The position numbers were made by a program, and so were the translations under genes. From positions 1-34,949 of the forward strand of contig CANGYM010000006.1 of assembly GCA_947458145.1 (NCBI GenBank): a stretch of DNA of 34,949 nucleotides. Reading direction: 5' to 3'. The stretch is from Alphaproteobacteria bacterium (GTDB taxonomy: Bacteria > Pseudomonadota > Alphaproteobacteria > JAJTHO01 > CANGYM01). The notes below the pieces were generated by a model, which had not been told where the DNA came from, searched no databases, and saw only the letters and a list, made by a program, of their open reading frames with translations. This document shows, piece by piece, positions 1 to 34,949 of the stretch (positions within the stretch are counted from its first letter, which is position 1; every line of letters starts with the position of its first letter).

Positions 1-2004
1 CTCAACGTACCAATCACAAAATTCATGCCAAACAAAGGCATACAGGGCCTGCGCGGCATCATCAAAGGCATAGGTTTCCAGCGCGGTTTGCACGGTGGCC
101 AACGTTTCGGTAAGTTTAACAATGATCCACCGATTTTCATCCAATGTCACCGTTTGCGGATCAAAGGTGGCATCCCACACACACCCGTTCATTTCCCCAA
201 AACGGGCGGCGTTCCACAGTTTGGTGGCGAAGTTGCGATAGCCCTCGATACGGGCAGTGTCCAGTTTCACATCACGGCCTTGGGCCGCCATGATGGCCAA
301 GGTAAAGCGCAAAGCATCCGCGCCGTAACGATCCATCAAATCCAGCGGATCCACGACATTGCCCTTAGATTTTGACATTTTCTGGCCGTTTTTGTCCCGC
401 ACCAGCGCGTGAATATACACATCTTTAAATGGAACGGCGGCGGCCAAGACCTCTTTGGGAACAGCCTGACCCGCCATCAGGGCGTCATGATACCCCCCCC
501 CTTTGGCGTGGGCATAAATCCCCATCATCATCATGCGGGCCACCCAAAAGAAAATGATGTCAAAGCCCGTCACCAGCACGGACCCAGGGTAATGTCCCTT
601 GACATCATCGGGAATGCTGGGCCAGCCAAGGGTGGAAAATGGCCACAATCCCGAAGAAAACCACGTATCCAGAACATCGGGATCTTGGGTGAGGGGCTTG
701 CCACCGGCCAAGGCGTGGGCCTCGTCCTCTGTTTCCGCCACATAAATGGCGCCGGTGTCATCGTACCACGCGGGGATGCGGTGACCCCACCACAGCTGAC
801 GGGAAATGCACCACGGCTGAATATCCTCCAGCCAGCGGTCATAGGTGGTTTTCCATGATGGGGGCACGAAACGCACAATCCCTTGCTCCACCGCCTGCAG
901 GGCGGGTTTGGCCAGAATATCCGCGCGGACGTACCATTGTTCTGTTAAAAACGGCTCAATCACCGTGCCAGAGCGATCGCCGTAGGGCACCGCATGACGC
1001 GTGGGTTCAATGCTCACCAAAAACCCTTCGTCTTCCAAGGCCTGAATCACAGCCTTTCGGGCCGCGAAACGCTCTAGTCCCTGAAATCTCTCTGGCACCG
1101 CATCGTTCAGGGTGCCATCGGCATTCAGGATCGTGATCAAAGGCAAACCATGCCGCCGTCCCACATCAAAATCATTAAAATCATGGGCGGGGGTAATTTT
1201 CACGGCCCCTGTCCCTTTTTCAGGGTCGGCGTACGTGTCCGCAATCACGGGAATGATGCGGTCCGTTAGGGGCAAACGCAGATGATGACCAATGGCAAAT
1301 TTCAAGTCGGGGTTATCGGGATGCACCGCCACCGCCACATCCCCCAGCAAGGTTTCCGGCCGCGTGGTGGCCACGGTGATGCCCCCCGCGCCCTCCACAA
1401 AGGGGTAATGGATATGATAATAGGCCCCGTCAACATCCTGAGACACCACCTCAAGATCCGACAACGCGGTTTGCAGTTTCACGTCCCAGTTGACGAGGCG
1501 TTTGTCTTTATAAATCAATCCATCACGGTACATGGACACAAAAATGGTCCGCACCGCGTGGCTTAACCCATAATCCAACGTAAAGCGCTCCCGCGCCCAA
1601 TCGGCAGAGGCCCCCAGACGCTTTAATTGCGAAACAATGGTGCCGCCTGAGGATTCTTTCCATGCCCAAACACGCTCTAAAAACGCATCGCGCCCCAGAT
1701 CTTGGCGGGTTGTGCCCTCAGCATTCAGCATGCGCTCCACCACCATTTGGGTGGCAATGCCCGCGTGATCGGTCCCCGGCTGCCACAACACCGCCCGACC
1801 CCGCATGCGGTGATAGCGCACCAGAATATCTTGCAACGTAAACGTCAAGGCATGCCCCATATGCAGGGACCCCGTGACATTGGGCGGGGGCATCATGATG
1901 GTATAGGGATCCCCATCACCCCGCAGGGCAAAGGCATCCGCCCTCAGGGAACGGGCGTATTGTTTGCCCTCAAACACCGCAGGGGAAAAGGTTTTATCCA
2001 GCAT
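1..2004 (-). CDS. valS: Valyl-tRNA synthetase (3' end beyond window)
   Basis: Class I aminoacyl-tRNA synthetase that charges tRNA-Val in the cytoplasm. The reading frame is open from the ATG at 2004 to the left edge, giving about 668 residues; the anticodon-binding end and C-terminal coiled coil lie outside. The protein opens MLDKTFSPAV. The nucleotide-binding signature PPPNVTGSLHMGHAL is at about residues 40-54 and the second signature KMSKSKGN is encoded near 380-405. The start is well fixed because an in-frame TGA directly precedes this ATG. The gene begins 38 bases after the gdh stop, so it is probably co-transcribed with gdh. Oddity: about 20-25 extra residues (including AHAKGGGYHDAL) sit between the MMMMG segment and VPFKDVYIHALV, and they include a run of nine G on the coding strand (493-501). 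The frame is intact through this run. Confidence 0.95.
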   Translation of the reverse strand, partial: MLDKTFSPAVFEGKQYARSLRADAFALRGDGDPYTIMMPPPNVTGSLHMGHALTFTLQDILVRYHRMRGRAVLWQPGTDHAGIATQMVVERMLNAEGTTRQDLGRDAFLERVWAWKESSGGTIVSQLKRLGASADWARERFTLDYGLSHAVRTIFVSMYRDGLIYKDKRLVNWDVKLQTALSDLEVVSQDVDGAYYHIHYPFVEGAGGITVATTRPETLLGDVAVAVHPDNPDLKFAIGHHLRLPLTDRIIPVIADTYADPEKGTGAVKITPAHDFNDFDVGRRHGLPLITILNADGTLNDAVPERFQGLERFAARKAVIQALEDEGFLVSIEPTRHAVPYGDRSGTVIEPFLTEQWYVRADILAKPALQAVEQGIVRFVPPSWKTTYDRWLEDIQPWCISRQLWWGHRIPAWYDDTGAIYVAETEDEAHALAGGKPLTQDPDVLDTWFSSGLWPFSTLGWPSIPDDVKGHYPGSVLVTGFDIIFFWVARMMMMGIYAHAKGGGYHDALMAGQAVPKEVLAAAVPFKDVYIHALVRDKNGQKMSKSKGNVVDPLDLMDRYGADALRFTLAIMAAQGRDVKLDTARIEGYRNFATKLWNAARFGEMNGCVWDATFDPQTVTLDENRWIIVKLTETLATVQTALETYAFDDAAQALYAFVWHEFCDWYVE

Positions 2005-2042
2005 TCAAAACCGCACATTTCTTAACGATCCCATGGGGCAAA

Positions 2043-5000
2043 TTATCCCACCATCGCTTTTAAAAACCGCATCAATACCACCAGATTTGACAGACGGACG
2101 TTGGCTTCATCCATCTGGGACAGCATCCCCAAAAACTGTTTTCTTTGGGATTCTGTTTGATCCATCCACGCCGTTTGGGCCTGTTGCGCGGTGCCAGGCA
2201 GGGCCAAAAGCCGCGCCGAAAGATCCCGATGCGCCGCGTACAGATCGGCCCGCAGGGCATCCCGCGCCTGTTGATCCCACAGGGTGGGGGATGGCAAACG
2301 GGACAGAAAATGATGCACCTGATGCAACGAAAGGGCACCGTAAACAACCATATACGTTTGGGCCGCTCTGGACAGGTCTGCACCGGCTTGCTCGGCCAAG
2401 GCAATCACATCCAAAACCCCCATCATGGGGCGCAGCATGGCAATGCGCTGGGCCAAACTGTCAGGCACATTTTCATCAATCAGGGCGTTTTTGGTTTTTT
2501 CCACAACCGCCCGCTCTTCCCCGATCAAAATGTCTGGCCAAATGCGGCTGCACTCTTGGACCAAGGGACGAATTTTTTTGACCAGCTCTGTCACGGCCAA
2601 CGTTCCCTGGGTGTGCTGACGCAACAGCCAAATAATCGCATTGTTGGCAAGGCGCGTTGTGTAAAAAAGCATCTTATGCTGCGTGGCCGCAGAAACTTTG
2701 TTATCCAACGATTCAATTTCATGCCACAGGGACCGCAACTGAAAGGACTCCCGCACGATGGTATAGGCACGCACAACGTCGCAAATTTCACATCCCACCC
2801 CCTGCTGCATGGAAAAGGCAAAATGGGGCCCCATGCGATTGATCATGCTGTTGGCGGTAAAGGTGGCGATGATGTCTTTTTTCAGGGGATGGGTTTTCAT
2901 ATCCTCAGAAAAGCGCTCGCGCAGGCGGGATGGGAAATAAAGGGCAACGTCCTCCAACATCCGCTCTTCTTCCAGCAAATTGGTGCCTTGCAGGTCTTTT
3001 TTCAGGGCAATTTTGCTGTGGGCCAACAGGACCGCCAGCTCGGGCCGCATAAAACCCAAACCCTGCTCCAGCCGCGCATCCAACGTGACCTCGGTGGGCA
3101 AGCCCTCCAGCGTGGGGTTTAACTGCCCCCGATCCTCAAGATGGCGCATGAGTTTTTTTAGGGGATGAACCAAAGCCGTCCCCTGATATTCCAATGAGGA
3201 TAAGGCCTGGGTTTGTAAATAATTGTTTCTAAGAACCAAATGGGCCACATCATCGGTCATAGAGGCCAAAAGGTCATTACGCTGCGGCAATGTCATATCG
3301 CCGCGACGCACGGGACCGGTCAGCAAAATCTTGATGTTGACTTCATGATCCGAACAATCCACACCCCCTGAATTGTCGATGGCATCGGTGTTCAGCTTAA
3401 CGCCGGCCAAAGCCGCCGCAACACGCGCCGCTTGGGTCATGCCGAGGTTCGCCCCCTCACCGATCACGGACGCCCGCACTTCGCCAGCCGCAATACGCAG
3501 GCTGTCGTTGGCCTTGTCCATAACATCCCTGTCTGTTTCATGAGGCGCCCGAATGAACGTCCCAATCCCCCCAAACCACAACAGATCCACCGTGTGTTTT
3601 AGCAGGGTCTGAATCAGAAAATCCGGATGCACCACATCATCCTTGATCCCAAAACAGGATTTGATTTCTGGGGTTAGGGTGATTTCTTTAACATTCCGTT
3701 CATAAACGCGGCCGCCGGCGGATAGGGCCTCGGCCCGATAATCCGTCCAGCGTGTGCGCGGGGTTTCAAACAAGCGTTTGCGCTCCCCAAAACTGATGGC
3801 CACATCGGGGTTGGGATCCACAAAAATATGCTGGTGGTTAAACGCCCCAAGCAAGCGAATGTGCGGCGAAAGCAACATCCCATTCCCGAATACATCCCCC
3901 GACATATCCCCAACGCCGATCACGGTAAAGTCCTCAGCTTGGATATCCCGTCCCAATTCACGGAAATGGCGCTTGACGGCTTCCCAACCGCCCTTGGCGG
4001 TGATGCCCATGGCTTTATGGTCATAACCCACACTTCCGCCCGAGGCAAAGGCATCGTCCAGCCAGAAATGACGGGCCTGGGCGCAACCGTTGGCCAAGTC
4101 AGAAAAGGTTGCTGTGCCCTTATCAGCCGCCACCACCAAATAAGGATCGTTGCCATCCCGACGCACCACATCCACGGGATTCACAATGCTTTTGTCCGCA
4201 GCAATATTGTCTGTAATATCCAGCATGCTGTGCATCATGGTTTGATACGCGGATTCCACGTCCGTTTTCAGGGACTGGGGAGAAGCATCCGCAGGGCGCT
4301 TAACAATAAAGCCCCCCTTGGACCCCGTTGGCACGATCAGGGCATTTTTCACCAACTGAGCCTTCATCAGGCCAAGAACTTCCTGACGATAATCCTCGGG
4401 TCTTTCTGACCAGCGGATCCCCCCACGGGCCACAGGACCCCCGCGCAGATGCACAGATTCCATTTGGGTATTGTAAACAAAAATTTCCGCAAAAGGCCGC
4501 GGCTCTTTTAAAAAAGGAATGTCGGTAGAGCGGATTTTAAAACTAAGGGCAGAACGGGGCTGGCCGCCGTCATCCCGCTGAAAGAAATTGGTGCGAAGGG
4601 TGGCACGGAGCAAAACCGTCAGGGCGGAAAGAACCCGATCCTCATAAACCCCCGTAACTTTTTCAAGAACCCCGCGAAGCTGCTGCTCAGCCGTTGCCGT
4701 GTCTTCACGCGAAGTGTTTGGATCAAAATAGCAGTAAAAAAGTTTTATAAAACAGGATACAAATTCCACATTTTGATGCAAAACATCAATGGCGGTGGCA
4801 TATTGAACCGCGTGGCCGGATTGCATCAGGTATTTTAAATAGGCGCGAAGAATATTCACATCCCGCCAAGGCAAACCCAAGCGAACCACAAAGCCATTCA
4901 AGGAATCCAAATCACATTCCCGCCGCCAAATGGACTGTATCGCGGATTTAACATTTTGCTCTATTGATTTGATATCAATGGGATATTTATCAGACTTATA

Positions 5001-6803
5001 AACCTCTAGATCATGAATCCAGCAGCCACTTTCATGATGCGTGGGCAGAACATTATGCGCTTGTTCCGTAACGGCAGACAGACCAAGACATTCCAGAACC
5101 GGCAACATATCCGAAAGCGACAAGGGATTGTCGATGGTGTAAAGACGCACATGGAAATGGTGGGGCTGCATGTAGGCATGGCGATAAAGATGCACATCCA
5201 GCTGGCCCTGCGCGTAGAGTCTTTCTAATCTGAAGATATCTTCGATAGCGTCCTTGGCGGAGAACGTGTCTGTATAACTTAAGGGAAAAGCATCCCCATA
5301 ATGTTTCAGCAGATCGTGGGTTTTTTCGGGGGATGAGGAGGACAAAAGAGAAATTTTTAAATTATCCACCCACCGACGGGACACATTTTGCAGCTCTGTT
5401 TCAATGGCTTTCACATCATACACGGGCCACTGAGAGGGGTCCGTTTCGATAACAAAATAAAGCCGCGTGAGCATAGACTCTTCCACCGCGACATGGCTGC
5501 TTTTTAAATGGCCATGAAACGTAGAACACAGAATGGATTCGATTTTTTTACGAACCTCTAGATTATACCGATCATGGGGGACGAACACGATGGCGGCGAT
5601 AAAGCGTTTAAAGGCATCCTCTCGCAAGAAAAGCGACACCCGCTGCCGTTCCTGAAGATTCAAAATCCCAAGGATCATGGTGAATAAATCATCCGCTGAA
5701 ATTTGATAGAGTTCATCCCGCGGAAATGTGCGAATGACATGCAGCAGGGCCTTGCCATTGTGGCTGCTTAGATCCATCTGGGCTTTTTCAATGACGTGCT
5801 GGACCTTTTGACGCAGAATGGGCACCATTTCCGGTGCGGCGTAATACGATTGAGAGGTGAACAAACCCACAAAACGCTCTTCCCCGGCCACCTGACCATT
5901 GGGATGAAACCGTTTGACACTCACCACATCCATGGACGTGGCGCGGTGAACTTGGGATTTATGGGACGATTTTCCAAAATGAATGGTGCGGGATCCATCC
6001 CGAAGAAAATCCACAATGGCATCCGGCAAATGGGACCCATAACGACGAATGTCAAACAGGGAATAGGCAGGATCCTTCAGAACCCCCAAACTTTTTTGGT
6101 GATTGATGACCAGATCCACGGATCCCCCATCCCCCTCCACAAGATCCATGCTGCGATACCCCAAAAAGGTAAAGTTATTGCCCAGCATCCAGTCAATAAA
6201 ACGCTGGGTCTCTTCAGCCCCGCCGCCTTGCGAGGCCATGACGTGATCGGCCGCCGCTTTGGCCTGATCGCACATAGGTTTCCAGTCAGAAACAGCCTCT
6301 TTCACGCGCTGCAGAACCTGATGCAAGGCCCCCTCTAGAGCGGTGACATCGCTGGATCCGGTAATAAAGGGCAGATGCACCTGCATCACGGATTCCAAAG
6401 ATCCACCGGCAGCGGGCGTTTCGTCAATGCTCTCCAACTGTCCGGATGCGGTCCGTTTGACCGATAAAACGGGATGAATCAACAACTCAACGGGGTAACC
6501 AAAGGTATTGATGGCCGCCGTGACCGAATCCACCAAAAACGGCATGTCATCGTTAATAATGTTGATGCATGTCAGGCTGGTGCCCACGTGATAGGTATGG
6601 ATGCGGGGCCCAGAATGGGTGGGACGATCCTGCATCAGAGCCCATAAACCATCCACATGATCCTGCAGGATTGTGGCAGAGATGCCCTTTAAATCCTCAG
6701 GCGGAACCTGAGAGAGATAGGCACGATAAAGACGAAGATAACTGGGCTGCGTGTGCAGAGAATCTTGGGGCAAAAGACCGATGTACTCTTGAAACTGTGT
6801 CAT
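2043..6803 (-). CDS. gdhB: NAD-specific glutamate dehydrogenase, large 180-kDa class
   Basis: Oxidatively deaminates glutamate to 2-oxoglutarate with NAD, feeding amino-acid carbon into the TCA cycle. Its length of nearly 1,590 residues is normal for this class, which has long regulatory N- and C-terminal regions around a central catalytic core. Core motifs: RGGIRWSERPEDYR near residue 795, KAQLVKNALIVPTGSKGGF near 815-833 with substrate-binding lysines, GVGDMSGDVFGNGM near 965, and the NAD-domain stretch DAIDNSGGVDCSDHEVN near 1145. Start choice: the ORF also has an ATG at 6812, but AAGGA touches that codon directly, whereas it sits 9 bases upstream of the ATG at 6803 (MTQFQEYIG). I therefore prefer 6803. 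The gene is divergent from the 7071 gene, and valS follows 38 bases downstream. The symbol is borrowed from the Pseudomonas enzyme (gdhZ in Caulobacter). Confidence 0.95.
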   Translation of the reverse strand: MTQFQEYIGLLPQDSLHTQPSYLRLYRAYLSQVPPEDLKGISATILQDHVDGLWALMQDRPTHSGPRIHTYHVGTSLTCINIINDDMPFLVDSVTAAINTFGYPVELLIHPVLSVKRTASGQLESIDETPAAGGSLESVMQVHLPFITGSSDVTALEGALHQVLQRVKEAVSDWKPMCDQAKAAADHVMASQGGGAEETQRFIDWMLGNNFTFLGYRSMDLVEGDGGSVDLVINHQKSLGVLKDPAYSLFDIRRYGSHLPDAIVDFLRDGSRTIHFGKSSHKSQVHRATSMDVVSVKRFHPNGQVAGEERFVGLFTSQSYYAAPEMVPILRQKVQHVIEKAQMDLSSHNGKALLHVIRTFPRDELYQISADDLFTMILGILNLQERQRVSLFLREDAFKRFIAAIVFVPHDRYNLEVRKKIESILCSTFHGHLKSSHVAVEESMLTRLYFVIETDPSQWPVYDVKAIETELQNVSRRWVDNLKISLLSSSSPEKTHDLLKHYGDAFPLSYTDTFSAKDAIEDIFRLERLYAQGQLDVHLYRHAYMQPHHFHVRLYTIDNPLSLSDMLPVLECLGLSAVTEQAHNVLPTHHESGCWIHDLEVYKSDKYPIDIKSIEQNVKSAIQSIWRRECDLDSLNGFVVRLGLPWRDVNILRAYLKYLMQSGHAVQYATAIDVLHQNVEFVSCFIKLFYCYFDPNTSREDTATAEQQLRGVLEKVTGVYEDRVLSALTVLLRATLRTNFFQRDDGGQPRSALSFKIRSTDIPFLKEPRPFAEIFVYNTQMESVHLRGGPVARGGIRWSERPEDYRQEVLGLMKAQLVKNALIVPTGSKGGFIVKRPADASPQSLKTDVESAYQTMMHSMLDITDNIAADKSIVNPVDVVRRDGNDPYLVVAADKGTATFSDLANGCAQARHFWLDDAFASGGSVGYDHKAMGITAKGGWEAVKRHFRELGRDIQAEDFTVIGVGDMSGDVFGNGMLLSPHIRLLGAFNHQHIFVDPNPDVAISFGERKRLFETPRTRWTDYRAEALSAGGRVYERNVKEITLTPEIKSCFGIKDDVVHPDFLIQTLLKHTVDLLWFGGIGTFIRAPHETDRDVMDKANDSLRIAAGEVRASVIGEGANLGMTQAARVAAALAGVKLNTDAIDNSGGVDCSDHEVNIKILLTGPVRRGDMTLPQRNDLLASMTDDVAHLVLRNNYLQTQALSSLEYQGTALVHPLKKLMRHLEDRGQLNPTLEGLPTEVTLDARLEQGLGFMRPELAVLLAHSKIALKKDLQGTNLLEEERMLEDVALYFPSRLRERFSEDMKTHPLKKDIIATFTANSMINRMGPHFAFSMQQGVGCEICDVVRAYTIVRESFQLRSLWHEIESLDNKVSAATQHKMLFYTTRLANNAIIWLLRQHTQGTLAVTELVKKIRPLVQECSRIWPDILIGEERAVVEKTKNALIDENVPDSLAQRIAMLRPMMGVLDVIALAEQAGADLSRAAQTYMVVYGALSLHQVHHFLSRLPSPTLWDQQARDALRADLYAAHRDLSARLLALPGTAQQAQTAWMDQTESQRKQFLGMLSQMDEANVRLSNLVVLMRFLKAMVG

Positions 6804-7070
6804 CAAAGCCATTCCTTATGTTTTGGGGCCTTTTTTAGGGAAAAACCCAAGCACGCTTGAGGGTGGCAAGGATATTATCAAAGCACGCGAGCGCGTCAAT
6901 GGGGGATACAAAGATTGCCGCATCTGTTCATGTTTCGCACAGCAGCCAATACGAGCGGGGGAAGGAAGAATATAAAAAAAATTGTATCTTTCTTTTGCCA
7001 AACCTGCTAAGGTTTTTTTTAATTCTTTTTTTTTATAGTCGGAATTATCTTCAAGGGATGTCATTTTATC

Positions 7071-8243
7071 ATGCGTTATTTTCTTTCTCTGATTGCGCTT
7101 TCTTTGTTTTCCATCTCCCCCGCAGCAAAGGCGGCTGAGGACCCTTCGCTGGATACCCTGTTTGGATTCACCAACCAGCCCCCCAAATCGGGAGAACAAC
7201 CGCAAAATCCGGATCAGCCCCAAAATCCGAAGGCCCCCGCCCCTGCAACAGATCTTTTGGCTGTGCCTCCTCAGGCCCCTGTGGTGGCGTCCCCCAGCAA
7301 ACAGGACGCCCTGCCCAAGCCTGAACCTCTTTTTGGTATGGCCCCTCAGAAACCAGAGCCCATCGCCCCTGTGGTGGAAACACCCGAACCCAAAACCGTG
7401 GCCCCCGTTCGTATTTTGCCCAGCCAGCTGATACAGGCCACCCCCCCCGCAGAGCCCAAACAAGACACCATCCCAGAAAACCCTGTGATGGCCCAGCCGA
7501 GCGCTGTGCCCGCACCTGTTGAGATGCCAAAACCCGCTGTTAAAACCCCAGAAGCCCCCAAAGTCCCTGAGGTAGCCCAGCCCACACCTTTGATCATGCC
7601 TGTTGCCCCTGTTAAGGCGGACAAAATCGCTGAGGAACCCGCCCCTGCGCCCGTTAAAAACAAAGAGCCCGCCGCCATGATGCCTGTGGTGACGCCAGAG
7701 CCCATTAAGGCCGAAGCTCCTGCCCCCAGCGTGGTGAAAGAAGAATCTGTTCAACCCAAAACAAAAGTCAAAGCCAAGGCCAAAACCAAGCCCAAAGCCA
7801 CAGTCAGCAAACGGCACAGCAAAAAGAAAATCCATAAAAAATCGCCCCCAAAAATGGTGATGTCGGATGAAGAGCGTCGCCAGAAAACCCGTCAGATGCT
7901 GGAAAAAAGCTATGATGCCCTCAGTATGGCCCTGCGCATTGACTTCCCTGCCTTCAGCAGCGCTTTGCCCCGTCAGAGCAAGGTGGATGTTCAGGATCGT
8001 CTGTCTGCCCTGAAACCCGAAGAAACCGTTGTCCTGTACGGATCGGCCTCTATGGGTCCCAAGGGGACACCCAATTCGGCCAGAGCGGTTGCCCAGTCCC
8101 GTATGGACCGTTTGACCGCTTTCATGGAATCCTTGGGGGTTCGGGCGGATCGGATTGTGACCATTGATCGTTCCTTCACCCGTCAGGATTCTGTGGATAT
8201 GGCGTTTGTGACGGTGAAGACCAAGAGAGATGCCAACCCATAA
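7071..8243 (+). CDS. Secreted Pro/Lys-rich protein with OmpA-like C-terminal domain
   Basis: I do not recognise a named gene. The N-terminus (MRYFLSLIALSLFSISPAAKA, then AEDPS) is a clear Sec signal peptide with an AKA-A cleavage site and no lipobox cysteine. Residues about 30-235 are very rich in Pro, Ala, Val and Lys, with repeated PAPV/KPEP-type units and no predicted fold, which suggests a periplasm-spanning spacer. A short Lys/Arg-rich patch (about 225-262) follows. Residues about 275-388 resemble a divergent OmpA-like peptidoglycan-binding domain: a VVLYGSAS strand, a small-residue loop, SARAVAQSRMDRLTAFMESLGV, then ADRIVTIDRSF. Inference: a periplasmic protein that anchors to peptidoglycan through its C-terminus. 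It is transcribed away from gdh across a 258-base spacer with T-rich runs, and the J-domain gene follows 36 bases later. AAGGGA lies 12 bases before the ATG, which is rather far. Confidence 0.8.
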   Translation: MRYFLSLIALSLFSISPAAKAAEDPSLDTLFGFTNQPPKSGEQPQNPDQPQNPKAPAPATDLLAVPPQAPVVASPSKQDALPKPEPLFGMAPQKPEPIAPVVETPEPKTVAPVRILPSQLIQATPPAEPKQDTIPENPVMAQPSAVPAPVEMPKPAVKTPEAPKVPEVAQPTPLIMPVAPVKADKIAEEPAPAPVKNKEPAAMMPVVTPEPIKAEAPAPSVVKEESVQPKTKVKAKAKTKPKATVSKRHSKKKIHKKSPPKMVMSDEERRQKTRQMLEKSYDALSMALRIDFPAFSSALPRQSKVDVQDRLSALKPEETVVLYGSASMGPKGTPNSARAVAQSRMDRLTAFMESLGVRADRIVTIDRSFTRQDSVDMAFVTVKTKRDANP

Positions 8244-8279
8244 AAAAACGGATGCCCGTTAAAAAAAAGATCGGGTGTG

Positions 8280-9107
8280 ATGATGCAGACCCATTACGAT
8301 GTTTTGGATGTCAGCGTGAGTGCCTCTGCCGATGCCATCAAACAGGCGTATCGCCGTCTGGCCCGTCAACACCATCCTGATGCCCCGCAGGGATCGACGG
8401 AGCGGTTTCAAACCCTGAATCAGGCCTATGAAACCCTGAGCCATCCGGAAAAACGCCGCCTGTATGATGCCACGCTGGCCCCCAAGGCCAAGGAAAAAGC
8501 CCCCCCACGCCCAACCAAGGCACCGCCCCCAAAGCCCAAACCCGTTTCCAAAGAGGAAGCCTCTCTGTGGTCACACTTCATCCGCAAAAAGAGCGCCCCC
8601 AACCCCGCAGAGCCAGAAGCCCGCTCTTTGGATGTGCCCGTATCGGCGCGACAATGTCAGGATGGGGACACAATCACCGTGTTTTGGAAAGAGGGCAGGG
8701 CCCTGAAAATCTCTGTGCCCAAGGGGGCGAAGCATGGGGATTTGCTGAAAATGACAACCTCTGACGGCCCCCTGATGGGGCGGGTGGTGGTGACAGAGGA
8801 CACCCTGAAAATCCAGGGGGCGGATGTGCACGCGATTTTGCCCCTGTCGCTGGGGGAGGCCATCATCGGCACCCGCCTGAACATCGCCACACTGCAGGGG
8901 CCGGTGTCCCTAAAAATCCCCCCCCACACCAGTTCCCACCGCGTGTTTCGCCTGAAAGGCAAAGGCCTGCGCCAAGCAAACGGCACCATGGGGGATCATC
9001 TGATCACCATCCAAATCGTTTTGCCCACAAATCTGGACCCCGCCCTGATGGCCTTTGCCGCCCCATGGCAAAACCAGCATCCCTATACCGTCAGGCCGGC
9101 GGGGTAG
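8280..9107 (+). CDS. J-domain co-chaperone, CbpA/DnaJ-like without zinc finger
   Basis: Probable Hsp40 partner of DnaK that stimulates its ATPase and delivers substrates. The J-domain covers about residues 4-68 (MQTHYDVLDVS...) with the diagnostic HPD loop in ARQHHPDAPQG near 32-34. DnaJ normally has a Gly/Phe region next; this protein instead has a Lys/Pro linker (APPRPTKAPPPKPKPVSK) and no CxxCxGxG zinc-finger repeats. Residues about 120-270 match the two-lobed DnaJ C-terminal substrate-binding domain (LDVPVSARQCQDG, ISVPKGAKHGDLL, LPLSLGEAIIGT, LKIPPHTSSHRVFRLKGKG). At about 275 residues it is the size of CbpA-type proteins rather than canonical DnaJ. Start codons GTG 8277, ATG 8280 and ATG 8283 are in frame; a GGGTG just upstream favours one of the ATGs. 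It probably shares a transcript with the preceding gene. Confidence 0.85.
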   Translation: MMQTHYDVLDVSVSASADAIKQAYRRLARQHHPDAPQGSTERFQTLNQAYETLSHPEKRRLYDATLAPKAKEKAPPRPTKAPPPKPKPVSKEEASLWSHFIRKKSAPNPAEPEARSLDVPVSARQCQDGDTITVFWKEGRALKISVPKGAKHGDLLKMTTSDGPLMGRVVVTEDTLKIQGADVHAILPLSLGEAIIGTRLNIATLQGPVSLKIPPHTSSHRVFRLKGKGLRQANGTMGDHLITIQIVLPTNLDPALMAFAAPWQNQHPYTVRPAG

Positions 9108-9131
9108 GGGGAATTTTTTTATAAAAAATGC

Positions 9132-9160
9132 TTGACGAATATATATATATATATTAATTT
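9132..9160 (+). promoter_or_regulatory. Candidate promoter for the 9247 gene, AT repeat in spacer
   Basis: TTGACG at 9132-9137 is a good -35 element, preceded by A/T-rich sequence (9113-9130) that could act as an UP element. The best -10-like words are TATTAA at 9152-9157 (spacing 14, too short) and TAATTT at 9155-9160 (spacing 17, weak match). The spacer consists largely of an (AT)8 repeat. The call is inferred from position: a lone RBS/ORF/terminator unit follows. Confidence 0.45.
9139..9154. repeat. (AT)8 dinucleotide microsatellite
   Basis: Eight uninterrupted AT units lie directly between a -35-like TTGACG and -10-like sequences. Such tracts can gain or lose units by slippage, which here would change promoter spacing in steps of two bases. 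Confidence 0.8.
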
Positions 9161-9223
9161 AACTCCCGTAAACCCCAAGATTCAAAAAAACTGCTAAACA
9201 GCAGTGACTTTGGCGCTTGGGAT

Positions 9224-9245
9224 ATCTCCCCTAGGAGGAGGAGAT
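9224..9245 (+). promoter_or_regulatory. Strong Shine-Dalgarno inside a short hairpin
   Basis: AGGAGG at 9233-9238 (extended as AGGAGGAGGAG) lies 8 bases before GTG 9247, an ideal ribosome-binding site and far stronger than most in this window. ATCTCC (9224-9229) pairs with GGAGAT (9240-9245), placing the Shine-Dalgarno in the loop and 3' arm. Translation may therefore be modulated by this fold. It decides the start of the next ORF. Confidence 0.6.
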
Positions 9246-9246
9246 T

Positions 9247-9711
9247 GTGGAGGAACAACAAACTCGGGATGTAACCGAAATAGCTCCCGAAAAAACCACG
9301 TCGGCCTTAGTGCCCACGCTCAAAACCCCTCTAAGAAAATTTTTCGAGGGGGTTTCAGAGGCTTTTCAAGGTCTCAAGAAAAGCTTAAGGGTGACCCTAC
9401 GGTGGTTCCTAAGGTGGTTTTTACCACGACTGTTCGTGGTTTTTATAGCCCTCATCCTCTTCGGTGGATGGATTCAGACGCAGCCCCTGAAGAAGGCTGC
9501 GGGTTGGGTGCAGCTTTCGGAGAGGCGAAGCGCCCGCTCTTGGTGCCAATCGTCGGCATCTTCAGGGTGGGTCAGCTATGGGATGCCTTATCCCCCCAAC
9601 GCCGAAACCCCATCGGTGAAAATCTCACCATGGGGGGTTTGGTGTAACGCCAACTCCCCAACTAAGGGGGTGGTGCTCAGGATGAAGAAATTGTTTCCTG
9701 ATCTTTTTTAA
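9247..9711 (+). CDS. Orphan 154-residue predicted membrane protein, hairpin-rich gene
   Basis: Unrecognised. It starts with GTG behind an ideal Shine-Dalgarno and ends in tandem TAA TAA directly followed by a strong terminator, so it looks like a complete one-gene transcription unit. The product has a charged N-terminus (MEEQQTRDVTEIAPEK), a basic amphipathic stretch (TPLRKFFEGVSEAFQGLKKS), and one hydrophobic segment around residues 56-76 (FLPRLFVVFIALILFGGW) suited to a single transmembrane helix. A Trp/Ser/Pro-rich tail with two cysteines follows. Codon use differs from neighbours, with repeated AGG, AGA, CTA and ATA, which are uncommon elsewhere here. The coding DNA is covered almost end to end by inverted repeats (see the 9191-9755 entry), so the unit may instead be a structured RNA or a palindrome-invaded gene. 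Another frame (9204-9647) is also open but has no RBS. Confidence 0.5.
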   Translation: MEEQQTRDVTEIAPEKTTSALVPTLKTPLRKFFEGVSEAFQGLKKSLRVTLRWFLRWFLPRLFVVFIALILFGGWIQTQPLKKAAGWVQLSERRSARSWCQSSASSGWVSYGMPYPPNAETPSVKISPWGVWCNANSPTKGVVLRMKKLFPDLF

Positions 9712-9712
9712 T

Positions 9713-9755
9713 AAAAGCCCCTACTCCTCGAAAGAGTGATGTTAGGGGCTTTTTT
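9713..9755 (+). terminator. Intrinsic terminator
   Basis: AAAAGCCCCTA (9713-9723) pairs perfectly with TAGGGGCTTTT (9743-9753); an inner CTC/GAG extends the stem, and a T run continues to 9755. It begins within the tandem stop codons of the 9247 ORF, so it closes that unit. Confidence 0.88.
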
Positions 9756-9820
9756 CTTTCGTAATGCACCCAAAAAAATCACCTCTCAAATCCCAACAGG
9801 GAGAGGCCGAACATTCTATT

Positions 9821-9856
9821 CCCTCTCCCGCTTGCGGGGGAGGGGTAGGGAGGGGG
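9821..9856 (+). repeat. REP-like palindromic element, copy 1
   Basis: CCCTCTCCC, a 6-base loop and GGGGGAGGGG form an imperfect hairpin, followed by TA and a trailing GGGAGGGGG. This hairpin-plus-tail architecture is the reverse complement of the element at 9919-9954. The stretch 9756-9989 holds no gene I can support; apart from these two elements it shows only G/C-rich flanks. Such CCCTCTCCC elements are common intergenic repeats in proteobacteria. Confidence 0.7.
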
Positions 9857-9918
9857 ACTTTCTAGAGGGGGTTTCGCCGCAAAATTTTCTCTTAACAACA
9901 AACAGATAGGGTCTTCGG

Positions 9919-9954
9919 CCCCTCTCCCCAGCCCTCTCCCCATTGGGGAGAGGG
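9919..9954 (-). repeat. REP-like palindromic element, copy 2 (inverted)
   Basis: CCCCTCTCCCC (9919-9929) precedes a perfect 10-bp hairpin, CCCTCTCCCC (9932-9941) with GGGGAGAGGG (9945-9954) and a 3-base ATT loop. On the minus strand it has the same order as copy 1 (hairpin, two bases, GGGGAGAGGGG tail), so the pair forms a BIME-like inverted module. It lies 35 bases past the recA stop. Confidence 0.75.
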
Positions 9955-9989
9955 AGAAGATGATGCTCCCTCTGTCTTCCGTCCTACGC

Positions 9990-11081
9990 CTACGCCAACG
10001 ACGCCTCTTCCAAGGGCTCTGTGTCCTGTCCCTGTTGCTGGGGATCGTCCTGATCGGGCTGGGTTAACATGGCATCCGTCAGGTTGCCGGCGGTGGCGCG
10101 GATTTTTCTTTCGATTTCATCGGCCACTTTGGGGTTTTCGGTTAAGTACTCTTTGGCGTTTTCCTTACCCTGTCCCAAACGGGTGGGGCCGTAGTTATAC
10201 CAAGCGCCTGATTTTTCAACAAAACCGGCCTGAACACCCAAGTCAATCAACTCGCCCGTGCGGGAAATGCCGCGCCCGTACATAATGTCAAATTCCACCT
10301 GACGAAACGGGGGGGCCACTTTGTTTTTGACCACTTTCACGCGGGTTTGGTTGCCGATGATGGCCTCTTTTTCCTTAATCGCCCCAATGCGGCGGATGTC
10401 CAAACGGACAGAGGCATAAAATTTCAACGCATTCCCCCCCGTGGTGGTTTCGGGATTGCCAAACATCACGCCGATTTTTTGGCGGATTTGGTTAATGAAA
10501 ATCACCATACATTTTGTGCGGGAAATGGACCCTGTTAATTTACGCAGGGCTTGGCTCATCAATCGGGCCTGCAGACCCATGTGGGAATCGCCCATATCGC
10601 CCTCGATTTCCGCCTTGGGCACCAACGCCGCCACACTGTCCACCACCACCACATCCACGGCGCCAGAGCGCACGAGGGTATCGGCGATTTCCAAGGCTTG
10701 CTCCCCCGTATCGGGCTGGGACACCAGCAATTCATTGACATTCACCCCCAAACGGGCCGCATAAACGGGATCCAGGGCATGTTCCGCATCAATAAAGGCA
10801 CACGTGCCGCCCTTTTTCTGGGCCTCCGCCACAATGTGCAGGGTCATGGTGGTTTTCCCTGAACTTTCGGGGCCGTAAATTTCAATAATCCGTCCCTTGG
10901 GCAATCCACCAATGCCAAGGGCCAAATCCAACGACAGGGACCCCGTGGGCACGGCCTCGATATCCAGCGCCCGCTGTTGGCCCAGCCGCATGACGGACCC
11001 CTTGCCATAAAACTTTTCAATTTGGGCCAGCGCTTGGCCCAGGGCTTTTTCTTTATCCAGAACGGGGGAATCTTTGCTCAT
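9990..11081 (-). CDS. recA: Recombinase RecA
   Basis: ATP-dependent strand-exchange protein for homologous recombination and the SOS co-protease reaction. It is 363 residues, a normal length. The Walker A GPESSGKT is at residues 70-77, a [10 protein letters not shown] Walker B strand follows, and the DNA-binding loop region [19 protein letters not shown](GG) is intact. The tail is Gln/Asp/Glu rich as usual. Start choice: the frame is open back to 11180, but [15 protein letters not shown] at 11081 matches the family N-terminus and has AAGGA 7 bases upstream (11089-11093). The longer form would run into mutY. The gene is divergent from mutY across 59 bases. I saw no GAAC-N7-GAAC or GTTC-N7-GTTC alphaproteobacterial LexA box in this spacer. 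The pair of REP-like elements lies downstream. Confidence 0.98.
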
Positions 11082-11140
11082 AAAACGATCCTTGGGTAAA
11101 ACTATAGACAAAACACCTTGTCTTTCCCTACCGTAAAACC

Positions 11141-12151
11141 ATGATGGATGCAATCTCTTTCGCGCGGGCTTTACGATCATGGTATGACGATCAGGGGATT
11201 GTTCTGCCTTGGCGCGGGCATCCCGACCCCTACGCCGTGGTGGTCAGCGAGGTTATGCTGCAACAAACCACTGTCGCCGCTGTGATTCCGTATTTCGCCC
11301 GTTTCATGGCCCGTTTTCCCACCCCCCACGCGCTGGCCGCTGCCCCGCTGGATGACGTTTTGGCGGCGTGGCAGGGGCTGGGGTATTATCGGCGGGCCCA
11401 TAATTTGCATAACATGGCCCGCGTTTTGGTGTCGGAGTATCAGGGGCGCTGGCCCACCACGGCGCAGGGGTTAAAAGCCCTGCCAGGCATCGGGGATTAT
11501 ACCGCGGGGGCTGTGGCGTCCATGGTGTTTGGCCAGCCCGCGCTGGCGCTGGATGGCAATGGGGTTCGGGTGTTGTCGCGCATCATGGGCTTTACGGATG
11601 TGGTGTCACCGGCCACACCGGCCCTGCGGGCCTTTGCCGCCGCCTGTGTCCCCAACGACCGCCCGGGCGATTTCTGGCAGGCCGTAATGGATCTGGGACG
11701 CACCATCTGCCGCCCCAAAAATCCCACCTGTTTAACCTGCCCCGTGCGGGATTGCTGTGTGGGCTGGGCGCAGGGGAACGTCAACGAAATTCCACGCCTT
11801 GCGGCCAAAAAAGAGCGCCCCCACCGCACAGGACAGGCCTTTGTTTTGCATCATAACGGCCACGTGTGGCTGCGCAGGCGTCCCGATCAGGGGCTGCTGC
11901 CGCGTCTGTATGAACCCCCCACCTTTGGATGGGAAGGCCCATCGGCCTTTACGCAGGATTCTGAACTTTGGGAAGCCTGCGGGGTTGTGCGTCATGTGTT
12001 TACGCATTTTTCCCTGAGCATGGATGTGTTTTCAGCCAACCACAAAAACCCCCCGTTCACCGAGGGCAACTGGTATCCACGGGGCGATCTGCCGCCCCTT
12101 TCCAGCCTGGCCAAAAAAATATTGCAACAAACGCTGTTTTGGGTTGCTTAG
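11141..12151 (+). CDS. mutY: A/G-specific adenine DNA glycosylase MutY
   Basis: Base-excision repair glycosylase that removes adenine mispaired with 8-oxoguanine. It is 336 residues. The catalytic Glu is E37 in [14 protein letters not shown], the helix-hairpin-helix is [12 protein letters not shown] (114-125), and the catalytic Asp is D138 in ALALDGN. The [4Fe-4S] ligands C190, C197, C200 and C206 have the exact C-x6-C-x2-C-x5-C spacing. After DGN the usual VKRV reads GVRV, a small local departure. The C-terminal Nudix-like 8-oxoG recognition domain is present but compact (about 226-336). An ATG ATG start without an obvious RBS faces recA across the shared upstream region. A perfect inverted repeat follows 2 bases after the stop. 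Confidence 0.95.
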
Positions 12152-12153
12152 GG

Positions 12154-12178
12154 GTCATACTTTGGTTTAAAGTATGAC
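12154..12178. promoter_or_regulatory. Perfect 10-bp inverted repeat (terminator or operator)
   Basis: GTCATACTTT (12154-12163), a GGTTT loop, and AAAGTATGAC (12169-12178). It sits between the mutY stop and the small gene at 12211. No T-tract follows on either strand, so a classical intrinsic terminator is doubtful. An operator for the 12211 gene or a 3'-end processing hairpin is equally possible. Confidence 0.6.
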
Positions 12179-12210
12179 TTCATAATAAAAACGATTGTCT
12201 GGTTATCCTC

Positions 12211-12510
12211 ATGGTTGCTGCCCTCACCACCCCTTGGAGCGTTAAAGGCGTTTCCGAAGACGCCAAGCAGGCCGCCAAACGGCTGGCGCATCAAAGCCAT
12301 AAAACCATGGGGGCGTGGTTGTCGGATTTGATTTTAAATCAACCCGCCCCAGAATCATCCCAAAAGGCCGAAAAAGAAATGGCCAACTTGATTTTAGCGC
12401 TGGCCAAGCGTATCAGTGTTTTGGAAAAAACGGTGGCAGATCATGTTCAATCGTCGGACTCTCGGTTGCGGTCGCTGGAAAGCGACACGCTGGAAAACAA
12501 CGTGGCTTAG
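12211..12510 (+). CDS. Small PodJ-N-like WSVKG domain / coiled-coil protein
   Basis: Unnamed 99-residue protein. The N-terminal part (TPWSVKGVSEDAKQAAKRLAHQSHKTMGAWLSDLI) resembles the short helical motif at the N-terminus of alphaproteobacterial polarity protein PodJ and related Sel1/coiled-coil proteins, where WSVKGI/V is followed by an Ala/Arg helix and a G-x-WL turn. Residues about 52-95 form a heptad-like helix (MANLILALAKRISVLEKTVADHV) likely to be a coiled coil. There is no signal peptide, so it should be cytoplasmic. Here the domain is free-standing, without the long PodJ body. Its 3' end overlaps the next gene by 68 bases in another frame. No Shine-Dalgarno is evident. The function is unknown; protein-protein interaction is an inference. 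Confidence 0.7.
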   Translation: MVAALTTPWSVKGVSEDAKQAAKRLAHQSHKTMGAWLSDLILNQPAPESSQKAEKEMANLILALAKRISVLEKTVADHVQSSDSRLRSLESDTLENNVA

Positions 12511-12829
12511 CCTGCTGCTGCCCCTTTGGGCGGGGCCTGCTTTTTCCGCAGATGATCCCTCTGTTCTTGAGGAATACCGCGACATTGTGCGCCTGTGCGA
12601 AGATGGCACCGATGTTGGCGTGCATGTTATTTTTCCAGAGCATATTTCGCCCGAGGCGCCCTTTTGGGATCTCTCCCGCTATCACATCGCCCTGAAATGG
12701 GCCAACAGCGGGGATGGTGACGGTCGGGGCCGCGGAAAAACCCTGCAAGTGTATTGCGGGGAAGGCGGCGTTGATATCCAACCCGACGATCAAGCCAATG
12801 ATCAAATGGATCTGAACATTCTGCCCTGA
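12443..12829 (+). CDS. Small secreted protein, unknown function
   Basis: Unrecognised, 128 residues. ATG 12443 gives an Arg/Lys-rich n-region, a hydrophobic core (TWLSLLLPLWAGPAFSA) and a plausible signal-peptidase site before DDPSV. The mature part of about 93 residues is acidic, with two cysteines (RLCEDG and QVYCGEG) that could form a disulfide in the periplasm. The frame extends back to a GTG at 12416, but that start would bury the signal peptide behind extra charged residues. It begins inside the end of the 12211 gene (68-base overlap), so the two are probably translated from one message. It ends tail-to-tail with gltX, 19 bases away. A 12-bp palindrome CCCTGATCAGGG covers the stop codon. 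Confidence 0.65.
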   Translation: MFNRRTLGCGRWKATRWKTTWLSLLLPLWAGPAFSADDPSVLEEYRDIVRLCEDGTDVGVHVIFPEHISPEAPFWDLSRYHIALKWANSGDGDGRGRGKTLQVYCGEGGVDIQPDDQANDQMDLNILP

Positions 12830-12848
12830 TCAGGGTAGGGAAGGGGGG

Positions 12849-14207
12849 TTACTGAAGACGCGCCAAAACCTCGTCCCGCCCCAAAACCGACAGAATCGCA
12901 AACACGCTGGGGGATGCTGTGCTGCCCGTCATGGCAATACGCAGGGGCATGGCCACGTCAGAGAGCTTTTTCCCTTGGGCCGCGGCCCAAGTTTTCAGGG
13001 TTTGGCTCAGGCCGTCCTCTGTCCACTGATCCGGTGACAGGGATTCCAAAACGGGGATGACATCGCTGACTATGGCGGCATGCGCGGGGGTCCATGCATC
13101 GCCTTTTGGGGGCCGGCTCAGATAGGGTCCGCACAGGGCCACCACATCCCCCAAACGCTCAGCCCGCTGGGTCAGGTGCGGCAACATCTGGCGCAGCCAC
13201 GACCAGTGACGCTCGGTGGCCTGTGAATACTGGGAGCAAAGCAGGGGATACAGGCGATCAAACAAATCCAACGTGCGCAGGTAGTGTGCATTCAAAAACA
13301 AAAGTTTTTGCGGGTCAAAACGCGAAGGCGCCCGCCCCAAATGACGCCCATCAAAATGGGCAATACCCTCGCTGAGGGAGAAAATCTCTTGATCCCCATG
13401 CCCCCATCCCAAACGCAGCAGGGCATTGATCATGGCTTCGGACACAATGCCCTGATCCCGATACTCCTGAATGGCCACAGCGCCGTGGCGTTTGGAAAGT
13501 TTTGCCCCATCGGGTCCGTGAATCAGGGGAATATGGTACAGCTCTGGCATGGTCCAATCCAGCGCATCAAACAACGCCCGTTGGCGAAAGGCATTGTTCA
13601 AATGATCATCCCCCCGCATGATGTGGGTGATGCCCATATCATGATCATCCACCACCACCGCCAGCATATACGTTGGGGTTCCATCCGCCCGCAGCAAAAC
13701 CATGTCATCCAAATGATCATGGCGCAGGCTGACAGCCCCCTGCACATGATCAAACAGCGTCATTTCACCGGTCAGGGGTACTTTAAGGCGAATCACGAAG
13801 GGCCGATCCGTTGGGTGATCCTTCGCGGGGACATCCCGCCAGCGCCGATCATAGGGGACGGGGCGACCGATGGCTTTGGCCTCTTCGCGCATGATTTCCA
13901 ATTCCTCGGGCGTGGCATAGCACCGATAGGCGCGGCCCTGAGCCAGCAGCTGATGGGCCACCTCTGCATGACGGGCGGCCCGCGTGCTTTGATACACCGT
14001 GGGTTCATCCGGCATCAGACCCAACCAGTTTAATCCATCCAAAATGGCATCTTTGGCGGCTTCGGTTGAACGTTCGCGGTCCGTATCCTCGATCCGCAGC
14101 AAAAACGCCCCCCCATAATGTTTGGCCAAACAATAATTAAACAGGGCGGTACGCGCCCCCCCCAAATGCAAAAAACCAGTGGGGGAGGGGGCAAAACGGG
14201 TGCGCAT
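12849..14207 (-). CDS. gltX: Glutamyl-tRNA synthetase, first paralogue
   Basis: Class I synthetase that attaches glutamate to tRNA-Glu and, in bacteria without GlnRS, also to tRNA-Gln as substrate for GatCAB. It is 452 residues. The N-terminus RTRFAPSPTGFLHLGGARTA carries the HIGH-type motif HLGG at 14-17, and KLSKRHG (the KMSKS equivalent) is near 235. The Rossmann core motif LLRIEDTDRERS is intact. The C-terminal anticodon-binding helical region is complete. A second, clearly different GluRS begins at 34326, so the two have probably divided the tRNA-Glu and tRNA-Gln roles; which does which cannot be read from sequence alone. The gene is divergent from the 14291 gene and convergent with the small secreted gene. 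Confidence 0.96.
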   Translation of the reverse strand: MRTRFAPSPTGFLHLGGARTALFNYCLAKHYGGAFLLRIEDTDRERSTEAAKDAILDGLNWLGLMPDEPTVYQSTRAARHAEVAHQLLAQGRAYRCYATPEELEIMREEAKAIGRPVPYDRRWRDVPAKDHPTDRPFVIRLKVPLTGEMTLFDHVQGAVSLRHDHLDDMVLLRADGTPTYMLAVVVDDHDMGITHIMRGDDHLNNAFRQRALFDALDWTMPELYHIPLIHGPDGAKLSKRHGAVAIQEYRDQGIVSEAMINALLRLGWGHGDQEIFSLSEGIAHFDGRHLGRAPSRFDPQKLLFLNAHYLRTLDLFDRLYPLLCSQYSQATERHWSWLRQMLPHLTQRAERLGDVVALCGPYLSRPPKGDAWTPAHAAIVSDVIPVLESLSPDQWTEDGLSQTLKTWAAAQGKKLSDVAMPLRIAMTGSTASPSVFAILSVLGRDEVLARLQ

Positions 14208-14290
14208 AAAGAATCACGTTTCAGCAACATTTCAGAAATAATTCATCTCCACCGCTATATCATTCTTGACCCCCTGTCAAATTTTAGGGA

Positions 14291-17200
14291 ATGTTAAAAC
14301 GCCAACGCAATAATGATAACATGGCTTTACGTTTCTCCTTTTGTCTTTTCATCGCCTTTTTTGCCGCCGTTATGGCCCCCAAGGCCGTGGGGGCCACCCT
14401 GCGCATAGGGCAACATGAAACCTTTACGCGGTTTGTCATCACATCACCCCAAACCGTAACCCATGATAGTCAGGGCAATACGTTACGGCTGAGCGTTGCC
14501 GAACCTTTGATTGGGGAAATTCCTGTTAAACCGGCGTCTGTTGTCTCCCTAACCCGCAAAAAACAGGGGGACAAAACCACCCTAACCATCGTTTTTACCG
14601 ATCCCATCAAAGATATTGCCCCCAAAACCATGGGCAGTCGGAAGATTTTTGATGTCACTCTGAACCGTTCTGCCCCTGTCAAAGGCACCCCTGATCAGGC
14701 CACAAAAAAGCCCGATCAACCTTTGCCTGAGACCCCAAAGCCCGAGGTCCCAAAGCCTGCCCCCCAAAGTCCCAAAACAAAACAAACCTCCCCCCCCCCC
14801 AAATCAGAAGACCAAGACACCGCCAGCATTTCCTTGATGGGGGGAGAGATCCAAATGTCTTTTCCTGACCCTCAGCCCTCTGGCATCGCCGTTTTCCAGC
14901 GGGCGGGATGGCAATGGATTGTTTTATCGCGCCCTGTTAACCTAAGCCCCCTTGAAAAAGAAAAAAATTTACAATCCCTGCATATTCAAAGCACGCCCAC
15001 TGGGCAAATCATCCGCTTTGCATTGCCGAAAAACAAAACCGCCACCACATGGTACGAAAAGGGGGCTTGGCATATTCATTGGGTTGCCAGCCCACCAGAA
15101 ACCAAACAGGTTTTAGAGGAATGGAATGACACCGCCGGACTGCATTGGAAAATTCCAGGGGCTTCCCCCGCTTTTACAGTCACAGACCCCCTCTTAGGGG
15201 ACTTTTTATGGATTTTCACCACATCCGACCCCACAGTAAGTGTCCCGCAAGCGCGGCAGTTCGCTCTGCTTTCCTTGGAGCCCACAACCCTTGGGATTGT
15301 TGTGTCTTCGTTTCAGCAAACCCTGCCCCTGACGCAGACAGGGGGTACCGTCACCTTGGCCCCCATGGGGGATCGCTCCCCTTTATCCAAAGATAAGGAA
15401 GAAACGCCAAGCGGATCCACAGCCACTCTAACAACCAACCTTAACGTCCCCCCCCAACAAAACCCATCCCCCGAAAACGCGGAAAACAAACGTCTTTTTG
15501 ATATTCGGGGTTGGAGGCGTGTTTCCAAAGACCAATTTTTTTCAGAAAAACAAACCCTGCAATCCCGCGTGGCCTCTGTTCGTCAGGACGACAAACCCAT
15601 GGCCAGATTAACCTTGGCCCGTTTTTTGTTTGCCCATGATTTTTATACAGAAAGTTTGGCCCTTTTAACGACCATGCTTGCCGAGGATCCCACGCTGCAC
15701 GCTTCGGCGCCGGTCAAATCCTTGCGCGGGGCGGCCCTTTTCATGACGCGACGCTATCAAGAGGCCAGACAGTCTTTGTTTGAAAGCAACACCGTGGATC
15801 AACCGGAAGGCAGCCTGTGGATGGCCAGCGCCTTTGCAGCAGATGGTCTTTTTGACGATGCAGAGCCGTATTTAAAATCCATCACAGACATCCCAGAAAC
15901 CTATACCCCGTCCATGACTTTGGCCCTTTTGGAACCCCTGGTTGATGCATGGCTGAAGAAAGGGGATCAAGAGAGCGTCTATTTGTTTCTTAACCGCGCC
16001 GATAGCCTAAACTACACCCCCAGCCAGCGTGGGCGATTCGATTTGCTGAAGGCCCGTCTGCTCAGCGTTTCCCAAAAAGAAAAGGAAGCGCAGGCCCTCT
16101 GGAAAACATTATCTGGGCACCCCGATCATTTTGTGCGCACCCATGCGGATTATGCCCTGCTGGATAGCCAGCACCGCGCAGGCACCCTCAGTGATGACGA
16201 TGCTATTGTGGGGCTAGAGCGTCTTCGGTTTGCCTGGCGGGGGGATGCGTTTGAACGCACCTTGCTGAACCGTCTGGTGGCTTTATACACCAAAAAAGGG
16301 GATTACAGGGACGCTCTGCAAACCTTGCGATATTTGGAAAGGCAATACCCCGACACAGAAGACGGGAAAAAAGCCCGCGCCCAAATGCAATCCCTGTTTA
16401 TCGACCTTTACCTGAAAGACAAAGCCGACAGCATGCCGCCCTTAACAGCTTTGGCCCTTTTGGATGAATTCCGTTTTTTAACGCCCGATGATGAAACCGG
16501 TGATGACATGATCCGGAAACTGGCGGATCGTCTGGTGTCCGTTGATCTGCTGGACAGGGCAGGGGATCTCCTCAATCACCAGGTCCGAGAGCGTTTGGAG
16601 GGCGAAGACAAAAGCCGCGTGGGCATGCGTCTGGCCATGATTCACCTGCTGAACAACCAGCCGGAAAAAGCCATTGAGGCCCTGAATATCTCAGATTATC
16701 TCTATGTTCCCGTGGCCCTGTTTGAAAAACGCGAACGCCTGCGGGCCGAGGCGCAGGCCATGCAAAGCCAGAACGAAGACGCTCTTGAAACCCTTGTCGA
16801 TGACACATCCGAAGAAGCCAATCACATTCGGGCGCACATTTACTGGAAAGAGAAAAAATACGATCAGGTTGTTCCGCTTTTGGAATCTATGATTCGCCTG
16901 AAACCCAACACAAAAACAGCCTCTGAGGCAGAAGCCCGCATTATCCTGAATTACGTCACCGCTCTGGTTTTGGCCAAAGACACAGAAAAACTGGCAGAGG
17001 CCTTCTCACGTTACGGACCTTTGCTGAAAGGGACCCCGTGGGATGAACCCTTTCAGGCCCTAAGCAATCCCAACCTGATCGGGGATCCCAAAAATGTCAT
17101 GGGGGCGTTTAAAGATATCAGCACGCTGGAAACCTTAATTGGGGATTACCGAAAGCAACTGAAAACCGGCAAACTCAGCGATGTGAGAGAAAATGGGGAG

Positions 17201-17305
17201 ACACCACCCAAAACCCCCGAGGAAACCAAAAGCAAATCCCAAGATAAACCCTCAGAAAAGGCCGCAGAAAAATCCTCAGACAAACCTTCCCCGCCATCCC
17301 CTTAA
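14291..17305 (+). CDS. Large secreted AMIN-like / tetratricopeptide-repeat protein
   Basis: 1,004 residues, not a named gene. A signal peptide (MALRFSFCLFIAFFAAVMAPKAVGA) starts at internal Met 11 (14321), which may be the real start; neither ATG has a good RBS. Residues about 35-125 (LRIGQHETFTRFVI to FDVTLNRS) look like an AMIN-type beta domain, a fold that targets proteins to the cell wall or secretins. A Pro/Lys/Thr linker (130-180) follows and contains a C11 run (14790-14800). Residues about 185-265 may be a second AMIN-like unit. From about 430 to 960 the protein is alpha-helical with TPR-like repeats, for example RLTLARFLFAHDFYTESLALL. The tail is Lys/Ser/Pro rich. Inference: a periplasmic scaffold that binds peptidoglycan at one end and proteins through its TPRs. 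A hairpin terminator follows. Confidence 0.8.
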   Translation: MLKRQRNNDNMALRFSFCLFIAFFAAVMAPKAVGATLRIGQHETFTRFVITSPQTVTHDSQGNTLRLSVAEPLIGEIPVKPASVVSLTRKKQGDKTTLTIVFTDPIKDIAPKTMGSRKIFDVTLNRSAPVKGTPDQATKKPDQPLPETPKPEVPKPAPQSPKTKQTSPPPKSEDQDTASISLMGGEIQMSFPDPQPSGIAVFQRAGWQWIVLSRPVNLSPLEKEKNLQSLHIQSTPTGQIIRFALPKNKTATTWYEKGAWHIHWVASPPETKQVLEEWNDTAGLHWKIPGASPAFTVTDPLLGDFLWIFTTSDPTVSVPQARQFALLSLEPTTLGIVVSSFQQTLPLTQTGGTVTLAPMGDRSPLSKDKEETPSGSTATLTTNLNVPPQQNPSPENAENKRLFDIRGWRRVSKDQFFSEKQTLQSRVASVRQDDKPMARLTLARFLFAHDFYTESLALLTTMLAEDPTLHASAPVKSLRGAALFMTRRYQEARQSLFESNTVDQPEGSLWMASAFAADGLFDDAEPYLKSITDIPETYTPSMTLALLEPLVDAWLKKGDQESVYLFLNRADSLNYTPSQRGRFDLLKARLLSVSQKEKEAQALWKTLSGHPDHFVRTHADYALLDSQHRAGTLSDDDAIVGLERLRFAWRGDAFERTLLNRLVALYTKKGDYRDALQTLRYLERQYPDTEDGKKARAQMQSLFIDLYLKDKADSMPPLTALALLDEFRFLTPDDETGDDMIRKLADRLVSVDLLDRAGDLLNHQVRERLEGEDKSRVGMRLAMIHLLNNQPEKAIEALNISDYLYVPVALFEKRERLRAEAQAMQSQNEDALETLVDDTSEEANHIRAHIYWKEKKYDQVVPLLESMIRLKPNTKTASEAEARIILNYVTALVLAKDTEKLAEAFSRYGPLLKGTPWDEPFQALSNPNLIGDPKNVMGAFKDISTLETLIGDYRKQLKTGKLSDVRENGETPPKTPEETKSKSQDKPSEKAAEKSSDKPSPPSP

Positions 17306-17324
17306 AATACGTTTCAGAAGGGGG

Positions 17325-17363
17325 ATGGATGTCCATGCGGCCTTGGGTATGCATCCATTTTTT
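17325..17363 (+). terminator. Probable intrinsic terminator after the TPR gene
   Basis: ATGGATG (17325-17331) pairs with CATCCAT (17352-17358), with a 20-base loop that can form inner pairs, followed by T6. It separates the TPR gene from gapR. Confidence 0.5.
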
Positions 17364-17430
17364 GTGATTGCCATTTGACCTGAAGTATGGAAACGTGAAC
17401 CACCATAACAACAATTCCAAGGGATCCCGT

Positions 17431-17724
17431 ATGACGACATTTTCCGCCCCTGATGCCTCCAGCGCCAAGCAACTTTTGTCTTTTATCGAGCGCATTGAAA
17501 ATTTAGAGGAAGAAAAAAAAGCCATTGCCACAGATATAGCCGCCGTTTACGACGAGGCTGCCGGCACAGGTCTGGATAAAAAAGTGATTCGCAAATTAAT
17601 CTCTTGGCGCAAAAAAACCGAAGAGGAACGCAGCGAAGAAGATCAATTGTTCCAGATTTATCTAGAAGCCATCGAAAGCCTCTGTAACGCCGCACCTGCC
17701 AACAATGTCGTAAAGATTGCTTAG
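17431..17724 (+). CDS. gapR: GapR-family nucleoid-associated protein (DUF2312)
   Basis: 97 residues. The family (Caulobacter GapR) binds overtwisted AT-rich DNA ahead of replication and transcription and supports topoisomerase action. Visible features: the helical segment LLSFIERIENLEEEKKAIATDIAAVYDEAAGTGLDKKVIRKLI, then ISWRKKTEEERSEEDQLFQIYLEAIE, which follows the family order RIExLExEK, D(I)xxVYxEAxGxGxDxKVxRK and EEExxLxxY. The start at 17431 is chosen over an upstream ATG at 17368 because AAGGGA lies 6 bases before it and homology begins here. It is a strong alphaproteobacterial marker. The glycosyltransferase starts 6 bases after the stop. Confidence 0.92.
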   Translation: MTTFSAPDASSAKQLLSFIERIENLEEEKKAIATDIAAVYDEAAGTGLDKKVIRKLISWRKKTEEERSEEDQLFQIYLEAIESLCNAAPANNVVKIA

Positions 17725-17730
17725 GCCTTT

Positions 17731-18777
17731 ATGCGAATTCTCATGGCCATTGCCGGCGCCCCAAAGGGCGGGGCTGAGAAGCACTTTGAACGCCTGACCC
17801 GTGCTTTTCACGCCCATGACGGGGTCACGGTTCAGGTTTTAATGCGGCACAATTATGATCGCTACAAGCGTTTGGTTAATTTGGGAATCCCTCTTCGCCA
17901 AGCGCCCTTCGGGGGTATTTTTGATTTCAAAACCAAAAAGGTTTTTGCAGAACATATTGATGATTTTAAACCTGATGTCGTCTTTACATGGCTGAATCGG
18001 GCCACAAAATTTTGTCCCAAAAGCCCCGCCCTGCATGTTGGCCGCCCTGGGGGGTATTATGATTTAAAGTATTACCGAAAATGCAATCTGATCATTGCCA
18101 TGACAGAGCATCTTCGGACATTTTATCTAGACAAAGGCTGGCCTGCCCAAAAAATCGTCACCATTCCCAATTTTGCAGACGAACCTGTGACAGGGAATCC
18201 TTTGCCAAGCACCCTTTCCCTGGATCCCCAAAAAAAAGTGGTTCTGGCTTTGGGTCGTTTTCACCCCAACAAAGGATTCGATGTTTTGTTGCGGGCCATG
18301 ATGCAGGTTCCAGAGGCACAGCTTTGTCTTTTGGGAGAGGGCGAAGAAAAAAAAACCATTGTCGAGTTAGCAGCTCCCATCGCCAGCCGCGTCCATATTT
18401 TGCCTTGGCAAGACAACATCACACCGTTCATGGAACATGCCGATGTTTTTGTGTGTCCCTCGCGTCATGAACCCTTTGGATCTGTGATTTTAGAGGCTTG
18501 GTCCCACAAAAAGCCCCTGATTGCCTCTGAAAGTGAAGGACCCTCTCAAGTCATTGAGCACGACAAAACAGGCCTGTTGGTGCCTGTGGGCAATCACGAA
18601 GCCCTTGCCTCAGCCATATCCCGCGTTCTTGGGGACGAAAAATTTGCCAAAGATCTGGCCGACAAAGGCCATGAGATGTATAAAAACCATTATCACGAAA
18701 CCGTTGTGGTGCAGCGCTATCTGGATGCCTTTGCCAATGCCCGCCACACCACCCAAAAGGGAAAGGATGACCAATGA
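17731..18777 (+). CDS. Glycosyltransferase family 4 (GT-B fold)
   Basis: 348 residues. It transfers a sugar from an activated donor, most likely to a cell-surface glycan or LPS core; donor and acceptor are unknown. The N-terminal Rossmann half opens MRILMAIAGAPKGGAEKHFERL with a Gly-rich donor/acceptor turn. The C-terminal half has VVLALGRFHPNKGFDVLLRAM and the diagnostic E-x7-E (EPFGSVILE, about 247-255), then SEGPSQVIEHDKTGLLVP, as in GT4 retaining enzymes. No membrane segment is seen, so it is probably a cytoplasmic peripheral enzyme. An AGG lies just ahead of ATG 17731. Its stop overlaps the pepF start (ATGA at 18774-18777), indicating translational coupling. Confidence 0.9.
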   Translation: MRILMAIAGAPKGGAEKHFERLTRAFHAHDGVTVQVLMRHNYDRYKRLVNLGIPLRQAPFGGIFDFKTKKVFAEHIDDFKPDVVFTWLNRATKFCPKSPALHVGRPGGYYDLKYYRKCNLIIAMTEHLRTFYLDKGWPAQKIVTIPNFADEPVTGNPLPSTLSLDPQKKVVLALGRFHPNKGFDVLLRAMMQVPEAQLCLLGEGEEKKTIVELAAPIASRVHILPWQDNITPFMEHADVFVCPSRHEPFGSVILEAWSHKKPLIASESEGPSQVIEHDKTGLLVPVGNHEALASAISRVLGDEKFAKDLADKGHEMYKNHYHETVVVQRYLDAFANARHTTQKGKDDQ

Positions 18778-20549
18778 CACAAACCCTTCCCCACTGGCGT
18801 CTGGAGGATCTTTTCAAAAGCCCAGATGATCCCTCTTTTCTAGGCGATCTGACAGAGGCCAAGGCCAAAACCCTCACTTTCGTTAACAATTTTGCATCCC
18901 AAGATTTTTCAAAAGTCAGTGCTGATACTTTGTATCAAGCCATTCAGGATTACGAGGGTCTTTCGACCCTTTTCGGAAAATTAGGCACCTATACCTTTTT
19001 ACTGTTTTCCGAAAACCGTAACGATATGGCCCGCGCCCAACTGTTTCAAAACACGCGGGAGGCTTTGCAAACCCTGGAATCAGACCTGATTTTTTTCACG
19101 CTTGCCCTGTGTGCGCTCAGCGAATCGGATGTTCAAAATTTATATCAAACCCATCAAGGCATCGCGCGTTATCGCCCCTGGTTGGATCAGGTTCGAATCT
19201 TTAAGCCCCATACCCTGGATGAAACCAGTGAAAAACTGATGCATGATTTGCATATCACCAGTCGCAGCGGCTGGGTGCGTTTGTTTGATCAAATCATGGC
19301 CGCCTTGCGCTTTTCCTATCAGGGCGAAATGGTCCCAGAAACCCAAGTTTTGCATCTGATGAACACGTCCCCTGATCCCGATATCCGGCGCGATGCCGCC
19401 TTGGCGTTTTCTGCGGGACTGGAAAGCCAAAAAGACACCTTTGCCCTGATCATGAACAACCTTGTGAAGGATAAGGCCACGGAAGATCGTTGGCGGAACT
19501 TTTCCTCTCCGTCAGCCTCGCGTCACCTGCAAAACCAAGTGGAGGGGGAGGTTGTGGAAACCTTGGTTCAGGCCGTCCGCGCCGCGTATCCAAGACTATC
19601 CCATCGGTATTATGAGCACAAGGCCGCCTGGTTGAATCAAAAAACACTAAACTTTTGGGACCGGAACGCACCCTTACCCCAAGTCGCTCAGCCCACCTAC
19701 ACTTGGGATCAGGCCAAAGACATTGTTTTGTCTGCCTATCATGCGTTTTCCCCCGAAATGGCCGCCATCGGCCGCCGCTTTTTTGATGAGGGCTGGATTC
19801 ATGCCGCGCCTGAGGCCGGTAAAGACTCTGGGGCCTATGCCCACCCTTGCGTGCCCGAGGTTCACCCCTATATTTTGATGAATTTTAAGGGATCGCAGCG
19901 GGATGTTATGACGCTGGCCCACGAGCTGGGACATGGCATTCATCAGGTCCTCAGCGCCGACCAAGGATACCTGATGTCCGACACACCCCTGACCATTGCA
20001 GAAACAGCCTCTGTTTTCGGGGAAATGCTGACGTTTCAGTCCTTGCTGAAGGCCGCAGAAAACCCTGAACAAAAACGCGCCCTAACCGCCGCCAAAGTTG
20101 AAGATATGCTCAACACCGTGGTGCGTCAAATTGCATTCCATACCTTTGAAACCAAAGTTCACGCGGCCCGCGCTGAGGGGGAATTAAGCAGCGAGGACCT
20201 CGCCGCCCTTTGGATGCAGGTTCAAACAGAAAGCTTAGGCCCCGCCATCACCCTGTCCGATCCCTACAAAATCTACTGGACGTACATTCAGCATTTTGTT
20301 CATTCCCCGTTTTATGTTTACGCCTATGCTTTTGGGGACTGTTTGGTCAATGCCCTGTATGCCGCCTATCAAAACCATCCCGACGGTTTTGCAGAAAAAT
20401 ACATCGCTTTTCTGAAAAAAGGGGGCACACAGCGTTACGATGCCATGTTGGCCGACTTTGGACTCAATCCCAAAGATCCAACATTTTGGCAACAGGGGCT
20501 TTCTGTTATTGAGGGGCTGATTGAAAGCCTGACCGATACAAGCGGCTAA
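18774..20549 (+). CDS. pepF: Oligoendopeptidase F, M3 family zinc peptidase
   Basis: 591 residues, typical for PepF. A cytoplasmic metalloendopeptidase that degrades oligopeptides. The zinc-binding HELGH (383-387) is in MTLAHELGHGIHQ, and the third ligand is probably E410 in LTIAETASVFGEM. The active-site region near the C-terminus (DPYKIYWTYIQHFVHSPFYVYAYAFG) has the conserved His/Tyr cluster. There is no signal peptide. It is coupled to the preceding glycosyltransferase through an ATGA overlap. The stop codon overlaps the nrdR stop on the other strand, so the two genes converge with no spacer or terminator between them. Confidence 0.95.
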   Translation: MTQTLPHWRLEDLFKSPDDPSFLGDLTEAKAKTLTFVNNFASQDFSKVSADTLYQAIQDYEGLSTLFGKLGTYTFLLFSENRNDMARAQLFQNTREALQTLESDLIFFTLALCALSESDVQNLYQTHQGIARYRPWLDQVRIFKPHTLDETSEKLMHDLHITSRSGWVRLFDQIMAALRFSYQGEMVPETQVLHLMNTSPDPDIRRDAALAFSAGLESQKDTFALIMNNLVKDKATEDRWRNFSSPSASRHLQNQVEGEVVETLVQAVRAAYPRLSHRYYEHKAAWLNQKTLNFWDRNAPLPQVAQPTYTWDQAKDIVLSAYHAFSPEMAAIGRRFFDEGWIHAAPEAGKDSGAYAHPCVPEVHPYILMNFKGSQRDVMTLAHELGHGIHQVLSADQGYLMSDTPLTIAETASVFGEMLTFQSLLKAAENPEQKRALTAAKVEDMLNTVVRQIAFHTFETKVHAARAEGELSSEDLAALWMQVQTESLGPAITLSDPYKIYWTYIQHFVHSPFYVYAYAFGDCLVNALYAAYQNHPDGFAEKYIAFLKKGGTQRYDAMLADFGLNPKDPTFWQQGLSVIEGLIESLTDTSG

Positions 20550-20995
20550 TCCGACTCAGAACGCACGATTTTTTGAAAATCGCCAATATCATGAAAGTTT
20601 TGATAAACAGAGGCAAAGCGCACGTAACCAACGGGATCGCGCTGCTTCAGATCCTTTAAAATCACTTCCCCAATATGCCTTGATGTGACCTCGGTATTGC
20701 CCTCTTGCTCAAGGGAGCTGCGAATTTTCAAGCTGATCTGATCCAGATCATCCAGTGTAAAGGGGCGTTTCACCAAAGCCACCATCAAAGCCTTTTTTAT
20801 CTTTTCAAGAGCAAAGGGCTCTTTGCGGCCGTCCGCCTTCACCACGATCAAATCGTGCATTTCCGGTCTTTCAAACGTTGTAAACCGTCCATCACAACGG
20901 GGGCAATAACGACGACGGCGAATGGACATGTTTTCATCCACAGGACGGGAATCCCTGACCTGCGTTTCCATGTATCCACAATAGGGGCACTTCAT
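20546..20995 (-). CDS. nrdR: Transcriptional repressor NrdR
   Basis: 149-residue ATP/dATP-sensing repressor of ribonucleotide reductase genes. The N-terminal zinc ribbon has C3, C6, C31 and C34 (MKCPYCG and RRRYCPRCDGRF), followed by the ATP-cone domain (IVVKADGRKEPFALEKIKKAL) and the family C-terminus (GYVRFASVYQNFHDIGDF). The ORF extends to 21055, but homology begins at MKCPYCG, with AGG 7 bases upstream. No nrd genes are in the window, and I saw no convincing paired NrdR box in the 164-base divergent spacer to the EAL gene. Confidence 0.97.
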   Translation of the reverse strand: MKCPYCGYMETQVRDSRPVDENMSIRRRRYCPRCDGRFTTFERPEMHDLIVVKADGRKEPFALEKIKKALMVALVKRPFTLDDLDQISLKIRSSLEQEGNTEVTSRHIGEVILKDLKQRDPVGYVRFASVYQNFHDIGDFQKIVRSESD

Positions 20996-21159
20996 AATTT
21001 TACCTAGGTATGTATTCAGGCATTGGGTTCGCCTGCCTGTAAAATGCATTATCACGCTCTGGGGCCAAGGATATACAAAAAAAATAGAATACTGCCAAGG
21101 TTGTTTTAAGGATTGTCTTATACACTAAAGTAAAGCCGGTATAAAATTCTGGATTTTTT

Positions 21160-22803
21160 ATGAACAATGACCAAAAAGCTAGGTTTGTGGCTTTTGCTTT
21201 CACAGGCGCAGATTTGTTATTAGAGGTCATGCCTGATGATGGTTTGATTGGCTTTAATGCTGGCTTACCCCGAAAAATCACGGGACTTTCCCAAGAGTTT
21301 TTAAAAAATAAATCGCTGTATGATTTTTTAATTGAATCTGAGCGGGCCCTTTTAAAGCGTCATATCCAAAAATTGGGACCTTCTGGCCGATTGTCTCCAA
21401 CTTTATATCATATTCATCATAAAGAAATCACAAAACCTGTTTTGATTGGTGTTTGCCGGTTACCCGACTATCCTTTTGCTTTCGTGACCATAACAGGTGT
21501 TGAGAGCTTTTTAGGGCAAAACGAAGAGGTTCGTCACCATGATCTCGAAACCGGTCTTTTTGGACCCAAAGAGTTTCAAGAAAAGCTAAGACTGTATATT
21601 GATAACAACCGTGAGATTTTCGACAAAAGCACTATGACGCTGGTCGAAGTGGGGGCCTCTTTAACCCATCTTCCTGAGGATCAAGCACAGTTCGTTATGG
21701 CCCAAATCGGATCATATATGCGCTCTAACTCTTTGGACGGCGATATGGCGGCACGATTGGATGAAAGTCGATTTAGCCTGGTTCATGATGATCGTTTGGA
21801 TCAAAAAGATGTTGTGGAATATATGGAGGATTTGATCAGACTTGTTGACCCCCAAAACAAATCCATTTCCATCCAGACCAAGAGCATCTCTTGTGACAGT
21901 CAAAATGCCAGCGCTGAAGAAATATCCCAAATATTTTTGTATTGTTTGAATAAATTTGCTGAAAAAGGCATAGCCTCGATTTCCATGAACACAATAGGGG
22001 AATCCTTAAATGCAATGATGAGCGAAACGTTAAAGCAAGTGTCCGCTTTAAACGAAGTGATATCAACCAACAGCTACAAAATTGTTTTCCAGCCCATTGT
22101 CGATATGCGCGATGGAACGACACACCATTACGAGGCCCTCAGTCGTTTTGAAAACCACGAATCACCCTATGAAATGATTGCTTTTGCCGAAGAAATTGGA
22201 AAAATTCAAGAGCTTGATTTATTCGTCTGTCGACAAGTTGCAGAACAACTCAAATCCATGGCTAGTGTCAACAAACGCCCTACGATTGCGATCAATTTAT
22301 CTGCAAAATCCTTGGGCAGCACACTTTTTGTGCGTTCTCTGCATCAGCTTCTAGAGCCCTATGAAAGCCTTAACAAACAAATCATGTTCGAGCTAACCGA
22401 ATCCGCAACGGTTTTGGATTATAAGCAGATGAATGATGCCATTCAGGGACTGCGACAAAGGGGACACGCCTTTTGCCTTGATGACGTGGGGGCAGGGGCC
22501 AGTTCTTTGCTTTATATCCGCAATTTTGAAGTTGATTATGCAAAAATCGACGGATCCTATATTCGCAATATCCAAAACAATCCCAAAAATTTGGCTTTTG
22601 TGAAAACCATTGTCAATCTGTGCCACGATATCGGCATTGACGTCATCGCAGAAATGGTGGAAACGCCAGAAGAAAAAGAAATTCTGCTTGGATTGGGCGT
22701 GGGATTGGGCCAAGGGTATTTGTTTGGTCGCCCCTCCAGCATCATGAATGATCTCACCGCCATAAAACTAAACAAGGCACGAAAAATTCCGTCGAATTTT
22801 TAA
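21160..22803 (+). CDS. EAL-domain c-di-GMP phosphodiesterase with degenerate GGDEF
   Basis: 547 residues. The EAL domain (about 305-540) probably hydrolyses c-di-GMP. It keeps E325-A-L in HYEALSRF, the Asn in INLSAKS, the Glu in FELTES, D441-D442 in CLDDVGAG (usual DDFGTG, so loop 6 is modified), the Lys in YAKIDGSYI, the Glu in AEMVET, and the Gln in LGQGYLFGRP. Upstream (about 125-245) is a GGDEF-like fold beginning DLETGLFGPKEFQEKL, but the catalytic signature reads RLDESRF, so cyclase activity is unlikely and it may be an allosteric or GTP-sensing unit. The first 110 residues resemble a PAS-type sensor. There are no membrane segments. The DNA is visibly more A/T rich than neighbouring genes. 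It is divergent from nrdR. A TATAAAAT at about 21140 could be a -10 box, but I see no matching -35. Confidence 0.9.
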   Translation: MNNDQKARFVAFAFTGADLLLEVMPDDGLIGFNAGLPRKITGLSQEFLKNKSLYDFLIESERALLKRHIQKLGPSGRLSPTLYHIHHKEITKPVLIGVCRLPDYPFAFVTITGVESFLGQNEEVRHHDLETGLFGPKEFQEKLRLYIDNNREIFDKSTMTLVEVGASLTHLPEDQAQFVMAQIGSYMRSNSLDGDMAARLDESRFSLVHDDRLDQKDVVEYMEDLIRLVDPQNKSISIQTKSISCDSQNASAEEISQIFLYCLNKFAEKGIASISMNTIGESLNAMMSETLKQVSALNEVISTNSYKIVFQPIVDMRDGTTHHYEALSRFENHESPYEMIAFAEEIGKIQELDLFVCRQVAEQLKSMASVNKRPTIAINLSAKSLGSTLFVRSLHQLLEPYESLNKQIMFELTESATVLDYKQMNDAIQGLRQRGHAFCLDDVGAGASSLLYIRNFEVDYAKIDGSYIRNIQNNPKNLAFVKTIVNLCHDIGIDVIAEMVETPEEKEILLGLGVGLGQGYLFGRPSSIMNDLTAIKLNKARKIPSNF

Positions 22804-22899
22804 GAAATCTTCTTTGAATCGCACAGCCTTTTGAATCGACCTTGACGGGATCCGATTTTTTTCTGAAAGTCATGTCCCATTGTCCATCCGTCAGGGATC

Positions 22900-23625
22900 A
22901 TGAACCGCCTTTACCTTCCTTTGAACCTCTATGTTGGCAAAGACTTGGTTTTGCCTGACGCTGCCCATCACTATCTGGCCCATGTCATGCGTGCCCGCAC
23001 GGGGGATAGCCTTGAGGTTTTTGATGGAACAACAGGATCCTACAGCGCCCAAATCGCCCGCATCACCCCTAAGCAGACCCTGATTCATATCGATGTCTGC
23101 ACAAAACCGCTGGACACCATCCACCCCCCCCTGACATTGGCCTTTGCCCTTGTTAAAAAACCAGCGCTGGAAAAAATTCTGGAAAAAGCCACCGAGCTTG
23201 GTGTCACAGCCCTTCAGCCTTTGCTGACCCAACACACCGTGATGCGTCACTGGAATACGGAACGCGCCCTGTCTCAGGTCATCGAAGCCGCTGAGCAAAC
23301 CGAGCGCAACAGCCTGCCCATCCTTCATCCTGTGGCCACCCTTGATGATTTTCTTACCCTACGGCAGGGGCGCGAAGATGGCCTTTTGGTGGGGGATGAA
23401 CGGGGAACATCCCCCCGTATTTATGATGTTTTGATGGCACTTTCCCCCCATCCATCCTATACGCTGATGATCGGACCTGAGGGGGGATGGTCCGAGGAAG
23501 AGCTTGACAAAATCCTGCGCAGCCCTCACTGTCACGGCATGAACATGGGCAAAAGAATTTTACGCGCCGATACAGCAGCCATCGCAGGTCTGTCCGTGTG
23601 CCGCGCTCTTTTGGGCGATTGGTAA
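22900..23625 (+). CDS. rsmE: 16S rRNA m3U1498 methyltransferase RsmE
   Basis: 241-residue SPOUT methyltransferase that methylates U1498 of 16S rRNA. It has an N-terminal PUA-like domain (RLYLPLNLYVGKDLVLP...HHYLAHVMRAR), then the knotted SAM-binding region with KATELGVTALQPL, LMIGPEGGWSEEE (about 191-203) and MGKRILRADTAAIAGL. AGGGATC precedes ATG 22900. gshA begins 36 bases downstream, so the two may share a message, a pairing often seen in alphaproteobacteria. Confidence 0.96.
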   Translation: MNRLYLPLNLYVGKDLVLPDAAHHYLAHVMRARTGDSLEVFDGTTGSYSAQIARITPKQTLIHIDVCTKPLDTIHPPLTLAFALVKKPALEKILEKATELGVTALQPLLTQHTVMRHWNTERALSQVIEAAEQTERNSLPILHPVATLDDFLTLRQGREDGLLVGDERGTSPRIYDVLMALSPHPSYTLMIGPEGGWSEEELDKILRSPHCHGMNMGKRILRADTAAIAGLSVCRALLGDW

Positions 23626-23661
23626 AAAGCCTGTGACAGATTAAGCTAAGGAATTCCCATT

Positions 23662-25017
23662 ATGACGGCTATGCCCAGCATCAACACCACCGCCGTGACC
23701 CATCCTGATGATCTGGTGTCTTATTTGGCCAGCGGGTGCAAATCACCCGAAGCTTGGTCCATTGGCACAGAGCACGAAAAATTCCCCTACCGCAGGGCCA
23801 CAGGCTCCCCCATTCCCTATGAAGGTCCCGATGGTATACGGGCTTTGTTGGAAGGGCTAACCCACCATTTTGGTTGGCAGCCCATTTTTGAGGGCGATCA
23901 TGTGATTGCCCTGTCCCGAAACGGCGCGGCCATTTCTTTGGAACCGGCGGGACAGCTTGAACTGTCTGGGGCCCCCTTAAAAACCCTACATGAAACCTCT
24001 GATGAATTGAACCAACACGTTCTGGAAGTTAAAGCCGTCGCTGAGGCGCTGGGCATTGATTTCCTATGTCTGGGTTTTCATCCCACATGGCACCGCGAAG
24101 ATTGCCCGTGGATGCCCAAGCAACGGTATGGCATCATGCGGTCCTATATGCCGCAGCGGGGGTCTTTGGGATTGGACATGATGTTGCGCACCACAACGAT
24201 TCAGGTCAATTTGGATTTTTCCAGCGAAGCCGACATGGTGGCCAAATTTCGCGCTGGACTCTTTTTGCAACCCTTGGCCAACGCGTTGTTTGCCAACTCT
24301 GGCCACGGCGAAGGTCACGTGAACGGTTACGCCAGCTATCGGGCGCGTATTTGGCAAGATACGGATCCGGACCGGTGCGGCTTTTTAAAATTCGTTTTTG
24401 ACGACACCATGGGCTTTGCCAAATACGTGGAGTATATGCTGCGCGTGCCCATGTATTTTGTCTATCGACAGGGCCGCTATATCGACGTTTCGGGGCAGCG
24501 CTTTGGTGATTTTATGAAAGGGTCCCTGCCTGGCTTTCTTGGGGAGCGTCCCACCTTGGCCGATTGGGCAGATCATTTATCCACCGCGTTTCCTGAGGTG
24601 CGGTTGAAAAAATTTCTGGAAATGCGGGGCGCCGATGGCGGACTGCCTGGGATGATCAAGGCCCTTCCTGCCTTTTGGGTGGGACTGCTGTATGATGAAA
24701 CGGCCCTGAAAACCGTTTTGTCTTGGCTCAATGAGCTTTCGCTGGAAGACATCGAGGCCGCCCACAAAAACGGACCCCGTCAGGGCCTGATGACCCAAAT
24801 GGGACGCCATACCTTAAAAGAATGGGGCGAGCGTGCCGTTGCCCTGTCGGCGGAGGGACTCAAACGCCGAGGCCGCCTAAACCCCCAACAACACAGCGAA
24901 GATGTGTATCTGGCCCCCCTGTTTGACATTCTGAAACACGGACAATCCACCAGTGAGCAGAACGTGGCCCGTTATGGGAATGATATGGCCAGCCTGATTC
25001 AGGATGCCACCCTTTAA
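23662..25017 (+). CDS. gshA: Glutamate-cysteine ligase, plant/alphaproteobacterial type
   Basis: 451 residues. It joins glutamate and cysteine, the first and rate-limiting step of glutathione synthesis. It belongs to the class shared by plants and alphaproteobacteria: IGTEHEKFPYRR, ISLEPAGQLELSGAP, GFHPTWHREDCPWMPKQRYGIMRSYMP and TTTIQVNLDFSSEADM are all conserved blocks. AAGGA lies 9 bases before ATG 23662. It follows rsmE and ends 9 bases from the hemH stop, which comes from the opposite strand. gshB is not in the window. Confidence 0.96.
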   Translation: MTAMPSINTTAVTHPDDLVSYLASGCKSPEAWSIGTEHEKFPYRRATGSPIPYEGPDGIRALLEGLTHHFGWQPIFEGDHVIALSRNGAAISLEPAGQLELSGAPLKTLHETSDELNQHVLEVKAVAEALGIDFLCLGFHPTWHREDCPWMPKQRYGIMRSYMPQRGSLGLDMMLRTTTIQVNLDFSSEADMVAKFRAGLFLQPLANALFANSGHGEGHVNGYASYRARIWQDTDPDRCGFLKFVFDDTMGFAKYVEYMLRVPMYFVYRQGRYIDVSGQRFGDFMKGSLPGFLGERPTLADWADHLSTAFPEVRLKKFLEMRGADGGLPGMIKALPAFWVGLLYDETALKTVLSWLNELSLEDIEAAHKNGPRQGLMTQMGRHTLKEWGERAVALSAEGLKRRGRLNPQQHSEDVYLAPLFDILKHGQSTSEQNVARYGNDMASLIQDATL

Positions 25018-25026
25018 AAACCCCAC

Positions 25027-26037
25027 TCAACCCGCGCAGGGACATCCCGAAAAGGTTTTGGGACAACGCTGTGGGGGGGAACACACCGCCCCCCCGCATG
25101 CCAGCGTTTTTTTCACCACGTCGGCCAAAGCGCCGATATACAGGGGATGATCCCCCACGGTGTCGATACGGATCATCTGGGGAACCCCCGCTTCCTCAGC
25201 CAAGTGACGGTATTCGATATCCAGTTCAACCAATGTTTCAGAATGCTCCGAAACAAAGGCGATGGGAATCATCACCAGATTTTTTTTCTCGGCCCCAGCC
25301 CGCTCAATTGCCGATTCCGTGGACGGGCCAATCCACTTCATGGGGCCAACGCGGCTTTGATAACAAATCTGATAATCCAAATCCGGAACATTCAGCGCGG
25401 CCACCACGGCGGCCACCGTTTGTTCCACCTGCCATTGATAGGGATCCCCTTGTTTGACAATGCTTTCCGGCAGGCCGTGGGCCGAAAATAACACGCGGGT
25501 GCCTTGGAAATTGTCTACCTTTTCCCCAATTTTAACGGCAACGGCCTGAACCCAATCAGGATGCGTGGGATAACAACACGCCGTTGTTGTGGAAACATTC
25601 AATCCCTGTTTTCCCGCAATCTCTTGCCACTTTTTTACCGAAGAAGCCGTTGTCGTCGTTGAAAACTGGGGATAAAGGGGCAACAAAACAATACGATCGG
25701 GGGCGTAAGCCATGACGTCCTGCACCACAGCCTCTGTCATGGGATGCCAATAACGCATACAGACAAAGGTTTGAAAACCCTCCCCCAGCACATCCTGAAG
25801 GGCTGCGGCTTGGGCCTTTGTGTTATCCAAAAGGGGGGATTTTCCCCCAAGACGATCATAAATTTTCGCCGCCACAGGGGCACGTTTGCGGGAAATCAGC
25901 TGGGCCAACAGATACCGAAAAACCCGCGGAACACGAATAATGGCGGGATCATTAAACAGATTAAACAAAAACGGCCGGATGGCCTGAACATCATCAGGTC
26001 CGCCGAGATTAAAAAGAACAACCGCTGTTTTCATCAT
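25027..26037 (-). CDS. hemH: Ferrochelatase with Cys-rich C-terminal tail
   Basis: Inserts Fe2+ into protoporphyrin IX, the last step of heme synthesis, at the inner membrane. It is 336 residues. The catalytic His187 is in LFSAHGLPES, Glu264 in FVSEHSETLVELD, and the substrate face is YQSRVGPMKWIGPST. The C-terminal tail holds five cysteines (314, 319, 325, 332, 334), as in bacterial ferrochelatases that bind a [2Fe-2S] cluster; cluster binding is an inference. Two adjacent ATGs are possible; AAAGGA is better spaced for the second (26034, MKTAVVLFNLGG). The gene follows tsaE by 62 bases on the same strand as the ccm genes, so heme synthesis and heme export are likely co-expressed. Confidence 0.96.
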   Translation of the reverse strand: MMKTAVVLFNLGGPDDVQAIRPFLFNLFNDPAIIRVPRVFRYLLAQLISRKRAPVAAKIYDRLGGKSPLLDNTKAQAAALQDVLGEGFQTFVCMRYWHPMTEAVVQDVMAYAPDRIVLLPLYPQFSTTTTASSVKKWQEIAGKQGLNVSTTTACCYPTHPDWVQAVAVKIGEKVDNFQGTRVLFSAHGLPESIVKQGDPYQWQVEQTVAAVVAALNVPDLDYQICYQSRVGPMKWIGPSTESAIERAGAEKKNLVMIPIAFVSEHSETLVELDIEYRHLAEEAGVPQMIRIDTVGDHPLYIGALADVVKKTLACGGAVCSPPQRCPKTFSGCPCAG

Positions 26038-26099
26038 GATCCTTTCAAGACATTCTGATGGTCTTTAAAGCAAAAAAAGCCGTGATAAGCCATAGTCTT

Positions 26100-26531
26100 T
26101 TACCCCAAACCAAAACATTCCTGCCTGACGCTGCGCGTTTGATCCGGGTTAAAATCAAAGGTCAAAGCCTGACGCACAGGGGGCAAAAAGGGCGCAATGC
26201 GCTGCGGCCATTCAATGCAACAGGGATGCTGCATCATGGCATCCACCAGCCCCAGGGCGTAGATCTCTTCGGGGCTGCCCAAACGATAGCAATCCACATG
26301 CCACAGGGGCCCCTGCGGCAGATCATAAACCTGAATCAGGCCGTAGGTGGGACTGATCACAGGACCCTGCCAACCCAGCGCTTTCAGATAAAACCGCATA
26401 AACGTGGTTTTTCCCACCCCCAGTGGCCCTTCCAAGGTCATCACAGGGGGCAAAGTATGCCGTTTTTCCGCCAGCGCTTGGGCCAGCGCGGCCGTGTCGG
26501 CCTCCCCTTGCAGCGTATAGGTGGCCATCAT
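26100..26531 (-). CDS. tsaE: tRNA t6A synthesis ATPase TsaE
   Basis: 143 residues. An ATPase of the TsaB-TsaD-TsaE complex that makes threonylcarbamoyl-A37 in ANN-decoding tRNAs. Walker A GPLGVGKTT is at 35-43, followed by FMRFYLKALGWQGPVISPTYGLIQVYD and the conserved WHVDCYRLGSPEEI and CIEWPQR blocks. The frame is open back to 26663, but that extension overlaps ccmD and ccmC and is not family-like. The start ATG at 26531 overlaps the ccmD stop as ATGA, giving a coupled start (a second ATG is at 26528). Its place inside a cytochrome c maturation/heme operon is functionally unexpected. Confidence 0.93.
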   Translation of the reverse strand: MMATYTLQGEADTAALAQALAEKRHTLPPVMTLEGPLGVGKTTFMRFYLKALGWQGPVISPTYGLIQVYDLPQGPLWHVDCYRLGSPEEIYALGLVDAMMQHPCCIEWPQRIAPFLPPVRQALTFDFNPDQTRSVRQECFGLG

Positions 26532-26605
26532 CGCAGACGCCAGACCTGAGCCATCAGCATCACCGCCGCCACCCCATAACCAATCCAAACATAAAGGGGC
26601 ATCAT
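26528..26605 (-). CDS. ccmD: Heme exporter protein CcmD, very short
   Basis: A 25-codon gene between ccmC and tsaE. The product begins MMPLYVWIGYGVAAVM and ends AQVWRLR: a single transmembrane helix preceded by a YVWxxYG motif and followed by Arg residues, which is the CcmD signature (typically H/F-YVWxxYG...). CcmD releases heme-bound CcmE from the CcmABC complex. Most CcmD proteins are about 45-70 residues, so this one has lost most of its cytoplasmic tail. ATG 26605 overlaps the ccmC stop (ATGA) and its TGA overlaps the tsaE start (ATGA). That exact nesting supports it being translated. Confidence 0.85.
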   Translation of the reverse strand: MMPLYVWIGYGVAAVMLMAQVWRLR

Positions 26606-27327
26606 GACAAACCCCGAGCATCTTTAAACGTCTGCAATCGCCGCATGGCACAGCGCAGAGCACACCAAATGGTCAACGTTGTAAATGCCAACGCCATGGT
26701 CATCAGCGGCATTTTCATCGCCATATCCATACTGTCTTTGGCAAACCACCGGATGCTGGCCGGTTGATGCAATGTGGTCCACCACGTCACAGAAAAAGAA
26801 ATCAGGGGCAAATTCATCAGTCCCACACTGGCCACAATGGCCCCCACCTTTCGGGACAACGCAACAGGGGTGATGAGGGTGTAACTTAAAACCACACTCA
26901 CCGATAACAAAAACAACAGCAGCATGCTGGTTAAACGCATATCCCAGACCCACCAAGCCCCCCAAGCCGGCTTGCCCCACAACATTCCGGTGATCAAACA
27001 CAAAGCCGAAAGCAATACGGCCATTTCCCCAAACCCCTCGGAAATCAAACTGGCAACAGGATGCCGCCACACCCAATACCCCGCCCCCGAAAGGCCGCAT
27101 AAGGCATAGGCCATCATGGCCGACCACGCCGCGGGCACATGAATATACATCAGCCGAACCAAATCCCCGTGCAAACGATCGGGGGGGGACAACCACAGGG
27201 CCCATGGCACGCCAACGGCAAACAAAACCACACTCAAAATCCCCAAAATACTGCAGGTTACTCCCGCCACACGCAGAAACGTGGCCGGTCTTGCCAAGGC
27301 ATGAAAAGACAATTTTAAAGATGTCAT
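26602..27327 (-). CDS. ccmC: Heme exporter protein CcmC
   Basis: 241-residue polytopic inner-membrane protein that presents heme to CcmE in System I cytochrome c maturation. The periplasmic WWD motif WGKPAWGAWWVWD is at 118-130, flanked by the heme-ligand histidines H63 (MYIHVPAAW) and H187 (TTLHQPAS). About six transmembrane segments are evident. Its ATG overlaps the ccmB stop (ATGA) and its stop overlaps the ccmD start. Together with ccmA, ccmB and ccmD it forms a complete CcmABCD module; ccmE, ccmF, ccmG and ccmH are not in the window. Confidence 0.96.
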   Translation of the reverse strand: MTSLKLSFHALARPATFLRVAGVTCSILGILSVVLFAVGVPWALWLSPPDRLHGDLVRLMYIHVPAAWSAMMAYALCGLSGAGYWVWRHPVASLISEGFGEMAVLLSALCLITGMLWGKPAWGAWWVWDMRLTSMLLLFLLSVSVVLSYTLITPVALSRKVGAIVASVGLMNLPLISFSVTWWTTLHQPASIRWFAKDSMDMAMKMPLMTMALAFTTLTIWCALRCAMRRLQTFKDARGLS

Positions 27328-27953
27328 GAGGTTAAGCGTTCCCTAATTATCCATGCCACGATCCACGGCAACACCGCAACACAAAACAAAACATACATCA
27401 TCCCATACACAGCACCACCGGAAAAACTTAGGTTCCCCGCCGCCGCTCTTTGCATCGTATCCAGCCCAAAAATCACAAGCGGGGTCAACAGCGGACACAG
27501 CCAAACAAACCCAAAAACCCCTGCCCCCATCAAGGTTTCCACAAGCATCCGGTACAACATCAGCGGCAAAAGCCCCAAAGCCACCACACCTGCCAAAGCC
27601 CAAGACGCCAGACCACTGGCCGCCAAAACCAACATGGCAAGAGCCGTCATCACCACCCCCCGCGTAACCCCCATCACCAAAACATGAACCCACACCCATG
27701 CAATAAGAGGAATCTTATGGACCAACAACGTGGTGGACACAGAATCCTGATTCAGCCCCCCCAATCCTGTCCCCACCATATGCGTCACAAGAAGACTGAC
27801 CCAAACGAAAGACACGGGATCCTGCCGCAAAAGACCCCCAAAGTGGCCAATCAGAATCAGGGCCACCATAAACAGGGCTTGCAGCATCAGCTCTTGCCCT
27901 TGGCTTTGACGATGTTGCCAAGCAGCCTTGATCATCCATCTTAAAAGGGCCAT
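27324..27953 (-). CDS. ccmB: Heme ABC transporter permease CcmB
   Basis: 209-residue membrane subunit paired with CcmA. About six hydrophobic helices are visible, for example LMLQALFMVALILIGHF, IAWVWVHVLVMGV and GVVALGLLPLMLY. The family motif appears as FVWVSLL...LGGLNQDS early, and the C-terminal part (CPLLTPLVIFGLDTM and the final Val/Ile/Trp-rich helix) fits CcmB. It is somewhat shorter than the usual 220 or so residues but looks complete. Its start lies inside the end of ccmA (13-base overlap) and its stop is shared with the ccmC start. Confidence 0.94.
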   Translation of the reverse strand: MALLRWMIKAAWQHRQSQGQELMLQALFMVALILIGHFGGLLRQDPVSFVWVSLLVTHMVGTGLGGLNQDSVSTTLLVHKIPLIAWVWVHVLVMGVTRGVVMTALAMLVLAASGLASWALAGVVALGLLPLMLYRMLVETLMGAGVFGFVWLCPLLTPLVIFGLDTMQRAAAGNLSFSGGAVYGMMYVLFCVAVLPWIVAWIIRERLTS

Positions 27954-28585
27954 TGGTCCTCCTTTTCTGCCACCGCGACAAAGGCCGAAAGATCCACTGT
28001 TCTGCTTACAAAAGGAAACGTGCGGTGATCATGGCTTGTCCAAATCACAGCCCCGCCCCACGCCAAATGATGGGCTATACAATCATCCAAAATACGGGAC
28101 GCATCATGATCCAATGATTGCCACGGTTCGTCCAAAATCCACAGCTGGGATCGTGTCTGGGCCAAGCGAGAGAGCCTGACGCGCTGTTGCATCCCCGAGG
28201 ACAGGCGATGAATGGGCTGGGTGAAAACCTTTTGGGGCAAAAAGTCTTCCCTGTTTTCCGATGCTAAATCGGGCGCACCCCCATCTTTGAGCACGTGGGT
28301 TTCAAAGCGGCTCCACAAAGACAAATACGCTTTGGCTGTCTGTCCATCCAGAATATCCCGTTCCGTGGGCAGAAAAAAAACCGACGGTGTGCGGATCACA
28401 CAAGGCCCCTGAAGCGGCAAAAGGCCCACCATAGCCCGCAACAAAGAGGATTTGCCCACACCATTGGGGCCCGTTATATGAACGCTGTCCCCGCTGGATA
28501 CCTGTAAAGAAAAATTCTGCAACAAAGGCCGGCCCCCTCGCACCAAAAGGGCCACATCCATGTGCAAAAGGGGGGAAGGGGTCAT
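27941..28585 (-). CDS. ccmA: Heme ABC exporter ATP-binding protein CcmA
   Basis: 214-residue ABC ATPase that powers release of holo-CcmE. Walker A GPNGVGKS is at 39-46, the ABC signature LSSGMQQ at 128-134, and Walker B LWILDEP at 148-154 with the catalytic Glu, followed by WTSHD for the switch His. It is the first gene of the minus-strand ccmABCD-tsaE-hemH run. Its promoter must lie in the 134-base spacer shared with the GT2 gene, where a perfect inverted repeat is found at 28648-28665. Confidence 0.95.
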   Translation of the reverse strand: MTPSPLLHMDVALLVRGGRPLLQNFSLQVSSGDSVHITGPNGVGKSSLLRAMVGLLPLQGPCVIRTPSVFFLPTERDILDGQTAKAYLSLWSRFETHVLKDGGAPDLASENREDFLPQKVFTQPIHRLSSGMQQRVRLSRLAQTRSQLWILDEPWQSLDHDASRILDDCIAHHLAWGGAVIWTSHDHRTFPFVSRTVDLSAFVAVAEKEDQWPF

Positions 28586-28647
28586 GAACGCGCTGATTTT
28601 TCCCCTATCAAGGAAGGGCTTGTAAAAACTTAAAGATATTTTTTTCT

Positions 28648-28665
28648 ATTCACCCTAATGTGAAT
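28648..28665. promoter_or_regulatory. Inverted repeat, possible operator
   Basis: ATTCAC-N6-GTGAAT, a perfect 6-bp inverted repeat in the divergent spacer between ccmA and the GT2 gene, next to A/T-rich sequence. The dyad suits a dimeric regulator but matches no site I can name. Confidence 0.35.
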
Positions 28666-28719
28666 GGAAAACTGAACATAAGCCCATGCCATGAAAAAGG
28701 GAATCGGAGATTTTTCACA

Positions 28720-29679
28720 ATGCATACCTTTGTTTCCATCGTCATTCCCATGCACAACGAAGCCCCCGTTTTGTCCACGTTAGAGGCGCGATTGAATGAT
28801 GTTCTCAAAACACTCAACATCCCTGTTGAAATCATCTGTGTGGATGATGGCAGCCACGATGACACGTGGGCGGGGCTTTTGGCATGGCAACAACGGGATC
28901 CCCGATTACATTTGGTTCGTTTATCCCGAAATTTTGGCCATGAAGCCGCTATTTTAGCCGGCCTAAAACAGTCCAAGGGGGATGCCATCATCACCATGGA
29001 TGCCGACCTGCAAGACCCCCCCGAATTGATTCCCGCTCTGCTGAGCGAATGGGAAAAGGGATTTGAGGTCGTGTATGCCGTGCGAGAGGATCGGTCCGTG
29101 GATACGTGGTTGAAACGTGTGACCTCTGATTATTTTTACAAGATACTCAATCGACTCTCCACCTTAGATGTTCCCGGAAATACAGCAGAATATCGTCTTA
29201 TGAGCCGCCGTGTGGTTCACATTCTGCTCTCTATGCCAGAAAAAAACAGTTTTGTTCGCATGATGACACGGTGGGTGGGATTTTCTCAAACGACCATCGG
29301 GTACAAACGGGAGCCTCGCGCAGCAGGCGTTACAAAATACAACGTTTGGAAATTGTGGAACTACGCTCTGGATGCCATTACGGGATTCAGCCATCTGCCG
29401 TTGCGGATTTGGAGTTATGTGGGGATTGTTATTTCCTTTAGTGCGTTTTTGTATGCCCTAGTCATTATTGCCATGTATTTTTTTGTGGGCAGGGAAACAC
29501 CAGGATATGCGTCCTTAATGGTGGCGGTTCTGTTTTTGGGGGGGATTCAGCTGATTTGTTTGGGCATTATTGGGGAATATCTGGGTCGCGTTTTTATGGA
29601 AGTCAAAGGAAGACCCATGTACATTGTGGCTGAAACCCGAGAAGGATTCGCCGTGAAGGAGGAAATCCATGGACCCTGA
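28720..29679 (+). CDS. Polyprenyl-phosphate glycosyltransferase, GT2 (GtrB/ArnC-like)
   Basis: 319 residues. It is predicted to transfer a sugar from a nucleotide donor onto undecaprenyl phosphate at the inner membrane. The GT2 catalytic domain has the FVSIVIPMHNEAPVL opening, VDDGS at 41-45, and the metal-binding MDADLQDPPE at about 93-102. Two C-terminal transmembrane helices (WSYVGIVISFSAFLYALVII and LMVAVLFLGGIQLICLGIIG) are followed by EYLGRVFMEVKGRPMYI, the typical end of the GtrB/ArnC/YkcC group. The frame opens at 28660, but homology starts at MHTFVSIVIP (28720), with GGAG 10 bases upstream. Its end overlaps the methyltransferase by 11 bases. Confidence 0.92.
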   Translation: MHTFVSIVIPMHNEAPVLSTLEARLNDVLKTLNIPVEIICVDDGSHDDTWAGLLAWQQRDPRLHLVRLSRNFGHEAAILAGLKQSKGDAIITMDADLQDPPELIPALLSEWEKGFEVVYAVREDRSVDTWLKRVTSDYFYKILNRLSTLDVPGNTAEYRLMSRRVVHILLSMPEKNSFVRMMTRWVGFSQTTIGYKREPRAAGVTKYNVWKLWNYALDAITGFSHLPLRIWSYVGIVISFSAFLYALVIIAMYFFVGRETPGYASLMVAVLFLGGIQLICLGIIGEYLGRVFMEVKGRPMYIVAETREGFAVKEEIHGP

Positions 29680-30406
29680 AAGCTATCCCCGAATGGCCGC
29701 CCTTGAGACATCCCATTGGTGGTTTGTTGCCAGAAGACAGATTTTAAAGAGCGTTCTCCATCGTTTTACAAATCAAAAGCCCATGACCATTCTGGAGGTC
29801 GGGGCGGGCACCGGCGGTAACGTTGCAATGTTGGAATCCTTTGGCCATGTCACCTTGGTTGAACCCAATCCCGTGGCCCGCAGCATTCTGAATCAAAAAG
29901 GGTTCTCTGTCATTGATGGAACTTTACCAGGAATCCTGCCTCTGCCAGAAAAAAGTGTGGATGTCATAGCCATGCTGGATGTTTTGGAACATATTCAGGC
30001 TGATGAAGAGGCCCTGCGAGCGCTACGCCCCCTGTTAACACCAACGGGAAAAATCCTTCTGACGGTCCCTGCCTTTGGCTGGTTATGGAGTCATCACGAT
30101 GCATACCACCACCATATCCGGCGCTATTCCCGTCAGGGCCTAACGGCCGTGATAGAAAGGGCAGGGTATACCATCGAATATCTATCCTATTTTAATACCC
30201 TTCTTTTTCCCTTGGTGGTTTTGGCCCGCTTGTGGGCTCGTCTTTGCGGGGAAAAAAATCGCTCTGATATGAACATGCCGCCTTTGTGGCTTAATACCCT
30301 CTTAAAAAATATTTTTGCGCTGGAACGTCATGTTCTGGGCCGCGGGAAACCTCTGCCTGTGGGGGTCTCTTTACTGGTTGTGGCGCGGCCCCAAAACGTT
30401 TCCTAA
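29669..30406 (+). CDS. Class I SAM-dependent methyltransferase
   Basis: 245 residues, specific substrate unknown. Motif I ILEVGAGTGGNVAML (about 41-55) binds SAM, the acidic residue at the end of strand 2 is in TLVEPNP, and a VDVIAMLDVLEHIQ strand 4/post-motif follows. ETSHWWFVARRQIL at the N-terminus and SHHDAYHHHIRRYSRQGL are typical of methyltransferases found in polysaccharide or glycolipid clusters. A hydrophobic stretch (FNTLLFPLVVLARLW) could associate with the membrane. It overlaps the GT2 gene by 11 bases and is followed 31 bases later by the SMR-like gene, suggesting it modifies the lipid-linked sugar or a related carrier. Confidence 0.9.
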   Translation: MDPESYPRMAALETSHWWFVARRQILKSVLHRFTNQKPMTILEVGAGTGGNVAMLESFGHVTLVEPNPVARSILNQKGFSVIDGTLPGILPLPEKSVDVIAMLDVLEHIQADEEALRALRPLLTPTGKILLTVPAFGWLWSHHDAYHHHIRRYSRQGLTAVIERAGYTIEYLSYFNTLLFPLVVLARLWARLCGEKNRSDMNMPPLWLNTLLKNIFALERHVLGRGKPLPVGVSLLVVARPQNVS

Positions 30407-30437
30407 AACAGACCGACCCCTCAACCTCAGGAACCCT

Positions 30438-30779
30438 ATGCACATTCTCTTTCTGTTTGTCTCTATTGCGCTGGGTGTTGTGGCACAGATGCTGTTTAAA
30501 AGTTTTGCCATGACGCCCAAAGGGGATGGCCAGGCCCTGTTTTGGTATTTTCTGAATACAAAGTTTATTGCGGGCATGGGACTGTATTTTGTGGCGGCAA
30601 TTTTGTACATTGTATCGCTGCAAAAGATCAACCTGTCCGTGGCCCATCCCACCGTTGCTGTTTCCTATATTTTTGTGGTGGGGTTAAGCCATATTTTTTT
30701 TGGGGAAAGCCTGACCGTTTACAAGATTTTGGGCAGTGCCTTCATTCTGATGGGGGTGGCCCTGATGTGGAAACACTAA
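30438..30779 (+). CDS. EmrE/ArnE-like small four-helix membrane transporter
   Basis: 113 residues with four transmembrane helices (HILFLFVSIALGVVAQML, FIAGMGLYFVAAILYIVSL, AHPTVAVSYIFVVGLSHIFFG, YKILGSAFILMGVALMW). The pattern follows the SMR/EamA half-size family, closest by feel to ArnE/ArnF flippase subunits: VAQMLFK in helix 1, SLQKINLSVAHP between helices 2 and 3, FGESLT before helix 4. The conserved Glu of SMR drug pumps in helix 1 is absent (Gln instead), which favours a lipid-linked sugar flippase over a drug antiporter. The frame opens at 30315 inside the methyltransferase, but the natural start is MHILFLF at 30438. It is the last gene of the GT2-methyltransferase cluster. Confidence 0.85.
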   Translation: MHILFLFVSIALGVVAQMLFKSFAMTPKGDGQALFWYFLNTKFIAGMGLYFVAAILYIVSLQKINLSVAHPTVAVSYIFVVGLSHIFFGESLTVYKILGSAFILMGVALMWKH

Positions 30780-30856
30780 AGGGATTCTTCCCCCAAAGAT
30801 AACAGATCCCAAAGCACCCCTTGCCCCTGTTCCCTAGGTTGGGTTAAGATTCCCCC

Positions 30857-33184
30857 ATGACACAAACCAGACCATCTGCCCCCATGACCTCATCCTTAGC
30901 CCCCGCCCTTGCCGGCAAAAAGCGCGTGATTGTCACCGCGCTGGATGCCACCAGTGCAGACCGTATGGAGGCCCTGTTTAAACACCACTACCCCCAACCC
31001 GTGTTTCGCCACGACACATGGGCGCAGGCGGCGAATCAACAGGGCCGGATCATCAATCTGCTGGTGGGGCCACTGCGGGGGGGCTTTGAAACCGATGATT
31101 TTATTGTGGTGACCGAGGAAGACCTGTTCGGCGAAAAAGTCCGCAGCAATCCCAAACGCAAAACAGCCGAGGCCGTGCTGCTGGACACCAGCGTTATGGA
31201 CATCGGCGATTATCTGGTTCACGAAGACCACGGCATCGGCAAATTCGAGGGACTGGAAACCGTGACGGTGGAGGGCACCCGCCACGATTGCGTCGTGGTA
31301 TCCTATCACAGCGGGGATAAACTGTACGTGCCGGCGGAAAACAGCAATGTGTTGTCTCGTTATGGGGACGCCGATGCGGTGGTGTCTTTGGACCGCTTGG
31401 GGGCGGCGGGTTGGCAAAACCGCAAGGCCAAACTCAAAAAACGCCTGAGGGATATGGCAGAGGAACTGCTGAAAATCGCCGCCGCGCGGGCCCTGAACAC
31501 CGCGCCGTCCCTGATTCCGGATAGTGATTTATATGCCCTGTTTGCGGCCCGTTTTCCCTATGCCGAAACGGATGATCAGCTCAGCGCCACAGCGGAGATT
31601 TTAGAGGATCTGGCCAAAGGCCGTGCCATGGACCGTTTGCTGTGCGGGGATGTGGGCTTTGGCAAAACCGAGGTCGCCATGCGGGCCGCCTTCGTGGCGG
31701 CGAGCAGTGGTGTGCAAGTGGCCGTCATCGTCCCCACCACGCTGTTGGCGCGGCAACATGCAAAAACTTTTGCGGAGCGTTTCGCGGAATTGCCCCTGAC
31801 ATTGGGCCACTTGTCCCGTTTTGTTTCCCCCCGCGATGCGGACACCACCAAAGAGGCCCTGAAAAACGGCACCGTGGACATTGTCGTGGGCACCCACGCC
31901 CTGCTGGGCAGCACCATTGGGTTTAAAAATTTGGGGCTGGTCATTGTGGATGAAGAGCATTGCTTTGGCGTGAAGCAAAAGGAAAAACTCAAAGCGCTCA
32001 AGGCCAACGTGCATTACCTCGCCCTGAGCGCCACCCCCATTCCCCGTACGTTGCAGCTGGCGTTATCGGGTACGTTTGATTTGTCCCTGATTGCCACGCC
32101 GCCGGTGGATCGTTTGGCCATCAAAACCTTTGTGTTGCATCAGGACGATGTGACCCTGCGGGAGGCTTTGCTGCGCGAGCTGTCCCGCGAGGGCCAGATT
32201 TTCTATGTCTGCCCGCGTATCGAGGATTTGGCCCAGCAAGCCGAGTATGTCCAATCTCTGGTACCAAACGCCCGTTTGGCCGTGGCCCACGGGCAAATGC
32301 CGGCGGCGGATTTGGATACCATCATGCAGGATTTTACGGATTACCGGTATGATGTTTTGCTCTCTACCCACATTATTGAATCGGGGATTGATATCCCGCG
32401 GGCCAACACCCTGATCATCCACCGTGCCCATCTGTTTGGACTGGCCCAGCTGTACCAACTGCGGGGAAGGGTAGGGCGATCGGGGCGGCAGGGCTATGCC
32501 TATTTCACCCTGCCCGCCGGTATGAAGGTCGCCAGCACCACCCAAAAACGTTTGGAGATCATGCAAACCTTGGATCACTTGGGGGCGGGATTTACGTTGG
32601 CCAGCCACGATATGGACCTGCGCGGGGCAGGCAACATTCTGGGCGAGGAACAATCCGGCCACATCCGCGAAGTGGGGGCCGAGCTGTACCAGCAGATGCT
32701 GCGCGATGCCATTGAGGCTGCCAAACGGGGAGATGCAGCCTTAACCGAAGACACATGGACCCCCACGTTAAACCTAGGGGTATCCGTCCTGCTGCCCCCT
32801 GATTATGTGAAGGATCTGGAGGTCCGTATGCAGCTGTACCGCCGCGCGTCATCCTTAAAAACCCGCGATGATGTGGTGGCGTTTAAAACCGAACTGCGGG
32901 ACCGCTTTGGGCCGTTGCCGCCAGAGGCCGATAATCTGCTGAAAATCATCCTGCTGAAACACTTGTGCCTAACCGCCCGCATCACCAGCATTGATGTGGG
33001 ACCGCGGGGCCTGCTGGTGGCTTTTCACCAAAACACCCCGCCGAATCCTGAAAAAATCATGCACCTCACCAAACACCGCCCGAACCATTACAAAATCCGC
33101 CCCGATCAAAAACTCTTCATCGCCCGCACCCCCGCCAAAAGTGTGTTTCATGAGGTGAACGAGGGGGTGAAGGGGATTGTGTGA
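30857..33184 (+). CDS. mfd: Mfd-type transcription-repair translocase lacking the UvrB-like N-terminal module
   Basis: 775 residues against about 1,150 for full-length Mfd. The protein begins near the end of the UvrB-homology region (RVIVTALDATSADRMEALFKHHY), keeps FETDDFIVVTEEDLFG, the RNA-polymerase-interacting domain (GDYLVHEDHGIGKFEGLE, KLYVPAENSNVLSRY) and a complete RecG-like SF2 motor. Motor motifs: Walker A GDVGFGKTE near 264, VDEEHCFG near 364 (usually DEEQRFG), LSATPIPRTLQ, and ESGIDIPRANTLI with QLRGRVGRSGRQGYAY. The C-terminal D7 is present. Missing are D1a/D2/D1b, which bind UvrA. The gene upstream is unrelated and only 77 bases separate them, so the absent part is not in another frame nearby. 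It should still push RNA polymerase, but direct UvrA recruitment is doubtful. Confidence 0.92.
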   Translation: MTQTRPSAPMTSSLAPALAGKKRVIVTALDATSADRMEALFKHHYPQPVFRHDTWAQAANQQGRIINLLVGPLRGGFETDDFIVVTEEDLFGEKVRSNPKRKTAEAVLLDTSVMDIGDYLVHEDHGIGKFEGLETVTVEGTRHDCVVVSYHSGDKLYVPAENSNVLSRYGDADAVVSLDRLGAAGWQNRKAKLKKRLRDMAEELLKIAAARALNTAPSLIPDSDLYALFAARFPYAETDDQLSATAEILEDLAKGRAMDRLLCGDVGFGKTEVAMRAAFVAASSGVQVAVIVPTTLLARQHAKTFAERFAELPLTLGHLSRFVSPRDADTTKEALKNGTVDIVVGTHALLGSTIGFKNLGLVIVDEEHCFGVKQKEKLKALKANVHYLALSATPIPRTLQLALSGTFDLSLIATPPVDRLAIKTFVLHQDDVTLREALLRELSREGQIFYVCPRIEDLAQQAEYVQSLVPNARLAVAHGQMPAADLDTIMQDFTDYRYDVLLSTHIIESGIDIPRANTLIIHRAHLFGLAQLYQLRGRVGRSGRQGYAYFTLPAGMKVASTTQKRLEIMQTLDHLGAGFTLASHDMDLRGAGNILGEEQSGHIREVGAELYQQMLRDAIEAAKRGDAALTEDTWTPTLNLGVSVLLPPDYVKDLEVRMQLYRRASSLKTRDDVVAFKTELRDRFGPLPPEADNLLKIILLKHLCLTARITSIDVGPRGLLVAFHQNTPPNPEKIMHLTKHRPNHYKIRPDQKLFIARTPAKSVFHEVNEGVKGIV

Positions 33185-33208
33185 GGGGGAAAATCGTTGC
33201 AAGCCCCC

Positions 33209-33226
33209 ACGGGTTACCGTATTTTT
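33209..33226 (+). terminator. Weak candidate terminator after mfd
   Basis: ACGG-GTTA-CCGT (33209-33220) followed by A and T5. The stem is only 4 bp, so the call is tentative. Confidence 0.3.
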
Positions 33227-33264
33227 CGATTTTGAACGCCACGAAATAAAGAAAGTCCCGTGTG

Positions 33265-33609
33265 ATGTTGAAACGATACGCCATGGCAGTTGTATTGACG
33301 CTGTTTTTTGTCACTCCCAGTGTGGCGGGAGATTTTTTTGCGGCAATAAAAGAACGGGCGGAACAGGGGGATGTAGCGGCGCAAGAAACTCTATGTGGCA
33401 TGTTCTACTTTGGCAAAAACGTGATGCAAAATTACGAACAGGCCTATATTTGGGCCAGTTTAGCCGCCGCCCAATCCCCTGCTCCTGAATATGCTGCAGA
33501 AGTACGGGATGAGGTCGCCAAAAAATTACCCCCCAAAGATTTAATCGCCGCCCAACAACGCGCCGCCGAATTGCAGGAGAAAATCGCGGCCAACGCGAAA
33601 AACCCCTAG
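33265..33609 (+). CDS. Small secreted Sel1-like repeat protein
   Basis: 114 residues, unnamed. The signal peptide MLKRYAMAVVLTLFFVTPSVAG precedes DFFAAIKERAEQGD. One Sel1-type helical repeat is visible (AEQGDVAAQETLCGMFYFGKNVMQNYEQAYIWASLAA), with the family's A-x2-G-D-x2-A-Q and YxxAYxWxxLAA pattern. A charged helix ending LQEKIAANAKNP follows. It should be periplasmic; single-repeat Sel1 proteins are usually adaptors. GTG 33262 is an alternative start 3 bases upstream. It lies alone between mfd and the lipoprotein gene. A GGGC/GCCC stem with T8 just past the stop (33609-33640) may terminate it. Confidence 0.8.
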   Translation: MLKRYAMAVVLTLFFVTPSVAGDFFAAIKERAEQGDVAAQETLCGMFYFGKNVMQNYEQAYIWASLAAAQSPAPEYAAEVRDEVAKKLPPKDLIAAQQRAAELQEKIAANAKNP

Positions 33610-33640
33610 GGCAGGGCCATGATCCGCCCCCATTTTTTTT
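33609..33640 (+). terminator. Weak candidate terminator after the Sel1-like gene
   Basis: GGGC (33609-33612) can pair with GCCC (33626-33629), followed by CCA and T8 (33633-33640). The short stem keeps confidence low. Confidence 0.3.
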
Positions 33641-33709
33641 GTAGCGTCTTTGGGAAGGGCTGTGCTAAAAAAAAGATAATGAATTTTCACTGACAAAGGC
33701 CTGTATCCT

Positions 33710-34318
33710 ATGGTGTCCCGCTTTGTAAAAACGGTTTCTTTTTTATCCATCCTGTTGATCGTGTCGGCCTGTGCCCGCAATCTGGATCCCAATATGTATT
33801 CTGAACGGGATGCAGGGGCCGTGTCCGATACATTTCAGGGGGTTGTTCTGAGTTCCCGTCCCGTCATTGTCGGCGGTGCCGAAGAAACACTGGGCAACAC
33901 AACAGGTCTGGTTGTGGGGGGGATTGCCGGTGGTTTGGCCGGTAACCAGTTTGGAAAAGGGTCCGGAAACGTCGCCGCCACCGTGGGCGGGGCCTTGATT
34001 GTGGCGGCCCTAGGGGCAGCCATTGAGGGAGAAGTTTCCAAACAGCCTGGCATCGAATACATCATCAAAATCTGGGATAACAACAGCGCCTACACCACCG
34101 ATGAAACCGTGGAAGATTACAAAGGCCGCACCACAAAACGCAAAAAAGACGTGCGCCGCGACAACGAGCGCGTTTTAACCATCGTCCAAGGCCCCCAATC
34201 TAAAATGGAGGTCGGCCAGCGTGTGTTCGTCATTGTTCAGGCCAACGGGCGTTCCCGCGTGGTTCTGGACAACAGCGGCACCGGTGTGGTGAACGCCAAG
34301 ACAACGAGCGCAAAGTAA
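33710..34318 (+). CDS. Glycine-zipper outer-membrane lipoprotein (SlyB-like)
   Basis: 202 residues. A type II signal peptide ends in the lipobox IVSAC with Cys21 as the lipidated residue. Residues about 62-105 form a glycine-zipper segment (GLVVGGIAGGLAGNQFGKGSGNVAATVGGALIVAALG), the two-helix hairpin of the 17-kDa antigen/SlyB/PcpA family. The C-terminal part is soluble with basic and acidic patches (EDYKGRTTKRKKDVRRDNERV) and a QRVFVIVQANGRSRVV strand typical of the family end. Most likely an outer-membrane stability lipoprotein. It is followed 7 bases later by the second gltX, so the two may be co-transcribed. Confidence 0.9.
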   Translation: MVSRFVKTVSFLSILLIVSACARNLDPNMYSERDAGAVSDTFQGVVLSSRPVIVGGAEETLGNTTGLVVGGIAGGLAGNQFGKGSGNVAATVGGALIVAALGAAIEGEVSKQPGIEYIIKIWDNNSAYTTDETVEDYKGRTTKRKKDVRRDNERVLTIVQGPQSKMEVGQRVFVIVQANGRSRVVLDNSGTGVVNAKTTSAK

Positions 34319-34325
34319 CCCCTGC

Positions 34326-34949
34326 ATGATCAAAACCCGCTTTGCCCCCAGCCCCACCGGTCGTTTGCACGTGGGCAACATCCGGATTGCGCTGATTAAC
34401 TGGTTGTTTGCCAAAAAACATGGCGGCCATTTTTTGCTGCGTTTTGATGATACGGATATAGACCGCTCTGAAAAGGTTTTTGAGGATGGCATTGTTCAGG
34501 ATCTTTTGTGGCTGGGCTTAACCTTTGATGACACCGCCTATCAATCCCGCCGCTTTGACCGTTACGAGGCCATTCGCCAGCACCTGATCACATCGGGCCG
34601 CCTGTATCCCTGTTATGAAACGGGGGAAGAATTGGCGATAAAGCGCAAAATCCTCCTCAGCCAAGGCAAGCCCCCCCTGTATGATCGGGCCGCGTTGTCC
34701 CTGACGCCCGATCAAAAAGCCGCGTTTGAGGCCGAAGGTCGCCAGCCCCACTGGCGCTTTTTGCTAAACCATACCCCCATCACGTGGCAAGACAAAGGCC
34801 GCGGCGCTGTGCATTTCGAGGGGCAACACCTGTCCGATCCCGTGTTGTTTCGCGCCAACGGGGTGCCCGTGTATTCCTTGGCCTCGGTGGTGGATGACAT
34901 TGATTTTGGGATCAGTCACGTGATTCGCGGGGAAGATCACGTGGTGAAC
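34326..34949 (+). CDS. gltX: Glutamyl-tRNA synthetase, second paralogue (cut by window end)
   Basis: The first 208 residues of a second GluRS. The N-terminus MIKTRFAPSPTGRLHVGNIR carries the HIGH motif HVGN at 15-18, then LLRFDDTDIDRS and, near the window end, VYSLASVVDDIDFGISHVIRGEDH, a conserved catalytic-domain block. KMSKS and the anticodon domain lie beyond the edge. It differs widely from the paralogue at 12849-14207 (HVGN vs HLGG, FDDTD vs IEDTD), so it is an old duplication rather than a recent copy. One of the two probably mischarges tRNA-Gln for the GatCAB route. Confidence 0.93.
   Translation, partial: MIKTRFAPSPTGRLHVGNIRIALINWLFAKKHGGHFLLRFDDTDIDRSEKVFEDGIVQDLLWLGLTFDDTAYQSRRFDRYEAIRQHLITSGRLYPCYETGEELAIKRKILLSQGKPPLYDRAALSLTPDQKAAFEAEGRQPHWRFLLNHTPITWQDKGRGAVHFEGQHLSDPVLFRANGVPVYSLASVVDDIDFGISHVIRGEDHVVN

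Follow-up and report, generated by a model that had tools for sequence, protein, structure and literature searches.

A TA-repeat promoter family with structured leaders and orphan genes in an order of Alphaproteobacteria: candidate phase-variable cassettes

The mRNAs of type I toxins, among them hok, bsrG and aapA1, are highly folded, bury their Shine-Dalgarno sequence (SD), encode a membrane-active small protein and are paired with an antisense RNA encoded in cis or in trans. Phage moron genes are self-contained units of promoter, open reading frame (ORF) and terminator that carry unrelated cargo. In Haemophilus influenzae, a (TA)9-11 tract in the hifA/hifB promoter controls fimbria expression, and an effect via the spacing of the -35 and -10 boxes has been proposed (PMC2651432). 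In Mycoplasma gallisepticum, the members of the variable vlhA gene family have promoters that contain repeats (PMC6258824).

The window, a stretch of 34,949 nucleotides, belongs to the 1.4-Mb genome of an uncultured alphaproteobacterium (G000), which was compared with a congener (G001), a member of another family of the order (G002) and a third order member (G003); units are labelled as genome:contig. Positions 9132-9755 hold a compact unit of promoter, structured leader, SD, a 154-codon ORF and terminator (Table 1). A preliminary description had regarded it as a self-contained orphan unit between a J-domain gene and recA, and the position as well as the parts were recovered: the TTGACG promoter, AGGAGG at 9233-9238, 8 nt upstream of the start codon GTG 9247, the stop codon TAA at 9709-9711 followed by a second TAA at 9712-9714, one transmembrane helix as a single hydrophobic stretch at residues ~57-79, and an 11-bp terminator with a perfect stem (9713-9723/9743-9753) and a T run at its end. 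The compact layout thus stands, but the unit is not solitary, since it shares its promoter, its leader class and its type of terminator with other units. This family, the TA tract in the promoter spacer and the predicted burial of the SD go beyond what the preliminary description noted.

Table 1. Parts of the TA-promoter unit in the window.
Feature	Position	Strand	Basis
A-rich element directly 5' of the -35 box, here ATAAAAAATGC (family consensus ATAAAATnC)	9122..9131	+	29 unit promoters
-35 box TTGACG	9132..9137	+	CTTGAC invariant in the family, by pattern construction
17-bp spacer, (TA)n tract, putative slippage site	9138..9154	+	(AT)6 census, family spacer lengths
-10 box TAATTT (family TAnnnT)	9155..9160	+	promoter alignment
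Leader stem-loop, 48 nt, common to G001:C53, probably G001:C28a	9174..9221	+	helix probabilities 0.93-1.00
Predicted SD-sequestering hairpin	9224..9245	+	pair probabilities 0.91-0.93
Shine-Dalgarno run AGGAGGAGGAG	9233..9243	+	sequence
ORF, 154 aa: acidic N-terminus, amphipathic stretch, one transmembrane helix, two-Cys stretch	9247..9711	+	translation
Intrinsic terminator, motif GCCCCT.ACTCCTCGAAAGAG common to G000:C21	9713..9758	+	sequence, blastn

The names of the neighbouring genes were read off their translations. The window gene is missing from the congener, where ssb comes after the J-domain gene and pgsA after recA. This difference in gene order makes the interval 9107-9990 of the window a synteny break. 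The ssb gene of G000 is located on another contig and does not adjoin the J-domain gene. Palindromic CCCTCTCC...GGAGAGGG repeats occupy positions 9800-9960 between the unit and recA, and similar short stretches occur near other G000 units and on plasmids from Azospirillum, E. coli and other hosts. In a search of plasmid and phage DNA with the unit, every listed match fell within the CCCTCTCC repeats that follow it. Near three G000 units are MITE-like repeats of ~180-205 bp with 88-93% identity (upstream of L101, downstream of L103 and L104), and downstream of three G001 units (L109, L111, L116) are further such repeats of 106-133 bp with 98-100% identity. One of these near-identical repeats is included in a 450-nt stretch, 700-1150 nt past the promoter of the G001:C14 unit (L109), that has a fold z of -9.5.

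When the unit was compared with the whole genome by blastn, a single other locus was clearly significant. The match covers the terminator and lies at G000:C21, where the same promoter precedes a different ORF. The promoter consensus is ATAAAATnCTTGACn-(TA)n-TTAnnnTRA; a search of G000 yielded 12 copies and 0 control matches. With a relaxed pattern, 13 TA-type copies were found in G000, 10 in G001, 7 in G002 and none in G003; six further copies behind CTTGAC or near variants raise the number in G002 to ~13. A somewhat stricter pattern matched only G001 and G002 (MAGs RE-18aug17-8 and RE-15aug16-207) among 84,980 species and had no match in viral contigs. For alignment, 29 promoters with spacers of more than 80% A+T were taken. 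The search itself fixed CTTGAC, TTA and the final T of the -10 box, which are invariant for this reason. The relaxed pattern prescribed neither the TA spacer nor the upstream A-rich element ATAAAAT, and the latter carries 1.3-2.0 bits in most columns. Each of the 29 has a short tandem repeat between the -35 and -10 boxes, as do phase-variable promoters of the hifA/hifB type. Compared among paralogues, the spacer measures 17 bp in 20 promoters, 15 bp in seven, 19 bp in one and 21 bp in one, steps of one TA repeat unit each. In six promoters the TA tract is interrupted, and the spacer is 17 bp in every one; these could be locked ON, or their spacing could be fixed by function. The 34 (AT)6 matches in G000 collapse to 11 tracts, all in unit promoters, and the 20 in G001 are fully accounted for by eight known unit-promoter tracts. 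In G002, 28 matches make up 12 tracts: half of these belong to promoters found with the pattern, and the other six follow CTTGAC or close variants of it. CTTGAC(N17)CTATAT served as sigma-70 query for S. meliloti (PMC2573895); because the family promoter resembles this query, the primary sigma factor is its likely reader.

Behind the promoters, each unit has a structured leader and one small gene, nearly always an orphan. Six leaders (C5, C17a and C32 of G000; C11, C28b and C48 of G001) constitute class I, a 127-position RNA of four helices which starts directly behind the promoter in each copy. The members score 90-126 bits with the class I covariance model; no copy was detected in the other 383 of the 385 alphaproteobacterial genomes searched, and class I has no Rfam match. 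In the alignment of the six sequences, which was fitted to the model and leans towards it, 92% of the cells are paired and 16 are double-change cells versus 6.7 ± 2.3 in shuffles; controls with a slid model had 38-50% paired and 0-4 double-change cells. As judged from this alignment, class I is a conserved RNA structure with compensatory base changes beyond the controls and a new structured RNA. The window leader aligns to that of G001:C53 with a score of 41, as high as none of 500 shuffles, the next unit having 22. On the basis of these scores, the two leaders form a class separate from class I, to which G001:C28a probably belongs as well; its three or four members have similar geometry and are too few sequences for covariation. 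At gathering score, an Rfam search of the window and 20 unit loci gave one tRNA and nothing else, and at a relaxed E-value only sub-threshold noise on the window unit.

The 606-nt transcript of the window unit folds with -242 kcal/mol (z -7.55), a value equalled by 0 of 20 shuffles. Many of the inverted repeats reported earlier are real, with folding far beyond chance, and the mutually exclusive pair among them is seen in the sequence: 9423-9427 can pair with 9414-9418 or take part in the stem 9423-9429/9434-9440. Windows of 120 nt have negative z values over the whole of 9140-9740 and values close to zero within the J-domain gene and recA. The ORF alone has a fold z of -5.9, compared with -2.9 to +1.9 for 41 coding segments of neighbouring genes, and is more structured than its synonymous-codon shuffles (z -3.4, 40 shuffles). 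Since the effect is kept against these shuffles, codon choice favours the structure, not amino-acid content alone. The SD lies entirely inside a predicted hairpin. Among the three explanations offered by the preliminary description, a membrane-peptide gene under RNA-structure control comes closest: the ORFs of the family appear to code, leader class I is a conserved RNA structure, and the ribosome site of the window unit is sequestered in the predicted fold, which may exert such control. Invasion of a gene by palindromic elements finds no support in the genome, as no part of the ORF recurs convincingly; of the repeat copies elsewhere that are expected for insertions of the Rickettsia type, a significant one exists for the terminator region alone. 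A DNA-level role as cruciform was also considered. On average the sense strands of the units fold better than the antisense strands (-4.0 versus -3.2), and G-U pairs are slightly commoner on the sense strand (11.5% versus 9.6%, p 0.05), a comparison that leans weakly to a role of the RNA.

Across the family, the annotated frame was the best on host codon statistics, stops left out, for 24 of the 27 unit ORFs. Open frames are longer than in dinucleotide shuffles (Fisher-combined p 8e-24, for ORFs chosen partly for length). The coding sequences have a mean fold z of -3.0, and of -2.8 versus synonymous shuffles, a few members being without excess structure; 41 control segments averaged -0.4 (p 1e-7 for the difference). 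The family ORFs thus look coding, with synonymous codons that seem to favour structure. In G002:C39 (L123), a long ORF of about 430 aa with a Gly/Ser-rich end was noticed, its coding RNA folding with z -6.5. The products are a heterogeneous set. An all-against-all alignment of the orphan proteins (378 pairs) gave nothing significant, and a single origin of these proteins was dismissed on this result. The ORF of G001:C28a (L112) matches DUF1822 (E 5e-8, above cut-off), the one confirmed assignment to a protein family in the set; for the other cassette ORFs no match above cut-off was confirmed. PADLOC assigned 0 known anti-phage defence families to 27 orphan proteins.

The window ORF is one of three exceptions in the codon-frame analysis, with a neutral score. 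This fits the atypical codon use noted in the preliminary description and borne out by a host-codon log-likelihood of -0.10 per codon versus +0.39 for the genes of the window. For the 154-aa product, no convincing match was obtained in Pfam, NCBIfam, PHROGs, PADLOC and PDB, nor by tblastn against phages and plasmids, in scans of viral contigs and genome collections or in the 385 alphaproteobacterial genomes; the protein HMM and Rfam searches suggested at the outset have thus revealed no known family that explains the hairpins. Matches to FliQ/Bac_export_3 (E about 0.01-0.06) were discarded, as they cover the transmembrane helix alone. A single-sequence AlphaFold model had a mean pLDDT of 59, too poor for a fold search. 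The nearest partner is the ORF of G001:C53, with 27% identity over 78 aa, two Cys and a C-terminal LFP (E 0.03, z 3.2), which is not significant alone among 378 pairs and gains credibility because the leaders of both units match independently. Another TA-promoter unit, G002:C34 (L139), encodes a single-transmembrane protein with two Cys after the helix, as in the window protein.

Homology stops at the boundary of leader and ORF in several pairs of units. G000:C5 and G001:C48 share 85% identity over 205 bp, confined to promoter and leader, with unrelated flanks and ORFs. G000:C61 and C76 are 85% identical over about 190 bp and then diverge, so that leader homology is found without ORF homology. 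Both G000:C21 and G001:C53 are located beside rpoB, where the downstream DNA is 90% identical and the ORFs are without DNA similarity. These comparisons suggest that ORF replacement and extreme divergence may both occur.

The evidence tips somewhat towards dispersed, order-specific, monocistronic TA-promoter cassettes that are phase-variable, with the window unit as one member. The primary sigma factor would read the TA promoter, and slippage of the TA tract would shift the spacer among 15, 17, 19 and 21 bp, so that individual cells would raise or lower the expression of single cassettes; 17 bp, as in the window unit, would be the ON state. We infer this on/off switch by analogy with hifA/hifB. 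The folded leader, hiding the ribosome site in the window unit, and the structured coding sequence would set translation or mRNA lifetime. The window product would be a single-pass membrane protein with its two-cysteine stretch outside the cytoplasmic membrane, and would come from a pool of proteins with rapid divergence or turnover, such as contact with phages, predators or hosts should produce. The main rival to this reading is a coordinated, non-switching regulon, rather unlikely in our estimate, in which the TA tract would serve as a fixed structural spacer, as easily melted or flexible DNA or as a regulator site, all units answer one signal and the leaders are regulatory elements. The predominance of 17 bp (20 of 29), its retention in interrupted tracts, the strongly conserved A-rich element 5' of the -35 box and the conserved leader fold agree with such a regulon. 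However, perfect tracts vary by whole repeat units, and it is hard to see why a purely structural role would preserve perfect TA repeats in almost every copy in two families of the order.

The phase-variable reading is compatible with another proposal, which concerns the origin of the units: small mobile or recombining cassettes, in which the promoter-leader module was copied beside new ORFs or ORFs were exchanged behind it. The promoter-leader block of C5 and C48 with unrelated DNA on both sides, the leader homology without ORF homology of C61 and C76, the synteny break at the window unit and the short repeats near several units point in this direction, but neither a transposase or integrase nor a target duplication could be recognised, the phage, plasmid and viral collections searched yielded no copies, and the place beside rpoB is kept between species. 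We regard this origin, too, as doubtful. For the window copy, the preliminary description had also considered a structured non-coding RNA with an incidental ORF. Its exceptional fold, the neutral codon-frame score and a second open frame of 147 codons overlapping the ORF agree with this, whereas the near-ideal SD and start, the open frame of 158 codons (p 0.016), the protein-like layout with one transmembrane helix, the weak C-terminal similarity to the protein of C53, the unit with the matching leader, and the clear coding signal in most other members render it improbable here; for the family, where most ORFs score best in frame, a spurious ORF is an unlikely explanation. More tentative than the phase-variable cassettes themselves is a wider view of the family, in which a promoter-leader module whose TA spacer is hypermutable and whose RNA fold is novel would serve ever-changing orphan genes with mRNAs selected for folding, a phase-variable innovation repertoire outside known families.

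The family is a countable natural set of orphan genes with common regulation and without common sequence, which provides built-in controls for studies of how orphans arise and are selected. Should the TA tracts slip, an uncultured lineage would possess an unusually large phase-variable repertoire on one promoter type. The folding of coding sequences, apparently selected across the family, is open to tests. In the open-licence literature, each ingredient has a precedent, and none was found for their combination in one order-specific family. Like the type I toxin mRNAs, the window unit is a highly folded mRNA with a predicted buried SD and a predicted membrane protein, but its 154 aa with hydrophilic parts flanking the transmembrane helix are not the short hydrophobic peptide, typically under 60 aa, of these toxins, and many family members are larger and without transmembrane helix. 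As self-contained units with unrelated cargo, the TA cassettes resemble phage morons; they differ by their chromosomal location, their restriction to one order, the common promoter and leaders, and their absence from the phages searched. With vlhA they share many copies, a common repeat-bearing promoter and variable products; vlhA is however one homologous protein family with GAA repeats, while the cassette proteins have no detectable relationship and their repeat forms the promoter spacer. As in hifA/hifB, a TA tract lies between the -35 and -10 boxes and its length differs by whole repeat units, but here one promoter type precedes dispersed, unrelated orphan genes with structured leaders, and would switch them.
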